Assembly: GCF_900199635.1 (NCBI RefSeq)
Contig: NZ_LT962687.1
Coordinates: 246,863-310,862 of the forward strand
Origin: Anaerotruncus massiliensis (ex Togo et al. 2026)
GTDB lineage: Bacteria > Bacillota > Clostridia > Oscillospirales > Ruminococcaceae
Reading direction: 5' to 3'
DNA: 64,000 nt
The notes beneath the pieces were generated by a model, which was not told the DNA's origin, ran no database searches, and saw only the letters and a program-made list of their open reading frames with translations. The translations under genes and the position numbers were made by a program. Below, one piece after another: positions 1 to 64,000 of the stretch. The number at the start of each line of letters is the position of its first letter. Position 1 is the first letter of the stretch.

Positions 1-20
1 GGCGTTTCCCGGCAGGGCCG

Positions 21-62
21 AAAAAAAAAAAGGGGGGGCGTTCCCGGGACCCGCCCCGCCCT
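21..62 (-). terminator. Rho-independent terminator of the SDR gene
   Basis: Read leftwards, a GC-rich inverted repeat (GGGCGGGGCGGG against CCCGGGAACGCCCC) is followed by eleven T residues. It lies just beyond the stop codon of the dehydrogenase at 90-854 and would end that two-gene transcript. Confidence 0.7.
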
Positions 63-89
63 TTTATGCCGCCGTTTTCCCGCTGCCGC

Positions 90-854
90 CTACAGGCAGG
101 TATAGCCGCCGTCCACGATCACGTTGCTTCCGGTGGTGTAGCCCGAGGCGTCGCTCGCGAGGTAGAGAAGCGCGGGAAGCAGCTCCTCCGGCTTCCCCAT
201 GCGCGCCATCGGGATCATCGGGATCCAGGACTCGCGGTACTCCTCCGGGATCTCGTCGAGCGCGCCCGTCGCAATATATCCCGGGCTGATGCAGTTGACC
301 CGGATGCCCGCTTTGACCCATTCGACCGCCAGCGACCGGGTCATGTGGATGACCGCCGCCTTGGACGCGTTGTAGGAGCACTGCCACTGGGGAAGGTTGA
401 CGATCGAACCGGACATTGAGGCCATATTGATGATGCTCCCGCGGATGCCCCGCTCCATCATGATCCGCGCGGCGGCGCGCGCCACAAAAAACTCCCCGAA
501 AAAATTGACGTTCATGACCGTGCGGAAGTTTTCCGCCGGCGCGTCGACCGAGTCCTCGTGGATGCAGATGCCAGCGTTGTTGAACACCACATGCACGGCG
601 CCGGACCGGCGCGCGATCTCGGCGAAGGCGGCGTCGACGGCCGCTTCGTCGGTGACGTCGGCGGCGATCCAATAGCCCCGGCCGCCGGCGGCCGCGATGC
701 CCTCCAGCGCCTCCTTCGGCTCGCTGCGGCAGAGGATGGCCACCTCCGCGCCGGCCTTCGCGAGCCCGACCGCGGCGGTCTTTCCAATCCCCTTGCTCGC
801 CCCGGTCACGACCGCGACCTTGCCTTTCAGTCCAAACAGTTCCTCGACATACAT
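90..854 (-). CDS. SDR-family NAD(P)-dependent oxidoreductase
   Basis: A 254-residue short-chain dehydrogenase/reductase. The N-terminal Rossmann motif TGASKGIG (about residues 17-24), the NNAG motif, the catalytic Ser and the YNASK motif (Tyr-Lys pair) are all present, and the C-terminus ends in the usual VDGGYT. Classical SDRs of this size oxidise or reduce secondary alcohols, often sugars or polyols, with NAD(P). The ATG at 854 was chosen over longer in-frame starts because GGGAGGGA sits just upstream. The gene lies 17 bp downstream of a zinc dehydrogenase and is probably cotranscribed with it under the nearby ROK regulator. The substrate cannot be read from sequence. Confidence 0.93.
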   Translation of the reverse strand: MYVEELFGLKGKVAVVTGASKGIGKTAAVGLAKAGAEVAILCRSEPKEALEGIAAAGGRGYWIAADVTDEAAVDAAFAEIARRSGAVHVVFNNAGICIHEDSVDAPAENFRTVMNVNFFGEFFVARAAARIMMERGIRGSIINMASMSGSIVNLPQWQCSYNASKAAVIHMTRSLAVEWVKAGIRVNCISPGYIATGALDEIPEEYRESWIPMIPMARMGKPEELLPALLYLASDASGYTTGSNVIVDGGYTCL

Positions 855-871
855 GGCGGTCCCTCCCTTTC

Positions 872-1921
872 CTAATCGGCGACCCTGACGACGCCCTTGA
901 CGACCTCGTCCTTGTTGTTGATGCAGATGTCCAGCGCCTCGGGCAGGTCGTCGAACGCAAACTCGTTGGTGACGATCCCGCGGATGTTGATCCGCCCCGT
1001 CGCGACCGCGTCGATCGCCATCGGGTAGCAGTGGCGGTAGCGGCAGATGCTTTTGAAGGTCAGCTCCTTGTTGATGGCGGCGGTCATCGGCAGGGTCATC
1101 TCCCCCGAGGCGCCCAGCCCCACCAGCACGATGGTCGAGCCCTTCTTCGCCATCTGGATGGCCTGACGGGTGGTGGCTTCGGTCCCGGCGGTCTCGATCA
1201 CGAGGTCGGTCCCCCGGCCGCCGGTCAGTCTCATGACCTCCTGCACCACGTCCGCCGTCCTCCCGTTGATCACCCCGTCCGCGCCGCATTCCAGCGCCTT
1301 CCTCAGCCGTGCCTCGATCACGTCCACCACGTAGACCCTCGACACCCCCATGGCCTTCATCGCCAGCAGGGAGACCAGCCCGATGCATCCGGAGCCGGTG
1401 ACGACCGCCGTCTGCCCGATGTGCGCCTCCCCGAGGTTGGCGGCATGGAAGCCCACGGCGAGCGGCTCGATCAGCGCGCCCTCCATCGTGCTCACGTTGT
1501 CCGGGAGCTTGAAGCAGAGCCCCGCCTCGTGCGCGACGTACTCCTGGAACACGCCGTCCACCGGCGGGGTCGCGAAAAACACCACGTCGGGACAGAGGTT
1601 GTAGCGCCCGGTGCGGCAGAACTCGCAGTGGCCGCAGGTCTTTCCCGGCTCGAGCGCCACCCGGTCCCCGGCCTTGAGGCCGGTTACGCCCGCGCCGGCC
1701 TCCACCACGGTGCCGCCCGCCTCGTGCCCGAGCACAAAGGGAGGCTCCACCCGGCAGTCGCCGATTCCGCCCGTCGCGTAATAGTGCAGGTCCGACCCGC
1801 AGATGCCGATGTATTCGAGCTTGACGAGCACCTCGCCCGCCTTCGGGCGCGGGATTTCCCGCTCCTCAAACGCGCTCCTGCCGACGCCGGTCATGACCGC
1901 CACTTTCATCTTTCCCTGCAT
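872..1921 (-). CDS. Zinc-dependent medium-chain alcohol/polyol dehydrogenase
   Basis: A 349-residue MDR-superfamily enzyme resembling sorbitol/xylitol/threonine dehydrogenases. The catalytic zinc site is visible as GICGSDLHYY (Cys about residue 40) and GHEAGG (about 66), and the structural zinc site as four Cys in CGHCEFCRTGRYNLC (about 96-110). The nucleotide-binding segment is VVTGSGCIGLV (about 170-180). It most likely interconverts a polyol and a ketose with NAD. It is first in a two-gene minus-strand unit with the SDR gene. A strong promoter and an inverted-repeat operator lie directly upstream, followed by a ROK repressor gene, so substrate-induced expression is likely. Confidence 0.92.
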   Translation of the reverse strand: MQGKMKVAVMTGVGRSAFEEREIPRPKAGEVLVKLEYIGICGSDLHYYATGGIGDCRVEPPFVLGHEAGGTVVEAGAGVTGLKAGDRVALEPGKTCGHCEFCRTGRYNLCPDVVFFATPPVDGVFQEYVAHEAGLCFKLPDNVSTMEGALIEPLAVGFHAANLGEAHIGQTAVVTGSGCIGLVSLLAMKAMGVSRVYVVDVIEARLRKALECGADGVINGRTADVVQEVMRLTGGRGTDLVIETAGTEATTRQAIQMAKKGSTIVLVGLGASGEMTLPMTAAINKELTFKSICRYRHCYPMAIDAVATGRINIRGIVTNEFAFDDLPEALDICINNKDEVVKGVVRVAD

Positions 1922-1938
1922 ATGGGCTTGCTCCCTTC

Positions 1939-1978
1939 AATAGTTAGTTAGGATATTTACATAAAGAATCTAACTATT
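1939..1978. promoter_or_regulatory. Candidate repressor operator (inverted repeat)
   Basis: A perfect 9-bp inverted repeat, AATAGTTAG (1939-1947) and CTAACTATT (1970-1978), separated by 22 bp. It overlaps the predicted transcription start and the initially transcribed region of the dehydrogenase operon. The adjacent ROK-family protein is the obvious candidate to bind it; that link is inference. The AT-rich TTAG core resembles operators of XylR/NagC-type ROK proteins only loosely. Confidence 0.55.
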
Positions 1979-2007
1979 AAAATACGGGTTTTCCCTCCGC
2001 TTGTCAA
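1979..2007 (-). promoter_or_regulatory. Sigma-A promoter of the dehydrogenase pair
   Basis: On the minus strand the -35 box TTGACA (2007-2002) is followed by a 17-bp spacer and the -10 box TATTTT (1984-1979). The predicted start, near 1972, lies inside the inverted repeat at 1939-1978. Confidence 0.75.
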
Positions 2008-2081
2008 CGGCAAATCCCGCGCGCCGCGCGAAAAAGGGCAAAATCATCGGAATCCACAAAAGCGGCCGCGCCGATTTAGAC

Positions 2082-2109
2082 AAAAAAGCGGGGATCGCTC
2101 CCCGCTTTT
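2082..2109 (-). terminator. Rho-independent terminator of the ROK gene
   Basis: Read leftwards, AAAGCGGGGA-GCGA-TCCCCGCTTTTTT forms a stable hairpin with a T run, about 30 bp past the stop of the ROK regulator. It separates that gene from the promoter of the dehydrogenase pair. Confidence 0.8.
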
Positions 2110-2140
2110 CCAATTCCGACGATGTGGGACCCGGCCGCGC

Positions 2141-3262
2141 TCAGATGCTGTTCACGAACGCCTGCACGTGGATCAGCGCCGCGCCGACCGCCGACGCCTC
2201 GGTGCGGTAGCGGCAGACCCGGACATAGCCGCCGTCCCTGTCGAACCGGTTCAGGTAGGCGAGCCGGCCGCGCAGCTCCTCCAGCTGGTCCTCCATATAC
2301 GCGCCCACGTAGCCGCCGAGGATGACCGGGCAGTCGAACGCCATCCGCAGGATGTCCACCCCGGCGGCGAGGTTGTCCAGATAATCCGCCCAGGCGATGC
2401 GCGCCTTCGGCGCGCCCTCCCGCAGCTCCCGGAAAAATGCCGGGAGGCTGCCCCCCGCCAGATCGGAGAGCACCGTCGCGGAGCAATAGGCGTCCAGGCA
2501 GCCCTTCTTGCCGCAGTAGCAGCGTTTTCCGTCCCGTTCGACCGGGATGTGCCCGAACTCGCCGCCGCGCTGGTTCTCCCCCTTGTAGAGCTGCCCCCCG
2601 AGCAGGATCGCGCCGCCCACCGTGTTGCTCAACGAGAGGTAGAGCGCGTCGGACGGGCTCTGCACGTCCCAGACCTCCGCGAAGCCGGCCGCGTTGGCGT
2701 CGTTGCAGAAGACGCAGGGGAGGGGGATCGACCTGGAGAGCTCCGCGCAGCGCAGGTTCTGCATCCGCAGCACCCGGGAATCGAGCATCAGGCCGCCGTC
2801 GGCCGAAAAGGTCCCCGGCATGGAGACGCCCACGCCCAGCACCCGTTCGGCGGGCGCCGCGGCCTTCCCGATCAGGTCCCGCACCATGCCGGCGAGCGCG
2901 TCGGCGTATTCGCCGCTCACCGCAAAGGCGCGTTTCTCCCGGCTTTCGGCGAGGATGCCGCCCTCCAGGTCGACCAGCACGCCGCTGATGTGGTTCGCGG
3001 TCAAGTCCAGCCCCACGGCGGTCCGCGCGTCCTTCACGCAGGTGAGCGCGACCGCCTTGCGTCCTCCCGTGGAATCGAGGCTGCCGCCCTCCTCCACCAG
3101 GCCGCGGTCCTGCAGGTACCGCACGTTCTGCATTACGGTCGGCATGCTCAGCCCCAGCCGGTGGCAGAGCTCCGGCCGTGAGATGCGCGGATTCTGGTAA
3201 ATCATCCGGTAGATGCGGTTGCGGTTGACCGTCTTGATCTCCATGACGGATTCTCTGGGCAT
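2141..3262 (-). CDS. ROK-family transcriptional repressor
   Basis: A 373-residue protein with an N-terminal winged helix-turn-helix (about residues 8-65, with ISRPELCHRLGLSMPTV as the recognition region) and a C-terminal ROK sugar-kinase-like domain. The ROK zinc site is clear: GEFGHIPVERDGKRCYCGKKGC (about 240-260), with three Cys and the His. Family members such as XylR, NagC and Mlc bind a sugar or sugar phosphate and release DNA. The neighbouring polyol dehydrogenases, promoter and inverted repeat suggest it controls them. The ATG at 3262 follows GGGGAAAAG; a second ATG at 3244 is also possible. Confidence 0.92.
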   Translation of the reverse strand: MPRESVMEIKTVNRNRIYRMIYQNPRISRPELCHRLGLSMPTVMQNVRYLQDRGLVEEGGSLDSTGGRKAVALTCVKDARTAVGLDLTANHISGVLVDLEGGILAESREKRAFAVSGEYADALAGMVRDLIGKAAAPAERVLGVGVSMPGTFSADGGLMLDSRVLRMQNLRCAELSRSIPLPCVFCNDANAAGFAEVWDVQSPSDALYLSLSNTVGGAILLGGQLYKGENQRGGEFGHIPVERDGKRCYCGKKGCLDAYCSATVLSDLAGGSLPAFFRELREGAPKARIAWADYLDNLAAGVDILRMAFDCPVILGGYVGAYMEDQLEELRGRLAYLNRFDRDGGYVRVCRYRTEASAVGAALIHVQAFVNSI

Positions 3263-3534
3263 TTTCTTTTCCCCTTTATGAAAATGATCTTACATTTGAT
3301 TTTACCCCGCCGCCTCCGGTTTGGCAAGCGCAAAGCGAAAATCACGCGCCGCGTCCCACCCGTCGGTAGCGGATAAGCGCGATAATGCCAGGCGTATCTG
3401 GCATATCGGTCAAAGAACGGCATGTTTTCCGCTGGAAGAGTAAAAACGGTCAGATATTTGAACTTTTAGCGGCTTCCTTTTTGAACGGACACATAGTAGA
3501 ATCGAACGAGGCGGCCCGCAGAAAGGGACGCGTC

Positions 3535-3735
3535 ATGTTATCAACGACAATCGGAGTGAACGTCAGAATGAACAGATTGGAATTGGGATGGTCGCAGGAA
3601 CGGCTTGCTTTTGCTTCCGGATTGTGCGTGCGCACGATCAGCGCGGTCGAGTGCGGGACCGCCAACCCGACTTCGGACGTAATTGAAAGTCTTGCCTGGG
3701 CGCTGGGGGTCCCCGTGTCCAGACTTGTCGGATAG
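3535..3735 (+). CDS. Small XRE-family HTH regulator
   Basis: A 66-residue Cro/C1-type helix-turn-helix protein. The domain fills the whole chain: NVRMNRLELGWSQERLAFAS, then the recognition helix CVRTISAVECG, then the family-typical NPTSDVIESLAWALGV. The start at 3535 has AAAGGGA upstream; a longer in-frame reading from 3385 lacks a ribosome binding site. It is a lone gene between the ROK regulator and the tRNA cluster, in more AT-rich sequence than its neighbours. It may be a leftover of a mobile element that once used the nearby tRNA genes; this is inference. Confidence 0.72.
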   Translation: MLSTTIGVNVRMNRLELGWSQERLAFASGLCVRTISAVECGTANPTSDVIESLAWALGVPVSRLVG

Positions 3736-3839
3736 AGATTCGCATGGTGTAAACTTCGACGGCGGGCCGCCTTTATTAAGTACAAGTGTCGTATAAGTGT
3801 CGTAGCCGCAATCCTGTGCAACTATCGTTGATGCAATAA

Positions 3840-3874
3840 GAAACCCGCATAGTAGCTTACTATGCGGGTTTTCG
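3840..3874. terminator. Hairpin terminator beyond the tRNA repeat array
   Basis: AAACCCGCATAGTA-GC-TTACTATGCGGGTTT is a long perfect hairpin. On the minus strand it is followed by TTTCTT, so it is probably the last terminator of the tRNA transcript. On the plus strand it follows the XRE gene and ends in TTTT. Confidence 0.65.
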
Positions 3875-3877
3875 CGT

Positions 3878-4145
3878 TGGTGGAGGAGGGTGTTTCGCTT
3901 TTCTGCGGAAAAGCCACGGCGGTTGCGGCCCGCCCCCGGCGGCCCGCCAAAAGCCGCCTTTCGAATCCACCCGGGAATAAAAAAACACGAGCATCTTGCG
4001 ATGCTCGTGTTTGGTGGAGGAGGGTGTTTCGCTTTTCTGCGGAAAAGCCACGGCGGTTGCGGCCCGCCCCCGGCGGCCCGCCAAGAGCCGCCTTTCGAAT
4101 CCACCCGGAAATAAAAAAACACGAGCGTCTTGCGATGCTCGTGTT
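3878..4145 (-). repeat. Two tandem 134-bp units carrying the tRNA-Tyr 3' end plus a terminator
   Basis: Units 3878-4011 and 4012-4145 are nearly identical and in register with tRNA-Tyr at 4146, so the same 15-bp tRNA 3' end including CCA recurs exactly every 134 bp. On the minus strand each unit starts with a hairpin terminator (AACACGAGCATCG with its complement, then seven T). It then carries an inverted copy of the T-arm segment GGGTGGATTCGAA, a GC-rich stretch, and finally a new copy of the acceptor end CACCCTCCTCCACCA. No protein is convincingly encoded. The array looks like duplicated tRNA-end/terminator modules. Confidence 0.85.
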
Positions 4146-4230
4146 TGGTGGAGGAGGGTGGATTCGAACCACCGAAGTCACTGACAACAGATTTACAGTC
4201 TGCCCCCTTTGGCCACTCGGGAACTCCTCC
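4146..4230 (-). tRNA. tRNA-Tyr (GTA)
   Basis: On the minus strand the 85-nt gene starts GGAGGAG, pairs with CTCCTCC at its 3' end and encodes CCA. The anticodon loop CTGTAAATC gives anticodon GTA. A long variable arm (GTCAGTGACTTC region) is typical of bacterial tRNA-Tyr, and the T arm reads GGTTCGAATCC. It is transcribed just after tRNA-Thr. Confidence 0.95.
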
Positions 4231-4259
4231 ATATTCAGTTGCGCGCTGTGGAAAAGCGG

Positions 4260-4335
4260 TGGAGCTGGTGGACGGACTTGAACCCCCGACCTGCTGATTA
4301 CAAATCAGCTGCTCTACCAACTGAGCTACACCAGC
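4260..4335 (-). tRNA. tRNA-Thr (TGT)
   Basis: A 76-nt gene on the minus strand. The acceptor GCTGGTG pairs with CACCAGC, followed by the discriminator T and an encoded CCA. The D arm is TAGCTCAGTTGGTAGAGC, the anticodon loop ATTTGTAAT gives TGT, and the T arm is GGGGGTTCAAGTCC. It is 29 bp upstream of tRNA-Tyr and probably in the same transcript. Confidence 0.95.
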
Positions 4336-4542
4336 AGATGTAACATCCTCCATAGCGACGAACTTTATTCTATCATAACGCCTGCGGCTTGTCAACCCGT
4401 TTTCGCCAAAATTTTGCCATCCCGGCGCGCGGGAAACGCGGGGGCGGGAAACGCCGTCCGGACCCGCCGGACGGCGGCGCGGGAGCGGTCTCCCCGCGCC
4501 CGGGAGGCGGTTTGCCGCCTCCCGGTTTCCCGCCCGCCCCGC

Positions 4543-5424
4543 CTATGCCGCCGCGCCGAAATACCTGCGGATGAGCGAGACATAATCCTCGGAAAGCTCG
4601 AGCTCGCCCCCCTCGAGCAGCGTGCCCGCGGGCGCGAGGCTGCCCGAAACGTCGGTGTCGAGCCGGGAGATGAAATCGGCGGCGTCGCGGCGCAATTCGT
4701 AGTCGGCGGCGGAGACGTCGGTGTCCACGAGGTTGACCGCGAGCTTGAAGAGCCCGGAGGAGAGCTTTTCGCCGGCCGCGTCGAGGTTCTGGTTGACGAT
4801 GGCGGCCGCGAGGTCCCCGAGCAGCTCGCTTTTGCCGAGCGCGCCGCCCTCGAAGACGGGGCAGGAAAAGACGTCGGCCACGTCCTGCGCGTCGAGGCGG
4901 CGTTCCCCGGCGGGGATGTTGATCGAGTAGCCGTCCCGTTCATAGGAGATCGCGTAGGGGAGGGTGAAGACGACGGTGCCCGTCTTCTGCGCGATGCGGA
5001 TGAAGATGTCGCGCGAGAGGGCGGCGTACCGGTCGACGGTGATGCCCAGACGCTCGGAGAGCGCCTCGCGGACGGAGACGCCGCCCCCGCGCTCCCACGC
5101 CTCCGAAAGGGTGAGGCGTTCGCCGCCGAGGGTCACGAGCGTCTCGGGGGGAAGCATCGCGAGGGGCACCTGCCCGTACTGGGGATTGAAGCGGATGAGG
5201 AGGAAATCGCCAGCGCTCCCGTCCTGCGACCTGCCGACGACCACCATGGTCAGCGCGTCGCCGGCCACCGGCCGGTAGGAGATCTCGGGCGGGTCGTCGC
5301 GGCTGTTCTGGCGGGGCATCGACGGCTGCACCGCCATAACCGTCAGCACCATGATGAAGGCGAGCAGCATGAGCGTCAGCGTGAACGCCAGCAAAAAGGA
5401 GCGCCATTTGTTTTCTTCCCGCAA
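4543..5424 (-). CDS. LytR-CpsA-Psr-like membrane protein (divergent)
   Basis: About 293 residues with one N-terminal transmembrane helix (SFLLAFTLTLMLLAFIMVL) and an extracytoplasmic domain. The segment ALTMVVVGRSQDGSAGDFLLIRFN resembles the start of LCP domains, which transfer wall polymers to peptidoglycan. The usual arginine-rich active-site pattern is not obvious, so the catalytic role is uncertain. The chosen TTG start at 5424 follows AGGGGGGA at good spacing; an ATG at 5481 would add 19 residues but has no ribosome binding site. The gene is alone, divergent from the hydratase gene. Confidence 0.6.
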   Translation of the reverse strand: MREENKWRSFLLAFTLTLMLLAFIMVLTVMAVQPSMPRQNSRDDPPEISYRPVAGDALTMVVVGRSQDGSAGDFLLIRFNPQYGQVPLAMLPPETLVTLGGERLTLSEAWERGGGVSVREALSERLGITVDRYAALSRDIFIRIAQKTGTVVFTLPYAISYERDGYSINIPAGERRLDAQDVADVFSCPVFEGGALGKSELLGDLAAAIVNQNLDAAGEKLSSGLFKLAVNLVDTDVSAADYELRRDAADFISRLDTDVSGSLAPAGTLLEGGELELSEDYVSLIRRYFGAAA

Positions 5425-5579
5425 AGGAAATCCCCCCTGTCTACCCAGTAGGATTGGCAGGATTGTACACCGCTTATTCATTGCGCGGGCGGCTTTGATG
5501 TGTTAAAATGAGGGACAGAACCTGTTCCGCCGCCGATGACGCGCGCGGTTGATTGAGAAAATATACAGGAGGTAATTTC

Positions 5580-7871
5580 ATGATAAAACTTTACGAAACC
5601 GGGGCATATTATGCGGACGGCAAGCTGATCCCCGACGACGGACATGCCGCCGAAGCGCTGGCGGCGATGGGCAGGGCCGTCCCGAAGGAGGAGGCGCGCA
5701 AGCGGACGATCGCGTATTCGATCCTTGAGGCGCACAACACGAGCGGCAATATGGATGATCTGAAGATCAAATTCGACGCGATGGCCTCCCACGACATCAC
5801 CTACGTGGGCATTGTCCAGACGGCGCGCGCGTCGGGGCTCGAGAAGTTCCCGCTGCCCTACGTGCTCACCAACTGTCACAATTCCCTCTGCGCGGTGGGC
5901 GGCACGATCAACGAGGACGACCACATGTTCGGACTCTCCGCCGCCAAGAAGTACGGTGGCATCTACGTCCCGGCCCACCAGGCGGTCATCCACCAGTACA
6001 TGCGCGAGATGATGAGCGGCTGCGGAAAGATGATCCTCGGCTCGGACAGCCACACGCGCTACGGCGCGCTCGGCACGATGGCGGTCGGCGAGGGCGGCCC
6101 CGAGCTCGTCAAGCAGCTGCTCTGCCGCACCTATGACATCAAACGCCCGCAGGTGGTCGCCGTCTACCTGACCGGCAGGCCCCACAGAGGGGTCGGCCCG
6201 CAGGACGTCGCGCTGGCGATCATCGGCGCGGTGTTCAAAAAGGGCTATGTGAAGAACAAGGTCATGGAGTTCATCGGCGACGGCATCGCCAACCTGAACG
6301 TCGAATACCGCAACGGCATCGACGTCATGACCACCGAGACGACCTGCCTCTCCTCCGTGTGGGCGACCGACGGACAGGTGGAGGACTACTTTGAGATCCA
6401 CGGCCGCAAAGAGGCGTATAAACGGCTCGCCCCGGGCGACGCGGCCTATTACGACGGGGTCGTCCACGTCGACCTCTCGACCGTCAAGCCGATGATCGCG
6501 ATGCCCTTCCACCCCTCCAACGCCTATGAGATCGACGAATTGAACGCCAACCTCATGGACATCCTCGCCGAGGTGGAACGGGAGGGCGCCAAGTCGATCG
6601 ACAACCCCGCCATCCATTTCACCCTGCGCGACAAGGTGAAGGACGGCCGCCTGCTCGTCGACCAGGGGGTCATCGCCGGCTGCGCGGGCGGCACCTACGA
6701 CAACATCTGCGACGCGGCGGATATCCTGGCGGGCCATTCGATCGGCGCGGACGAGTTTTCGCTGTCGGTCTACCCGTCGAGCCAGCCGGTCTTCATCAGC
6801 CTCGTGGAGAACGGCGCGATCGCAAAGCTCATGCAGACGGGCGCCACGGTGCGCACCGCCTTCTGCGGCCCCTGCTTCGGCGCGGGCGACGTGCCCGCCA
6901 ACGGCGGCCTCTCGATCCGCCACAGCACCCGCAACTTCCCCAACCGCGAGGGCTCCAAGCCGGGGAACGGCCAGATCGCGTCGGTCGCGCTGATGGACGC
7001 GCGCTCGATCGCGGCCACTGCGCTCAACCACGGCGTCCTCACCCCGGCCACCGACCTCGATATCGGCTTCACCAAGCCCAAGTACGTCTTCCACGGCGAG
7101 GTCTACGACAACCGCGTCTATGACGGCGTGGGTCGCGCGCAGCCCGAGCTGCCCCTCAAGTTCGGCCCGAACATCGCCGACTGGCCGGAGATGTCCCCGC
7201 TGACCGAGCACCTGCTGCTCGACGTGGACGCCTTCATCACCGACCCGGTCACCACCACCGACGAGCTGATCCCGTCGGGCGAGACCTCCTCCTACCGCTC
7301 CAACCCGCTCAAGCTGGCGGAATTCACCCTCTCCCGCAAGGACCCGGCGTACGTCGGGGCCGCGAAGAACTCCCAGAAGTGGGAGACGCTCCGCCGCGAG
7401 AAGGGCACCGCCTTCGACGACCGGTCGCCCGACTGCCCGATCCACAGGATCCGCGCGATCGACGGCTTCCAGGAGGTCGACGGCGGGACGATCGGCTGCG
7501 GCTCCCTCGTCTACGCGGTCAAGCCGGGCGACGGCTCGGCGCGCGAGCAGGCCGCCTCCTGCCAGAAGGTGCTGGGCGGCTGGGCCAACATCGCCCGGGA
7601 GTACGCCACCAAGCGCTACCGCTCCAACCTCATCAACTGGGGCATGCTGCCCTTCGTGGTTTCCGGCGAGCCGCCCTTCGCGAAATATGACGCGGTCTTC
7701 ATCCCCAACATCCGCCGCGCGGTCGCGGAGAAGCAGGCGGAGATCACCGCCTACGCTTTCACCGGGGAGGGGACGAAGCCCTTCACCCTCACGCTCGGCG
7801 ATTTGACCGACGACGAGCGGGACATCATCCTCGCGGGCTGCCTCATCAACTACTACCGCGCGCAGAACTAA
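5580..7871 (+). CDS. Aconitase-superfamily hydratase (YbhJ-like)
   Basis: A 763-residue protein of the aconitase iron-sulfur hydratase superfamily. The conserved [13 protein letters not shown] segment (about residues 155-167), a Cys in TNCHNSLC (about 98), GPCFGAGD (about 437) and the [10 protein letters not shown] motif, equivalent to the NRNFxGR of aconitases, are present; the C-terminal swivel domain carries the later part. It matches the E. coli YbhJ-type hydratases more than AcnA/AcnB or LeuC; the physiological substrate is unknown. The start follows AGGAGGT at 8-nt spacing. A small membrane protein gene follows 12 bp downstream, probably in the same operon. Confidence 0.85.
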
Positions 7872-7883
7872 GGAGGGACCCGT

Positions 7884-8375
7884 ATGTTCCGGAATCCGGC
7901 GAGCTTCCTGAAGGCGTTCTTCGGCTTTTTCACGGCGTTCGGCGCGGTGTTCCTCGCGATCGGCCTGGGCGTCGGCTTCACCGCGCCGGACGGGATCATT
8001 TTCCTGCTGGCCTTCGGGCTGGTGGGGCTGACCTTCCTGCTCGTGGGCGCTATCGGTCTCGCGGTGCTCGCGCGCAAGGCGCGCCTGCGCCGCTGGCTGC
8101 TCGAAAACGGCCGCGCGCTCAACGCGGATTACGACGGCTGCGGGCTTCAGACCTCGCTGGAGATGAACGGCAGGCACCCCTATGTGGTGCACTGCCACTA
8201 TACCGACTCCGCCACCCGCACGATCTACAACTTCCGCAGCGAGGGCCTGTGGTTCAACCCCGCCTCCCTGCTGGAGGGCCGCCGCACCGTCCGGGTGCTC
8301 GTGCACCCCGACGACTACCGCAAATATTACGTCGATCTCGGCGACCTCACCAACGGCTACAAGGTCGTGGGGTAG
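7884..8375 (+). CDS. Two-helix membrane protein of unknown function
   Basis: A 163-residue protein with two hydrophobic helices (about residues 8-32 and 38-60) and a soluble C-terminal half rich in Tyr and His, ending in a VLVHPDDYRKYYVDL segment. The layout resembles DUF3592-type proteins, but I do not recognise the family firmly. It has an AAGGAGGGA ribosome binding site 12 bp after the hydratase stop and is probably translated from the same mRNA. A strong terminator follows. Confidence 0.75.
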   Translation: MFRNPASFLKAFFGFFTAFGAVFLAIGLGVGFTAPDGIIFLLAFGLVGLTFLLVGAIGLAVLARKARLRRWLLENGRALNADYDGCGLQTSLEMNGRHPYVVHCHYTDSATRTIYNFRSEGLWFNPASLLEGRRTVRVLVHPDDYRKYYVDLGDLTNGYKVVG

Positions 8376-8410
8376 CCGGAGCCAAAATGCATCAGGCGCC
8401 TTTCCCGCGC

Positions 8411-8448
8411 AGACAAAAAAGAGACCGCCGCCGGCGGTCTCTTTTTAT
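8411..8448. terminator. Bidirectional rho-independent terminator
   Basis: AAAAAAGAGACCGCC-GCC-GGCGGTCTCTTTTT is a perfect hairpin flanked by A and T runs. It serves the hydratase operon on the plus strand and the lipoprotein gene on the minus strand. Confidence 0.85.
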
Positions 8449-8493
8449 TGCGCATATGCGGGAGCGCATACCTCTCCGGATGCGCTTCCGGCC

Positions 8494-8919
8494 TCACATC
8501 TGGAACTGGAAGGTATCGGTCGTCCCCTGGTAGGTGCGGTAGAAGACGGGGTTGTCGTGCGCCCGCTCGATGTCGCCGAAGTCCGCGCCGTCCTTGAGGA
8601 AGTGGATTTTGAAGTTGAGCGGGTAGGGGGGCTCGGCAAAGATCTCGTCGATGAGGTAGCTGGCCTCAAAGGCGATCGTATCGAACATGTCCTCATCGGA
8701 CGCGCCGCCGGAGGGCAGGTCGATCGTCAGCTCGACGTTGAAGGAGCCGTCGGACGCGTCGGTGACGGTGGTCGCTTTGGTGGCCTCGGCGTACTCGCCG
8801 GGCATCTTTTCCGTGAGGAAATCGGTGACCTTCCGGGTCTTGGAGCCGCCGCAGGCGGCGAGGGAGAGGACGAGCGCCAGCGCGAGCGCGAGCGCCGCGA
8901 TGCGTTTGACATGGTTCAT
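8494..8919 (-). CDS. Small lipoprotein of unknown function
   Basis: A 141-residue secreted lipoprotein. The N-terminus MNHVKRIAALALALALVLSL leads into a lipobox LAAC, with the lipidated Cys at about residue 23. The mature part is acidic and includes EKMPGEYAEATKATTVTDAS and an aromatic C-terminus; no enzymatic motif is visible. The start has AAGGAGA upstream. It lies after the cyclophilin gene on the same strand, but a hairpin terminator separates them. Confidence 0.78.
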   Translation of the reverse strand: MNHVKRIAALALALALVLSLAACGGSKTRKVTDFLTEKMPGEYAEATKATTVTDASDGSFNVELTIDLPSGGASDEDMFDTIAFEASYLIDEIFAEPPYPLNFKIHFLKDGADFGDIERAHDNPVFYRTYQGTTDTFQFQM

Positions 8920-8939
8920 GAAAAGCGTCTCCTTTACAT

Positions 8940-8968
8940 AAAAACGCGGGACGCGTTGGCGTCCCGCG
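8940..8968 (-). terminator. Terminator of the cyclophilin gene
   Basis: On the minus strand GCGGGACGC-CAAC-GCGTCCCGC is followed by GTTTTTATG. It lies 20 bp past the cyclophilin stop codon. Confidence 0.75.
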
Positions 8969-8986
8969 CTCAGTTTCTGTCTGCGA

Positions 8987-9766
8987 TCAGAGGGTGCCGA
9001 GCTCGACGGAGGTGATTACGACGTCCTCGGTGGGCTTGTGGTCCGCGTCGGTGGGGACGGCCGCGATCTTCTCAACGACGTCCATGCCCTCGATGACCTG
9101 GCCGAAGACGGTGTCGCGCGCGTCGTAATTCGGCACGCCGCCGACTTCGAGGTACTTCTGGATGACCTTCTCGGGGAAGCCGCCGTCGAACATCTTGTCG
9201 CCGAGCTCATCGGTGATGCGGGAGTTCTGGACGATGAAGAAGCGGCTGCCGTTCTGGCCGGGGGTGCCGCCGTTATCCATGGCGACGGCGCCGTTGAAGT
9301 GCCAGAGGTTGAGGCTGTACTCGTCCTCAAACGGCTCGCCCGAGGCGCTTTCGCCGCCGCTGCCGTTGTTGTCGGGATCGCCGGTCGCGACGTGGACGCT
9401 CGGCACGGCGCTGTAGACTTTCAGCCCGTTGTAATAGCCCTTTTCCACGAGGGCCTGGAAGTTCTCAACAGCCTTGGGGGCCTCCTTGGGGAAGAGCACC
9501 ATCTTGATGTCGCCGAGGGACGTTTTAATGGTCGCGATGGGGGAACCGGCCTCCGGCGTGTTGAACTGGACCAGGTCGATGGCGGATTCATCGATCTCCA
9601 TGTTGTGGGCGTAGATCTCGGCAGCGGTTTCCGGCATGCTTTCCGGTCCGCTGGTCTCCCCGGACGGGGCGCCGGACTCGGGGGAGGGCTCCTCCGATTT
9701 TTTGCAGCCAACCATCAGCGTGGAAAGCATCAGAACCACGCAGAGCAGCAGGGCGATTTTTTTCAT
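8987..9766 (-). CDS. Cyclophilin-type peptidyl-prolyl isomerase lipoprotein
   Basis: A 259-residue exported lipoprotein. A signal peptide ends in the lipobox MVGC (Cys about 21), followed by a Ser/Pro/Glu-rich linker (to about 55) and a cyclophilin domain. The domain shows IATIKTSLGDIKMVLFPKEAPKAVENF, the core NGAVAMDNGGTPGQNGSRFFIVQ and FGQVIEGMDVVEKI. Such extracytoplasmic PPIases help fold secreted proteins. In classical cyclophilins the core motif reads MANxGPxTNGSQFFI; here MDNGGTPGQNGSRFFI keeps the catalytic surroundings. The GGAGGT ribosome binding site supports the ATG at 9766. Confidence 0.92.
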   Translation of the reverse strand: MKKIALLLCVVLMLSTLMVGCKKSEEPSPESGAPSGETSGPESMPETAAEIYAHNMEIDESAIDLVQFNTPEAGSPIATIKTSLGDIKMVLFPKEAPKAVENFQALVEKGYYNGLKVYSAVPSVHVATGDPDNNGSGGESASGEPFEDEYSLNLWHFNGAVAMDNGGTPGQNGSRFFIVQNSRITDELGDKMFDGGFPEKVIQKYLEVGGVPNYDARDTVFGQVIEGMDVVEKIAAVPTDADHKPTEDVVITSVELGTL

Positions 9767-9925
9767 AATGATGTTACCTCCATGGTTTTATACAGATCTT
9801 CCGAAGGACATGGATTGCTCTTCATATTTTACCACATAATCCGCCAAAATCAATCTCCCTGCAGGATATTCATAGTAAGTTTACGTTTTGGCAATGAATC
9901 GGCGGGCGAGGCCGCGGGGCATACA

Positions 9926-9967
9926 AAAGCGGCGCCGATGATTACCGGCGCCGCTTGATTTTTTTGA
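9926..9967. terminator. Strong GC hairpin, terminator of the leftward noncoding transcript
   Basis: AAGCGGCGCCG-ATGATTAC-CGGCGCCGCTT is a perfect 11-bp hairpin. On the minus strand it ends in TTTTGT; on the plus strand it is followed by GA and seven T. It is the first terminator met by transcription from the promoter at 10702-10730. Confidence 0.75.
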
Positions 9968-10695
9968 CATGTGGCCTGCCGCGATCCCTTCCCACAGCCT
10001 CTTTCGGCCGTGGCGGGCCGTGGCCTGCCGCTCTGTTGGAACCTCGTACATCTATATGCAAGTAACACTCGAAAACATTCGCTGCGGTTACGATCACAGC
10101 TTTTGGACCTTCTTTACGATCCGGTTTTGATTGCCCTTATGCAGTTCGATGACGCAGAATCCATGCTCAGTTCTGGAATATGACCCTTTGCTGCTCAACC
10201 GTAAAGGATGCCTGCAACAATGCCTGGGTTCCCTGGACTGAACGTTATTTGATTGTAGGTCGAATCATTCACATTGCCGGCGTTTCCGAAGCCCTTCACT
10301 CGACCCCGGCGGCGCCGGTGGGATTTTGCCTGGTGCGGTTGCTTTGATAGGATGCGTGCGGTAAACCCGTTTTACGATTGGGACCTGGAATCACAGATTA
10401 TTTGTCTTGCGCGGAATGAACTCGCCTCTTACGATTGAGCATCTTCCTTTCGGGATTCCCTGAAGGGATCTCTCACAAGCACCAAATTCAAGTTGTTTTC
10501 AGATTTACAGATTTTACTCCGGATCATCTTTGAAAATCGACAGAAACTGTGATTGCAGCTGTCCTGAAAACTGCTCCTAGGAAAGCCTGCCCTTGGGCGA
10601 ACAGTCCCTCAATGCAAATGAGAAACTGTGTGCTTCATCGTACATCGGAACCACCGCCTTTCTATGAATATTGGTATCATGTTCCTCTCTTCTGT
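9926..10695 (-). ncRNA. Candidate large noncoding RNA (about 770 nt)
   Basis: This stretch has a perfect sigma-A promoter on the minus strand and a strong terminator at its far end, and no reading frame with a ribosome binding site or a recognisable protein. On the minus strand it holds local hairpins, for example CCACGGCC-GAAAGA-GGCUGUGG (near 10000-10030), a GNRA-type TCC-CGAAAG-GA element, and two copies of GCGGCAGGCCAC near the 3' end. It lacks the hallmarks of RNase P, tmRNA and SRP RNA. Size and isolation suit the large bacterial RNAs (OLE, ROOL or GOLLD-like), but I cannot assign a class. Confidence 0.55.
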
Positions 10696-10701
10696 ATCTA
10701 T

Positions 10702-10730
10702 ATTATAAGCAATTTGTTGGGGAATGTCAA
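10702..10730 (-). promoter_or_regulatory. Perfect sigma-A promoter of the noncoding RNA
   Basis: On the minus strand TTGACA (10730-10725), a 17-bp spacer and TATAAT (10707-10702) give an exact consensus promoter. No protein gene lies downstream for more than 900 bp. It is back to back with the promoter of the DUF1292 gene. Confidence 0.9.
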
Positions 10731-10788
10731 TATGATTTTTTCAAGATTGAAAAGAAAATATATACAACTTGTACACAATGAAAACCAT

Positions 10789-10817
10789 TTGACATTTGCT
10801 TCCCAATGGATTATCAT
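10789..10817 (+). promoter_or_regulatory. Sigma-A promoter of the DUF1292 gene and probably 6S RNA
   Basis: TTGACA (10789-10794), a 17-bp spacer and TATCAT (10812-10817), about 80 bp upstream of the DUF1292 start codon. Confidence 0.8.
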
Positions 10818-10898
10818 GTTATCAAACAGGGATGACAACCGGGCCTTCCGCCCGATTTTTGAGGGGGAATCCACCCCCGGAAAAGGAGAACGGTTTCT

Positions 10899-11213
10899 AT
10901 GGCAAACGAAGAGTTCGGCGCCGATCTGATCACGCTGGTTGACGATGAGGGCCACGAGCATGAATTCGAGATCGTCGACACCCTAGAGCTCGGCGAGCAG
11001 CACTATGTGGCGCTGGTCGCGGACTGCGGCGAAGAGGACTGTGACTGCGAGGACGACGGCGAGCTGGTGATCCTCAAATCGGTCATGGAGGGCGAGGAGG
11101 AGTTCCTCGAGGCGGTCGAGGACGAGGCCGAGTTCGATCAGGTCGCGGCGATCTTTATGGAGCGTCTGTCCGACAGCTTCGAGTTTACCGGCGGCGAGGA
11201 CGGGGAAAACTAA
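10899..11213 (+). CDS. DUF1292-family acidic protein
   Basis: A 104-residue, very acidic protein. It matches the DUF1292/YrzB family widespread in Firmicutes: ITLVDDEGHEHEFEIVDTLE followed by the YVALVAD strand and an ILKSVMEGEEEFLEAVEDEAEF segment. An unusual CGEEDCDCEDDGE cluster (about residues 46-58) could bind metal. The family's function is unknown; in Bacillus it sits near yrrK/yrrL. The AAAAGGAGAA ribosome binding site is good. A 6S-like RNA follows directly after the stop codon. Confidence 0.88.
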   Translation: MANEEFGADLITLVDDEGHEHEFEIVDTLELGEQHYVALVADCGEEDCDCEDDGELVILKSVMEGEEEFLEAVEDEAEFDQVAAIFMERLSDSFEFTGGEDGEN

Positions 11214-11220
11214 TGCCGTA

Positions 11221-11415
11221 ACTCCCTGCCGTACCCGACAGTTCTGCCCTTTATACTCCAACAACTGTACTTTGGGAGTTCCTTTCCGCGTGCGGAGTGC
11301 AGACCTCCCCATCTCACGATGGGACGAAGGGAGCTGGAAACACGCGATCGGGCGTACCCACTCTTGTCTAACGACGGGGGTTTACAGCTGGCAGGACATC
11401 GATACGGCGGGGTTT
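11221..11415 (+). ncRNA. ssrS: 6S RNA (SsrS/BsrA-like)
   Basis: About 190 nt whose ends form the long interrupted closing stem of 6S RNA. CCCTGCCGTA (11224-11233) pairs with TACGGCGGGG (11403-11412), and GTTCTGCC (11241-11248) pairs with GGCAGGAC (11390-11397). An inner helix CGCGTG/CACGCG and a terminal hairpin CCCATC-TCAC-GATGGG complete an elongated hairpin with a central bubble. A T run and a second terminator follow. The tcdA gene is next door, as for B. subtilis 6S-1 beside yrvM. 6S RNA mimics an open promoter and inhibits sigma-A RNA polymerase in stationary phase. Confidence 0.7.
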
Positions 11416-11428
11416 TTACATGTAAAGA

Positions 11429-11466
11429 ACGGGCGCCTTCCAGTTTTGGAAGGCGCCCGTTTTTTG
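11429..11466. terminator. Bidirectional terminator between 6S RNA and tcdA
   Basis: ACGGGCGCCTTCC-AGTTTT-GGAAGGCGCCCGT followed by TTTTTT on the plus strand. The same hairpin lies just past the tcdA stop on the minus strand. Confidence 0.85.
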
Positions 11467-11472
11467 GTTCCT

Positions 11473-12180
11473 CTAAAGTCCCAACAGGTCGCGGGCCGCC
11501 CGGGAGGCGAGCAGGAGTCCGGCCGCGGGCGGCACGAACGCGATGCTTCCCGGCGGGTGCCTTCCGTGCTCCCCGGGGCAGACGGCTTTGGCGGGCTCCT
11601 CGACCGAATAGAGCACCGTCTGGCGGGCCACGCCGCGCCGTTTCAGCTCCCGGCGCATCACCCGCGCGAGCCCGCAGCCGCAGCCGGCCGTGTCCGCGAT
11701 GTCGCCGATGCGCAGCGCGCCGGGGTCGAGCCGGTTGCCGGTGCCCAGGCACATGTAGAGCGGGACCCCGCGCCGGGCGCAGGCCTCCGCGAGATGCAGC
11801 TTGGCGGTCACCGTGTCGATGCAGTCGAGCACGAAATCGGGTCTCCAGTCAAAGAGAAAGCCGCTGTTGTCCGGCAGGTAGAATTCGTACGCGGCGGTAA
11901 AATCCCCCGCAGGGTGGATTGAACCCAGTCGGCGCAGCTCGGCATCCGCCTTGCGCATTCCGACCGCGTCGCGGGTCGCCACGAGCTGACGGTTGAGGTT
12001 CGTCTCGTCCACCGTGTCGTGGTCGACGAGCAGCAGGTGTCCGACCCCCGCGCGGCAGAGCGCCTCCGCCGCCGCCGAGCCGACGCCCCCGAGCCCGAGC
12101 ACTGCTCCCCGCGCGCCCGCCAGGCGCGCGGTGTTCTCCTCCCCGATCAGCAGCGCGGTGCGCGCGAGCCAGTTTTCCAT
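11473..12180 (-). CDS. tcdA: tRNA threonylcarbamoyladenosine dehydratase TcdA
   Basis: A 235-residue E1-like (ThiF/MoeB superfamily) protein that makes cyclic t6A37 in ANN-decoding tRNAs by ATP-dependent dehydration. The nucleotide-binding loop VLGLGGVGSAAAEAL (about 28-42), LLLVDHDTVDETNLNRQ (about 50-66) and FVLDCIDTVTAK (about 116-127) are diagnostic. TcdA normally lacks the ThiF catalytic Cys pattern. It ends at a terminator shared with 6S RNA, and a mosaic repeat block lies upstream. Confidence 0.93.
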   Translation of the reverse strand: MENWLARTALLIGEENTARLAGARGAVLGLGGVGSAAAEALCRAGVGHLLLVDHDTVDETNLNRQLVATRDAVGMRKADAELRRLGSIHPAGDFTAAYEFYLPDNSGFLFDWRPDFVLDCIDTVTAKLHLAEACARRGVPLYMCLGTGNRLDPGALRIGDIADTAGCGCGLARVMRRELKRRGVARQTVLYSVEEPAKAVCPGEHGRHPPGSIAFVPPAAGLLLASRAARDLLGL

Positions 12181-12189
12181 TGCAGCACT

Positions 12190-13330
12190 TCCTTTTTGTT
12201 TTTGCCGCTCAGTGGGCGGCGGAGGTTGTCGGTGGCCGGCCGACAGCGGTCCTTAGGCATACCGCTCAGTGAGCGGTGTAGTTTGCCGGGTCCCGCCCTG
12301 GGGTGGTTTTAGATATTCCGCCCGGGGGTCGGAGGGCCTGTCGGTAGTCGACCGACAGCGAGTTCCTTTCTTGCTTGCCTAAGAAAGGAACCAAAGAAGG
12401 GCACGAGGGGCTTCGCCCCTGCGACCCCAACGCCGCCTCTGGTTGGCCTGCGGCCAAAGTCGGCGGCGCCCTGGTCACGGATCAGCGAACGAGCCTATAG
12501 CAACCAGCCAGCCGCCGCGCCGCGGGCGCAATGCCTCTGTCAGCGAGTATCCGGAACCGTACCGGGGGTGCTCCCGGGGAGGCACGGCCGTTTTTGCGTG
12601 GCGCGCAGCGCCCACGGGGAGGCGGAAAACTGCGCGGCTTCGCCGCGCACGCGCGCAGAGCGCGCGAACGCCCGGAACGGGCGTTGTTTTCCGCCGTGGG
12701 TTTTGGCGAGCCATCCGGCTTCGGTCGTTGGGTGCGCCCGCAACCTGAATTGAGCCCTCAGCTGGTGTACCCGTGGGGAGTGACGGTAACCTGCGGGTAC
12801 TGGCAAGGTACTCCCGGAGATACCGCTTAGAGTTCCGGCCCGCAGGGCCGGGTCCGCGCAGCGGACTCAAGCCGGGGTCGCGGGGCGGAGCGCCCGCGAG
12901 CGGCCGTCGCGCGTAGCGCGCTCCGGGCGCAGCCCGGGCAGGCCGCCCAAGGTGGAGGGTTCTTAGGCGGACTTTTGGTTCCTTTTCGTCCGTCCGAAAA
13001 GGAACCCGTAGCGCGCGGCGGAACGCGCTCGTGATTCTTGCCGCCGAAGGCGGCTCCGCTTAGGGTTCCGGCCCGCAGGGCCGGGTCGCATGGCGACTCC
13101 CTACGGGGAATCCAAAGGGGGCCTGTGGCCCTCTTTGAATGCGCGTCGCCGCTCTGCGGCGCTCGCCGCAGGCGAGGAGCGCATCCAAAGCCCCGCCGGG
13201 CGCAGCGCGGCAAATTGAAAACCGCCGTCGGGGCGGGACCCGGCAATTTCCGCCGCCGAAGACGGCACATCTGGAGCGCCCCGGAGGGGCGCGAAAAAGG
13301 CTTGCCGGGCGCAGCACGGCAAATCACCAC
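12190..13330. repeat. Mosaic GC-rich intergenic repeat block A
   Basis: Roughly 1.1 kb of nested hairpins without a credible gene. It shares long near-identical segments with the block at 28890-29945. These include GTTCCTTTCTT-AAGAAAGGAAC (about 12360-12393) and GGTTCCTTTTCG-CGAAAAGGAACC (about 12978-13005). They also include a roughly 300-bp core at 12528-12830 and a module at 13190-13330 (GCCGGGCGCAGCGCGGCAAA). The module at about 12835-12955 appears inverted in block B. The right edge reaches into the 3' end of the ttcA-like gene. Confidence 0.85.
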
Positions 13331-14034
13331 CCCGAGACATGTCCCCGCCGGATGGCTCCGAAGATACGCTTTGTAATTCCGGGATGAGTTTTCTCCATAT
13401 CGTATAAAAATTCCTTGGTCCACTGCCGTTCGGTGCACCCGTCGACGGGGCATTTGCTCTTGACGACGGGGAGCCCGGCGCGGTTCACCGCGTTGCGGAC
13501 CTCCCGCTCGGTGGCGAAGATGAGCGGGCGGATCATCGTGAGGTCCTTGCGGGAGAGGTAGGAGACGGGGGAAAAGCAGCCGATCCGCCCCTCGTTGAAG
13601 AGGTTCATCAGGAAGGTCTCCACCGCGTCGTCGAAGTGGTGGCCGAGCGCGATCTTGTTGCAGCCGTTCGCCTTGGCGGTGTCGTGCAGCACCCCGCGGC
13701 GCATCCGCGCGCAGAGGCTGCAGGGGTTGGATTCGCCGCGCTCGCCGAAGATGATCTGCCCGATGTCGGTGCGGCGCAGGATGTATTCGACGCCGAGCGA
13801 GCCGCACAGGTCGGCGATGGGGGAGAAGTCGCCCTCCTCGCCGTTGAAGCAGTTGTCAAGGGTGACCGCCTTGAGGGTGAAATCGATGCCGATGAACCGC
13901 CGCACCCCTGCCAGTCCGGCGAGCAGCGCGACGGAATCCTTGCCGCCCGACACGCCGACGGCGACCGTGTCGCCGTCCTCAATCATCCGGTATTCCTCCA
14001 CCGCGCGGCGGATGTAGCCCATGATCTCCTGCAT
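13324..14034 (-). CDS. TtcA/TilS-family tRNA 2-thiocytidine-type ATPase
   Basis: A 236-residue PP-loop ATP pyrophosphatase. The PP-loop VGVSGGKDSVALL (about residues 26-38) activates a tRNA base with ATP, and the cysteine pair in NPCSLCARMRRG (about 105-116) plus the later CPVDGC match the iron-sulfur/thiolation type (TtcA family). GCNKIALGHHFDDAVET is the conserved second motif. It probably thiolates a tRNA base; the exact position is not predictable. Its last codons lie in the repeat block, so the C-terminus may have been altered by repeat insertion. Confidence 0.88.
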   Translation of the reverse strand: MQEIMGYIRRAVEEYRMIEDGDTVAVGVSGGKDSVALLAGLAGVRRFIGIDFTLKAVTLDNCFNGEEGDFSPIADLCGSLGVEYILRRTDIGQIIFGERGESNPCSLCARMRRGVLHDTAKANGCNKIALGHHFDDAVETFLMNLFNEGRIGCFSPVSYLSRKDLTMIRPLIFATEREVRNAVNRAGLPVVKSKCPVDGCTERQWTKEFLYDMEKTHPGITKRIFGAIRRGHVSGW

Positions 14035-14068
14035 AAAAACCTCCGTTACAGTTTTGATGGAAAAGCGA

Positions 14069-14091
14069 GCGCCCGGCCGCGGCCGGGCGCA
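14069..14091 (-). terminator. GC hairpin after the secreted-protein gene
   Basis: GCGCCCGGCC-GC-GGCCGGGCGC is perfect. On the minus strand it is followed by TCGCTTTTCC, a weak T run. It lies 20 bp past the stop at 14112. Confidence 0.5.
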
Positions 14092-14111
14092 GATGGTTCG
14101 GAAGGGGAATT

Positions 14112-15044
14112 TCAGCCCTCCGCCGGTTCGACGTGGAAGCGCACCCGGTCGGTGTAGCCCTTTTCGCGCATGGCGGCGTTGAGCTCGGGCCAGCGGCCGC
14201 TCATGTGGAGGATGACCAGCCCGTTTACCCGGTCGATGCCCCAGCTCGTGATGGTGTCGGTACCCTTGACGCCGCGGCGGGCCTCGAGGAACTCGACGAT
14301 CTCGTCGAGTTCGGCGGCGCTGCGCCCGGCGCTCTTATAGGTGACGGGGCAGGTCCTGCCGTGGTAGGCGGTGGTGAGCTGGGCGACCAGCGCGGGGGTG
14401 ACGCCGCCCTCGGGAGTCTGCCAGAGGACGAGGCCGCGCCGGTCGTCGGTGAATTCCAGCCCGCCGTATTCGCTGCGCGACAGGCGGGGGGAGAGGAAGT
14501 TATAGTAGTCGCGCGCCGCGCTCTCGGGGGAATCCGGGTCCTCCAGCGCGGCCCACAGGGCGACGGTCTGGGGAAAGAGCAGCTCGGTCAGCCGGTCCAT
14601 CGTCCCGCCGGGCGCGGTATAATACTGGTCCATGTGGCGGATGATCAGGTAGGACTGCCCCTCGGCAAAGCCCTCCGCGCGGACGGCGCTCGTAAAGAGG
14701 TGCAGGCGCGCCTGCCCCGGGAAGTCGAGGTAGAGGTTGACGCCGGTGATGCTGCTCGGCGGCGTGACGCCCTCGGGGAAGGCGGCGGCCTCGCGCAGCA
14801 GGTCGGCGGCCTGCCTGGACAGGTCGGGATCGGTCACCGTGTTGACCGTCTCCTCGTCCCCCTTCCAGAGGGAGGCCTCGAGCAGGACGGGCAGCTCAGC
14901 CGGAGCCACGGAGATGGCGGGGGTCGTCTCGTCCGGCTGGGGGGAGGCTTCGTCGATCGGCTTGAGCAGCCGGTCGGCAAAGACCGGGACGGCGAGCCCC
15001 GCGCAGATCGCCAGCGCCAGTAGCAGGCAGAGACCTCTCTTCAT
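14112..15044 (-). CDS. Secreted protein of unknown function
   Basis: About 310 residues with a signal peptide (MKRGLCLLLALAICAGLAVPVFA, likely cleaved after residue 23) and no later membrane segment. The mature part begins with a Pro-rich stretch and has alternating strand-like segments (INGLVILHMSGRW-type hydrophobic stretches). No family is recognised and no catalytic motif is apparent. The start at 15044 is the first Met preceding the signal peptide with an AAAGGA 11 nt upstream; an in-frame Met 12 bp earlier has worse spacing. The CBS-domain gene lies upstream on the same strand. Confidence 0.72.
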   Translation of the reverse strand: MKRGLCLLLALAICAGLAVPVFADRLLKPIDEASPQPDETTPAISVAPAELPVLLEASLWKGDEETVNTVTDPDLSRQAADLLREAAAFPEGVTPPSSITGVNLYLDFPGQARLHLFTSAVRAEGFAEGQSYLIIRHMDQYYTAPGGTMDRLTELLFPQTVALWAALEDPDSPESAARDYYNFLSPRLSRSEYGGLEFTDDRRGLVLWQTPEGGVTPALVAQLTTAYHGRTCPVTYKSAGRSAAELDEIVEFLEARRGVKGTDTITSWGIDRVNGLVILHMSGRWPELNAAMREKGYTDRVRFHVEPAEG

Positions 15045-15120
15045 AACGGCACACATCCTTTTAGCCAGATTCTTTACATGGAAGAAGTGGCGGAAAAGCA
15101 GGGATTTCCTGCCGGGATTT

Positions 15121-16464
15121 TCAATTTTTTTCTTTTTTGTCCTTCTCGCGCTCGGCCGGCTCCTCGGGAGGGAGGCGTTCGGCGCGGATGCGGGCGATGC
15201 GCCGCTCCTCGACGAGCAGGACGGTGAACTGGACGCCCTCAAGCTGAACGGAGGGGTGCTCGCCCGGTTCGGGCAGGCGGCCGAGGGCCTCGGTGATCAG
15301 GCCGCCGATCGTGTCGTAGTCGGTGTCCTCGTCGAACTCGACGTCGAAGAGCCGCTCGACGTCGTCGATCGCGACGGTGCCGTCAATCGACCAGCAGTTG
15401 TCCGAGAGCTGGGAGATCTCCTCCTCCTCGTCGTCGTACTCGTCCTGGATGTTGCCGACGATTGATTCGAGCAGGTCCTCCATCGAGACGATGCCCGCCG
15501 TGCCGCCGTATTCGTCGACGGCGACGGCGACCATGACCTTCTTCTGCTTGAACTGCGCGAAGAGGTCGACGCAGCTCATGTTCTCGGGCACGAAGAGGGC
15601 GGGGCGCATATATTTCTGGGCGTCGAACGCTGCGTCCTCCCCCTTGCCGATGAGGCGGAGCAGGTCCTTGACATAGATGATGCCCATGATGTCGTCGATG
15701 TCGTCGTCGTAGACGGGAATGCGCGAAAAGCCCGTCTCGACGGCCAGGTCCGCGATCTCCTCGAGGGAGGCGGTCTTGGGCACGGCGGTCATATCGGTGC
15801 GGTGGGTCATGACCTCCGAGACGCTGCGGTCGTCGAACTCGAAGATGTTGTTGATCATGTCCTTCTCGCTCTGTTCGATCGAGCCCTTTTCGCTGCCCAC
15901 GTCGACCATCATGCGGATCTCCTCCTCGGTGGCCTCCTCGGGCTCCTCGCCGGCGCGCACGCCGAACAGGCGCGCCAGCCCGCGGGCGAGCGCGCCGTTC
16001 AGGAGCACGAAGGGGCGCATGACGCAGGCGACGAACCAGCACAGCCGCGCGAGCGCGGCCGAGACCCCCTCGGGATGGCGGCAGGCCACCCGGTAGGGGA
16101 GAAGCGCGCAGAGCACGTTGAGCAGGAGCACGGTCAGCAGGAAGCCGACGAAGGAAAAGGCGTAGTAAAGCGACCGGCTGAAGGAAAGCGAGCGGACGAG
16201 CCAGGTCAGCGGGACGAGGGCGAGGGGATAGGTGAAGAGCGCCGCGGCCACCGTGCAGGCGAAGCGCGCGAGCTCGACGCCGTCGAGGAAGGCGGCGGGG
16301 CGTTCAAGCAGCCGCGCGATGAACCGCTCCCCGCCGCGTTCGGAGGAAGCCATCTTCTTCACGCTGCTGTCCCGCAGCTGGGTGAGGGCGGTGCGCCCGG
16401 CGGTCAGCAGGGAACTGAGCAGGATGAGGAGCAGGAAAATCACGATACTGGGATAGGGGTCCAT
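15121..16464 (-). CDS. CNNM/CBS-domain transporter (HlyC/CorC family)
   Basis: About 447 residues in the classic hemolysin-C order: an N-terminal DUF21/CNNM membrane domain with several helices (about 1-150), two CBS domains (about 200-320; VMTHRTDMTAVPKTASLEEI and YVKDLLRLIGKG are typical), and a C-terminal CorC/HlyC transporter-associated domain (WSIDGTVAIDDVERLF). These proteins are implicated in Mg2+/Co2+ homeostasis. The C-terminus is highly charged. The ATG at 16464 is 9 nt from GGAGGA; an ATG at 16473 abuts the Shine-Dalgarno and is less likely. Confidence 0.9.
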   Translation of the reverse strand: MDPYPSIVIFLLLILLSSLLTAGRTALTQLRDSSVKKMASSERGGERFIARLLERPAAFLDGVELARFACTVAAALFTYPLALVPLTWLVRSLSFSRSLYYAFSFVGFLLTVLLLNVLCALLPYRVACRHPEGVSAALARLCWFVACVMRPFVLLNGALARGLARLFGVRAGEEPEEATEEEIRMMVDVGSEKGSIEQSEKDMINNIFEFDDRSVSEVMTHRTDMTAVPKTASLEEIADLAVETGFSRIPVYDDDIDDIMGIIYVKDLLRLIGKGEDAAFDAQKYMRPALFVPENMSCVDLFAQFKQKKVMVAVAVDEYGGTAGIVSMEDLLESIVGNIQDEYDDEEEEISQLSDNCWSIDGTVAIDDVERLFDVEFDEDTDYDTIGGLITEALGRLPEPGEHPSVQLEGVQFTVLLVEERRIARIRAERLPPEEPAEREKDKKEKN

Positions 16465-16819
16465 GTTGTTCATTCCTCCAATTTGCGCCGCGCGGATGGA
16501 CGATTGTTTCCGCTCCGGCGCTGCTACCATAAATATAAACATTTTTCCGGACAATGTCAATTTGAAGCCCGCCCGCGGGAAGGAAAAAATCCCCGGAAAA
16601 TGCGGCTTTGAAGCCCGCCTTTGGGGAAAAGCGGGGGGCGGCACCGGAATTTCCACATACGGGCGCCCCAAACGGGATGGATTTTGCCGTAAAATTGACA
16701 AAACAGTCACAATTTTCTGGGTTCTGTTATTTACAAGGCGCGGCAAAAATGATAAACTCAATAAGGATAGGGACAAGGGGCTTTTGCGCCCTTTCGGGCC
16801 CGTTCGGAATATCCAATTT

Positions 16820-16835
16820 ATTAGCGATCGCTAAT
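16820..16835. promoter_or_regulatory. 16-bp perfect palindrome upstream of PFOR
   Basis: ATTAGCGATCGCTAAT is a perfect palindrome about 25 bp upstream of the PFOR start codon, just before AGGAGGA. It would lie in the 5' leader or over the core promoter. The 390-bp gap from 16474 otherwise shows a TTGACA at 16695 without a clear -10 partner. An operator for a redox or metabolic repressor is possible; no known Rex or Fur consensus is matched. Confidence 0.4.
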
Positions 16836-16859
16836 TTATCATTAGGAGGAAGATGCAAC

Positions 16860-19800
16860 ATGGCAAGAAACAAACTCACCATGGACGGCAATACCGCGGC
16901 AGCGCATGTCAGCTATGCGTTTACCGAGGTAGCGGGGATCTACCCGATCACGCCGTCCAGCCCGATGGCCGACTACGTCGACCAGTGGGCCGCCGCAGGC
17001 CGTAAGAATATCTTCGGCACCACCGTCAAGGTCATGGAGATGCAGTCCGAGGCGGGCGCGGCGGGCACCGTGCACGGCTCGCTGGCCGCCGGCGCCCTGA
17101 CCACCACCTATACCGCCTCCCAGGGCCTGCTGCTCATGATCCCCAACATGTATAAGCTCGCCGGCGAACTGCTGCCGGGCGTCTTCCATGTTTCGGCCCG
17201 TACCGTCGCCACCCACGCGCTGAACATCTTCGGCGACCACTCCGACGTCTACGCCTGCCGCCAGACCGGCTTCGCGATGCTCGCCGAGAGCAACCCGCAG
17301 GAGGTCATGGACCTGGGCGCCGTGGCGCACCTGGCCGCCATCAAGGGCCGCGTCCCCTTCATCAACTTCTTCGACGGCTTCCGCACCTCCCACGAGATCC
17401 AGAAGATCGAGGTCTGGGACTACGACGACCTGGCCGGGATGGTCGACATGGACGCGGTCGAGGCCTTCCGCAAACGCGCGCTCAACCCCGAGCGCCCGGT
17501 CATGCGCGGCTCCCACGAGAACGGCGACATCTTCTTCCAGCACCGCGAGGCCTGCAACAAGTTCTATGACGAGCTGCCGGCCGTGGTCGAGGAGTACATG
17601 GGCAAGGTCAACGCCAAGCTCGGCACCGACTACAAGCTCTTCAACTACTACGGCGCCCCCGACGCCGAGCGGGTCATCATCGCGATGGGCTCGATCTGCG
17701 ACGTGGCCGAGGAGGTCATCGACTACCTGACCGCCGCCGGCGAGAAGGTCGGCCTCATCAAGGTCCGCCTCTACCGCCCCTTCGTCCCCGCCAAGCTGAT
17801 CGAGGCGATCCCGGCCACCGCCAAGAGCATCGCCGTCCTCGACCGCACCAAGGAGCCCGGCTCCCTGGGCGAGCCGCTCTACCTCGACGTCATCACCGCC
17901 CTCTCCGAGTGCGGCGTGTCGGGCAAGACGGTCATCGGCGGCCGCTACGGCCTCGGCTCCAAGGACACCCCGCCCTCCAGCGTCTTCGCCGTCTTTGACG
18001 AGCTGAAGAAGGATTCCCCCAAGAAGCACTTCACCATCGGCATCACCGACGACGTTACATACACCTCGCTCGAGGAGAACAACTTCGCGAACACCGCGGC
18101 CAAGGGCACCATCGAGTGCAAGTTCTGGGGCCTCGGCGGCGACGGCACCGTCGGCGCGAACAAGAACTCGATCAAGATCATCGGCGACCACACCGACAAG
18201 TATGTGCAGGCGTACTTCCAGTACGACTCCAAGAAGACGGGCGGCATCACGATCTCCCACCTGCGCTTCGGCGACGAGCCGATCCGCGCGCCCTACTACA
18301 TCAACAAGGCCGACTTCGTGGCCTGCCACAACCCCTCCTACGTCGTCAAGGGCTACAAGATGGTCCGCGACGTGAAGCCGGGCGGCGTCTTCCTCATCAA
18401 CTGCCAGTGGACCCCCGAGGAGCTCAACACCCACATGCCCGCCGAGGCCAAGCGCTACATCGCCAAGAACAACATCCAGCTCTACACCGTCAACGCGATC
18501 GACCTCGCGATCAAGATCGGCATGGGCAAGCGCACCAACACCATCCTGCAGGCCGCGTTCTTCGCGCTCGCGAAGGTGCTGCCGATCGACGAGGCCGTCG
18601 ACTACATGAAGAAGGCGGCTTACAAGTCCTACTCCAAGAAGGGCGAGGACGTCGTCAACATGAACTACGCGGCGATCGACGCGGGCGTTTCGGCGTTCGT
18701 CAAGATCGACGTCCCGGCCGACTGGGCGAACGCCAAGGACGAGGCCGAGTCGGCTCTGCCCGAGGGCAAGAAAGAGCTCGTCACGATGGTCCACGACATC
18801 ATGGAGCCCGTCTCCAAGATGAACGGCGACAGCCTGCCGGTCTCCACCTTCGTCCCCCACGCGGACGGCACCTTCGAGCAGGGCGCTTCCGCCTACGAGA
18901 AACGCGGCGTCGCGGTGTCGGTGCCCGAGTGGCTGCCGGAAAACTGCATCCAGTGCAACCGCTGCTCCTATGTCTGCCCGCACGCGACCATCCGCCCGTT
19001 CGCGCTGAGCGCCGACGAGGCCGCGAAGGCCCCCGCGCAGACCAAGTACACCGCCAAGATGACTGGCGCGCCCGACTACAAGTTCACGATCGCCGTCTCC
19101 CCGCTCGACTGCATGGGCTGCGGCGTCTGCGTCAGCGTCTGCCCGGCCAAGGAGAAAGCGCTTGTCATGAAGCCGCAGGAGAGCCAGTCCGCCCAGCAGG
19201 AAGTCTTCGACTTCATGGTCGCGAACATCTCCAAGAAGCCCGGCATGCCCGCCGACGAGACCGTCAAGGGCAGCCAGTTCAACCAGCCGCTGCTTGAATT
19301 CTCCGGCTCCTGCGCGGGCTGCGCCGAGACCTCCTACGCCCGCCTGATCACCCAGCTGTTCGGCGAGCGGATGTACATCTCCAACGCGACCGGATGCTCC
19401 TCCATCTGGGGCGGACCGGCCGCCACCAGCCCGTACACCGTCAACAAGGACACCGGCCGCGGCCCGACCTGGGCGAACTCCCTGTTTGAGGACAACGCCG
19501 AGCACGGCTTCGGCATGTACATCGGACAGAAGACCATCCGCGACCGCCTGGCCGCGAAGACCCGCGCGCTCATCGAGGTGCCCCACACCTGGGCCCCGCT
19601 GAAGGAAGCCGCGCAGGCGTGGCTCGACACGATGGACGACGGCAAGGCCAACGCCGCCGCCACCGAGAAGTATGTGGAAGCCCTGCAGGGCGGCCTGATG
19701 AGCGTGGACGACTGCCTCGCCTTCATCGAGACCCCCGCGAGCAAGGAGATCTTTGGCGACAAGCACGCCGAGATGCATGAGCACATGAAGGCCCTCAAGG

Positions 19801-20537
19801 CGTCGGGCGCGGCCCACTGCGACTGCGAGGCCTGCACGCTGACGGCTGAGATCCTGGCCGAGAAGGAATACCTCGCCAAGAAGTCCGTCTGGATCTTCGG
19901 CGGCGACGGCTGGGCGTACGACATCGGCTACGGCGGGCTCGACCACGTGCTCGCTTCGGGCGAGGACGTCAACGTCATGGTCTTCGACACCGAGGTCTAT
20001 TCCAACACCGGCGGCCAGGCGTCCAAGTCCTCCAACATCGGCCAGGTGGCGCAGTTCGCCGCGGCCGGCAAGGCGATCGCCAAGAAGAGCCTCGCCGAGA
20101 TGGCCATGTCCTACGGCTACGTCTACGTCGCGCAGATCTCGATGGGCGCCGATATGAACCAGACGATCAAAGCGATCGCCGAGGCCGAGGCCTATCACGG
20201 CCCCTCCCTCATCATCGGCTACGCCCCCTGCGAGATGCACAGCATCAAGGGCGGCATGACCAACTGCCAGACCGAGATGAAGAAGGCCGTCGACGCGGGC
20301 TACTGGAACATGTTCCGCTTCAACCCCGCGCTCAAGGCGGAGGGCAAAAACCCGTTCACGCTCGACAGCAAGGCGCCGACCGCGAGCTACAGGGACTTCA
20401 TCATGAACGAGGCCCGGTACTCCTCGCTGACCCGCTCCTTCCCCGACCGTGCGGAGACCCTCTTCGACGAGGCGGAGAAGTCCGCCGCCGCGCGCTACCA
20501 GCACCTGCTTAAGCTTCAGCAGCTCTACGCGGAATAA
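16860..20537 (+). CDS. nifJ: Pyruvate:ferredoxin (flavodoxin) oxidoreductase
   Basis: A 1225-residue single-chain PFOR that converts pyruvate, CoA and oxidised ferredoxin to acetyl-CoA, CO2 and reduced ferredoxin in the cytosol. The N-terminal pyrimidine-binding domain (AGIYPITPSSPMADYVDQW) is followed by the gamma domain. Two [4Fe-4S] clusters follow (CIQCNRCSYVCP about 696, CMGCGVCVSVCP about 750), then the TPP domain with GDGWAYDIGYGGLDH and NTGGQASKSS (about 1011-1060). CAGCAETSY supplies a further cluster Cys. The ATG at 16860 follows AGGAGGA; an upstream in-frame extension is not credible. Glycogen-degrading genes lie nearby and feed pyruvate formation. Confidence 0.97.
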   Translation: MARNKLTMDGNTAAAHVSYAFTEVAGIYPITPSSPMADYVDQWAAAGRKNIFGTTVKVMEMQSEAGAAGTVHGSLAAGALTTTYTASQGLLLMIPNMYKLAGELLPGVFHVSARTVATHALNIFGDHSDVYACRQTGFAMLAESNPQEVMDLGAVAHLAAIKGRVPFINFFDGFRTSHEIQKIEVWDYDDLAGMVDMDAVEAFRKRALNPERPVMRGSHENGDIFFQHREACNKFYDELPAVVEEYMGKVNAKLGTDYKLFNYYGAPDAERVIIAMGSICDVAEEVIDYLTAAGEKVGLIKVRLYRPFVPAKLIEAIPATAKSIAVLDRTKEPGSLGEPLYLDVITALSECGVSGKTVIGGRYGLGSKDTPPSSVFAVFDELKKDSPKKHFTIGITDDVTYTSLEENNFANTAAKGTIECKFWGLGGDGTVGANKNSIKIIGDHTDKYVQAYFQYDSKKTGGITISHLRFGDEPIRAPYYINKADFVACHNPSYVVKGYKMVRDVKPGGVFLINCQWTPEELNTHMPAEAKRYIAKNNIQLYTVNAIDLAIKIGMGKRTNTILQAAFFALAKVLPIDEAVDYMKKAAYKSYSKKGEDVVNMNYAAIDAGVSAFVKIDVPADWANAKDEAESALPEGKKELVTMVHDIMEPVSKMNGDSLPVSTFVPHADGTFEQGASAYEKRGVAVSVPEWLPENCIQCNRCSYVCPHATIRPFALSADEAAKAPAQTKYTAKMTGAPDYKFTIAVSPLDCMGCGVCVSVCPAKEKALVMKPQESQSAQQEVFDFMVANISKKPGMPADETVKGSQFNQPLLEFSGSCAGCAETSYARLITQLFGERMYISNATGCSSIWGGPAATSPYTVNKDTGRGPTWANSLFEDNAEHGFGMYIGQKTIRDRLAAKTRALIEVPHTWAPLKEAAQAWLDTMDDGKANAAATEKYVEALQGGLMSVDDCLAFIETPASKEIFGDKHAEMHEHMKALKASGAAHCDCEACTLTAEILAEKEYLAKKSVWIFGGDGWAYDIGYGGLDHVLASGEDVNVMVFDTEVYSNTGGQASKSSNIGQVAQFAAAGKAIAKKSLAEMAMSYGYVYVAQISMGADMNQTIKAIAEAEAYHGPSLIIGYAPCEMHSIKGGMTNCQTEMKKAVDAGYWNMFRFNPALKAEGKNPFTLDSKAPTASYRDFIMNEARYSSLTRSFPDRAETLFDEAEKSAAARYQHLLKLQQLYAE

Positions 20538-20548
20538 TCCGACGTGCA

Positions 20549-20585
20549 AAAGCCCCGCGCCGTATGGCGCGGGGCTTTTTTTTGC
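20549..20585 (+). terminator. Rho-independent terminator of PFOR
   Basis: AAAGCCCCGCGCC-GTAT-GGCGCGGGGCTTTTTTTT, a perfect hairpin 12 bp beyond the stop codon with a long T run. Confidence 0.93.
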
Positions 20586-20593
20586 CGTGCGGC

Positions 20594-21283
20594 TCAGGAG
20601 GGCGGGGCTCCCGAATCCTCGACGATGCGCCCGTCGATGATGCGGATGAGCCTCCCGGCCGCGGAGGCGATGCGGTCGTCGTGGGTGATGAGGATGACGG
20701 TGCGTCCCTCGGCGTGCAGCTCGTGGAGGATGTCCATGACCTGCGCGCCCGAGGCGGAGTCGAGGTTGCCGGTCGGCTCGTCCGCGAGGATGATGGGGGG
20801 CTTCGCGGCGATCGCGCGGGCGATCGCGACCCGCTGCTGCTGCCCGCCCGAAAGCTGGGCGGGGTAGTGGTGCATCCGGTTGCCCACCCCCACCCGCTCA
20901 AGTGCGGAAACGGCCAGCTCGCCGCGCTCGCGGCGGGGGATGCCGCGGTAGATGAGCGGCAGCTCGACGTTTTCCAGCGCGGTCAGGCTGGGGATGAGGT
21001 TGAAGCCCTGGAAGATGAAGCCGATCCGCCGGTTGCGGATGCCGGCGAGGGAGGCCTCGGGGATGTGGGCGACGTCCTCCCCGTCGAGGAAATAGATCCC
21101 TCCGTCGGGCAGGTCGAGGCAGCCGAGCATGTTCATGAGGGTCGATTTGCCCGACCCCGACTGCCCGACGATCGCCACGAACTCCCCCGCCTCGATCGAG
21201 AGGGAGACGCCGCCGAGCGCGCGCACCTCGTTGTCGCCGGCGTTATAAATTTTGCACAGGTCCCGCAGTTCCACAAGCGGCAT
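20594..21283 (-). CDS. ABC transporter ATP-binding protein (MacB/LolD type)
   Basis: A 229-residue ATPase with Walker [11 protein letters not shown] (about residues 39-48), the Q loop [22 protein letters not shown], signature [15 protein letters not shown] and Walker [13 protein letters not shown], the usual MacB/LolD family form. Such ATPases pair with FtsX-like permeases to move peptides or lipoproteins. No permease gene is adjacent, so this is an orphan that must work with a partner elsewhere. The ribosome binding site GGGGGA is inside a hairpin (21291-21336). Confidence 0.9.
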
Positions 21284-21290
21284 AACAAAT

Positions 21291-21336
21291 CCCCCGCAGA
21301 CGTTTTTTCTTAGTGTCTGCGGGGGAGGCTTTTTTA
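21291..21336 (-). promoter_or_regulatory. Hairpin between glucosidase and ABC ATPase, masking the ATPase ribosome binding site
   Basis: On the minus strand CCCCCGCAGAC, a 13-nt loop and GTCTGCGGGGG form a perfect 11-bp hairpin 7 nt before the ATPase start codon. The 3' arm contains the GGGGGA Shine-Dalgarno. On the plus strand the same hairpin ends in TTTTTT. It could end readthrough from the upstream gene or act as a translation switch; which one is unknown. Confidence 0.5.
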
Positions 21337-21345
21337 TGCGGTTTT

Positions 21346-23205
21346 TTAACGCAGGACGAGGATCGCCGCGCCGTAGGGGGGCAGCAGGCCGTCGGCGCCG
21401 AGGCTGCCGTAGAGGACCGCCGCGTCCTTGAACTCCATCGGGAGGACGGCCGGCTGCTCCGAGGGGGTGCGGTTGACGGCGACGTAGTAGCTTTCGCCGC
21501 CGCAGTCGCGCAGGAAGGAGACGACCTCGGGGGTGAAGGAGACGGCGCTGAAGCTGCCGGAGGAGAGCGCCGGGCATCCCGACCGGATCGCGCCGAGGGT
21601 GCGGAAGAACTGGATGAGCTCGGGGTCCTCGCGGCCCCACGGGTAGCAGGTGCGGTTGAAGGGGTCCTTGTAGCCGTAGAGGCCGGCCTCGTCGCCGTAA
21701 TAGAGGCAGGGCACGCCGGGCAGCATGTACTGGATGACCGACGCGAGCATGAAGAGCTTTTTGCCGAGCGCGTATTTTTCCGGGCTCAGCGTGTTGTTGT
21801 GCGCCTGCCAGTCGCGCCCGCCCGAGATCGGCTCGCCCGCCAGCGCGGTGATCGCCCGCTCGATGTCGTGGGTGGACAGGGAGTTCATCAGCACGTCGAG
21901 CACCGGCTTGGGGTAGTGCTCGAGGATGGAGAGCAGGGTGGAGTAGAGGCGGTTGCAGTCGCCGTGGCGGACGTAGGCGATGATCGCGTCGCGGAAGGGG
22001 TAGTTCATGACCGAGTCGAGCTGCCCGCCGAGGAAATAGCGCCGGCGGATGCCGTAGGCGACCTTGGTGGAGGCGTCCTCCCACACCTCGCCGATGACGG
22101 CGGCGTCGGGGTCGGCGCCCTTGACGCAGGCGGCGACCCGGTCGAGGAACTCGTCGGGCAGTTCGTCCGCCACGTCGAGCCGCCAGCCCGAGATGCCGTC
22201 CGCAAGCCATTTGCGCAGCACCCCGTTTTCGCCGCAGATGAACTCGCCGTAGGAGGGGTCGCGCTCGTTCAGGTTGGGCAGCTCCTGGAACCCCCACCAG
22301 CTCTGGTAGCCGTTGGGGTAGTTGGTGAACTCATACCAGCTCCGGTAGGGGCTCTGGGGGTCGTTGTAGGCCCCGCCGTTCCCGTAGCGGCGCTTTTTGT
22401 TGAAGTAGACGCTGTCCGCGCCAGTGTGGTTGAAGACGCCGTCGAGGATGACGCGGATGCCGAGCGCCTTCGCGCGGGCGCACAGCTCCCGGAGGTCCTC
22501 CTCGGTGCCGAGCAGCGGGTCGATCCGGAGGAAATCCGCGGTGTTGTAGCGGTGGTTGGAGTGCGCCTCGAAGATGGGGTTCAGGTAGATCGTGCCCACC
22601 CCCATGCTTTTGAGGTAGGTCAGCTTCTGGGTGATGCCCCGCAGGTCGCCGCCGAAGTAGTCGGAGTTGGTCACCTCGCCGTTACGGTCGGGCAGGTATT
22701 CGGGCAACTCGTACCAGTCGCGGTGGAGCCGCCGGTCGGAGGGCACGCCGCTCTTGGCCCCGCCCGACGCGCAGAAGCGGTCGGGGAAGATCTGGTAGAG
22801 GATGCCGTTCTTCATGAATTCGGGCGCGCGCATCGCCTTGTCGTAGACGGTGAGCTGCCACATCTCCCCGCCCTGCGGCAGCAGCACGCCGAAGCCGTCC
22901 TGGTCGCGGGCGATGCGCATCTTTCCGTTGACCCCGGCGACCTCGAAGAGGTAGAAATAGAGCTGCGGGTCGGGGGAATAGAAGATGCAGGTGTAGGAGC
23001 AGCTCACCCCGTCGCTCGCCTCGTAGTGCATGGGGATGCGCTCGGGGGAATCCCAGCGGTCCGCCTTGTAGACGAGCAGCGCGGGCTCGCGCAGCTGGTA
23101 GGAGATCGGCAGGAAGACGCGGAAGGTGACGACGTCGTCCGTGGGGACCGCCCCGAAGGGGGTTTTGCAGCGGTCGTCGCGGCTGTCGAAGAGAAAGGTA
23201 CTCAC
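21346..23205 (-). CDS. GH13 alpha-glycosidase (neopullulanase/maltogenic amylase-like)
   Basis: A 619-residue cytoplasmic enzyme (no signal peptide). An N-terminal beta domain (about 1-130) precedes the (beta/alpha)8 barrel. The GH13 motifs are clear: DGVFNHTG, GWRLDVADE (nucleophile Asp), IGEVWE (acid/base Glu) and STHDIER (transition-state Asp). A C-terminal beta domain closes the chain. It likely cleaves linear or branched maltodextrins inside the cell. With the glycogen phosphorylase directly upstream on the same strand it forms a glycogen/maltodextrin-use unit. Confidence 0.92.
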   Translation of the reverse strand: MSTFLFDSRDDRCKTPFGAVPTDDVVTFRVFLPISYQLREPALLVYKADRWDSPERIPMHYEASDGVSCSYTCIFYSPDPQLYFYLFEVAGVNGKMRIARDQDGFGVLLPQGGEMWQLTVYDKAMRAPEFMKNGILYQIFPDRFCASGGAKSGVPSDRRLHRDWYELPEYLPDRNGEVTNSDYFGGDLRGITQKLTYLKSMGVGTIYLNPIFEAHSNHRYNTADFLRIDPLLGTEEDLRELCARAKALGIRVILDGVFNHTGADSVYFNKKRRYGNGGAYNDPQSPYRSWYEFTNYPNGYQSWWGFQELPNLNERDPSYGEFICGENGVLRKWLADGISGWRLDVADELPDEFLDRVAACVKGADPDAAVIGEVWEDASTKVAYGIRRRYFLGGQLDSVMNYPFRDAIIAYVRHGDCNRLYSTLLSILEHYPKPVLDVLMNSLSTHDIERAITALAGEPISGGRDWQAHNNTLSPEKYALGKKLFMLASVIQYMLPGVPCLYYGDEAGLYGYKDPFNRTCYPWGREDPELIQFFRTLGAIRSGCPALSSGSFSAVSFTPEVVSFLRDCGGESYYVAVNRTPSEQPAVLPMEFKDAAVLYGSLGADGLLPPYGAAILVLR

Positions 23206-23229
23206 GAGATCAACTCCGATACAGATTGA

Positions 23230-23262
23230 ATCAGGCTGCCAAAAAATTTTTGACAGCCTGAC
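23230..23262. terminator. AT-centred hairpin between phosphorylase and glycosidase genes
   Basis: CAGGCTGCCAAAAA and TTTTTGACAGCCTG form a near-perfect hairpin in the 91-bp gap. There is no T run after it on the minus strand, so it may be an mRNA-processing or partial-termination element rather than a full stop. Confidence 0.4.
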
Positions 23263-23296
23263 CGGATGACATGGAAAGCGGGGGCGCGGAAGGCGC

Positions 23297-25699
23297 TCAG
23301 AGCGACCAGATGTCGTGCGCGTACTCCTCGATCGCGCGGTCGGCGCAGAAATAGCCGGACGCCGCGATGTTGTGGAGCGACATCTCCTGCCACCTGGCGG
23401 TATCCTGGTAGAGGCGGGAGGCCTCCTGCTGGATGCCGCAGTAGGCGTCGAAGTCGGCGAGCACCATGTAGGGGTCGTCGTAGCGCAGGGAGTTGGCGAT
23501 GGTGGGGAACTGCTGGCCCGCCAGCCCGGAGGCGAGCAGGTCGATCGCGCGGCGCAGGCGCTGGTCGCGGTTGTAGTACTCGGCGGGGTTGTAGCCGGCG
23601 GCCTTGAGGTCGGCGGCGCGCTCGGCGGTCATGCCGAAGATGAGGATGTTGTCCTTGCCGACCCGTTCGCCGATCTCGACGTTCGCGCCGTCGAGGGTGC
23701 CGAGGGTAATCGCGCCGTTGAGCATGAGCTTCATGTTGCCGGTGCCGCTCGCCTCGGTGCCGGCGAGGGAGATCTGCTCGGAGATCTCCGAGGCGGGCAT
23801 GAGCAGCTCGGAGATGGTGACGCTGTAGTTTTCGAGGAAGACGATGCGCAGCTTGCCGCGCACCGCGGGGTCCGCCTCGATCACGTCGCGCAGGGTGCAG
23901 ATGAACTTGATGATCTGCTTGGCGAGGAAGTAGCCGGGGGCCGCCTTGGCGCCGAAGATGTAGGTCTTGGGCAGGAAGGGGGCGTTCGGGTGGTCCTTGA
24001 GCCAGAAGTACTCGTTCAGGATGTGCAGCGCGTTCAGGTGCTGCCGCTTATACTCGTGCAGGCGCTTGACCTGCACGTCGAAGACCGAGTCGGGGTCGAG
24101 CGCGACGCCGGAGGTCTCGAGCACGTATTTGGAGAGCCGCTCCTTGTTCTCCCGCTTGACGGCGGCGAGCCGTTCGAGCACCGCCTTGTCGGTGGAAAAC
24201 TTGTCGAAGCGTTTCAGGTGGGACATGTCGGTAAGCCAGCTGTCGCCGATCGTGTCGCAGAGGAGCTTTGTGAGCCCGGGGTTGGACTGGTAGAGCCAGC
24301 GCCGGGAGGCGATGCCGTTGGTGACGTTCTTGAACTTGTAGGGGGTGAGGTGGTAATAGTCGCGGAAGACGCTGTCCCGGAGGATCTGGGAGTGCAGCTT
24401 GGAGACGCCGTTGACGCTGTGGGAGGCGATGACGGCGAGGTTGGCCATGCGCACCTGGAAGTCGTAGACCACCCGCATGCGGTCGATGTCGTAGGGGTCG
24501 TAGTGGTAGACGTCGCGCAGCTCGGCGCAGAAGCGGCGGTCGATCTCCTGGACGATCTGGTAGATGCGGGGCAGCAGGTTGCGGAAGATGTCCTCGTTCC
24601 ACTTTTCGAGCGCCTCGGCCATGACGGTGTGGTTGGTGTAGGCGAAGGTGCGCACAACGATGTCCCAGGCGCGCTCCCACTCGTAGCCGCAGTCGTCGAG
24701 CAGCACCCGCATCAGCTCGGGGATGGCGAGGGCGGGGTGGGTGTCGTTGATCTGGATGGCGTTCTTTTCGCCGAAGTTGTCGAGCGTGCCGTAGAGGGAG
24801 AGGTGCCGGCGCACGATGTCGGAGATCGAGGCGGCGGTGAGGAAATACTGCTGCTTGAGGCGCAGCATCTTGCCCTCGGCGTGGTTGTCGTTGGGGTAGA
24901 GCACCTTGGAGATCGCCTCGGAGGCGGAAGCGGCGCCCATCGAGTTGACGTAGTCGCCGCGGTTGAAGGCCTCCATGTCGAAGCCGGGGCTCTGCGCCTT
25001 CCACAGGCGCAGCACCGCGATGCCCTCACTCTGGAAGCCGGTGACGTACATGTCGTGGGGGACGGCGTAGACGGTCTGGTAGTCGACGTGGTTGACCCAG
25101 TGGTGGCCGCCTTCCCAGCCCTCCTCGATGCGCCCGCCGAACTTGATCGGCACGGTGCGGTCGGGCTTCTTCTTGAGCCAGACGCTGCCGCCCGGCAGCC
25201 AGTAATCGGGCGTCTCGGTCTGCCAGCCGTCGATGATCCGCTGCTTGAAGATGCCGTACTCGTAGAGGATCGAGTAGCCCATGGCGGGCAGGTTCTCGGT
25301 GGCCATCGCGTCGAGGTAGCAGGCGGCGAGGCGGCCCAGGCCGCCGTTGCCGAGGCCCGCGTCCGGCTCGAGCGCGTACATCTTTTCGATGTCGACCTCC
25401 AGCTCCTCGAGGGCGGCGGTCATCGCGTCCTGGATGCCGAGGTTGTAGAGGCTGTTCTTGAGGGAGCGGCCCATCAAAAACTCCATGCAGAGATAATAGA
25501 CCTTCTTCTCCGCGCGGGCGTTGTTGTGAGCGTTGAAGATCTTGTACTTTTCGCTGAGGATCTCGCGGGTGACGCGGCAGAGCGCCTCGTAATAGACCTC
25601 GTCGGAGGCGTGCTCCGGCTCGATGAGCATGTCGCTCTTGAAGGTGTCCAGGAGGAGGTCCTTGAGGACCTCCTTGGTGTAGTGCTTGCTGATGTTCAT
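23297..25699 (-). CDS. glgP: Glycogen/starch/alpha-glucan phosphorylase
   Basis: An 800-residue GT35 enzyme that releases glucose 1-phosphate from alpha-1,4-glucans using phosphate and pyridoxal phosphate. The family motifs are complete: GLGNGGLGRLAACYLDA (about 110-126), INDTHPALAIPELMR, KRLHEYKRQ and the PLP-lysine region EASGTGNMKLMLNGA (about 660-674). The length is standard. It lies upstream of the GH13 enzyme on the same strand, and both probably degrade the cell's own glycogen. Confidence 0.96.
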   Translation of the reverse strand: MNISKHYTKEVLKDLLLDTFKSDMLIEPEHASDEVYYEALCRVTREILSEKYKIFNAHNNARAEKKVYYLCMEFLMGRSLKNSLYNLGIQDAMTAALEELEVDIEKMYALEPDAGLGNGGLGRLAACYLDAMATENLPAMGYSILYEYGIFKQRIIDGWQTETPDYWLPGGSVWLKKKPDRTVPIKFGGRIEEGWEGGHHWVNHVDYQTVYAVPHDMYVTGFQSEGIAVLRLWKAQSPGFDMEAFNRGDYVNSMGAASASEAISKVLYPNDNHAEGKMLRLKQQYFLTAASISDIVRRHLSLYGTLDNFGEKNAIQINDTHPALAIPELMRVLLDDCGYEWERAWDIVVRTFAYTNHTVMAEALEKWNEDIFRNLLPRIYQIVQEIDRRFCAELRDVYHYDPYDIDRMRVVYDFQVRMANLAVIASHSVNGVSKLHSQILRDSVFRDYYHLTPYKFKNVTNGIASRRWLYQSNPGLTKLLCDTIGDSWLTDMSHLKRFDKFSTDKAVLERLAAVKRENKERLSKYVLETSGVALDPDSVFDVQVKRLHEYKRQHLNALHILNEYFWLKDHPNAPFLPKTYIFGAKAAPGYFLAKQIIKFICTLRDVIEADPAVRGKLRIVFLENYSVTISELLMPASEISEQISLAGTEASGTGNMKLMLNGAITLGTLDGANVEIGERVGKDNILIFGMTAERAADLKAAGYNPAEYYNRDQRLRRAIDLLASGLAGQQFPTIANSLRYDDPYMVLADFDAYCGIQQEASRLYQDTARWQEMSLHNIAASGYFCADRAIEEYAHDIWSL

Positions 25700-26005
25700 G
25701 ATACCCTCCTAATACTCGGTGCGGCAGGTGCGGGCCGGCCTTTTATGCGGCAATCAGGCGGCGCGGCAGCGCTTTGACGCGCTGGCGCTTTACCCTTGTA
25801 TAAAACTGGATAATTACACTTCATTATACCCTAAAACGCCGCGCCATGCAAGCGATGGGGCGTAAAAACGCGGGATTCGGCAAAAACCTCCAGAAAGGGG
25901 TGGAAAAACCAAAGAAACTCGGAAAATTTGTACGGGCTCTTTATTCGCGGCGGGAAATGCGATATAATATGAAAGATAACAGCAAGTATGGGAGGTTATC
26001 GGACC

Positions 26006-26371
26006 ATGAATACCATCAACCGCGTCAGGATTACGATCAACGGCGTGCACTATACGATCTCCACGTCGGAACCGGAAGAATACGTGCTCGGACTCGCGCA
26101 GGAGCTGGACGAGCAGATCAAGGGGATTCTGGAGAAGAACCCGAGCATCTCCTTCAACGACGTGATGGTGCTCTGCGCCATCAACTATATCGACGCCTAC
26201 AAGCGCAGCGAGGAGAACGCCGACCGCATGCGCACCCAGATTTCGGAGTACCTCGAGGACGCCGCCAAGGCGCGCATCGAGCTCGACGAGGTCAAGCGGG
26301 AGAACGCCCACCTGCGCCGCCAGCTCGACGGGCAGGAGATGAAGGGCCAGACCAAGCTGGACGTGAAATGA
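26006..26371 (+). CDS. zapA: Cell division protein ZapA
   Basis: A 121-residue protein. The N-terminal globular part (NRVRITINGVHYTISTSEPEEYVLGLAQELDEQI) matches ZapA, which bundles FtsZ at the Z ring, and the C-terminal half is a predicted coiled coil (about 70-112) with heptad-like Glu/Arg/Leu. The start at 26006 is 10 nt after GGGAGG. A TATAAT at 25964-25969 could be its -10 box, with a weak -35. The stop overlaps the next start (ATGA), so it is coupled to the U32 peptidase gene. Confidence 0.9.
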   Translation: MNTINRVRITINGVHYTISTSEPEEYVLGLAQELDEQIKGILEKNPSISFNDVMVLCAINYIDAYKRSEENADRMRTQISEYLEDAAKARIELDEVKRENAHLRRQLDGQEMKGQTKLDVK

Positions 26372-28437
26372 GCCGCCTGCCGGAGGTGCTCGCGCCCGCC
26401 GGGAACCCGGCGGCGCTTGAAGCGGCCGTCCTCTGCGGGGCGGACGCGGTCTATCTCGGCGCCGGGGCGTTCAACGCCCGCCGCGGCGCCGAAAATTTTA
26501 CCCTGGAGCATCTGGCGGACACCGTCCGCCGCTGCCACATCCGGGGCGTCAGGGTCTACCTGACGCTCAATATCGTCGTACGCGAGGATGAAATCCCACA
26601 ATTTTTGGCCGACGCCGAAGCCGCCTGCGCGGCGGGGGTCGACGCGGTCATCGTGCAGGACGCGGGCGCGGCGGCGCTGCTGCGCAGGTGCGCCCCGTCG
26701 CTTCGGCTGCACGGCTCCACCCAGATGGTGGTGCACAACGCCGAGGGGGCCAAAATGCTCGAGGAGATGGGCTTTTCCCGCGTCGTGCTGGCCCGCGAGT
26801 GCTCGAAAGAGGAGATCAGGGAGATCATCCGCTCGACCTCCCTCGAGGTGGAGACCTTTGTGCACGGCGCGCTGTGCATGTCGGTGTCCGGCCAGTGCTA
26901 TATGAGCGCGGTGCTCGGCCAGCGCAGCGGCAACCGCGGCCTCTGCGCCCAGCCCTGCCGTCTGCCCTGCAAGGCGGGGAACAGCGAACACGCCCTCTCC
27001 TTAAAGGATATGAGCATCATCGGGCGGGCGGGGGAGCTTCGGGAGCTCGGCGTGTCCGCCCTCAAGATCGAGGGGCGGATGAAGCGCCCCGAATATGTCG
27101 CGGCCGCAGTCACCGCCTGCCGCAAGGCGCTGGCGGGGGAACCGGTCGACTTGGAAACGCTACAATCCGTATTTTCGCGCAGTGGATTTACAGATGGTTA
27201 TTTCGAGGGGCGCCTCGGCGCGGAGATGTTCGGCATCCGCCAGAAGGAGGACGTCACCGCGGCGGCGGGGGTGCTCGGCGGGCTGGAGACCCTCTACACC
27301 GACCCGCGCAAGCAGGTGCAGAAGGTGGAGGCGGATTTCCGCTTCACGATGAAGGCGGGGGAGCCCGCGCGTCTCGTCGTGACCGACGGGGACGGCAACA
27401 TTTCCGAAGCCGCGGGGGAGATCCCCCAGGCGGCGGTCAACCGCCCCACCGATCCGGAGCGCGCGGCGGCGAGCCTCTCCAAGACGGGCGGGACCCCTTA
27501 CCATGTCCGAAGCGTCTCCTGCGAGATCGGGGAAGGGCTGATGCTGCCCGCCTCGGCGGTCAACGCCCTGCGCCGCGAGGCGCTCGGAAAGCTCGACGGG
27601 CTGCGCGGAAAAACCCGCGCCATCCCCTTCGACCGCGCAAGGGCGGGCGCGCCGCGCGGACACGCACCCGCGCCGCTCCCGGCGCTGCGGGTGCGCGCCT
27701 ACAGCGCGCGGCAGCTTTCGCCCGAACTGCTCGAGGGGGCGGAGCTCGTCACGCTGCCGGTGCCCGAGCTTGTGAAGCTCTGTGAAAACGGCGCGCCCGC
27801 GTATGCGGACAAGCTGTGCGCCGGGCTGCCGCGCATCCTCTTTTCGGGAGGGGAGGCGCTGGAAAAGCAGCTCTCGCTGCTGCGGGAGAGGGGAATCCGC
27901 CACGCGGCCGTGGGAAACCCCGGCGCGGTAAAAATCGCCGGGGCGGCGGGCTTTATGCTGCACGGGGAACCGTTTTTCAACGCGATGAACTCCTACGCGG
28001 CCGAAACGCTCGCCGGCTGGGGGCTTTGCGACCTGCTGCTCTCCTTCGAGGCGACGCTCGACATGGCGAAAAGGATTCAATCCCCCGTTCCGCTCGGGCT
28101 GACCGCCTACGGGCGTCTGCCCCTCATGACGGTGCGCAACTGCCCGGTGAAGTCGTTCGTGGGCTGTGCGCGTTGTAAGAAGGGGGAGAACTTCCTGACC
28201 GACCGCCGGGGGGAGATTCTCTATACGAGCTGCGCCTACGGGTGCAGTGAAATCCTCAATCCCGTCCCGCTCTTCATGGGGGACCGGCTTCCGGAGCTGC
28301 GCGGCCTCGATTTTGTCGAGCTGCGGTTTTCCACCGAGAGCCCGGAGGAGTGCGGGAAACTGTTTGAAACCTACCGCTCCGGCGGGGAATTCCATGGGAA
28401 ATTCACGCGGGGGCTGCTCTACAAGACGGTACTATAG
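26368..28437 (+). CDS. U32-family peptidase / RlhA-like protein
   Basis: 689 residues. The N-terminal U32 domain is typical: LAPAGNPAALEAAVLCGADAVY, HGSTQMVVHN, then VETFVHGALCMSVSGQC and GNRGLCAQPCRLPC (about 160-205), and SLKDM. The family is now linked to prephenate-dependent hydroxylation of 23S rRNA C2501 (RlhA) as well as to peptidase activity. A second half carries a degenerate U32-like fold with a Cys cluster (VGCARCKKGENFLT, CAYGC). Translation is coupled to zapA; dut follows 12 bp downstream. Confidence 0.88.
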   Translation: MSRLPEVLAPAGNPAALEAAVLCGADAVYLGAGAFNARRGAENFTLEHLADTVRRCHIRGVRVYLTLNIVVREDEIPQFLADAEAACAAGVDAVIVQDAGAAALLRRCAPSLRLHGSTQMVVHNAEGAKMLEEMGFSRVVLARECSKEEIREIIRSTSLEVETFVHGALCMSVSGQCYMSAVLGQRSGNRGLCAQPCRLPCKAGNSEHALSLKDMSIIGRAGELRELGVSALKIEGRMKRPEYVAAAVTACRKALAGEPVDLETLQSVFSRSGFTDGYFEGRLGAEMFGIRQKEDVTAAAGVLGGLETLYTDPRKQVQKVEADFRFTMKAGEPARLVVTDGDGNISEAAGEIPQAAVNRPTDPERAAASLSKTGGTPYHVRSVSCEIGEGLMLPASAVNALRREALGKLDGLRGKTRAIPFDRARAGAPRGHAPAPLPALRVRAYSARQLSPELLEGAELVTLPVPELVKLCENGAPAYADKLCAGLPRILFSGGEALEKQLSLLRERGIRHAAVGNPGAVKIAGAAGFMLHGEPFFNAMNSYAAETLAGWGLCDLLLSFEATLDMAKRIQSPVPLGLTAYGRLPLMTVRNCPVKSFVGCARCKKGENFLTDRRGEILYTSCAYGCSEILNPVPLFMGDRLPELRGLDFVELRFSTESPEECGKLFETYRSGGEFHGKFTRGLLYKTVL

Positions 28438-28449
28438 GAGGACTGCCAT

Positions 28450-28881
28450 ATGCTGAAACTCAAACGCCTGCGCCCGTCGGCGCGGATCCCCGCGAACGCC
28501 ACGCCGGGCAGCGCGGGGTACGACCTCTGCGCCGACCTCGACTCCCCGGTGACGATCCCCGCCCGCCGGACGGTCAAGATCCCGACCGGCCTGGCCATGG
28601 CGATCGAGCCGGGCTACGCGGGCTTTGTCTTCGCGCGCAGCGGGCTGGGCATCAAACACGGCATCGTGCCCGCCAACTGCGTCGGCGTGATCGACAGCGA
28701 CTACCGGGGCGAGGTGATCGTGGGGCTTTATAACCACACCGACGAGCCTTTCGTCGTCGAACCGGGCGACCGCATCGCCCAGCTCGTGCTGCTGCCGGTG
28801 CATATCCCCGAGATCGAGGAGTGCGACGAGCTCGGCGAGACCTCGCGCGGCGAAGGCGGGTTCGGGTCCACCGGCAGGTAG
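28450..28881 (+). CDS. dut: dUTP diphosphatase
   Basis: A 143-residue trimeric-type dUTPase that hydrolyses dUTP to dUMP and PPi. All five motifs are visible: AGYDLCAD (motif 1), ARSGLGIKHGI (2), GVIDSDYRGEV (3), PGDRIAQLVL (4) and RGEGGFGSTG at the C-terminus (5). The ribosome binding site AGGAGG is 7 nt upstream. It is the last gene of the zapA-U32-dut run before mosaic repeat block B. Confidence 0.96.
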   Translation: MLKLKRLRPSARIPANATPGSAGYDLCADLDSPVTIPARRTVKIPTGLAMAIEPGYAGFVFARSGLGIKHGIVPANCVGVIDSDYRGEVIVGLYNHTDEPFVVEPGDRIAQLVLLPVHIPEIEECDELGETSRGEGGFGSTGR

Positions 28882-28889
28882 ACTTTTTT

Positions 28890-29945
28890 GCCGCTTCCCG
28901 GCGGGGCTTCTTCTTAGGACTTGCCGCTCGGCGAGCGGCGGAGTTTGTCGGTAGTCGACCGACAGCGAGTTCCTTTCTTGCTTGCCCAAGAAAGGAACCA
29001 ACGAAGGGCACGAGGGGCTTAGGCGGCCTGCCCGGGCTGCGCCCGGAGCGCGCTACGCGCGACGGCCGATCTCCGGCCTAAGAGCCGCCTTCGGCGGTTG
29101 GCCTCCGAAACGCGGTCTGCGGACCGCAGTCGCGGGCGCTCCGCCCCGCGGCCCCGGCTTGAGTCCGCTGCGCGGACCCGGCCCTGCGGGCCGGATTCTC
29201 TATAAGGATGGCCTGCGGCCAAATCCCTGCGACCCCAGCGCCGCCTCCGGTTGGCCTTCAGCCAAAGTCGGCGGCGCCCTGTCACGGATCAATTGGCGGG
29301 TGTTCAGCATCCCGCCTGGCGCCGCGCCGCGGGCGCAATGCCTCTGCCCGAGAGTCTCCGGAGCAGTACCGAAAGTGCATTCGTGGAGGCACGTCCGCTT
29401 TTGCATGGCGCGCAGCGCCCACGGGGAGGCGGAAAACCGCGCAGCTTCGCCGCGCACGCGCGCAGAGCGCACGAACGCCCGGAACGGGCGTTGTTTTCCG
29501 CCGTGTGGATTTTGGCGAGCTATCCGGCCTCAGTCGTTGGGAGCACCCGCAACCTGAGTTGTGCCTACAGCTAGTGTACCCGTGGGGTGTGACGGTAATC
29601 TGCGGGTTATGGCAAGGTACTCCAGGGGATACCTAAGGGGGCGGTGGAGCCCCCTTAGGCGGACTTTTGGTTCCTTTTCGTCCGCCGAAAAGGAATCCGT
29701 GGCGCGCGGCGGAACGCGCTCGTGATTCTTGCCGCTTGGAAAGCGGCAATTCCCGTGAAAGCCCCGCCGGGCGCAGCGCGGCAAATCGAAAACCGCCGCC
29801 GCAGACGGCACATCTGAAGCGCCCCGAAGGGGCGCGAAAAAACCCTCCGACCCTCGGTCGGAAAACCCAGGGAGAGCCCCAGCCGCCAGCGGGCGGCAGC
29901 TCCCGCGAAAGCTGCGCCGCTCTCCGAGCGGCGAATCAAGGAAGT
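28890..29945. repeat. Mosaic GC-rich intergenic repeat block B
   Basis: About 1.05 kb of hairpins, the partner of block A at 12190-13330. Shared parts are the GTTCCTTTCTT hairpin (about 28968-28999), the core at 29331-29640, the GGTTCCTTTTCG hairpin (about 29668-29695) and the GCCGGGCGCAGCGCGGCAAA module (about 29765). The segment at about 29018-29200 is the inverted counterpart of block A 12835-12955. No reading frame here has a credible start or family. Confidence 0.85.
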
Positions 29946-29951
29946 GACAGC

Positions 29952-30293
29952 ATGAAAAAGACGGCTCTCGGCGCGTTCTGGCTGGTGGCGGCGCTGGTGG
30001 TCGGCGCGCTGATCGCGGCGGCAACCGAGCAGATTCCCTTTTTGTCCTGGCTGGCGTTCGGCAGGAGCATCGGGCTGCCGGTCGAAAACCCGATGGTGCT
30101 CGACCTGTCGGTGATCAAGATCGCCTTCGGGTTTGAGATCGGTGTGACGGTCGCGCACATCCTCTGCTTTATCGGCGCGCTCTTCGGCTACAAATACACG
30201 GTGAAAAGGATGCATCTTGATGACGGACGGCAAAGACATGATCGGCATGGAAAACACGGCGGGGAAGGGCTTCCCGGAGAATCCGGGCGCTGA
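29952..30293 (+). CDS. DUF4321-family membrane protein
   Basis: About 113 residues. Two hydrophobic helices (LGAFWLVAALVVGALIAAA near the N-terminus and VTVAHILCFIGALFGYKY near residue 75) match DUF4321, a small family encoded beside maf/mre genes in Clostridia. The frame continues 74 nt into maf, giving a 25-residue charged tail that probably is not conserved. The AAGGAAG ribosome binding site supports the start, which abuts repeat block B. Confidence 0.75.
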   Translation: MKKTALGAFWLVAALVVGALIAAATEQIPFLSWLAFGRSIGLPVENPMVLDLSVIKIAFGFEIGVTVAHILCFIGALFGYKYTVKRMHLDDGRQRHDRHGKHGGEGLPGESGR

Positions 30294-30873
30294 AATCGTC
30301 CTCGCCTCCCAGTCCCCACGGCGTCAGGAGCTGCTGGGGTTCCTCTTCCCGCGCTTTACGGTGCGGGTGTCCGAGGCGGACGAGACGCTCCCTAAGGGCA
30401 TCGCGCCCGACGAGGCGGTCCGGACGCTTGCGCTGCGCAAGGCGCGCGCGGTGGCGCCGGAGGCGCCCGGCGCGCTTGTGATCGGCGCGGACACCGTCGT
30501 GGCGATCGACGGGCTCATCCTCGGCAAGCCGCGGGACGCGGCGGACGCAGCGGGGATGCTCCGGCGGCTGTCGGGGCGGACGCACCAGGTCTATACGGGG
30601 GTCGCGCTGCTCGGCGGCGGGCGGGAGGAGTGCTTCCACGAGTGCACCGGCGTGACCTTCGCGCCGCTGACCGACGGGGAGATCGCGTGGTACCTTTCGA
30701 CGGGGGAACCCTTCGACAAGGCGGGCTCCTACGGCATTCAGGGCTACGGCGCGCGGTTCATCGAACGGATCTCGGGGGATTACTTCACCGTGATGGGCCT
30801 GCCGCTTCATGGGATCTATACAAGGATTGGCAGGTTTTACAAATCATTCGGCGCAAAATTACCGAATTATTAA
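30220..30873 (+). CDS. maf: Maf family nucleotide pyrophosphatase
   Basis: A 217-residue nucleoside triphosphate pyrophosphatase of the Maf/YhdE family. The N-terminal LASQSPRRQELL (about 26-37), GADTVVAIDG and the GSYGIQGYGARFIERISGDYFTVMGLP block are diagnostic. These enzymes hydrolyse dTTP/UTP or modified nucleotides. The start follows AAAAGGA, inside the DUF4321 frame; an earlier TTG is also possible. It sits directly upstream of mreBCD, as in many bacteria. Confidence 0.93.
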   Translation: MTDGKDMIGMENTAGKGFPENPGAEIVLASQSPRRQELLGFLFPRFTVRVSEADETLPKGIAPDEAVRTLALRKARAVAPEAPGALVIGADTVVAIDGLILGKPRDAADAAGMLRRLSGRTHQVYTGVALLGGGREECFHECTGVTFAPLTDGEIAWYLSTGEPFDKAGSYGIQGYGARFIERISGDYFTVMGLPLHGIYTRIGRFYKSFGAKLPNY

Positions 30874-30884
30874 CAAACTAGCTG

Positions 30885-30913
30885 TTGTGCAACCCGGCCC
30901 CGCAAGGTATAAT
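30885..30913 (+). promoter_or_regulatory. Promoter of the mre operon
   Basis: TTGTGC (30885-30890), a 17-bp spacer and a perfect TATAAT (30908-30913), 83 bp upstream of mreB. Confidence 0.72.
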
Positions 30914-30996
30914 AGAACCTGTTAAAACGCGCTTTTGCGACACATTTCGATTCATCGTGCGGGTTTTCCGTAACAATACAAGGGGGACGTATCCAT

Positions 30997-32013
30997 ATGT
31001 TTTCAAAGGACATCGGCATTGACCTGGGCACCGCCAACACCCTCATCTTTATGAAGGGCAAGGGCATCATCATGCGCGAACCGTCGGTTGTGGCGGTCGA
31101 CACCCGCAACGACACCGTCCGCTATGTCGGGCAGGATGCCAAAGAGGTCATCGGACGCACCCCCGGCAGCATCGTCGCGGTGCGCCCGCTCAAGGACGGG
31201 GTCATCGCCGATTTCGACATCACCGCATCCATGCTCCAGATCTTCATCCGCAAGGTGTGCAACAACTCGGTGCTCGCGCGTCCCCGCATCATCATCTGCA
31301 TCCCGTCCGGCGTCACCGAGGTCGAGCGCCGCGCGGTGCGCGAGGCGGCCTTCAAGGCGGGCGCCAAGCACGTCTCGATCATCGAGGAGCCGATGGCTGC
31401 GGCCATCGGCGCGGGCCTGCCCGTCGCCGAGGCGACCGGCAGCATGGTCGTCGACATCGGCGGCGGCACCAGCGAGGTCGCGGTGATCTCGCTGGGCGGC
31501 ATCGTCGCGTCCCGTTCGGTCCGCGTCGGCGGCGACGAGCTGGACAACTCGATCATCCAGTACATCAAGCGCAAATACAACCTCCTCATCGGCGAACGCA
31601 CCGCCGAGGACATCAAGATCAACATCGGCTCGGCCTTCCCGCTCGAGGAGGAGGCCACGATGGACATCAAGGGCCGCGACCTGATGGACGGCCTGCCCAA
31701 GAACATCCAGATCACCTCGGAGGAGATCCGCGAGGCGCTGGCAGACCCCCTGTCGATGGTGCTCGACGCGATCCGCACCACGCTGGAGAAGACCCCGCCC
31801 GAGCTGTCGGCCGACATCATCGACCACGGCATCACCCTGACGGGCGGCGGCGCGCTGCTGCGCGGGCTCGACCAGCTGATCGAAAAGGAGACGGGCATGC
31901 CGGTCCATATCGCGGAGAGCCCGCTCGACTGCGTGGCGATGGGCACCGGGCGCGTGCTCGACGACATCGACAGGCTGCGCGACCTGCTCGCGGACGACGC
32001 GAAATCCTACTAA
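30997..32013 (+). CDS. mreB: Rod shape-determining protein MreB
   Basis: 338 residues, actin-like cytoskeletal ATPase that moves the elongasome around the cell. [19 protein letters not shown] (phosphate 1), [33 protein letters not shown] (phosphate 2) and [14 protein letters not shown] (adenosine) are all present. First gene of mreB-mreC-mreD-mrdA. The RBS is AAGGGGGA. Confidence 0.97.
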
Positions 32014-32037
32014 GCGCGGCAGGGAAAGGAATCTGCA

Positions 32038-32895
32038 TTGGGAGACTTCTTCAAAAGCAAGCGGTTCAAGATATTGCTCGTCGTGCTGGTGCTGCTGCTG
32101 GCGTTCATGCTGCAGGCGGCATGGACGGGCGGATTCTCCCCGGCCATCTCGCAGGCGGCCGGGGTTGTCGTCACGCCCTTGCAGAAGCTCTCCTCCAGCA
32201 TTTCCGGCGCGGTGAGCGGCTATTTCCGGCGGTATGTCCGCGCCGACGAGATCGCCGCCGAAAACGAGGCGCTGCGCGCCGAGATCGACGAGCTGCGCCG
32301 CCAGGCGGTCAACTACGAGGAGTATAAGCACGAAAACGAGGAGCTGCGCAAGTACCTCGACGTCGAGTTCCGGGAGGAGCACCCCGACTTTGAGGTCGAG
32401 CTGGCGTCGGTGGTCGCGCGCGACCCGGACGACCGCTTCTACTCCTTTACGATCGACCGCGGTTCCCTCAGCGGCATCGAGCCGCTCGACCCGGTGGTCA
32501 CCGCCGACGGGCTGGTCGGCGTGGTGCGCGAGGTGGGGGTCAACTACTCCAAGGTGGTCACCATCCTCGACGTGTGGATCGACGTGGGCGCGCGCGACGT
32601 GCGCACCCGCGACATCGGCATCGTCACCGGCTCGGTCGACCTCGCGGCGGACGGGAAGTGCCGCCTCAACTACCTGCCCCGCGAGAGCGGGGCCGCGCCG
32701 GGGGACATCGTCGTGACCTCCGGCATCGGGGACAGCCTCTACCCGCAGGGGCTGCTGATCGGCAAGATCACCCGCATCGACAACGCGCCGGGCGACATCT
32801 CCCTCTTCGCGGAGATCGAGCCGTTCGCCGACGTCCGCCGCCTGACTGACGTGATGGTCATCAAGTCGTTCGAGGGGCAGGGAGGCGCGGAATGA
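32038..32895 (+). CDS. mreC: Rod shape-determining protein MreC
   Basis: 285 residues with one N-terminal transmembrane helix (ILLVVLVLLLAFMLQAAW), a coiled coil (about 65-105, EIAAENEALRAEIDELRRQ) and the MreC beta domain (IDRGSLSGIEPLDPVVTADGLVG). It links MreB and penicillin-binding proteins at the membrane. The start is TTG after AAAGGA; the stop overlaps the mreD start. Confidence 0.95.
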   Translation: MGDFFKSKRFKILLVVLVLLLAFMLQAAWTGGFSPAISQAAGVVVTPLQKLSSSISGAVSGYFRRYVRADEIAAENEALRAEIDELRRQAVNYEEYKHENEELRKYLDVEFREEHPDFEVELASVVARDPDDRFYSFTIDRGSLSGIEPLDPVVTADGLVGVVREVGVNYSKVVTILDVWIDVGARDVRTRDIGIVTGSVDLAADGKCRLNYLPRESGAAPGDIVVTSGIGDSLYPQGLLIGKITRIDNAPGDISLFAEIEPFADVRRLTDVMVIKSFEGQGGAE

Positions 32896-33413
32896 ACAAT
32901 AAAAAGTGGTTCCGCACGGCCAAATTTGCGACTTATATCGTGGTGATGGTGCTGCTCTACATCCTGCAGACCACCCCCGGCTTTCTGACGGTGTTCGGCG
33001 TAAAGCCGAACTTTGTCATTCCTGCGGCCGTTTGCGTCGCCATGCACGAGGGGGAGTTCACCGGGGCGTTCTACGGCGTGCTCGCGGGGGTCCTCTGCGA
33101 TTTGGGCGGCTTCGCGCTCGCCGGCTTCAACGCGATGATCCTGCTGGCCGCCTGCACGGCCGTGGGGCTGCTGGTCATCTACCTGCTGCGCCCCGGCGTC
33201 ATCAACTTTGTTCTGCTGCTTTCCGCCGTGATGCTCGCGCGCGGGCTGCTGGACTTTCTGCTCAACTACGTCATGTGGGGCTACGACCACGTGTGGATGG
33301 TGTTCGTCTACGACGTCCTGCCCGGCGTCATCTATACCGTGGCCGTGTCGCCGCTGGTCTATTACCTGTACACCGCGGTCCACGCCTGGTTTGAAGGGCG
33401 TATGGAGGCCTGA
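32892..33413 (+). CDS. mreD: Rod shape-determining protein MreD
   Basis: 173 residues, almost entirely hydrophobic, with about five transmembrane helices, as in MreD. It starts inside the end of mreC (ATGA overlap), which implies translational coupling. It completes the MreBCD core and is followed by its cognate PBP2. Confidence 0.92.
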   Translation: MNNKKWFRTAKFATYIVVMVLLYILQTTPGFLTVFGVKPNFVIPAAVCVAMHEGEFTGAFYGVLAGVLCDLGGFALAGFNAMILLAACTAVGLLVIYLLRPGVINFVLLLSAVMLARGLLDFLLNYVMWGYDHVWMVFVYDVLPGVIYTVAVSPLVYYLYTAVHAWFEGRMEA

Positions 33414-33437
33414 CCCCGCGTCCCAAGGGAGAATCGG

Positions 33438-35537
33438 ATGAAAACAACCGCTAAAAACCGGATGATCATCATGACGGTGGTGCTGATTGTGGTGCTGCTG
33501 CTCTATTCGCTGCGCCTCATGCAGCTCCAGGTGGTCGAGGGGGAGTCGCTCGCCGCCCAGATGGAGCGGGTCCGCACGACCGAGCAGGTGATCAAGGCGG
33601 CGCGCGGGGAGATCCTCGACCGCAACGGGCGGCCGCTCGCCGTCAACACGATCGGCCGCGACGTGGTGATCAACATGGCCTTCCTGGAGAAGGGGACCAC
33701 CAACGAGGTGCTCCTGCGGCTGATCCGCATCATGGAGTCGGCGGACGAGGACTGGATCGACAACCTGCCGCTCACGGCGGAGGCGCCTTTCCGCTTCAAG
33801 CCGGGGGAGGCCTACGAGACGGAGATCGCCCGGCTCAAAAACGCGCTGGGCGTGGCCCAGTACGCGACGGCGGACGACGTGGTCTACCGCCTCAAGGAGA
33901 AATACGGCCTCTTCGAGCACGGGGACAAGGACGACCCCGTCCCCTACGCCGACGAGGAGTTCCGCAAGATCGCGGGGGTGCGCTACGAGATGGACCGGCG
34001 CGGGTTCTCAATGTCGGTGCCCTACACCTTCGCGACCGACATCAAGATTGAAACGGTCCCCAAGATCAAGGAGCGCAGCTTCGAGCTGCCGGGGGTGGAC
34101 GTGGTGGAGAGCACCATCCGCCAGTATGTGAGCGGCACGGTGGCCCCCCACGTCATCGGCCAGACCGGCCCGCTCTACAAGGAGCAGTGGGACGCGGCCG
34201 GCAAGGTGCAGAACCCCGACGGCTCGGTGTCCGCCCAGATCGGCGAACGCACCTACAAGATGGACGACGTGATCGGCAAGTCGGGCGCGGAGCTCGCCTT
34301 TGAGTCGCAGCTCAAGGGGATCGACGGGACCCGGCGGATCACGATGAACTCGTCGGGCGACGTGATCGACGTGGTGGAGGAGAAGGAGCAGGTGCCGGGC
34401 AACACCGTCGTGCTCACCCTCGACTCCCAGCTCCAGAAGGTCGCGCAGGACTCGCTCGCGAGCAACATCCGGCGCCTTCAGGACACCAAGGAGGAGCGCA
34501 AGGGCAAGGAGGCGAGCGCGGGCGCGGTCGCCGTGATCCAGTGCAAGACGGGGGAGGCCCTCGCGCTGGCGACCTACCCCTCCTACGACCTGTCCGCCTA
34601 CCAGCGGGATTACGACCAGATCGCGGCGGGGGAGAACCAGCCCCTCTTCAACCGCGCGCTCGACGCGGCCTACACCCCCGGCTCCTCCTTCAAGCCGGCG
34701 GTTGCGCTCGGCGCGCTTGCGTCGGGGACGATCACCCCGCGCACCCTCTACAACTGCACCTACGTCTACAACCGGTTTGCGCCGGAATACACCCCCCACT
34801 GCGAATCCGCCCACGGCAACGTCGACGTGGTGAACGCGATCCGCGGCTCCTGCAACATCTTCTTCTACGAGGCGGCCTACTACATGGGCATCGACACGCT
34901 CGACGAGTACGCCGCGCGGCTCGGGCTGGGGGTGCCGACCGGCATCGAGCTGCCCGAGAACATCGGGCAGGTGGCCTCGCCGGAGGTCAAGGCCGCCTCC
35001 CCCGCCTACGCGGACGACCCCCAGTGGCGTCCGGGCGACGTGATCCAGGCGGGCATCGGCCAGCAGTCGACGCTGCTTTCGCCGCTCCAGCTTGCCAACT
35101 ACACCGCCACCCTCGGCAACAACGGCAAGCGCATGGAGGTGACGGTGCTCAAATCGGTCAAGTCCTACACCTTCGACGAGACGGTCTATGAGCACGAGCC
35201 CAAGGTCGTGGACGAGGTCGACGCGCCCGAGGCGTTCCAGACGGTGCGCGAGGGCATGGTCGCGGCCTCCCGGACGGGCACGGCCTGGGCGACCTTCGCG
35301 AACTACCCGATCACCGTCGCCTCCAAGACGGGCACCCCCGAACGGGGCGACGGGCTCTACAACTCGGTGTTCATCGCCTACGCGCCCGCCGAGGACCCCG
35401 AGATCGCGGTCGCGGTGGTCGTTGAAAAGGGCTGGGAGGGCTACCAGATCGCGCCGGTGGCGCGCGACGTCTTCGACGCGTACTTCTTTTCGCGGACCGG
35501 CGGGTCCTCGGCCAACTACGGGGAGCTGCTCCCCTGA
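33438..35537 (+). CDS. mrdA: Penicillin-binding protein 2 (elongasome transpeptidase)
   Basis: A 699-residue class B PBP with an N-terminal anchor (MIIMTVVLIVVLLLYSLRLM), a dimerisation domain starting ARGEILDRNGRPLA, and a C-terminal transpeptidase domain. The three active-site motifs are SSFK (about residue 416), SCN (about 472) and KTG (SKTGTPE, about 632). It cross-links peptidoglycan during elongation. The insertion between the dimerisation and catalytic domains (about 130-200) is longer than in E. coli PBP2. It is translated right after mreD. Confidence 0.95.
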   Translation: MKTTAKNRMIIMTVVLIVVLLLYSLRLMQLQVVEGESLAAQMERVRTTEQVIKAARGEILDRNGRPLAVNTIGRDVVINMAFLEKGTTNEVLLRLIRIMESADEDWIDNLPLTAEAPFRFKPGEAYETEIARLKNALGVAQYATADDVVYRLKEKYGLFEHGDKDDPVPYADEEFRKIAGVRYEMDRRGFSMSVPYTFATDIKIETVPKIKERSFELPGVDVVESTIRQYVSGTVAPHVIGQTGPLYKEQWDAAGKVQNPDGSVSAQIGERTYKMDDVIGKSGAELAFESQLKGIDGTRRITMNSSGDVIDVVEEKEQVPGNTVVLTLDSQLQKVAQDSLASNIRRLQDTKEERKGKEASAGAVAVIQCKTGEALALATYPSYDLSAYQRDYDQIAAGENQPLFNRALDAAYTPGSSFKPAVALGALASGTITPRTLYNCTYVYNRFAPEYTPHCESAHGNVDVVNAIRGSCNIFFYEAAYYMGIDTLDEYAARLGLGVPTGIELPENIGQVASPEVKAASPAYADDPQWRPGDVIQAGIGQQSTLLSPLQLANYTATLGNNGKRMEVTVLKSVKSYTFDETVYEHEPKVVDEVDAPEAFQTVREGMVAASRTGTAWATFANYPITVASKTGTPERGDGLYNSVFIAYAPAEDPEIAVAVVVEKGWEGYQIAPVARDVFDAYFFSRTGGSSANYGELLP

Positions 35538-35555
35538 CAAAAGGGAGGAATCGGC

Positions 35556-36275
35556 ATGGCACAGGTGGTCCTGGTGACCTCGGGGCGCGGCGGCGCGGGC
35601 AAATCGACTGTGTGCGCCTACCTGGGGGCGGCGCTGGCCGCATGCGGGAAAAAGGTGCTGCTGATCGAGGGCTCCCACCGTTCCCTCGACGTGCTGCTCG
35701 GCGCGCAGGACCGGGTGGTCTTCGACCTCGCCGACGCGCTCGAGCGGCGGTGCGAGCTCGGGGAGGCGATGGTGGACGCCTGCGGCGTCCGGCTGCTCTG
35801 CGCGCCGCTCGATTTGCAGCCGATCATCGACGGCGCGGCCTGCCGGGAGCTGCGGGCGGCGCTGGAGGAGCATTTCGACTTCATCCTGATCGAGGTGGAC
35901 GGCGGCGACCGGGTGCGGCTGACGGCCTTCGCGGCCTGCGCCGACCGGGCGGTGATCGTCTCGGCGGCGGACGCGGTGTCCGCGCGCGCGGGGCGGATGG
36001 TGTCCGATTCGCTCGACGCGGCGGGCGTCGAGGATATCCGGCTGTGCGTCAACCTGCTCACGCGCGACTTTGTGAAGCTGCGCCCCATCCCCGACCTCGA
36101 CTGGCTGATCGACCAGGTCTGCGCGCAGCTCATCGCGGTGCTCCCGTTCGACGAGGGGCTTGTCACTCCGGTGGCTATCGGTCAAAACATCAATTTGTCG
36201 AATGTATCCAAAATAATATTTGATAATTTTGCACAAAGGATTTTAGGGAACTATATTGATTTACTGGTCCAATAG
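35556..36275 (+). CDS. MinD-like ParA-superfamily ATPase with altered nucleotide motifs
   Basis: A 239-residue P-loop protein placed where minD often follows mrdA. The N-terminal loop SGRGGAGKST replaces the signature GKGG lysine with Arg. The A' segment reads LIEGSHRSLDVLLG, and the Walker B-like strand FILIEVDGG lacks the usual Asp. The C-terminal VSKIIFDNFAQRILGNYI could form a membrane-binding amphipathic helix as in MinD. No minC or minE lies beside it. ATP binding is plausible; hydrolysis is doubtful from sequence. Its job may be a divergent division or polarity regulator. Confidence 0.8.
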   Translation: MAQVVLVTSGRGGAGKSTVCAYLGAALAACGKKVLLIEGSHRSLDVLLGAQDRVVFDLADALERRCELGEAMVDACGVRLLCAPLDLQPIIDGAACRELRAALEEHFDFILIEVDGGDRVRLTAFAACADRAVIVSAADAVSARAGRMVSDSLDAAGVEDIRLCVNLLTRDFVKLRPIPDLDWLIDQVCAQLIAVLPFDEGLVTPVAIGQNINLSNVSKIIFDNFAQRILGNYIDLLVQ

Positions 36276-36285
36276 GTGGTATAAT
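36256..36285 (+). promoter_or_regulatory. Promoter of mgsA
   Basis: TTGATT (36256-36261), an 18-bp spacer and TATAAT (36280-36285). The -35 box lies within the last codons of the MinD-like gene; mgsA starts 120 bp downstream. Confidence 0.7.
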
Positions 36286-36405
36286 GTATCTTGATGGTTT
36301 AGACTGTCAGAAATTGGATTTCGCCCGGCCAAACAGACAGAAAGAAGGGCGGCCCGTTTACAGAGAAGAGAGAACGAAACTGACGAGGGGCTTGGAGGAA
36401 CGCCA

Positions 36406-36813
36406 ATGAACATCGCCTTGATCGCACACGACTCCAAAAAGGAACTGATGGTCCAGTTCTGTATCGCCTACTGCGGCGTCTTCAGCCGCCACAATATCTG
36501 CGCGACCGGCACGACCGGAAAGCTCGTCGCCGAGGCGACCGGGCTGGAGGTCTTCCGCTTTCTGGGCGGTTCGCAGGGCGGCGACCAGCAGATCGCGGCG
36601 CGCATCGCCTGCAACGAGATCGACCTGCTGCTCTTTTTCCGCGATCCGATCCGCGCGAAGCCCAGCGAGCCCGACGAGGCGGGGCTTCTGCGTTTGTGCG
36701 ACGTGCACAATATTCCCGTTGCGACCAACATCGCCACCGCCGAGGCGCTCATCCACGCGCTCGAGCGCGGCGACCTCGACTGGCGCAATATCGTCAATCC
36801 CCCCAAGCGGTAG
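36406..36813 (+). CDS. mgsA: Methylglyoxal synthase
   Basis: A 135-residue enzyme converting dihydroxyacetone phosphate to methylglyoxal and phosphate, a bypass of lower glycolysis under phosphate limitation or sugar excess. The family motifs are [17 protein letters not shown] at the start, CATGTTGKL (about 33-41), [12 protein letters not shown] with the catalytic Asp (about 55-66), and LLLFFRDP. The length is standard. The RBS is TTGGAGGAA. A T-box leader begins just after the stop codon. Confidence 0.96.
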
Positions 36814-36829
36814 AACCGCCATACCGTTA

Positions 36830-37078
36830 CAGGCGCTGATGCGGGAGGAGTAACCGCGGATGGACGGACAGAGAGGGCGCGGCCGGTGAGAGGCGCCCAC
36901 GTCGGAAATCCGCGGCGAAGACGCCCGAGAAGCCCGCCGCAAGGCGCGTATTTCCCTGCGTTAAAGGGGCTTGAGCGGGGCGCTTTCGCGCCCAACAAGG
37001 GTGGCACCGCGCGGTATGACCTCGTCCCTTTGTACGGCATCGCCGTGCAGCCGGGACGGGGTCTTTGATTTTTTACGG
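36830..37078 (+). promoter_or_regulatory. T-box riboswitch (probably tRNA-Asp sensing)
   Basis: The T-box sequence AAGGGTGGCACCGCG is at 36997-37011, followed by a terminator hairpin (GACCTCGTCCC paired with GGGACGGGGTC, then TTTGATTTTTT, 37018-37076). Upstream, stem I shows the AGTA/GAA specifier-loop motif: AGTA near 36855, the helix CCGCGGAT/ATCCGCGG, then GAA followed by GAC. GAC as specifier would read tRNA-Asp(GUC), consistent with aspS downstream. The specifier register is uncertain by one base. Uncharged tRNA would pair with the T-box and prevent termination. Confidence 0.85.
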
Positions 37079-37092
37079 GCGGAGGCATCGCG

Positions 37093-37332
37093 ATGAAGGA
37101 AAAACGAAAACAGGTGCTGCGGCGGGCGCTCAGGCAGGGACTCGGCGTGGGCGCGGGCATCATGCTCGGCGGCGCGCTGATCCCCCGGCTGGCAATACCG
37201 GAGCGTTACAACGACACCTGGCCGCCGCTGGCGCTGCACTGCGCGTTCTATTTTCTGGCGGCGGGGCTCGTCGCCTTCGCGGTCTCCTGCATGGCGGCCT
37301 TCCTGGAGGAGCGGAAACGCCGCCGCGGGTGA
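37093..37332 (+). CDS. Small two-helix membrane protein in the hisS-aspS leader region
   Basis: 79 residues with two hydrophobic helices (LGVGAGIMLGGALIPRLA and LALHCAFYFLAAGLVAFAVSCMAAFL) flanked by basic ends (MKEKRKQ and EERKRRRG). No family is recognised. The GGCGGAGG ribosome binding site is reasonable. It is the first open frame after the T-box, so its expression would also depend on tRNA charging; the reason is unknown. Confidence 0.65.
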   Translation: MKEKRKQVLRRALRQGLGVGAGIMLGGALIPRLAIPERYNDTWPPLALHCAFYFLAAGLVAFAVSCMAAFLEERKRRRG

Positions 37333-37351
37333 CGCGGGGCGCGGATTTTGC

Positions 37352-37381
37352 TTGACAGGCCGCGCCGGGGCGTATTATGAT
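37352..37381 (+). promoter_or_regulatory. Internal promoter of hisS-aspS
   Basis: TTGACA (37352-37357) with TATGAT at 18-bp spacing (37376-37381) or TATTAT at 15 bp. It lies between the small membrane gene and hisS, so hisS-aspS can be made without T-box readthrough. Confidence 0.6.
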
Positions 37382-37463
37382 GTTACGGAGGTTTTGACGG
37401 ATTCAGCCGCCCGGACACGGGCAATGATCTGATAAAAGGACGTCTATCTGAGGAGGAAACGCA

Positions 37464-38777
37464 ATGGCATATCTGACGAACGCGCCGCGCGGCACACAGG
37501 ACGTGCTGCCGCCCGCGAGCGGCAAGTGGCAGTATCTCGAGGAGACGGCGCGGGATGTCGCGGCGCTGTGGGGCTTCGGGGAGATCCGCATCCCCACCTT
37601 CGAGCACACCGAGCTGTTCAGCCGCTCGGTGGGGGACACCACCGACGTGGTGCAGAAGGAGATGTACACCTTCAACGACAAGGCGGGCCGCTCGATCACC
37701 CTGCGCCCCGAGGGGACCGCGGGGGTCATGCGGGCGATCCTGCAAAACGGGATGCTCGGCGGCGCGCTGCCGCTCAAGCTCTGCTACCTGGTGAACTGCT
37801 TCCGGTACGAGAAGCCGCAGGCGGGCCGCCTGCGGGAGTTCCACCAGTTCGGCGTCGAGATGGCGGGCGCGGCCTCCCATGTGGCGGACGCGCAGGTAAT
37901 CGGCGTGGCCAAGGCGGTCTTCGACGCGCTCGGCGTCACCGGCCTGCGGCTGGAACTGAACTCGATCGGCTGCCCGGAGTGCCGCGCCAGATACCACGAG
38001 GCGCTCAAAGCCTACTTCGCCTCCCACCTTGGGGAGCTGTGCGAGACCTGCCGCGACCGGCTCGAGCGCAACCCGATGCGCATCCTCGACTGCAAGAGCC
38101 CCGTCTGCTCGGCGATCGCGAAGGACGCGCCCAAGGTGCTCGACTATATCTGCGGCGACTGCCGCGCCCACTTCGAGGGCCTCAAAAAGGACCTCGACGC
38201 GATGGGCGTCGCATATACCGTCAACCCGACGATCGTGCGCGGGCTCGACTACTACACCCGCACCGTCTTCGAGTTCGTGGCGACCGGCATCGGCGCGCAG
38301 GGCACCGTCTGCGGCGGCGGGCGGTACGACGGGCTGATCGAGCTGCTGGGCGGCGCGCCCACCCCGTCGGTCGGCTTTGCGATGGGGCTCGAGCGGCTGC
38401 TGCTCGTCATGGAGCAGCAGGGCTGCGCGTTCCCGCCCGAGCGGAACTGCACGATCTACATCGGCAGCATGGGGGAGGCGGCCTCCCTCAAGGCGGTGGA
38501 GCTCGCCGCCGGCCTGCGCGCCGAGGGGTTCTGGGCCGAGTGCGATTCCGTGGGGCGCAGCGTCAAGGCGCAGATGAAGTACGCGGACAAGCTCGGCGCG
38601 AAATACAGCTGCATCATCGGGGACAACGAGCTTGCGGAGGGCAGGGCCCGCGTCAAGCGGATGGACACCGGCGAGGCGGCCGAGGTGCCGCTCAACGCGG
38701 AGGGCTTTCTCAAATACGTCTACCACAACATGCTCGACGCGGTGATCGACGCCGCGCCGGACGGCATGCCGGAATAA
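37464..38777 (+). CDS. hisS: Histidine--tRNA ligase
   Basis: A 437-residue class II synthetase charging tRNA-His. Motif 2 region LRPEGTAGVMRA, QFGVEMAG, the HisA signature VRGLDYYTRTVFEF and CGGGRYDGLIELLGG are present, and a C-terminal anticodon-binding domain (about 330-437). The RBS is GAGGAAA. Downstream aspS overlaps closely, a common Firmicute arrangement. Confidence 0.97.
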   Translation: MAYLTNAPRGTQDVLPPASGKWQYLEETARDVAALWGFGEIRIPTFEHTELFSRSVGDTTDVVQKEMYTFNDKAGRSITLRPEGTAGVMRAILQNGMLGGALPLKLCYLVNCFRYEKPQAGRLREFHQFGVEMAGAASHVADAQVIGVAKAVFDALGVTGLRLELNSIGCPECRARYHEALKAYFASHLGELCETCRDRLERNPMRILDCKSPVCSAIAKDAPKVLDYICGDCRAHFEGLKKDLDAMGVAYTVNPTIVRGLDYYTRTVFEFVATGIGAQGTVCGGGRYDGLIELLGGAPTPSVGFAMGLERLLLVMEQQGCAFPPERNCTIYIGSMGEAASLKAVELAAGLRAEGFWAECDSVGRSVKAQMKYADKLGAKYSCIIGDNELAEGRARVKRMDTGEAAEVPLNAEGFLKYVYHNMLDAVIDAAPDGMPE

Positions 38778-38794
38778 TGAGGAACGAGGGATCA

Positions 38795-40588
38795 ATGATG
38801 GATACCATGCAGGGACTGAAACGCACCAAATACTGCGGCGAATTTACCGCGGAGGACATCGGGAAGGAAGCGGTCGCCTGCGGCTGGGTGCAGCGCGCGC
38901 GCGACAAGGGGATGCTCGTCTTCATCGACCTGCGGGACCGCACGGGAATCGTGCAGCTCGCCTTCGACGACCGGACCGACGCGGCGCTGCGCGCCAGGGC
39001 GCAGACGGTGCGGTCGGAATTCGTGCTGATGGCGAAGGGCGAGGTCCGCCGCCGCGAGTCGGTCAACCCCGACCTGCCCACCGGCGAGGTCGAGCTCTAT
39101 GTCAGCGACCTGCGCATCCTCGCGAAGGCGCAGACCCCGCCCTTTGAGATCACCGACAAGACCAACGTCAAGGAGGAGCTGCGGCTCAAATACCGCTACC
39201 TCGACCTGCGCCGCAGCGAGATGCAGCACGCCATTCTGATGCGCCATAAGATCGTCAAGGCGGCGCACGACTACTACGACAGAAACGGCTTCCTCGAGAT
39301 CGAGACGCCCTCCCTCATCAAGTCCACCCCCGAGGGCGCGCGCGACTACCTCGTGCCCAGCCGGGTGCACCCGGGGTGCTTCTACGCGCTGCCCCAGTCC
39401 CCCCAGCAGTATAAGCAGCTGCTCATGCTGTCGGGCTACGACCGCTACATGCAGATCGCGCGCTGCTTCCGCGACGAGGACCTGCGCGCCGACCGCCAGC
39501 CCGAGTTCACCCAGATCGACCTGGAGATGTCCTTCGTCGACGAGGAGGACGTCATGACGGTCAACGAGGGGTTCATGGCGCACGTCTTCAAGGAGGTGCT
39601 CGGTGTCGGGATCCCCACCCCCTTCCTGCGCATGCCCTACGACGAGGCGATGGAACGGTTCGGCTCGGACAAGCCGGACACCCGCTTCGGCATGGAGCTC
39701 TGCGACCTCTCCGACCTGCTCGGCGGCTGCGAATTCAAGGTGTTCAAAGGCGCGCTCGAGGCGGGCGGCAGCGTGCGCGCCCTCAATGTCAAGGGCGCGG
39801 CCGACCACCTCTCCCGCAAGGAGATCGACAAGCTCGTCGACTTTGTGAAGGCCTACCGCGCCAAGGGCCTGGCCTACACCCGCCTGACGGCCGACGCGGA
39901 GACCTCCTCCTATGAGAAGTTCCTCACCGACGCCGAAAAAGAGGCGATCCGCGGCCGGCTCGGCGCGGAGAAGGGGGATGTGCTGCTCATCGTGGCGGAC
40001 GGCAATAACCAGACGGTGTTCGACAGCCTCGGCGCGCTGCGCGTCGAGCTGGCAAACCGCCTCGGCCTCATCCCCGAGGGGAAATTCAACTTCCTGTGGG
40101 TGACCGACTTCCCGCTCTTCGAGTACAGCGAGGAGGAGGGCCGCTATGTGGCCAAGCACCACCCGTTCACCCATCCGGCGTTCGAGGACCTCGACAAGCT
40201 CGAGAGCGACCCGGGCGCCTGCCACGCGCGCGCCTACGACATGGTGCTCAACGGCTGCGAGGTGGGCGGCGGCTCGATCCGGATCAACACCCCCGAATTG
40301 CAGGAGCGGATGTTCGAGGCGCTCGGCTTCTCGGAGGAGAGCGCCCGCGCCAAATTCGGCTACCTGATCGACGCCTTCAAATACGGCGCGCCGCCCCACG
40401 GCGGCATGGCCTACGGCCTTGACCGGCTGGTAATGCTGATGCTCGGGAAATCCTCCATCCGCGACGTGATGGCCTTCCCGAAGGTGCAGAACGCGAGCGA
40501 GCTGATGACCCAGTGCCCCGCCGAGGTGGACGAGAAGAGCCTGCGGGAGCTGTCGATCGCGGTGACCGCGCGCGAAGAGGCGGAATAA
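38795..40588 (+). CDS. aspS: Aspartate--tRNA ligase
   Basis: A 597-residue bacterial-type AspRS with an N-terminal OB fold (VACGWVQRARDKGMLVFIDL), class II catalytic core (LPQSPQQYKQLLM; FRDEDLRADRQPEFTQIDLEMSF) and the bacterial GAD insertion (about 290-420), ending with GGMAYGLDRLVMLMLG. The chosen start has GAGGG upstream; an ATG at 38777 overlaps the hisS stop. Confidence 0.97.
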   Translation: MMDTMQGLKRTKYCGEFTAEDIGKEAVACGWVQRARDKGMLVFIDLRDRTGIVQLAFDDRTDAALRARAQTVRSEFVLMAKGEVRRRESVNPDLPTGEVELYVSDLRILAKAQTPPFEITDKTNVKEELRLKYRYLDLRRSEMQHAILMRHKIVKAAHDYYDRNGFLEIETPSLIKSTPEGARDYLVPSRVHPGCFYALPQSPQQYKQLLMLSGYDRYMQIARCFRDEDLRADRQPEFTQIDLEMSFVDEEDVMTVNEGFMAHVFKEVLGVGIPTPFLRMPYDEAMERFGSDKPDTRFGMELCDLSDLLGGCEFKVFKGALEAGGSVRALNVKGAADHLSRKEIDKLVDFVKAYRAKGLAYTRLTADAETSSYEKFLTDAEKEAIRGRLGAEKGDVLLIVADGNNQTVFDSLGALRVELANRLGLIPEGKFNFLWVTDFPLFEYSEEEGRYVAKHHPFTHPAFEDLDKLESDPGACHARAYDMVLNGCEVGGGSIRINTPELQERMFEALGFSEESARAKFGYLIDAFKYGAPPHGGMAYGLDRLVMLMLGKSSIRDVMAFPKVQNASELMTQCPAEVDEKSLRELSIAVTAREEAE

Positions 40589-40594
40589 AGCCGC

Positions 40595-40625
40595 GGGGGA
40601 CGGAGAAATCCGTCCCCTTTTTTCG
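40595..40625 (+). terminator. Terminator of hisS-aspS
   Basis: GGGGACGG-AGAAAT-CCGTCCCC followed by a run of seven T. Confidence 0.9.
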
Positions 40626-40867
40626 TTGCGTATGGTATAATAGTCACAGAGCGGCTATGATCCATTTTATGGCCGGGGCGGTCCGCTCGCTGCGGCTCGC
40701 TCCCGCCCCAGCGGCCAATTATCCCACCGCGCGCCGGCGGGCGCGCGGACGGAGGAACCCGCGCGCGAATGACGCGCGCCGCCTGTGGCCGCGGCATGAA
40801 GGGCCGCCGGGTCCGCCCGGGGTTTGACGCGGCCGGTATTGGGAAATTTTCTGGAGGGGGTGGCCTT
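40626..40867 (+). promoter_or_regulatory. Promoter and long GC-rich leader of the zinc-ribbon protein
   Basis: A TATAAT (40636-40641) lacks a good -35 box. The following 220 nt are GC-rich and palindromic, for example GGGGCGGTCCGC/GCGGC... and GCGCGC-rich stems, with no gene. A structured leader is possible; I do not recognise a known riboswitch. Confidence 0.35.
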
Positions 40868-41926
40868 ATGCGGATCAAATGCGGATCCTGCGGAAAGGTC
40901 TACGATTACGACAAGGATGAGCTCTGCCCCAAATGCGGGGCGCATAACCAGCTTCCCCGCGCGGAGGGCGCAGCGGCCGCTCCGCACACGGAAACGGCGG
41001 AGCCGCAGCCCCGGCGGGGCTGGCAGACCTACCGCCAGCCGAAGAGGGCCCCCGGCACACCGCCGCCCGGATGGACGACCTACACGGCGCCCACCACCCG
41101 GCAGGAAAAGCGGTCCAACCGCTGGAAGGTTGCGGCGGGCATTTTCCTGTTCGTGCTCATCATGGTGGGGGGCGGTTTGGTCGGCGGCCTTTCGGCCTAC
41201 CACGCGGCCCGGGAACGGCAGGAGCGCGGCGCGGCGGCCGCCTCGGCCGCGGCCTCGCTCGCGGCGCGCGCGGAGCGGGAGGCGATGGCCGCCTCGCTTG
41301 AAGCGCCGGACGAGTGGGAAGACTGGGAGGTGTGGGACGACTGGGACGACGGGCAAGCGCCATCCGAACCGGCGGCGGACGGCTTTTTTGAGGACGGAGC
41401 GGACGGCTCCGTCCCCGCGGAGCCCTTTGGCGGGGAGGACGGCGCGCCGGCCCCCGGCGAGGGGGACGCGGCCGGCTCGGAGCCTTTCGCCGCGCCCGCG
41501 CCGGACCTCTCGGCGCTCGCGAGCTTTACCTACGGGACGGAGGTCGGCGCGTCCAAGGGCGTGACGCTGACGGTCAATTCCGCGGGCCCGGCCGGCTCCG
41601 CCGGGCTGGAAAGCCTGCTGCTGCCGGGCGAGAAGGCGATCTTTATCGATTTTACCGCCGAGGTCACCGACGCGGACGCCTTCGGGCGGGAGTTCTTCCA
41701 GCCGCCCTTCGTGCGGGTGGGGCAGGACGGCGGGCGTTCGCTGTGGCCCTACAGCGCGGACCTGCCGGCCCCCTTCACGCCGCTCGATGTGGACGGGATG
41801 CGCTACACCGACCGGACGGTGACCACGGGGCAGCTCTTTTTCGCGGTGCCGGAGGACTGCCACACCTTCATGCTGCACTACGGCGACCCGGATGAAAGTT
41901 ATTACATACAGAGAATAAACGTATAA
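40868..41926 (+). CDS. Zinc-ribbon membrane protein with acidic linker
   Basis: A 352-residue protein. An N-terminal zinc ribbon with two CxxC pairs (CGSCGKVYDYDKDELCPKC, residues 5-23) is followed by a Pro-rich segment, one transmembrane helix (VAAGIFLFVLIMVGGGLVGGL, about 92-112), an Ala-rich stretch and an aromatic-acidic run DEWEDWEVWDDWDDG. The C-terminal extracellular domain (about 210-352) resembles DUF4352-like immunoglobulin folds. The family is unknown. The RBS GGAGGGGG is strong. Confidence 0.7.
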   Translation: MRIKCGSCGKVYDYDKDELCPKCGAHNQLPRAEGAAAAPHTETAEPQPRRGWQTYRQPKRAPGTPPPGWTTYTAPTTRQEKRSNRWKVAAGIFLFVLIMVGGGLVGGLSAYHAARERQERGAAAASAAASLAARAEREAMAASLEAPDEWEDWEVWDDWDDGQAPSEPAADGFFEDGADGSVPAEPFGGEDGAPAPGEGDAAGSEPFAAPAPDLSALASFTYGTEVGASKGVTLTVNSAGPAGSAGLESLLLPGEKAIFIDFTAEVTDADAFGREFFQPPFVRVGQDGGRSLWPYSADLPAPFTPLDVDGMRYTDRTVTTGQLFFAVPEDCHTFMLHYGDPDESYYIQRINV

Positions 41927-41948
41927 AATATACCGATTGGAGTAAGTG

Positions 41949-43163
41949 ATGAAGCAAAACAGACCATTCGCCCGGGCGGCGGTCACGCGCAAGGCGCAGA
42001 AATCGATTGAGGAAGGCCACCCGTGGGTCTACGACACCGAGATCACCGGGATCGAGGGCGGCTGTGAAAACGGCGGCCTGGTCGACGTGGTAAGCGATAA
42101 GGGCGCCTACCTGGGCACCGGCTTTATCAGTGAGCGGTCGAAGATCCGCGTGCGCATCCTCTCCCGCAACGCCAACGACCGGTTCGACGAGGCGTTCTGG
42201 GAGCGGCGGCTGCGCTGGGCGTGGGACTACCGCAAAACGGTGATGGGGGAGGACGCCTCCTGCTGCCGGGTGATCTTCGGGGAGGCGGACCAGTTCCCCG
42301 GGCTCACGGTCGACCGCTTCGGGGAGGTGCTCGTGACGCAGACGCTCTCGGCGGGCATCGAGCGGATAAAGCCCCTGCTCTTCCCGCTGCTCAAAAAGGT
42401 GCTCGAGCGGGACGGACAGGCCGTCTGCGGCGTCTACGAGCGCAACGACGCCGCCATCCGCGAGCTGGAGGGCCTTCCGCAGGGCAAGGGCTGGTTCGGC
42501 GGCGACGGCGGCCCGACCCGCACCGAGATCACCGAAAACGGCATCGTCTACGGCGTGGACTTTGAAAACGGCCAGAAGACGGGCTTTTTCCTTGACCAGA
42601 AATACAACCGGCGGGCGGTGGCGAAGCTCGCGCGCGGCCGCCGGGTGCTCGACTGCTTCACCCACACCGGCTCCTTCGCCCTCAATGCGGCGGCGGGCGG
42701 CGCGGCGCACGTGTGCGCGGTGGACGTCTCGGCGGACGCGGTGGCGCTCGCGGCGGAAAACGCCCGGCGCAACGGGCTGGACGGGGTCGTCGAGACGAAG
42801 GCGGCGAACGTTTTCGACCTGCTGCCTGCGCTGGAGGGCGGCGCGGAGAAATACGACTTCATCATTCTCGACCCGCCTGCCTTCACCAAGAGCCGCAAAA
42901 CGGTGGACCGCGCGGAGCGCGGGTATAAGGAGATCAACCTGCGCGCGATGAAGCTGCTGCCGCGCGGGGGCTACCTCGCGACCTGCTCCTGCTCCCATTT
43001 CATGACCGACGGCCGCTTCCGGCGGATGCTGGCCTCCGCCGCGCGCGACGCGGGGGTGCAGCTGCGGCAGATCGAGGCGCGCCAGCAGTCGCCCGACCAC
43101 CCCGTCCTCTGGAACGTTCCGGAGACCGACTATCTGAAGTTTTACCTCTTCCAGATCATCTGA
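41949..43163 (+). CDS. RlmI-type 23S rRNA cytosine-C5 methyltransferase
   Basis: A 404-residue SAM-dependent methyltransferase. A PUA-like N-terminus (ARAAVTRKAQKSIEEGHPWVYDTEI) precedes an EEHEE-type domain and a Rossmann domain with VLDCFTHTGSFALNAA (motif I, about 232) and IILDPPAFTKSRK (motif IV, about 312-324), and a Cys-rich TCSCSHFM segment. It resembles RlmI, which makes m5C1962 in 23S rRNA. A GTG codon one triplet before the ATG is an alternative start. Confidence 0.9.
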   Translation: MKQNRPFARAAVTRKAQKSIEEGHPWVYDTEITGIEGGCENGGLVDVVSDKGAYLGTGFISERSKIRVRILSRNANDRFDEAFWERRLRWAWDYRKTVMGEDASCCRVIFGEADQFPGLTVDRFGEVLVTQTLSAGIERIKPLLFPLLKKVLERDGQAVCGVYERNDAAIRELEGLPQGKGWFGGDGGPTRTEITENGIVYGVDFENGQKTGFFLDQKYNRRAVAKLARGRRVLDCFTHTGSFALNAAAGGAAHVCAVDVSADAVALAAENARRNGLDGVVETKAANVFDLLPALEGGAEKYDFIILDPPAFTKSRKTVDRAERGYKEINLRAMKLLPRGGYLATCSCSHFMTDGRFRRMLASAARDAGVQLRQIEARQQSPDHPVLWNVPETDYLKFYLFQII

Positions 43164-43221
43164 CGGCGCGTCCGCGCCAAAACCGTCTGCCCCCGGCGCG
43201 CCGGGGAAGTTAGGAGGAACT

Positions 43222-43410
43222 ATGAAAAAGCTTTACCGTTCGGAAACCAACAGCATGCTCGCCGGGGTGTGCGGCGGGCTGGGGGATTATTTCGGCGTCG
43301 ACGCGACGCTCATCCGCCTGGGATGGGTGCTGATCTCGCTGATGGGCCCCGGGCTCATCGCCTACATCATCGCCGCGATCATCGTCCCCAAAGAGAGCGA
43401 AGTGATTTGA
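43222..43410 (+). CDS. PspC-domain small membrane protein
   Basis: 62 residues: KLYRSETNSMLAGVCGGLGDYFGVDATLIR is the hallmark N-terminal PspC segment, followed by one transmembrane helix (VLISLMGPGLIAYIIAAIIV). PspC proteins are linked to envelope stress sensing. The RBS is TAGGAGGAA. Confidence 0.9.
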   Translation: MKKLYRSETNSMLAGVCGGLGDYFGVDATLIRLGWVLISLMGPGLIAYIIAAIIVPKESEVI

Positions 43411-43527
43411 GCGCCTCCCGTCCCCGGGAAAATGTGATTTGCATCCGGAGGATACGGGAGAACCAAAGAGAAAACAGGCGAAAAACAGAGCGTGTCATTT
43501 GTAAATTAAAAAACCCGCAAAAAAGTG

Positions 43528-43556
43528 TTGACAGGGCGCGGGGCGCGGGTTATAAT
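43528..43556 (+). promoter_or_regulatory. Promoter of rplM-rpsI
   Basis: Exact TTGACA (43528-43533), 17-bp spacer and exact TATAAT (43551-43556), 57 bp upstream of rplM. Confidence 0.93.
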
Positions 43557-43612
43557 ACAAATTGTCGCGAAATGCAAACCGGATTTAGAAGAAGAATATT
43601 GGAGGAAAAGGT

Positions 43613-44041
43613 ATGTCTACAACTATGCCGAAGGTAGCAGAAATTACCCGCAAGTGGTATATCCTTGATGCTGCCGACAAGCCGCTGGGGCGCACCGCTG
43701 CTGTTGCGGCGTCGATCCTTCGCGGGAAACATAAACCCATCTTCGCGCCCAACTGCGACTGCGGTGATCATGTGATCATCATCAACGCGGAGAAGGCCGT
43801 CCTGACCGGCAAGAAGCTCGATCAGAAGATGTATCGCCGTCACAGCGGCTGGATCGGCGGCCTCAAGGAGGTCCAGTACAGCAAGCTGATGAAGGAGCGC
43901 CCCGAGCTGGCGATGATGCTCGCCGTCAAGGGCATGGTCCCCGACACGGTCATTGGCCGTAAAGCGCTCACCAGATGCCGCGTGTTCCGTGGCGCGGAGC
44001 ATACGCATGCCGCGCAGAAGCCGCAGGCGTGGACACTGTAA
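43613..44041 (+). CDS. rplM: 50S ribosomal protein L13
   Basis: 142 residues, standard for bacterial L13: [41 protein letters not shown] and a C-terminal basic tail. Binds 23S rRNA early in 50S assembly. Codes with rpsI under a consensus promoter. Confidence 0.98.
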
Positions 44042-44060
44042 GGAAGGGGAATTAACGATT

Positions 44061-44459
44061 ATGTACGAAGGCAGACCTTATTTTTACGGTACCGGCAGAA
44101 GGAAACAGTCCGTTTCCCGCGTCAGGCTCTACCCCGGCACCGGCTCGATCACCATCAACGGCCGTGACATCGACGACTATTTCGGCCTTGAGACCCTCAA
44201 GCTGATTGTCCGTCAGCCGCTCAACCTTACAGACACCCTCGGCAAGTTCGACGTTGTGTGCACGGTTGCGGGCGGCGGCGTTTCCGGCCAGGCCGGCGCC
44301 ATCCGCCACGGCATCTCCCGCGCGCTGCTCCAGAACGGCGAAGAGATGCGCCCGATCCTCAAGAAGGCCGGGTTCCTCACCCGCGACCCTCGTATGAAGG
44401 AGCGCAAAAAGTACGGCCTCAAGGCTGCCCGTCGCGCGCCTCAGTTCAGCAAGCGCTAA
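44061..44459 (+). CDS. rpsI: 30S ribosomal protein S9
   Basis: 132 residues: [22 protein letters not shown] at the start, [12 protein letters not shown], and the C-terminal RRAPQFSKR tail that reaches the P-site tRNA. The ICE begins immediately after this gene, so its 3' end is a likely integration site that remained intact. Confidence 0.98.
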
Positions 44460-44480
44460 TTTCAGTTCAAAACAGCTCAA

Positions 44481-44514
44481 AAACCCCGAAACCATGCGGT
44501 TTTCGGGGTTTTTC
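44481..44514 (+). terminator. Terminator of rplM-rpsI
   Basis: AAACCCCGAAA-ACCATGCGG-TTTTCGGGGTTTTT with a T run, 21 bp past rpsI. Confidence 0.9.
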
Positions 44515-44571
44515 CTTTTCAGATTGTTTGGCCTGTTTTGGCATGGTCTGACCTGTTTTGAACCGATTTTT

Positions 44572-44634
44572 ATGGGTTAAATAAAGGACAACCACCCCTA
44601 AAATGAGGGCTAATGGGTTAAATTATAGGACAAC
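44572..44634. repeat. Direct repeats near the ICE left end
   Basis: ATGGGTTAAATAAAGGACAAC (44572-44592) and ATGGGTTAAATTATAGGACAAC (44613-44634) recur at 41-bp spacing. Nearby, GTTCAAAACAG (44465-44475) has an inverted copy CTGTTTTGAAC (44553-44563). These could be arm- and core-type integrase sites. The gap 44460-44907 holds no gene, and a further hairpin (44819-44864) precedes parA. Confidence 0.55.
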
Positions 44635-44818
44635 TTTTTTGGCCTTTCCCTCTCCCCCAAGGTCATTTTTGCCTTTTAAGCCCTCTGCATTTTTATGCAA
44701 AATCGGTTTGGCAGAGTTTGACCAAATATGAACAAATGAATATGATTTTATTGCGAAAGCGTTCAGTGTACCTGCTGGGCGCTTTTTGCATTTCCAGGGA
44801 CTAATGTTCCGGGATCAG

Positions 44819-44864
44819 AAAAAGCCGTCACTCTTTTTATCGAAAGAAGTGGCGGCTTTTTCTA
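44819..44864 (+). terminator. Hairpin upstream of parA
   Basis: AAAAGCCGTCACT paired with AAGTGGCGGCTTTTT across a T-rich loop. It would stop transcription entering the ICE from the left. Confidence 0.6.
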
Positions 44865-44907
44865 TTTCCAGAACCGAACGCAATCAACAGAAACGAGGTG
44901 AAACATA

Positions 44908-45729
44908 ATGAACACGCAAATCATCGCCGTCGCCAACCAGAAGGGCGGCGTCGGCAAAACGACCACCTGTGCCAACTTAGGCATCGGGCTGGCCCAGGCC
45001 GGAAAGAAAGTGCTGCTGGTGGACGCTGACCCCCAGGCCAGCCTGACCATCAGCCTGGGCAACCCGCAGCCGGACAAGCTGCCCTTCACCCTCTCGGACG
45101 CGATGGGCCGCATCCTGATGGACGAGCCGCTCCGCCCCGGCGAGGGCATCCTGCACCACCCGGAGGGCGTGGACCTGATGCCCGCCGACATCCAGCTCTC
45201 CGGCATGGAGGTGTCCCTGGTGAACGCCATGAGCCGAGAGACCATCCTGCGGCAGTATCTGGACACGCTCAAAGGACAGTATTCCCATATCCTGATTGAC
45301 TGCCAGCCCTCCCTGGGGATGCTCACGGTCAACGCGCTGGCCGCCGCCAACAGGATCATAGTCCCCGTTCAGGCGGAGTATCTGCCTGCCAAGGGCCTGG
45401 AGCAGCTGCTGTCCACTATCAGCAAGGTCACGCGGCAGCTGAACCCCAAGCTCCAGATCGACGGCATTCTGCTGACGATGGTGGATAACCGCACCAACTT
45501 TGCCAAGGAGATTGCCGCCCTGCTGCGGGAGACCTATGGCAGCAAAATTAAGGTGTTCGGCACCGAGATACCCCACTCGGTCCGGGCCAAAGAGACCAGC
45601 GCCGAGGGCAAGAGCATCTTCGCCCACGATCCCGGCGGCAAGGTGGCCGAAGGCTACCGAAATCTGACGAAGGAGGTGTTGAAACTTGAAAAGCAGCGCG
45701 AAAAAAGTAGAGCTGGCCTCGGTCGATGA
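44908..45729 (+). CDS. parA: ParA family partition ATPase
   Basis: A 273-residue ParA/Soj ATPase with NQKGGVGKTTTCANLG (deviant Walker A, about 11-26), VDADPQASLTISLG (A') and ILIDCQPSLG (Walker B). It overlaps parB by 44 nt. In ICEs ParAB stabilise the excised circular form. Confidence 0.93.
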   Translation: MNTQIIAVANQKGGVGKTTTCANLGIGLAQAGKKVLLVDADPQASLTISLGNPQPDKLPFTLSDAMGRILMDEPLRPGEGILHHPEGVDLMPADIQLSGMEVSLVNAMSRETILRQYLDTLKGQYSHILIDCQPSLGMLTVNALAAANRIIVPVQAEYLPAKGLEQLLSTISKVTRQLNPKLQIDGILLTMVDNRTNFAKEIAALLRETYGSKIKVFGTEIPHSVRAKETSAEGKSIFAHDPGGKVAEGYRNLTKEVLKLEKQREKSRAGLGR

Positions 45730-46612
45730 TCTGTTTTCCACCGAGGAAAGCCGGGCCGACGCCCAGCGGGAGAAGGTTCTGGAAATCCCCCTGTCCGAGC
45801 TGCACCCGTTCAAGGACCACCCCTTCAAAGTCAAGGACGATGAGGCCATGATGGAAACCGCCGACAGCATCCGGCAGTATGGTGTGCTGGTTCCGGCCAT
45901 CGCCCGCCCGGACCCCAACGGCGGCTATGAACTGGTGGCTGGGCACCGGCGGCACCGGGCCAGCGAACTGGCTGGCAAGGATACCATGCCGGTCATTGTC
46001 CGCGATCTGGACGACGACCAGGCCACCATCATCATGGTTGACAGCAACTTGCAGCGAGAAAGCCTGCTCCCCAGTGAGCGGGCTTTTGCTTATAAGATGA
46101 AGCTGGAGGCCATCAAGCACCAGGGGGCCAGAACGGATTTAACTTCGGCCCAAGTTGGGCCGAAGTTGACCGCAGCAGAAAAAATAGCTGAGAACAGCCC
46201 TGACAGTAAATCTCAAATCAAAAGATTTATCCGCCTGACTGAGCTGATCCCCGAATTGCTGGACATGGTGGACGAGAAGAAAATTGCCTTCAACCCGGCC
46301 TATGAGCTGTCCTTCCTCAAAAAAGAGGAACAGGTGGACCTGCTGGACGCGATGGACAGCGAGCAGGCCACCCCCTCCCTCTCCCAAGCCCAGCGGCTGA
46401 AAAAGTACAGTCAGGAGGGCCACCTGACCCTCGACATGATGCGGGTCATCATGGGTGAGGAAAAGAAAAGTGACCTGGACAAGATCACATTCACCAGTGA
46501 CACCCTGCGCAAATATTTTCCCCGGAGTTACACGCCCCAGCGGATGCAGGAGACCATCATCAAGCTGCTGGAACAGTGGCAGCGCAAGCGCCAGCAACAG
46601 CACGACCGCTGA
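45686..46612 (+). CDS. parB: ParB/RepB/Spo0J family DNA-binding protein
   Basis: 308 residues with the N-terminal ParB nuclease-like/CTPase domain (EIPLSELHPFKDHPFKV; VAGHRRHRASELAG about 83-96) and a central HTH (SKSQIKRFIRLTELI). It binds parS-type sites and stimulates ParA. TTG start with AGGAGG upstream, translated from within parA. Confidence 0.92.
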   Translation: MKSSAKKVELASVDDLFSTEESRADAQREKVLEIPLSELHPFKDHPFKVKDDEAMMETADSIRQYGVLVPAIARPDPNGGYELVAGHRRHRASELAGKDTMPVIVRDLDDDQATIIMVDSNLQRESLLPSERAFAYKMKLEAIKHQGARTDLTSAQVGPKLTAAEKIAENSPDSKSQIKRFIRLTELIPELLDMVDEKKIAFNPAYELSFLKKEEQVDLLDAMDSEQATPSLSQAQRLKKYSQEGHLTLDMMRVIMGEEKKSDLDKITFTSDTLRKYFPRSYTPQRMQETIIKLLEQWQRKRQQQHDR

Positions 46613-46625
46613 GAAAGGAGAGCCT

Positions 46626-46904
46626 ATGAGGGATATTTCAGCCCGTGAGCTGAAAGGACATAACATTTTGGCTGTGGAGCGGTTCCAGGACAGCACCCGC
46701 TGGATGGTGGAGTTCATGGTTCGCAAGCCCCGCACCCCCTACGGCAGCCCCGGCGATGAGGTTCGCCTGTTTCTCACCGAGGATGGCTACCGGCAGGCCC
46801 TGGACGCCCAGCGCAGCCAGCAAATCAAAATCAAGCGGTATGCCCACGTTGTAGAGGGCCATATCCTCGATTTCAAACCGAAAAAGAAACGCCGTCACCC
46901 GTAA
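46626..46904 (+). CDS. Conserved small ICE protein, unknown
   Basis: 92 residues, mixed charge, ending in a basic tail (FKPKKKRRHP). No domain is recognised. RBS AAAGGAGAG; it follows parB by 13 bp in the ICE operon. Confidence 0.65.
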   Translation: MRDISARELKGHNILAVERFQDSTRWMVEFMVRKPRTPYGSPGDEVRLFLTEDGYRQALDAQRSQQIKIKRYAHVVEGHILDFKPKKKRRHP

Positions 46905-46934
46905 ACCTGCCATCTGCCAAGAAAGGAATGAATT

Positions 46935-47120
46935 ATGTGTACCGTTAGAGAGATTCAAGAGGCCATCCGTGAACACTGCCAATCCCAACATGACATGGAA
47001 AGCACCGAGATCGACCGGGTGATGCAGCGCCTGCCCTTTGTGAGTGAGCAAGACGTTTTTACCCGGCCCCCTGTGCCAAAGCCGCCTTATTCCTGGCGCA
47101 GCCGGAAATATCGCACCTGA
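46935..47120 (+). CDS. Small hypothetical ICE protein
   Basis: 61 residues, helical and acidic in the first half, then a Pro-rich basic end (PPVPKPPYSWRSRKYRT). RBS AAGGAATG-type. Unknown role. Confidence 0.55.
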   Translation: MCTVREIQEAIREHCQSQHDMESTEIDRVMQRLPFVSEQDVFTRPPVPKPPYSWRSRKYRT

Positions 47121-47155
47121 CCGCCGCAGTCTTTTTGAAAGATTGCGGCTTTTTT
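47121..47155 (+). terminator. Terminator after the par operon
   Basis: CCGCAGTCTTT-TTG-AAAGATTGCGG followed by TTTTTT, directly after the 61-residue gene. Confidence 0.75.
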
Positions 47156-47185
47156 CATGTCATGAATACCGAGAGGAGTGATGAA

Positions 47186-48079
47186 ATGGCCGTTTTTCGT
47201 ATTGAACGGACCCGTGATTATACCGTTATGAGCAACCACCACCTGCGCGATAAGGCGCTGTCGCTGAAATCCAAGGGACTGCTTTCCATGATGCTGTCCT
47301 TGCCGGAGGACTGGAACTATACCACACGCGGCCTGGCGAAGATCTGCAAGGAAGGCGTGGATGCCATCGGCGGGGCGCTGCGGGAACTGGAGGCCGCCGG
47401 TTACATCGTCCGTCACCAGCTACGGGACCGGCAGGGCCGCATCAGTGACACCGAGTACGTCATCTACGAGCAGCCCCAGCCCAAAGCGCCGGATATGCCC
47501 CACCCGGATACTGCTGGCCCAGATACGGCTTCACCAGATACGGAAAACCCGTATCTGGATAAACCGGATACGGAAAAGCCCGCAGAATTAAATATAGAGA
47601 AATCAAAAACCCAAAAATCAAATACCCAAGGATCAAGTACCGATTCCATTCCCTTCCGGGCAACTGCGGCGGCCAGGCCGCCGGAACGGAAAGGACGGGA
47701 TTCGATGTCGATGGAAGAAATGCAGGATTATCGGGAATTGATTCTGGAGAACATCGAGTACGACCACCTGTGCCGTGAGTTTGAGACCTACCGGGAGGAC
47801 CTGGACGAGATCGTGGAGCTGATTGTGGAGACGGTCTGCGCCAGACGGAAAACCACCCGTATTGCCGGGGCGGACTTCCCTCATGAGGTCGTGAGGTCGC
47901 GGTTCCTGAAGCTGGACAGCTCCCACATCGAGTTTGTCATGGAGAGCCTGCACAACAACACCACCGAGGTCCGCAACATGAAGCAATACCTGCTGACCGT
48001 GCTGTTCAACGCGCCGGTCACCATGAGCAACCACTACACGGCCCAGGTCAACCACGATATGTACGCAGGCGGCTGGTAA
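47186..48079 (+). CDS. Replication-initiator-like HTH protein (DUF6017 type)
   Basis: 297 residues. The N-terminal winged helix (YTVMSNHHLRDKALSLKSKGLLSMMLSLPEDW, with GLAKICKEGVDAIGGALRELEAAGYI) is the fold used by plasmid and ICE replication initiators. A Pro/Asp/Thr-rich linker (about 100-150) precedes a C-terminal DUF6017-like domain. It probably starts ICE replication after excision. Start 47186 follows GAGGAGTGA. Confidence 0.82.
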   Translation: MAVFRIERTRDYTVMSNHHLRDKALSLKSKGLLSMMLSLPEDWNYTTRGLAKICKEGVDAIGGALRELEAAGYIVRHQLRDRQGRISDTEYVIYEQPQPKAPDMPHPDTAGPDTASPDTENPYLDKPDTEKPAELNIEKSKTQKSNTQGSSTDSIPFRATAAARPPERKGRDSMSMEEMQDYRELILENIEYDHLCREFETYREDLDEIVELIVETVCARRKTTRIAGADFPHEVVRSRFLKLDSSHIEFVMESLHNNTTEVRNMKQYLLTVLFNAPVTMSNHYTAQVNHDMYAGGW

Positions 48080-48117
48080 CGGCCGCTTTTCTGCTGCACT
48101 GCCGAAGGAGGCACGAT

Positions 48118-48855
48118 ATGAACCAGATGGAAATTTTCAAAAACCCGGAGTTTGGCAGCATCCGTACTTTTGAGCAGAATGGCAAGGTCCTGTTTTGCGG
48201 AAAAGATATTGCCCAAGCACTCGGATACCGACGCCCGGCTGACGCTATCGCGGCCCATTGTAAAGGGGTCTGTGTTTTACCGACCCCTTCTAACGGCGGG
48301 ATTCAACAAATGAAATTTATCCCCGAAGGCGATGTGTACCGCCTCATTGTCCACAGCAAGCTGCCCTCGGCGGAACGGTTTGAACGCTGGGTGTTCGATG
48401 AGGTGCTTCCCAGTATCCGCAAACACGGAGCCTATGTGACCCAGGAAAAGCTATGGGAGATCGCCACCTCCCCGGAGGCGTTGCTGAAGCTCTGCACCGA
48501 CCTGCTGGCTGAGCGCGAGAAAAACGCGGCGCTGCGGGAGGACAATGCCCGGCTGCAAAGCAAAGCCGTCTACTACGACCTGTTCATCGACCTGCACCAC
48601 AGTACCAACCTGCGCACCACCGCCAAGGAGCTGGACGTGCCGGAGCGGCGCTTTGTCCGCTTCCTGCTGGAACGGCGATTTGTCTACCGCACTCCTTCCG
48701 GCTGCGTGCTGCCCTACGCCAAGAGCGCCAACGATGGGCTGTTCTGTGTGCGGGACTACTACCGCAACGGCCACACCGGCTCCTACACGCTGGTGACGCC
48801 CAAGGGCAAACTGCACTTTGCCGGTCTGCGTGACCTGATTCTGGTGACGGTATGA
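48118..48855 (+). CDS. BRO-family / KilAC antirepressor
   Basis: 245 residues. N-terminal Bro-N domain (NPEFGSIRTFEQNGKVLFCGKDIAQALGY about 9-37; VYRLIVHSKLPSAERFERWVFDEVLPSIRKHG) and a C-terminal phage-antirepressor KilAC domain. Such proteins relieve repressors that control mobile elements. RBS AAGGAGG. Confidence 0.9.
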   Translation: MNQMEIFKNPEFGSIRTFEQNGKVLFCGKDIAQALGYRRPADAIAAHCKGVCVLPTPSNGGIQQMKFIPEGDVYRLIVHSKLPSAERFERWVFDEVLPSIRKHGAYVTQEKLWEIATSPEALLKLCTDLLAEREKNAALREDNARLQSKAVYYDLFIDLHHSTNLRTTAKELDVPERRFVRFLLERRFVYRTPSGCVLPYAKSANDGLFCVRDYYRNGHTGSYTLVTPKGKLHFAGLRDLILVTV

Positions 48856-48942
48856 CGGGCCGGTATCTTCTGCGGCGGCTGGTGGTCCCGCCTTAGTATT
48901 CAAGACCATCCACTGCATAACCGACGAAGGGAGGGATGACCT

Positions 48943-49443
48943 ATGCAGGAGGAAGTGGAAAACAGGACTTTGACGCTGGTTGTCAGCGGCACCAAGTTCA
49001 CCGGCAGGCTGTTCAAGGCCGCCATATCCAAGTACATGGCTCACCGCAGGGAAAAAAAGCTGGAAAAGCAGCGCAGCCGGGATTCTCCCGTTACCCCAAA
49101 GGGCAAGCAGACGGTGAAGCAGCTCATCGGGCAGAACCAGGGCGTCTCCAACATCGAGATCAACGACCCGTCCATCCGTGATTTTGAGCGCATCGCCCGC
49201 AAGTACGGCGTGGACTATGCGGTGAAAAAGGACCGCAGCACCTCGCCGCCCAAGTACCTGATTTTCTTCAAGGCCCGCGATGCCGACGCCCTGACGGCGG
49301 CATTCTCGGAGTACACCCAGAAGAAGGTCAGGAAGGCCGACCGCAGCGAGCGCCCGTCGGTGCTGGAGAAGCTCAGCCACTTCAAGGAGCTTATTAAAAA
49401 TGCGGTGGTGGACAGGACAAAGCGGAAGGAGCTGGAACGATGA
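48943..49443 (+). CDS. PcfB family conjugation protein (DUF3801)
   Basis: 166 residues. Matches PcfB, an accessory factor that works with the VirD4-type coupling protein PcfC: GVSNIEINDPSIRDFERIARKYGVDYAVKKD and KYLIFFKARDADALTAAF are typical. The stop overlaps virD4 (ATGA). Confidence 0.9.
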   Translation: MQEEVENRTLTLVVSGTKFTGRLFKAAISKYMAHRREKKLEKQRSRDSPVTPKGKQTVKQLIGQNQGVSNIEINDPSIRDFERIARKYGVDYAVKKDRSTSPPKYLIFFKARDADALTAAFSEYTQKKVRKADRSERPSVLEKLSHFKELIKNAVVDRTKRKELER

Positions 49444-51269
49444 AGCAGCTGAATGTGAAAAAACTGGTGCTGCTGAACCTGCCCTATTTTCTGCTGGGCC
49501 TGTTTGCCACCAACTTAGGGGAAGCCTGGCGGCTGGCGACCGGCGCGGATGCCTCGGCCAAGATGCTTTCGTTCTTCTCCACCCTGCCGGTGGCGCTGGG
49601 AAGCTGGTGGCCCAGCCTGCACCCGCTGGACCTGGCTGTTGGCCTGTGCTGCGGCGCTGGTCTGCGGCTGGCGGTGTACCTGAAAGGCAAGAACGCCAAG
49701 AAATACCGCCATAACGTGGAGTACGGTTCAGCCCGATGGGGCACCCACGACGATATTGCCCCCTATATCGACCCGGTGTTCCAGAATAATGTCATTTTGA
49801 CCCAGACCGAACGGCTCACTATGTCCAGCCGCCCTAAGAACCCAAAGTATGCGCGCAATAAAAACGTGCTGGTCATCGGCGGTTCCGGCTCCGGCAAGAC
49901 CCGCTTCTGGCTTAAGCCCAATCTGATGCAGATGCACAGTTCCTATGTGGTCACCGACCCAAAGGGCACCATCCTGGTGGAGTGCGGCAAAATGCTTCAG
50001 CGGGGCGCGCCAAAGCTGGGCAAGGACGGCAAGCCGGTGAAGGACAAAAACGGCAAAGTCATCTATGAGCCGTACCAGATCAAGGTGCTGAACACCATCA
50101 ACTTCAAGAAGTCCATGCACTATAACCCTTTCAGCTACATCCACAGCGAAAAGGATATTTTGAAGCTGGTCACGACCCTGATTGCGAATACGAAGGGCGA
50201 GGGCAAGGCCGGGGACGATTTCTGGGTCAAGGCCGAGACGCTGCTGTACTGCGCGCTCATCGGCTACATCCACTACGAGGCCCCTGTGGAGGAACAGAAT
50301 TTCTCCACCCTCATCGAGATGATCAACAGCATGGAGGTCCGGGAGGACGATGAGGAGTTCAAAAATGCCGTTGACCTGATGTTTGATGAGCTGAAAGAGC
50401 GGGAACCCAACCACTTTGCGGTGCGCCAATATGCCAAATATAAATTGGCCGCAGGCAAAACTGCGAAGTCGATTTTGGTGAGCTGCGGCGCACGGCTGGC
50501 GGTGTTCGACATTGCCGAGCTGCGGGAGGTCACAGCCTATGACGAGCTGGAGCTGGACACCCTGGGAGACCGACGAACGGCCTTGTTTCTTATCATGTCG
50601 GACACTGATGATAGCTTTAACTTCCTGATCTCCATGTGCTACACGCAGTTGTTTAACTTACTATGCGAAAAGGCCGACGATGTGTACGGCGGGCGGCTGC
50701 CGGTTCATGTGCGCTGCCTCATTGATGAGTGCGCCAACATCGGCCAGATCCCCAAGCTGGAAAAATTGGTCGCCACCATCCGCAGTCGAGAAATCTCTGC
50801 CTGTCTGGTGTTGCAGGCGCAGAGCCAGCTCAAGGCCATCTACAAGGACAACGCCGACACAATCATTGGCAACATGGATACCTCGATCTTTTTGGGCGGT
50901 AAAGAACCCACCACGCTCAAAGAACTGGCTGCCGTGCTGGGCAAGGAGACTATCGACACCTACAATGTTGGTGAGAGCCGCGGGCGGGAAACTTCCCATT
51001 CGCTCAACTACCAAAAGCTCGGTAAAGAGCTGATGAGCCAAGACGAGCTGGCCGTCATGGACGGCAGCAAGTGCATTTTGCAGCTGCGCGGGGTGCGGCC
51101 GTTTTTGTCCGACAAATACGACATCACCCAGCACCCCAATTACAAGCTCACCGCCGACGCCGACCCGAAGAACGCCTTTGATATTGAAGGCTATCTCAAG
51201 GCCCGGCTGAAGCTCAAACCCAACCAGGTCTGCGACGTGTATGAGATCGACGCCGCAGCCGACGATTGA
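49440..51269 (+). CDS. VirD4-like type IV coupling protein (TraG/TraD)
   Basis: A 609-residue ATPase that delivers the relaxosome to the secretion channel. Two N-terminal helices precede Walker A VIGGSGSGKTRFWLKPNLMQ (about residue 145) and Walker B LIDECANIGQIPKLEKLV (about 426). The next gene, maff2, is interrupted by another element. Confidence 0.95.
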   Translation: MKQLNVKKLVLLNLPYFLLGLFATNLGEAWRLATGADASAKMLSFFSTLPVALGSWWPSLHPLDLAVGLCCGAGLRLAVYLKGKNAKKYRHNVEYGSARWGTHDDIAPYIDPVFQNNVILTQTERLTMSSRPKNPKYARNKNVLVIGGSGSGKTRFWLKPNLMQMHSSYVVTDPKGTILVECGKMLQRGAPKLGKDGKPVKDKNGKVIYEPYQIKVLNTINFKKSMHYNPFSYIHSEKDILKLVTTLIANTKGEGKAGDDFWVKAETLLYCALIGYIHYEAPVEEQNFSTLIEMINSMEVREDDEEFKNAVDLMFDELKEREPNHFAVRQYAKYKLAAGKTAKSILVSCGARLAVFDIAELREVTAYDELELDTLGDRRTALFLIMSDTDDSFNFLISMCYTQLFNLLCEKADDVYGGRLPVHVRCLIDECANIGQIPKLEKLVATIRSREISACLVLQAQSQLKAIYKDNADTIIGNMDTSIFLGGKEPTTLKELAAVLGKETIDTYNVGESRGRETSHSLNYQKLGKELMSQDELAVMDGSKCILQLRGVRPFLSDKYDITQHPNYKLTADADPKNAFDIEGYLKARLKLKPNQVCDVYEIDAAADD

Positions 51270-51486
51270 TGTTCCGCTGTGAAAGGAGGGGTCCTATCTA
51301 CCCGCCACCACCGCCCCGCTGGGGCCCATCGGCGTACAAAGCGGACGATCTCTAATCAAAATAATGAAAAAGGAGGAAGGCCGGAATCAGCCAGCCCGGA
51401 AATCGGGCGGCGATTGTCCGGCTTTTGTATGCCTATGAACCATGACTAAATCAATCTTTTTCAAATGATTCCGGCCAACTTTATTT

Positions 51487-51627
51487 ATGGAATTTTTCAA
51501 TCAGGCAATCACCGTTCTTCAGACCCTCGTTATCGCTCTCGGTGCCGGTCTCGGCGTGTGGGGCGTCATCAATTTGCTGGAAGGTTATGGCAACGATAAC
51601 CCCGGAGCCAATGCTCATGTGTCGTAA
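51487..51627 (+). pseudogene. maff2, 5' part (interrupted by an IME)
   Basis: The frame starts as Maff2 (MEFFNQAITVLQTLV, GLGVWGVINLLEGYGNDNPGA), a small hydrophobic T4SS protein. At 51612 it enters foreign DNA, adding N-A-H-V-S before a stop. The 3' part is at 61521-61614. Joining at AA (51610-51611 with 61519-61520) recreates a 72-codon gene, so this is disruption rather than decay. No strong ribosome binding site is near this start. Confidence 0.88.
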
Positions 51628-51631
51628 AGAA
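51612..51631 (+). repeat. Left terminal inverted repeat of the IME
   Basis: TGCTCATGTGTCGTAAAGAA, immediately inside the AA dinucleotide at 51610-51611; 16 of 20 positions match the right repeat in inverted orientation. Confidence 0.75.
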
Positions 51632-51694
51632 ACACAGAAAAATTTGATAGACAGTCCTACTATATCCGTAAAAAAATGTTTACAAATGGAGCGC

Positions 51695-52068
51695 ACAGAG
51701 TTATACTTGTCATCATAGGTTGCCTTGGGTTTCCGCTCTTTGGTATACCCCTTGACGCTGATCACTTCCGGTTCGATCACTTCCGCAGGCTTTTCATCAC
51801 CGACGGGTGTACCGAACAGATTCAGCTGTCCGTCCAGCTGGTCATGGCGTATTTCACTGGTTGAGCCAAAGACCTTGTTCTTAAGATACGCAAGCTGAGA
51901 CTGGAGATTCGCGATCAGAAGGTCTTTTTCACTGTCCTTCGCATTGCGTTCTTCCAGCATCTTCTGCAATGAACTTATGAGTTCGTTCTGAGTGCTGATT
52001 GTTTTATTCAGTTGTGAGATTGTATCCTTAAGCTCTAAGAGCTGGATATCTTTTACTCCTGAAGGCAT
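51695..52068 (-). pseudogene. IS66 TnpC transposase, N-terminal fragment
   Basis: Reading leftwards from 52068 the protein matches the start of an IS66-family transposase: a leucine-rich coiled coil (LLELKDTISQLNKTISTQNE), then LKNKVFGSTSEIR and KGYTKERKPKATYDDKY. Near 51695 the match ends, and the frame runs on into the IME end. The zinc finger and the DDE catalytic domain are missing, so it is inactive. Confidence 0.85.
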
Positions 52069-52141
52069 GGTCTTCTGCTCCGTTTTTTGATACTTCTATT
52101 GTACCATAAACAGGTGCAAAAGCCTAGAAAAATCAAGCGTT

Positions 52142-52489
52142 TCAGGCACTTTTTATTGCCTTTGGCTGCTCGATCTCAAGACCGGACATGAGCCAGTCAA
52201 ACTGCCTCCATGTAATGGTTTTCACCTCGTCACGGTTACGTGGCCACCGGTATTTTCCGGTGTTATGATCGAGGCGTTTATATAAAAGCACAAAACCGTC
52301 ATTCTCATGAAGGAGTGCCTTTATCCTGTCATTGCGTCTGCCGCAGAAAAGGTAGAGCGCGGTGGTATGCTCCGGTTCAAAGTGAAGCTGGTCTCTGATG
52401 ATGGCGCACAGACCATCGATTGATTTTCTCATATCGGTGTAGCCACAAATGATATAAATATCTGTTGCAGCTGTAATGTCGCCTAGCAT
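52142..52489 (-). CDS. IS66 family accessory protein TnpB
   Basis: 115 residues, the usual length: YIICGYTDMRKSIDGLCAII, LYLFCGRRNDRIKALLHENDGFVLLYKRL, WPRNRDEVKTITWRQFDWLMSGL. TnpB is required for IS66 transposition. It overlaps tnpA by 7 nt. With tnpC truncated it cannot support transposition here. Confidence 0.93.
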   Translation of the reverse strand: MLGDITAATDIYIICGYTDMRKSIDGLCAIIRDQLHFEPEHTTALYLFCGRRNDRIKALLHENDGFVLLYKRLDHNTGKYRWPRNRDEVKTITWRQFDWLMSGLEIEQPKAIKSA

Positions 52490-52899
52490 GATGCACCTCC
52501 CACAGACCGGATGATCTGTGCTAAAAGTGCCGGATCTATATCATTTGAAATCCTGATCAGGGCGGAGCCGAGTTTGATCTCAGCAGTTGCTTCCATACAG
52601 TTTGTATCCGTATGATCCGGAAGCACGCTTAAAAGCTGTGGTGTCTCTTCGTGCAGAACAGGCTGGTCAACGATTTCAAGTTTGACAACATCCTGTTGTT
52701 CCGAAGGCTTATAGCCTCCCCGGCCTGTTGCCGGCGGAATATCATAGCAGGATTTTTTGCGAAGCCGCTTGACCCAGTTGTAGAATGTACCGGGTTTGAT
52801 CCCGTGCTCGTTGCACCACTGAAAATCGCTTAGTCCGCTGCTGCGACATTCCATGATGAGCCGGTATTGCTCATCGGCAGTTCGTCTTTCTGTCTGCAT
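52483..52899 (-). CDS. IS66 family protein TnpA (HTH)
   Basis: 138 residues with an N-terminal helix-turn-helix (YRLIMECRSSGLSDFQWCNEHGIKPGTFYNWVKRLRKK) typical of IS66 Orf1. Start 52899 follows GGAGGT; an in-frame ATG 15 nt upstream is less likely. The IS66 outer end lies near 52930-52950 (GTAAGC on the minus strand). Confidence 0.9.
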   Translation of the reverse strand: MQTERRTADEQYRLIMECRSSGLSDFQWCNEHGIKPGTFYNWVKRLRKKSCYDIPPATGRGGYKPSEQQDVVKLEIVDQPVLHEETPQLLSVLPDHTDTNCMEATAEIKLGSALIRISNDIDPALLAQIIRSVGGASC

Positions 52900-53008
52900 A
52901 AATGTAACCTCCATAATTGTAGTAAAATGCTTGCTTACTGCTAGATCCTAGCGCCGGATCATAGAGTAAAATGCTGGCATATGTGATTACTACTATTATG
53001 GCAAATAT

Positions 53009-53053
53009 ATGACCAAGCGAACAGATACCCTTATATTAGGCGCTTACCTTTAA
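53009..53053 (+). CDS. Possible 14-codon leader peptide before erm(G)
   Basis: MTKRTDTLILGAYL then a stop that runs directly into the erm(G) Shine-Dalgarno (TAAGGAGAGG). Inducible erm genes are controlled by leader peptides, but this one does not match the known erm leaders I recall, and its own ribosome binding site is weak. It may only couple translation. Confidence 0.3.
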   Translation: MTKRTDTLILGAYL

Positions 53054-53800
<747 letters not shown>

Positions 53801-53841
53801 AAACAATAGGCCACATGCAACTGTAAATGTTTAGTTATAGG

Positions 53842-53877
53842 TAGGGTAGCATAAGTTAAAATGCTATTCTGCCTTTT
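53842..53877 (+). terminator. Weak terminator after erm(G)
   Basis: GGGTAGCAT-AAGTTAAA-ATGCTATTCTGCC followed by TTTT. The rest of the 53801-54025 gap shows no gene. Confidence 0.5.
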
Positions 53878-54025
53878 AAAAGTATGGTATACATTCCAGA
53901 GAGAGATTGGATATGTTCCCGTATACCGATAGTGCCAAAAGCGAAGTGGATATGTTTCCGAGAACGGACGTACTCAAATGACATTCATTCTGTCCTCTCC
54001 AGCCAGCTCATGGAGGGAAACGACC

Positions 54026-54223
54026 ATGAGTAAACTTCTCCCCTATGAAACAATCGTTAAAGCCCATGAGGGCGACCCGGACGCAATCGACACGGTTCTT
54101 TCCCACTACGCCGGATATATCCGCTACTTCTCCAAAATAAACGGACAGGTCAACTCCGAGGTGGAGGACTATGTGAAGCAGCGGCTCATTGCCGCGCTGT
54201 TCAAATTTCGCTTTGACCGTTGA
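54026..54223 (+). CDS. Small HTH protein of conjugative transposons
   Basis: 65 residues: LPYETIVKAHEGDPDAIDTVLSHYAGYI and a helical DYVKQRLIAALFKFRF end match the small sigma-like/HTH proteins that precede xis-int in Tn916-like elements. No int or xis follows, so it is probably a remnant. RBS GGAGGGAAA. Confidence 0.82.
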   Translation: MSKLLPYETIVKAHEGDPDAIDTVLSHYAGYIRYFSKINGQVNSEVEDYVKQRLIAALFKFRFDR

Positions 54224-54327
54224 GTTATATCCAATGTCAGACAAGAAAAAAATCAAGCTGATTTTCAAACCGTCTCATTGCATGGAATAATCTGCTCCAC
54301 TATAATTAAGGCAGGAGGTGTTGAGAG

Positions 54328-54807
54328 ATGGCGAATGAAGATAAAAAAGATTTTAATGCCATGCTACATGATAGCAAGGATATGCCTAAATTTCAGATTA
54401 TTACCGACCAGAAAAGCATTGAGAAATATGGCGGAAGCAGAATGTATTTTGCCCCACCAATCGAATATGATAAAGTGATGAAACTAATTCCTTATGGCAA
54501 AGTAATCACTGTCGGAAAAATCCGTGAATATTTTGCTAAACTGAATGGAGCGGATTTCACAGAGCCTATTACAGCCGGGATTTTTGTATCTATTGCAGCA
54601 TGGGCGAGTTACCAGCGTTCTGAAGATGAAACCCCGTATTGGCGAACCTTAAAGGCAAACGGGGAATTGAACGCAAAATATCCCGGCGGTGTAGAGGCAC
54701 AAAAGGAAAAGTTGGAAGCGGAAGGCCACACAATTATTCAGAAAGGACGCACAAATATAAAGTATTTTGTAAAGGACTATGAAAGTATTCTTTTTGATTT
54801 GAGATGA
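54328..54807 (+). CDS. MGMT-like (alkyltransferase-like) protein without the acceptor cysteine
   Basis: 159 residues. The C-terminal part resembles the O6-methylguanine DNA methyltransferase fold: PYGKVITVGKIREYF and a GGVEAQKEKLEAEG helix. Where active enzymes have PCHR this has PYWR (residues 103-106), and the chain contains no Cys at all. Alkyltransferase-like proteins that only flag damage instead carry PWHR. So it may bind alkylated DNA without repair, or have another role. RBS GGAGGTG. Confidence 0.7.
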   Translation: MANEDKKDFNAMLHDSKDMPKFQIITDQKSIEKYGGSRMYFAPPIEYDKVMKLIPYGKVITVGKIREYFAKLNGADFTEPITAGIFVSIAAWASYQRSEDETPYWRTLKANGELNAKYPGGVEAQKEKLEAEGHTIIQKGRTNIKYFVKDYESILFDLR

Positions 54808-54895
54808 GAAGTTTTTATTTGCTAAACGCGTTATCGTCATACCAGCCAGCCCTAAACTTTCAAAACTGAATACCAGCCGCCACCGGCGACCAGCG

Positions 54896-54932
54896 AAAGC
54901 AGTAAGTCTGAAAAAGATTTGCTGCTTTTTTT
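54896..54932 (+). terminator. Terminator of the MGMT-like gene
   Basis: AAGCAGTAAGTCT-GAAAA-AGATTTGCTGCTT then TTTTT. Confidence 0.75.
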
Positions 54933-55185
54933 GTTGCCCGTTCTGGCTCCCGGCCATTTTGCCCCCTGCCGGTTGTAGTAGTAAATGAGGGGAGAAATTT
55001 TCCCGCCCGGATATTTGGCATTTTCAAAATCTCTCCGTTGTAGGAAGTGAAAGCAAAATTTTTCTGTCCCGCCGGTTGCCAAAATCCCCGTTCCCGGATT
55101 ACTAAGGCAAAAGAAATTTTGAAAAATCTCTGTCCAGCGGGTAGCAAAGCCCCTCTGCGGAGTAATATTGGCGAAAGAAAAAAGG

Positions 55186-55345
55186 CAGCGAACAGCGGGC
55201 TGAAAGCCCCGCCCTGTTCGCTCTATGTACGGAAAAGCCCGGACAGGGCCAGTCTGCGGCTTACTTAGAGCAAGTTTCTACCACGGTGCCAAAATCCGCA
55301 ATTCTGCGGTTTTGCCCCTCGCGGGAAACTTGTTGGGGAGTGCCT
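55186..55345 (+). other. Putative oriT region of the IME
   Basis: Upstream of mobC, the inverted repeat GCGAACAG/CTGTTCGC (55188-55221), a CCGCA-ATTC-TGCGG hairpin (55296-55309) and the AT-flanked CAAGTTTCTACCACGGTGCC lie together. MobC-relaxase elements place oriT here. The nick site cannot be assigned. The 54940-55185 stretch shows no gene. Confidence 0.45.
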
Positions 55346-55419
55346 TCCCCAAACCCTGCTATGCGGCTTGCGCCGCTTATCCCCGCCGCGCTCATGCGGC
55401 AAGAAAGGAGGTCACGACC

Positions 55420-55818
55420 ATGCGAAAAAAATACAACACACCCCACCGCAGCCGCGTTGTGAAAACCCGGCTGACCGAAGATGAATACGCCGACTTCACA
55501 GCGCGGCTTGCGCCCTATGGTATCAGCCAGTCGGAATTTCTCCGGCAGGCGATCCGGCGTACCACCATACGCCCCGTACTCCATGTGTCGTCGGTCAATG
55601 ACGAACTGCTCTCCGCTGTCGGGAAGCTCGCAGCCGAGTACGGCAGGATCGGCGGCAACCTCAACCAGATTGCCCGGTATCTGAACGAGTACGGCGCGCC
55701 CTATCATGCGTTGTCCGGCGAGGTACGCGCCGCCATAGCCGACCTTGCCGCCCTCAAGTATGAAGTCTTAAAGAAAGTAGGTGACGCGGTTGGCAACACT
55801 CAAACATATCAACTCTAA
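55420..55818 (+). CDS. mobC: MobC-like mobilization protein
   Basis: 132 residues. N-terminal ribbon-helix-helix (VVKTRLTEDEYADFTARLAPYGISQSEFLRQAI) and the conserved GRIGGNLNQIARYLN. MobC helps melt oriT for the relaxase. RBS AAAGGAGG; overlaps the relaxase start. Confidence 0.9.
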   Translation: MRKKYNTPHRSRVVKTRLTEDEYADFTARLAPYGISQSEFLRQAIRRTTIRPVLHVSSVNDELLSAVGKLAAEYGRIGGNLNQIARYLNEYGAPYHALSGEVRAAIADLAALKYEVLKKVGDAVGNTQTYQL

Positions 55819-57415
55819 AAACGCCGACTACGGAGCCGCCGAACAATACCTGCTCTTTGAGCATGACGAATTTACCATGAAGCCCGTCCTTGATGAAACC
55901 GGCAGGCTTATCCCCCGCGAGGACTACCGGCTGTCTACGCTGAACTGCGGCGGGGAGGATTTTGCCGTTGCGTGTATGCGGGCCAATCTCCGCTATGAGA
56001 AAAACCAGCGGCGGGAAGATGTGAAAAGCCACCACTACATCATCAGCTTTGACCCGCGGGACGGGCCGGACAACGGCCTGACCGTAGACCGGGCGCAGGC
56101 GTTGGGGGAGCAATTCTGTAAAGAACATTTCCCCGGCCACCAAGCCCTTGTCTGCACCCACCCGGACGGGCATAACCACAGCGGCAACATTCATGTGCAT
56201 ATCGTCATAAACAGCCTGCGGATTGAGGAAGTGCCGTTCCTGCCCTACATGGACAGGCCAGCCGACACGAAAGCCGGCTGCAAGCACCGATGTACCGACG
56301 CTGCCCTGCGCTACTTCAAATCCGAAGTCATGGAGATGTGCCACCGGGAGGGGCTTTACCAAATCGACCTCTTGAACGGCAGCAAGAACCGCATCACCGA
56401 CCGGGAGTATTGGGCGCAGAAAAAGGGACAAGCCGCGCTGGACAAGCAGAACGCCCCCATGATTGCCGATGGTATCACGCCCCGGCAGACCAAGTTTGAA
56501 ACGAACAAGGAAAAGCTGCGGCAGACCATACGGAAAGCCCTTGCCACCGCCGCCAGCTTTGACGAGTTTTCCTCTCTGCTGCTGCGGGAGGGTGTGACCG
56601 TCAAGGAGAGCCGGGGGCGGCTGTCCTATCTCACGCCGGACAGGACAAAGCCCATCACCGCCCGGAAGCTGGGCGACGATTTTGACCGCACCGCCGTCCT
56701 TGCCGTTTTGGAGCAGAATGCCGCCAGAGCCATAGAAAAGGCCGCAGCCATACCTGAATACCCCTGGCAGGAGAAACGCGGCATACAGCCCGCAAAAGCC
56801 CCTCAAACCGCCCCCAAACAGGACGGAGTGCAGCGGCTTGTGGACATTGAGCAGAAAATGGCCGAGGGCAAAGGCCGGGGCTATGAACGCTGGGCGAAGA
56901 TACACAATCTGAAGCAGGCCGCCAAAACGCTGTCCGTCTACCAGCAGTACGGCTTTACTTCCCCGGAGCAGTTAGAAGCCGCCGTTGATACCGCCTATGC
57001 GGAAATGCGCCAGACCAGCGGCGAACTGAAAGCACTGGAAACCAAGCTGCAAGGGAAAAAGGAGTTGCAGCGGCAGGTGTTGGCCTACGCCCAGACCAAG
57101 CCCGCCCGCGACGGGTTGAAAGCGCAGAAATCCGAGAAAGCCCGCGCCGCATACCGGCAGGCCCATGAGAGCGATTTTATCATAGCCGACGCAGCCCCCC
57201 GGTATTTCAAGGCGCATGGCATTACCAAGCTGCCCGCCCGGAAAGCGTTGCAGGCCGAGATCGAGCAGCTTATCTCCGAGAAAGACGGCCTGTATAACAC
57301 CTATCACGAACAGAAGCAGCGGTTCAAGGAGTTGCAGACCGTCAAGCGGAATATCAACCAGATTTTGCGCCGGGACGAGCCGCACCGCAGAAAGGAGCAG
57401 AGCCATGAGCGATAA
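55790..57415 (+). CDS. Relaxase/mobilization nuclease
   Basis: 541 residues. Relaxase domain with the three-His motif HNHSGNIHVHIVINS (about 122-136) and RPADTKAGCKHRCTDAAL; the catalytic Tyr is likely in the N-terminal YGAAEQYL segment. It nicks oriT and leads the strand into the host ICE's channel. The TTG at 55790 has AGGTGA at 6 nt; a GTG nine bases earlier is possible. A C-terminal coiled coil (about 330-520) is rich in Ala/Glu/Lys. Confidence 0.9.
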   Translation: MATLKHINSKNADYGAAEQYLLFEHDEFTMKPVLDETGRLIPREDYRLSTLNCGGEDFAVACMRANLRYEKNQRREDVKSHHYIISFDPRDGPDNGLTVDRAQALGEQFCKEHFPGHQALVCTHPDGHNHSGNIHVHIVINSLRIEEVPFLPYMDRPADTKAGCKHRCTDAALRYFKSEVMEMCHREGLYQIDLLNGSKNRITDREYWAQKKGQAALDKQNAPMIADGITPRQTKFETNKEKLRQTIRKALATAASFDEFSSLLLREGVTVKESRGRLSYLTPDRTKPITARKLGDDFDRTAVLAVLEQNAARAIEKAAAIPEYPWQEKRGIQPAKAPQTAPKQDGVQRLVDIEQKMAEGKGRGYERWAKIHNLKQAAKTLSVYQQYGFTSPEQLEAAVDTAYAEMRQTSGELKALETKLQGKKELQRQVLAYAQTKPARDGLKAQKSEKARAAYRQAHESDFIIADAAPRYFKAHGITKLPARKALQAEIEQLISEKDGLYNTYHEQKQRFKELQTVKRNINQILRRDEPHRRKEQSHER

Positions 57416-57791
57416 CCTGCCCCGCATGGACTACCGCCAGCACCGGCGGGCGCGGCGGCTGGTACATGAGTGCTGTAACTACGACGAGGGGAACTGCCTG
57501 CTGTTAGACGACGGGGAGCCTTGCGTGTGCGTCCAGAGCATTTCCCTTTCCCTCATGTGCCGCTGGTTCCGTGTGGCTGTCCTGCCCCTTGACGGGGAGC
57601 TGTCCGCAGCCCTCTTATACCGGGGGAGCCGGAAACGGTGTGCCGTCTGCGGAGCGGCCTTTGTCCCCAAATCCAACCGGGGGAAATACTGCCCCGACTG
57701 CGCCGGGCGCATGAAGAAAATCCGCGCCGCCGAGAGAAAGCGGAAACAAAGGCAGAGATGTCACGCTTTAGAGCCTTTCAAACCCGCATAA
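57405..57791 (+). CDS. Cysteine-rich VLP-type protein
   Basis: 128 residues with two Cys clusters, CCNYDEGNCLLLDDGEPCVC (about 24-43) and CAVCGAAFVPKSNRGKYC (about 85-102), a zinc-finger pattern seen in small mobile-element proteins. Basic tail. RBS AAAGGAGCAG. Unknown role. Confidence 0.75.
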   Translation: MSDNLPRMDYRQHRRARRLVHECCNYDEGNCLLLDDGEPCVCVQSISLSLMCRWFRVAVLPLDGELSAALLYRGSRKRCAVCGAAFVPKSNRGKYCPDCAGRMKKIRAAERKRKQRQRCHALEPFKPA

Positions 57792-57903
57792 ATCAAGGCT
57801 TTTTTCGTGGGTGTCAAAGGGTACGCGATACATTTATCCTTTTCCCCCGGAAACGGCGTTCTAAATGCGTACAAACACCCCAAATCCACCCAAAGGAGGA
57901 ACC

Positions 57904-58656
57904 ATGTCAGACAACCGAAAATACTACTACCTCAAGCTGAAAGAGAATTACTTTGACGAGGACGCCATTGTGCTGCTGGAAAGTATGCAGGACGGTATCC
58001 TCTATTCCAACATCCTCTTGAAACTGTACCTGAAATCGCTGAAAAACGGCGGGAAGTTGCAGCTTGATGAAAATATCCCCTACACCGCGCAGATGATTGC
58101 CACCATTACCCGTCAGCAAGTCGGCACCGTAGAACGGGCCTTGCAGATTTTTATGAAGCTGGGGCTTGTGGAGCCGTTACAGAACGGCGCACTGTATATG
58201 AGCAACATTGAACTACTGATCGGCCAATCCTCTACCGAGGGGGAGCGAAAACGGCGGGCAAGGCTGGCTTTGCAGGAGCAGAAAGCCTTGCCAAAGGCCG
58301 GGGCGGACAAATGTCCACCATATCAAGCGGACATTTGTCCACCAGAGATAGAGATAGAGAAAGAGATAGAAAAAGAGAGAGAGCGAGAGTTAGATACGGG
58401 ACAACCCGCCCGCGCCGCCTATGGCCGGTATGAAAATGTTTTTCTTTCGCAATCGGAACTGGACGGGCTGAAAGCAGACCTGCCCGGCAAATGGGACTAT
58501 TACATTGACCGGCTATCCTGCCATATCGCGTCCAGCGGCAAGCGATACAAGAGCCATGCCGCCACCATCTACAAATGGGCGCAGGAGGACGCAACTAAGA
58601 AAGCCCCGAAAAAGGGCATACCAGACTACTCATGCAAGGAGGGCGAGAGTTTATGA
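57904..58656 (+). CDS. Replication initiator (phage replisome organizer-like)
   Basis: 250 residues. The N-terminal domain (YYYLKLKENYFDEDAIVLLESMQDGILYSNILLKLYLKSL) is a phage replisome-organizer/RepA winged helix. A highly charged EKE-rich stretch (about 155-175) and a C-terminal domain follow. It probably opens the IME origin and loads the downstream DnaC-like protein. RBS AAAGGAGGAA. Confidence 0.88.
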   Translation: MSDNRKYYYLKLKENYFDEDAIVLLESMQDGILYSNILLKLYLKSLKNGGKLQLDENIPYTAQMIATITRQQVGTVERALQIFMKLGLVEPLQNGALYMSNIELLIGQSSTEGERKRRARLALQEQKALPKAGADKCPPYQADICPPEIEIEKEIEKERERELDTGQPARAAYGRYENVFLSQSELDGLKADLPGKWDYYIDRLSCHIASSGKRYKSHAATIYKWAQEDATKKAPKKGIPDYSCKEGESL

Positions 58657-59495
58657 AGAACGAAATCAACGCTGTTTTGGAGAATATGACGGCCACCACC
58701 CCGGAGCCGGAGGACTACACCGGCGAGGACGGTTTGCTGTACTGCGGCAAGTGCCGCAAGCCGAAAGAAGCCTATTTTGCGCCGGATAAGGCCGCTATCT
58801 TCGGGCGCGACCGCCACCCGGCAGAGTGCGACTGCCAGAAAACCGCCCGCGAGGAACGGGAAGCCGCCGAAAAGCGGCGCAGGCACCTTGACACCGTGGA
58901 AGAACTGAAACGCCGGGGCTTTACCGACCCCGCCATGCGGGACTGGACTTTCGAGAATGACAACGGCAGGAACCCGCAGGCCGGGCTTGCCCGCCGGTAT
59001 GTGGAGCATTGGGAGGATATGCGGACAGACAATATCGGCTGCCTGTTCTGGGGCGGCGTAGGAACCGGGAAAAGCTACCTTGCGGGCTGTATCGCAAACG
59101 CCCTCATGGAGAAAGAAATCCCCGTCCACATGACGAACTTTGCCCTGATCCTCAATGACCTTGCCGCCAGCTTTGAGGGGCGCAACGAGTACATTTCCCG
59201 CCTTTGCCGCTATCCGCTGCTGATCCTTGACGACTTTGGCATGGAACGCGGCACCGACTACGGGCTGGAACAGGTTTTCAATGTGATTGACAGCCGTTAC
59301 CGCAGCGGCAAGCCGCTGATCGTCACGACCAACCTCACGCTGGACGACCTGCGAAACCCGGAGGACACCGCCCATTCCCGGATTTATGACCGGCTGCTTT
59401 CCATGTGCGTCCCGGTACGCTTTACCGGCGACAACTTCCGGCAGGAAACCGCCAAGCGGAAAATGGAGAGCATGAAGAAACTGATTACCGACTGA
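58653..59495 (+). CDS. DnaC-like AAA+ helicase loader
   Basis: 280 residues. An N-terminal Cys cluster (CGKCRKPK, CDCQ; about 31-68) may bind zinc. The AAA+ domain has GGVGTGKSYLAGCIANAL (Walker A, about 130-147) and LLILDDFG (Walker B), and the sensor ITTNLTLDDL. It overlaps the initiator stop (ATGA), as in phage and ICE replication cassettes. Confidence 0.92.
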   Translation: MKNEINAVLENMTATTPEPEDYTGEDGLLYCGKCRKPKEAYFAPDKAAIFGRDRHPAECDCQKTAREEREAAEKRRRHLDTVEELKRRGFTDPAMRDWTFENDNGRNPQAGLARRYVEHWEDMRTDNIGCLFWGGVGTGKSYLAGCIANALMEKEIPVHMTNFALILNDLAASFEGRNEYISRLCRYPLLILDDFGMERGTDYGLEQVFNVIDSRYRSGKPLIVTTNLTLDDLRNPEDTAHSRIYDRLLSMCVPVRFTGDNFRQETAKRKMESMKKLITD

Positions 59496-59509
59496 AAGGA
59501 GTATTGCCT

Positions 59510-59698
59510 ATGGCAGATAACAAGCAGCACGACACCCGCACCGCCCGCCGCCCCGACTGCGTGACGGAAATCCGCATGGGCAATTCCGTCCTTGTCGTGT
59601 CCGGCTATTTCAAGAAAGATACCACGACCACCGCCGCCGACAAAATGGCGCGGGTACTGGAAGCGGAAGCCGCTGCTACGCAAAAACCGGCAATTTGA
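59510..59698 (+). CDS. TnpW-like transposon protein
   Basis: 62 residues: CVTEIRMGNSVLVVSGYFKKD, then TAADKMARVLEAEA. Matches TnpW of Tn4451-type elements, of unknown function. It lies just before the recombinase gene. Confidence 0.82.
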   Translation: MADNKQHDTRTARRPDCVTEIRMGNSVLVVSGYFKKDTTTTAADKMARVLEAEAAATQKPAI

Positions 59699-59750
59699 CC
59701 GACTGTAAAGAAGCAAATTTAACGCTTTTGCCGCTGTACAGCCCCCGCTG

Positions 59751-59776
59751 TTCCGTGGTACAATGAAACCACGGAA
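59751..59776 (+). promoter_or_regulatory. Inverted repeat over the recombinase promoter
   Basis: TTCCGTGGT (59751-59759) and ACCACGGAA (59768-59776) flank the -10 box TACAAT (59759-59764). A factor binding here, perhaps the recombinase itself, could shut the gene off. Confidence 0.55.
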
Positions 59777-59809
59777 TAGTGGGGCTGGCTGTCGGAAACG
59801 GAGGATTTT

Positions 59810-61429
59810 ATGTTAAGACAAGCCACCCAAAACCTCATTACCGCCCTTTATCCGAGATTGTCCCATGAGGACGAGCTGCAAGGCGAGAGTAATTCCATAT
59901 CGAACCAAAAAAGGATACTCGAAACCTACGCAAAACAGAACGGCTTTACCAATCTGCGCTGGTACACCGACGACGGTTATTCCGGCGCGAACTTCCAGCG
60001 GCCCGGATTTCAAGCCATGCTTGCGGACATTGAAGCCGGGAAAGTTGGTACGGTCATTGTCAAGGACATGAGCCGGTTAGGGCGAAACTACTTGCAGGTA
60101 GGGTTTTACACGGAAATGCTGTTCCCTCAAAAGGGCGTGCGTTTTATCGCTGTCAACGACAATGTGGACAGCGCAAACGGCGGCATGGACAATGATTTTA
60201 CCCCTCTGCGAAATCTGTTCAACGAATGGCTGGTGAGAGATACGAGCAAGAAAATCAAGGCAGTTAAAAGAGCAAAAGGCATGAGCGGCAAGCCCGTTAC
60301 CAGCAAGCCGGTGTATGGCTACCTCATGGACGAGGACGAGAACTATATCGTTGACGAGGAAACCGCGCCGGTTGTCCAGCAGATTTACCAGCTTTGCCTT
60401 GCGGGGAACGGCCCGACCAAGATTGCCCGTATGCTGACGGAACAGCAAATCCCCACGCCGGGGACGCTGGAATACCGCAGGACAGGCAGCACACGCCGCT
60501 ACCACCCCGGCTATGAGTGTAAATGGGCGACGAACACCGTCGTTCATATCCTCGAAAACCGGGAGTACACCGGCTGTCTGGTAAACTTCAAGACGGAAAA
60601 GCCCTCTTACAAGACCAAGCACAGCGTAGAAAATCCCATTGAGAAGCAGGCCATTTTTGAGAACCACCATGAGCCGATTATTGACACGGAAACATGGGAG
60701 CGTGTGCAGGAGTTACGCAAGCAGCGCAAACGCCCGAACCGCTATGACGAAGTGGGGCTGTTCTCTGGTATGCTGTTCTGCGCCGACTGCGGCCATGTGA
60801 TGTACCAGCAGCGGTATCAGAACAAGAACCGCAAGCAGGACTGTTACATCTGCGGCAGCTACAAGAAGCGCACCCGCGACTGTACGGCGCACTTTATCCG
60901 CACCGACCTGCTGACCGCCGGTGTCCTCTCCAATCTCCGGCAAGTGACGGAGTATGCTGCCAGGCACGAGAGCCGTTTTGTAAAGCTGCTGATCCAGCAG
61001 AACGAAATCGGCGGCAAGAGAAAGACCGCCGCAGCCACCAAGCAGCTTGAACAGGCGCAGGAGCGGATTGCCGAAGTGAGCCGCATTATCAAGCGGCTGT
61101 ATGAGGACAATGTGAACGGCAAAATCAGCGACGAGCGTTTCATGGAACTGTCGGCAGACTATGAGCAGGAGCAGCGGGAACTGAAAGACCGCACCGCCGC
61201 ATTGCAGGCGGAACTGGACAAGTCGCAGGCGGCCACCGTTAACGCCGAGAAATTCATGGGGATTGTCCGCAAGCACCTTGCCTTTGAGGAATTGACACCC
61301 ACCCTCTTGCGGGAAATGATTGAGAAAATCGTCGTGCATGAGTGCAGCTATGACGAGAACGGCACCCGCAGGCAGGACATTGAGATTTATTACAGCTTTG
61401 TCGGCAAAATTGACTTGCCCGAAGCCTAA
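59810..61429 (+). CDS. Large serine recombinase (TnpX type)
   Basis: 539 residues. N-terminal resolvase domain (ALYPRLSHEDELQGESNSIS; VKDMSRLGRNYLQVGFY), recombinase domain, then a zinc ribbon (CADCGHVMYQ, CYICGSYKKRTRDC) and a coiled coil (about 390-450). A DUF4368-type end (FEELTPTLLREMIEKIVVHE) closes it. It excises and inserts the element by 2-bp staggered cuts. Its gene ends 70 bp from the right TIR, as expected. Confidence 0.94.
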   Translation: MLRQATQNLITALYPRLSHEDELQGESNSISNQKRILETYAKQNGFTNLRWYTDDGYSGANFQRPGFQAMLADIEAGKVGTVIVKDMSRLGRNYLQVGFYTEMLFPQKGVRFIAVNDNVDSANGGMDNDFTPLRNLFNEWLVRDTSKKIKAVKRAKGMSGKPVTSKPVYGYLMDEDENYIVDEETAPVVQQIYQLCLAGNGPTKIARMLTEQQIPTPGTLEYRRTGSTRRYHPGYECKWATNTVVHILENREYTGCLVNFKTEKPSYKTKHSVENPIEKQAIFENHHEPIIDTETWERVQELRKQRKRPNRYDEVGLFSGMLFCADCGHVMYQQRYQNKNRKQDCYICGSYKKRTRDCTAHFIRTDLLTAGVLSNLRQVTEYAARHESRFVKLLIQQNEIGGKRKTAAATKQLEQAQERIAEVSRIIKRLYEDNVNGKISDERFMELSADYEQEQRELKDRTAALQAELDKSQAATVNAEKFMGIVRKHLAFEELTPTLLREMIEKIVVHECSYDENGTRRQDIEIYYSFVGKIDLPEA

Positions 61430-61498
61430 CGCCCGACCTATCCGACACAATGGCCAAGTGCCGGATAGGAACGGCAAAATTTTTTACACTTCTATTAC

Positions 61499-61518
61499 TT
61501 CTTTATCGCACATCAGCA
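61499..61518 (-). repeat. Right terminal inverted repeat of the IME
   Basis: On the minus strand TGCTGATGTGCGATAAAGAA, immediately inside the AA at 61519-61520, about 70 bp past the recombinase stop. Confidence 0.75.
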
Positions 61519-61520
61519 AA

Positions 61521-61614
61521 GAGCCAGGGCATGAAACAGCTCATGGCGGGCGCGGGCGTCGCTATCGTCGGCATGGTGCTGGTGCCCCTGCTGTCCGGCC
61601 TGTTCACTGTCTAA
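61521..61614 (+). pseudogene. maff2, 3' part (interrupted by an IME)
   Basis: SQGMKQLMAGAGVAIVGMVLV and LLSGLFTV complete the Maff2 frame. On its own it lacks a start and a ribosome binding site, though the internal ATG at 61531 is in frame. See 51487-51627. Confidence 0.88.
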
Positions 61615-61690
61615 TCGAACCCGTTACCCGCTGAAATCCTCGCCCCCTCCCGCGCTCAGCGGGAGGGGCTGAAAGGAGGTTTGACACCGT

Positions 61691-62560
61691 ATGGATTTCT
61701 TATTGGATGCCCTGACCAACTGGCTCAAAGAGATGCTGGTGGGCGGCATCATGGGAAACTTAACGGGGATGTTCGACAGCGTGAACCAGCAGGTCGCGGA
61801 CATCGCTACCCAGGTGGGTCAGACCCCGCAGGGGTGGAACGGCAGCATTTTCAGCATGATCCAGAACCTCTCCAACTCCATCATGGTGCCGATTGCAGGC
61901 GTGATCCTGGCCATCGTGATGACGCTGGAGCTGATCCAGATGATAACCGACCGCAACAACCTGCATGATGTGGACACCTGGATGATCTTCAAATGGGTGT
62001 TCAAATCCGCCGCTGCGATTTTGCTTGTCACCAACACCTGGAACCTTGTCATGGGCGTGTTTGACATGGCCCAAAGTGTGGTGGCCCAGGCGTCCGGCAT
62101 CATCGGTTCGGACGCATCTATCGACATCTCCTCGGTTATGACCGATATGGAGTCCCGGCTGATGGATATGGACCTGGGGCCGCTGTTCGGCCTGTGGTTC
62201 CAGTCGCTCTTTATCGGCATTACTATGTGGGCGCTGTATATCTGCATTTTTATCGTCATTTATGGCCGTATGATTGAGATTTACCTTGTCACGTCGGTGG
62301 CCCCCATCCCGATGGCGACCATGATGGGCAAGGAATGGGGCGGCATGGGCCAGAACTATCTGCGCAGCCTGCTGGCCCTGGGCTTTCAGGCGTTCCTCAT
62401 TATCGTTTGTGTGGCGATCTACGCCGTGCTGGTGCAGAACATCGCCACCGAGGACGACGTTATCATGGCGATCTGGACCTGCGTGGGCTATACGGTTCTG
62501 CTGTGCTTTACTCTGTTTAAGACCGGCAGCCTGTCCAAAGCAGTATTTCAGGCGCACTGA
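61691..62560 (+). CDS. TrbL/VirB6-like conjugal transfer membrane protein
   Basis: 289 residues with about six transmembrane helices (for example IMVPIAGVILAIVMTLELIQM and LWFQSLFIGITMWALYICIFIV). The N-terminal DFLLDALTNWLKEMLVGG is typical of the Tn1549-like TrbL. It forms part of the T4SS inner-membrane channel. RBS GAAAGGAGG. Confidence 0.9.
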   Translation: MDFLLDALTNWLKEMLVGGIMGNLTGMFDSVNQQVADIATQVGQTPQGWNGSIFSMIQNLSNSIMVPIAGVILAIVMTLELIQMITDRNNLHDVDTWMIFKWVFKSAAAILLVTNTWNLVMGVFDMAQSVVAQASGIIGSDASIDISSVMTDMESRLMDMDLGPLFGLWFQSLFIGITMWALYICIFIVIYGRMIEIYLVTSVAPIPMATMMGKEWGGMGQNYLRSLLALGFQAFLIIVCVAIYAVLVQNIATEDDVIMAIWTCVGYTVLLCFTLFKTGSLSKAVFQAH

Positions 62561-62582
62561 CCCAGGAAGGAGGAAGCTCAAA

Positions 62583-62987
62583 ATGGCTTATGTACCCGTA
62601 CCCAAAGACTTGTCCAAGGTCAAGACGAAAGTCGCATTCAACTTAACCAAGAGGCAGCTTGTCTGCTTCGGCAGCGGGGCGCTCATCGGCGTGCCGCTTT
62701 TCTTTTTGCTCCGGGGGCCTGCTGGCAACAGCGTGGCGGCCATGTGCATGATGCTCGTCATGCTGCCCTTCTTCATGCTGGCGATGTATGAGAAGCACGG
62801 CCAGCCCCTGGAAAAGATCGTCGGCAACATCCTCAAAGTGGCTGTCATCCGGCCCAGGCAGCGCCCGTATCGGACCAATAACTTCTACGCCGCGTTGGAG
62901 CGGCAGGCAAATCTCGATAAGGAGGTGTATGACATTGTTCGCGGCAAAGACAAAGCGGCAGGCCGAAAAGGCAGAGCCGCAGACTAA
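62583..62987 (+). CDS. PrgI family T4SS protein
   Basis: 134 residues: VPVPKDLSKVKTKVAFNLTKRQLVCFG and two adjacent hydrophobic helices (ALIGVPLFFLL, AMCMMLVMLPFFMLAMY) match PrgI, a VirB3-like inner-membrane partner of VirB4. Its 3' end overlaps the virB4 start by 59 nt. Confidence 0.92.
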   Translation: MAYVPVPKDLSKVKTKVAFNLTKRQLVCFGSGALIGVPLFFLLRGPAGNSVAAMCMMLVMLPFFMLAMYEKHGQPLEKIVGNILKVAVIRPRQRPYRTNNFYAALERQANLDKEVYDIVRGKDKAAGRKGRAAD

Positions 62988-64000
62988 AACCCGGCGTAAG
63001 CTGACCCGCGCCGAACGCAAACAGATCGAGGCAGCGATTGCCCGTGCCAACCGCACGGACAAAAAAGAGCAGTCCGCCCAGGACAGCATCCCCTATGAAC
63101 GGATGTGGCCGGACGGTATCTGTAAAGTGGCGGATGGCCGCTATACGAAAACCATCCAGTTCCAGGACATCAACTACCAGCTCAGCCAGAACGAGGACAA
63201 AGCTGCCATCTTCGAGGGCTGGTGCGATTTCCTCAACTACTTTGACAGCTCCATCCGGTTTCAGCTGTCCTTCTTGAACCTGGCAGCGTCCCAGGAGACT
63301 TTTGCCAACAGCATCACGATCCCGCCCCAGGGGGACGACTTCGACCCGATCCGGGTGGAATACACACAGATGCTGCAAAACCAGCTGGCGCGTGGCAATA
63401 ACGGTCTTATCAAAACCAAGTACCTGACCTTTTCCATCGAGGCGGACAGTATCCGCACCGCCAAGCCCCGGCTGGAGCGCATCGAGACCGATGTGCTGAA
63501 CAACTTCAAGCGGCTGGGCGTCGCCGCCGAGGTATTGGACGGCAAAGCCAGGCTGGCCCAGCTGCACGCCATTTTCCACATGGACGAGCAGGTTCCGTTC
63601 CAGTTCGAGTGGGAATGGCTGGCCCCGTCGGGCCTTTCCACCAAGGACTTCATCGCGCCGTCCGGCTTTGAGTTCCGTACCGGCAAGCAGTTCCGCATGG
63701 GCAGGAAGTATGGGGCGGTCAGCTTCGTGCAGATTCTGGCCCCGGAGCTGAATGACCGGATGCTGGCGGACTTCCTGGACATGGAAAGCAGCCTAATCGT
63801 GAACCTGCACATCCAGTCGGTGGACCAGGTGAAGGCCATCAAGACGGTGAAACGGAAAATCACCGACCTGGACCGCAGCAAAATCGAGGAACAGAAAAAG
63901 GCTGTCCGCGCCGGATATGACATGGATATAATCCCGTCCGATCTGGCAACTTACGGCAACGAGGCCAAGAAGCTGTTGCAGGACCTGCAATCCCGCAATG
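62929..64000 (+). CDS. VirB4-like T4SS ATPase, N-terminal part (cut by the window)
   Basis: The reading frame opens at an ATG with GGAGGTG just upstream and stays open to the last base. It encodes the VirB4/TraE N-terminal domain (YERMWPDGICKVADGRYTKTIQFQDINYQLSQ, SFVQILAPELNDRMLADFLD). The ATPase domain with Walker A lies beyond the window. It powers pilus/channel assembly for transfer. Confidence 0.88.
   Translation, partial: MTLFAAKTKRQAEKAEPQTKTRRKLTRAERKQIEAAIARANRTDKKEQSAQDSIPYERMWPDGICKVADGRYTKTIQFQDINYQLSQNEDKAAIFEGWCDFLNYFDSSIRFQLSFLNLAASQETFANSITIPPQGDDFDPIRVEYTQMLQNQLARGNNGLIKTKYLTFSIEADSIRTAKPRLERIETDVLNNFKRLGVAAEVLDGKARLAQLHAIFHMDEQVPFQFEWEWLAPSGLSTKDFIAPSGFEFRTGKQFRMGRKYGAVSFVQILAPELNDRMLADFLDMESSLIVNLHIQSVDQVKAIKTVKRKITDLDRSKIEEQKKAVRAGYDMDIIPSDLATYGNEAKKLLQDLQSRN

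Follow-up and report, generated by a model that had tools for sequence, protein, structure and literature searches.

A predicted standalone RNA with extended Shine-Dalgarno start sites and very short ORFs beside DUF1292 in Anaerotruncus and its relatives

The locus and its predicted transcript

The window, meaning the whole 64-kb stretch of DNA that was analyzed, contains on its minus strand a segment of about 770 nt that is delimited by a promoter and a terminator hairpin and is predicted to be transcribed as a single RNA. It is flanked by a divergent DUF1292 gene with a 6S RNA candidate behind it and, beyond the terminator, by a cyclophilin-type gene. The features of the locus are the following.

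8987 to 9766, minus strand: cyclophilin-type PPIase lipoprotein gene (Pfam PF00160), downstream, beyond the terminator
9924 to 9956, minus strand: terminator hairpin and short T run, predicted transcript end
10049 to 10067, minus strand: GUUAC partner of a possible pseudoknot, followed by a motif like UUGCAGAUAGAU
10080 to 10101, minus strand: 5' part of the possible pseudoknot, stem GCUG/CAGC with GUAAC in the loop (96.1% of cells paired; weak)
10398 to 10442, minus strand: sORF2, 14 codons, MLNRKRRVHSAQDK, behind GAAAGGAAG
10577 to 10645, minus strand: sORF1, 22 codons, MYDEAHSFSFALRDCSPKGRLS
10647 to 10661, minus strand: extended Shine-Dalgarno sequence AAAGGCGGTGGTTCC
10702 to 10730, minus strand: sigma-A type promoter, TTGACA-17-TATAAT
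10899 to 11213, plus strand: DUF1292 gene (Pfam PF06949), divergent neighbor
11220 to 11417, plus strand: 6S RNA candidate behind DUF1292 (Rfam RF00013, 45.1 bits, just under the gathering threshold of 46.4)

A preliminary description of this DNA had reported an exact promoter on the minus strand, and all 12 consensus positions are indeed matched (10730 to 10702). By arithmetic with equal base use, about 0.008 such sequences would be expected by chance in 64 kb. The TTGA of the promoter and the TATA of its -10 element are among the invariant columns of 16 aligned homologues. The reported terminator was borne out in part. The GC-rich hairpin exists (9927 to 9956), but the long T run next to it belongs to the plus strand, the only one on which the terminator scan listed it, while the minus transcript has only TTTTG after the hairpin. 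A minus-oriented hairpin with a short T run was found again in close relatives. Stable hairpins had also been described, and the stretch, terminator included, does fold better than its shuffles (-261.5 kcal/mol, z = -4.2; equaled by 0 of 20). The two copies of GCGGCAGGCCAC reported within it are present on the minus strand (9971 to 9982 and 10020 to 10031); they are a local feature, because none of 11 close homologues has them.

In the preliminary description, every start codon was said to lack a ribosome binding site, which proved incorrect. The promoter is followed by AAAGGCGGTGGTTCC-G-ATG, an extended Shine-Dalgarno sequence one base before the ATG at 10645 that opens sORF1, and sORF2 lies farther on (10442 to 10398). 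With one mismatch and one bulge, AAAGGCGGTGGTTCC pairs with the 16S rRNA tail in a duplex computed at -21.0 kcal/mol. A short ORF of 17 to 29 codons occupies the place of sORF1 in 12 of 12 close loci, and ORFs matching sORF2 were found at L042 and L041 (MSNRKRRDHSNADK and MSNRKRRDRFNADK). A Pfam search with the 22-aa sORF1 peptide returned no match, so the earlier statement that the stretch encodes no recognizable protein stands.

Distribution of homologues

Apart from weak matches, the window's own genome has a single full copy. A match (E <= 0.003) was obtained in each of the 10 same-genus (Anaerotruncus group) genomes that were searched. When longer flanks were taken, DUF1292 was seen to adjoin in 9 of these loci and the cyclophilin gene in 8; 6S relatives were detected by BLASTN behind DUF1292 in 9 same-genus loci. 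Across 12 close loci the transcript varied from 471 to 1003 nt in length, and little aligned outside the 5' end.

Wider searches used R1, a sequence-only model of the promoter, leader, Shine-Dalgarno sequence, and start codon, built from 16 sequences without DUF1292. Among 396 family genomes, 335 were positive at E <= 0.01, a figure that we do not use as a count of the RNA because most of these matches are bare promoter look-alikes. Sixty R1 loci, nearly all top-ranked in the list, were fetched and 57 were kept; three (L159, L160, and L161) were left out, as they have no motif or a hit that enters an ordinary ORF. L049, a hit in genome G012 with promoter similarity only, was excluded by eye. 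DUF1292 lay divergently upstream in 48 of the 57 family loci (of the nine loci without it, two are at contig edges), ThiF lay beyond DUF1292 in 24, the cyclophilin gene lay downstream in 13, and a terminator-like hairpin followed in 54. The 5' motif was found in named records, among them those of Anaerotruncus colihominis DSM 17241 and of Marasmitruncus massiliensis. At L119 (genome G014), the DUF1292-6S-ThiF block together with the RNA 5' end occurs twice in tandem, about 3 kb apart and with equal match scores. At L158, a 595-codon ORF behind the RNA resembles, by eye, the RqcH/NFACT ribosome quality control protein.

Within the order, R1 matched 33 of 394 genomes at E <= 1e-5. DUF1292 adjoined 6 of the 23 order loci that were read, a total that includes two loci (L171 and L184) read at the wrong place; three of the six belong to another family (f24). 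Several further order loci show the motif without DUF1292, and L168, L181, L182, and L188 to L192 resemble ordinary genes or lack the motif. A search of the class matched 9 of 291 genomes: three lie within the order in such a locus, with DUF1292 beside two of them, and six lie outside it, four of which look like gene interiors. The other two of these six, L194 and L202, are single units of a Shine-Dalgarno sequence and a two-codon ORF that are not obviously within genes. The reverse approach, starting from DUF1292, recovered the promoter and motif in 15 of 30 loci (9 of 30 under a strict spacing rule). They were present in 8 of 8 loci from the window's family, 6 of 9 from f24, and 1 of 2 from f25, and absent from the single f23 locus, at a contig edge, and from all 10 loci in f8, f13, f16, and f18. 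These sequence comparisons indicate a standalone RNA that is present through the family and patchy in the order. They support the idea of a large RNA that has a promoter and a terminator of its own, with conservation in 10 of 10 same-genus genomes and homologues through family and order.

The preliminary description had proposed that the RNA was one of OLE, ROOL, and GOLLD or a new one. Across the whole window, Rfam 15 returned two tRNAs only at the gathering threshold, and at E <= 10 over 9700 to 11500 it gave a subthreshold 6S match for the neighboring stretch and weak chance matches. Among 20 homologous loci, 6S RNA accounted for 14 hits, spread over 13 loci, and tRNAs for two more; the RNA itself was unmatched. 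No Rfam 15 family scored over the stretch at the gathering threshold; the RNA is therefore not OLE, ROOL, or GOLLD, and the second half of the proposal, a new RNA, is supported. Literature searches, which covered open-access PMC listings, turned up no description of such an RNA.

Ribosome start sites and mini-ORFs in the homologues

Downstream, the homologues repeat the arrangement GGTGANTCC-N-ATG followed by a stop, usually with one sense codon between them. The first site lies within 165 nt in 62 of 69 loci, and its ORF closes within 29 codons every time. First-site ORFs stop after 13 to 29 codons; later sites mostly stop after 0 to 2 sense codons, with 39 of 60 closing within 3 codons in the 69 loci. 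Because ATGA contains TGA, the +1 frame at later sites also closes early (35 of 60 within 3 codons), and the stop-offset count served as the control in its place. The pattern G[GA][TC]GA[AGT]TCC marked 93 sites in 83 loci. One base after it stood ATG at 72 sites and GTG at 3 (75 of 93 together), and ATG occurred 0 to 3 times at each of the other five offsets tested. Of 45 later sites, 27 had a stop triplet three bases past their ATG; each other offset had 0 to 6. The remaining 18 of the 93 motifs have no start codon at +1, so 30S subunits or some other partner may bind there with no translation. Start-less copies of GGTGAGTCC occur, for example, at L185, L144, L145, and L128, often with AAAG or GGCAT instead.

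When ATGs were selected by a Shine-Dalgarno sequence only, with no CC asked for, 73 of the 160 found beyond +190 in the 83 loci opened ORFs of <=3 codons, compared with 1 of 37 in an opposite-strand control. TCC or ACC stood at the usual place in 58 of the 73 short ORFs, and TCC in 14 of 87 in the long-ORF class. Second codons were mostly AAA and TAC, with many others too, and TAA, TAG, and TGA were all used. These short ORFs were distributed over 45 of the 83 loci, up to five per locus, and the other 38 had none beyond +190. At the family level, this is the make-up of a bar-type minigene: Shine-Dalgarno sequence, AUG, few sense codons, and stop. The window copy has no Shine-Dalgarno-preceded ORF of <=3 codons beyond +190, and nothing of the bar type apart from its sORFs of 22 and 14 codons. 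In 9 of the 12 close loci, a start-stop ORF lies 52 to 79 nt ahead of the 3' end; it is missing from the window copy, L043, and L050.

The sites are also restricted in where they occur. A scan for GGTGARTCCVATGNNNTAR in 57 genomes, selected since most carry the locus, gave 19 matches in 15 genomes. Each lies downstream of this promoter, at a distance of 289 to 1197 nt, and the reversed pattern, run as a control, had no match. The farthest, in G148, sits behind an inserted 234-codon ORF. The shorter GGTGRNTCCVATG occurred 28 times in 10 genomes, 17 of them within the locus; the 11 off-locus sites open frames of 6 to 501 codons, none of <=3 codons. Of 28 pairs of neighboring later sites, 13 had a spacing of 43 to 57 nt and none a spacing below 43 nt, whereas uniform placement gave a mean of 1.9 and a maximum of 7 such pairs in 2000 trials; the 13 pairs come from 11 loci, and a single genus contributes four pairs and a single locus three.

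The 16S rRNA ended in GGCTGGATCACCTCCTTTC in all six genomes examined (the window's own and five others). Computed duplexes with this end had a median of -19.1 kcal/mol at first sites and -13.0 kcal/mol at later ones, and eight gene starts of the window ranged from -8.1 to -15.8 kcal/mol. Replacing UCC with AAA cost at least 1 kcal/mol of computed duplex at all 73 first sites and at 71 of the 73 later ones, a test that is partly circular because the duplex sites were chosen with CC; the count based on the Shine-Dalgarno sequence only is free of that. The UCC tail of the extended Shine-Dalgarno sequence could thus pair with the 16S end as well. Since this would presumably require opening the foot of 16S helix 45, we treat it as a computed possibility.

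Codon differences in sORF1 across 10 groups of close relatives comprised 31 synonymous and 67 nonsynonymous changes, in pairs that are nonindependent inside a group. This drift is approximately neutral, and the sORF1 peptide is therefore not the product under selection. Other sORFs may differ in this respect: second sORFs looked alike by eye across some genera, with LLIE ends at L158 and L140 and MLD.KN at L177 and L179. At L175 (G523), in another family, we saw tandem ORFs of about 8 codons, MRIPLLIQ-like at first and MKKFHRLEY-like farther on, and several of them have a hairpin behind them. The term noncoding, used in the preliminary description, is misleading: what the RNA conserves is ribosome start sites, and these open very short ORFs.

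What the RNA may do

Minigenes with strong Shine-Dalgarno sequences are described in PMC8708949 as letting the ribosome reinitiate without dissociating, as favoring toxicity, and as depleting tRNAs. The same source reports that ribosome binding to a six-codon mini-ORF, as well as two-codon minigenes, can protect or tune mRNAs in cis, and it gives a ribosome footprint of about 34 to 38 nt. From these reports follow two leading mechanisms for the present RNA, namely, holding ribosomes in trans and protecting the transcript in cis.

We hypothesize that the RNA has been selected to load initiating ribosomes on very strong mini-ORFs and that it may hold them in trans, a reading to which we assign a probability of roughly 0.45. 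A strong promoter would produce an RNA with an extended Shine-Dalgarno sequence, a start codon one base on, and a quick stop. On it, 30S subunits would bind, initiate, terminate nearly immediately, and perhaps bind again without departing; a spacing of about 50 nt would leave room for one ribosome per site. In this way a number of ribosomes, or else factors and initiator tRNA, could be held on each RNA, which would lower or buffer free initiation capacity, much as the adjacent 6S RNA may do for RNA polymerase. A more specific version, in which the start-stop array is a ribosome sponge that parks or titrates initiating ribosomes and is paired divergently with 6S across DUF1292, we put forward only tentatively. 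The regularity of the spacing, the exactness of the stop, and 6S as a neighbor are among our reasons for favoring holding in trans over action in cis.

Known systems resemble this RNA in parts. The minigenes of phage lambda bar share with it the order of Shine-Dalgarno sequence, AUG, one or few codons, and stop, and so do the two-codon leader minigenes of axe-txe and LEE1 ler (PMC8708949). Those minigenes, however, occur singly or in twos within other transcripts and act in cis or are toxic when overproduced, whereas the present RNA is a dedicated and conserved transcript that carries as many as five ORFs of <=3 codons, each preceded by a Shine-Dalgarno sequence. 6S RNA (RF00013), which holds RNA polymerase, is likewise a standalone structured RNA and sits on the other side of DUF1292; its sequence differs, its transcription is divergent, and the ribosome as target of the present RNA is our proposal. 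RNAIII and SgrS are small RNAs with their own promoter and terminator and a small ORF that encodes one conserved peptide, and they pair with target mRNAs. The present RNA also has its own promoter and terminator, but it has many tiny ORFs, and the conserved functional peptide expected of a dual-function small RNA was not found for sORF1. To our knowledge, ribosome hibernation is carried out by proteins.

The main rival is that bound ribosomes shield the RNA itself from nucleases or early termination, with its function residing elsewhere, such as in the pseudoknot, UUGCAGAUAGAU, or other hairpins. Several observations agree with this, including the cis-acting mini-ORFs and minigenes reported in PMC8708949, the strength and regularity of the 5'-most site, the start-stop ORF near the 3' end of most close loci, and the well-folded RNA of the window. 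Shielding requires no exact stop after a single sense codon, however, and no other family-wide element emerged. TTGCAGATAGA is present in just 5 of 83 loci. The sORF1 hairpin seen in the window reached z <= -1.5 in only 14 of 73 cases (median, -0.51), which rules it out as a general element. TTGCAGATA is exact in 7 of 12 close loci and inexact in the window. In the pseudoknot alignment a single pair changed on both sides; 442 of 500 shuffles matched it on that measure, and 12 of 500 had a covariation score at least as high. Covariation for a common fold is weak, at one pair in the helix tested. We regard protection in cis as less likely than holding in trans. Repeated hairpins occur within the RNA at L045 and L061, with GTGTTGATAAAT and GGAGGATGGTTCCCTC loops, respectively.

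The RNA might instead act as a decoy, its target being a small RNA or an RNA-binding protein with affinity for GGUGANUCC-NAUG-like start regions. This would accommodate both the motifs that lack a start codon and the rarity of the motif elsewhere, given that none of its off-locus sites opens an ORF of <=3 codons. But a bare binding site would not need an exact start codon and an in-frame stop, and the complement of the motif is the 16S tail itself, which makes a decoy unlikely. Still less probable is a messenger for micropeptides. Although second sORFs are similar across genera (L158 and L140; L177 and L179; the tandem ORFs of L175) and sORF2 is common to the window, L042, and L041, the sORF1 peptide drifts, has no Pfam match, and would be joined by a dipeptide as the commonest later product.

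That the RNA is a leader or attenuator for a downstream gene is very unlikely. The cyclophilin gene does follow in the same genus and in some family loci, but a terminator intervenes in nearly all of the latter, downstream genes vary, the conserved neighbor is upstream and divergent, and the cyclophilin gene comes with a separate promoter-like site (9853 to 9826). Finally, a large ornate RNA of the OLE, ROOL, or GOLLD kind (PMC12286853), likewise large bacterial RNAs without a long ORF, would suit the size, promoter, terminator, and stable fold, but is hardly credible for an RNA with no Rfam match, such variable length, little alignable sequence, no family-wide fold found, and one covarying pair.

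If the RNA does hold initiating ribosomes in trans, a family-wide RNA that engages them via tandem start-stop minigenes would constitute a new layer of translation control beside the control of transcription by 6S RNA. RNAs classed as noncoding could then work through being translated, with no useful peptide made. Because A. colihominis DSM 17241, a cultivated gut bacterium, carries the RNA, the idea is directly testable.
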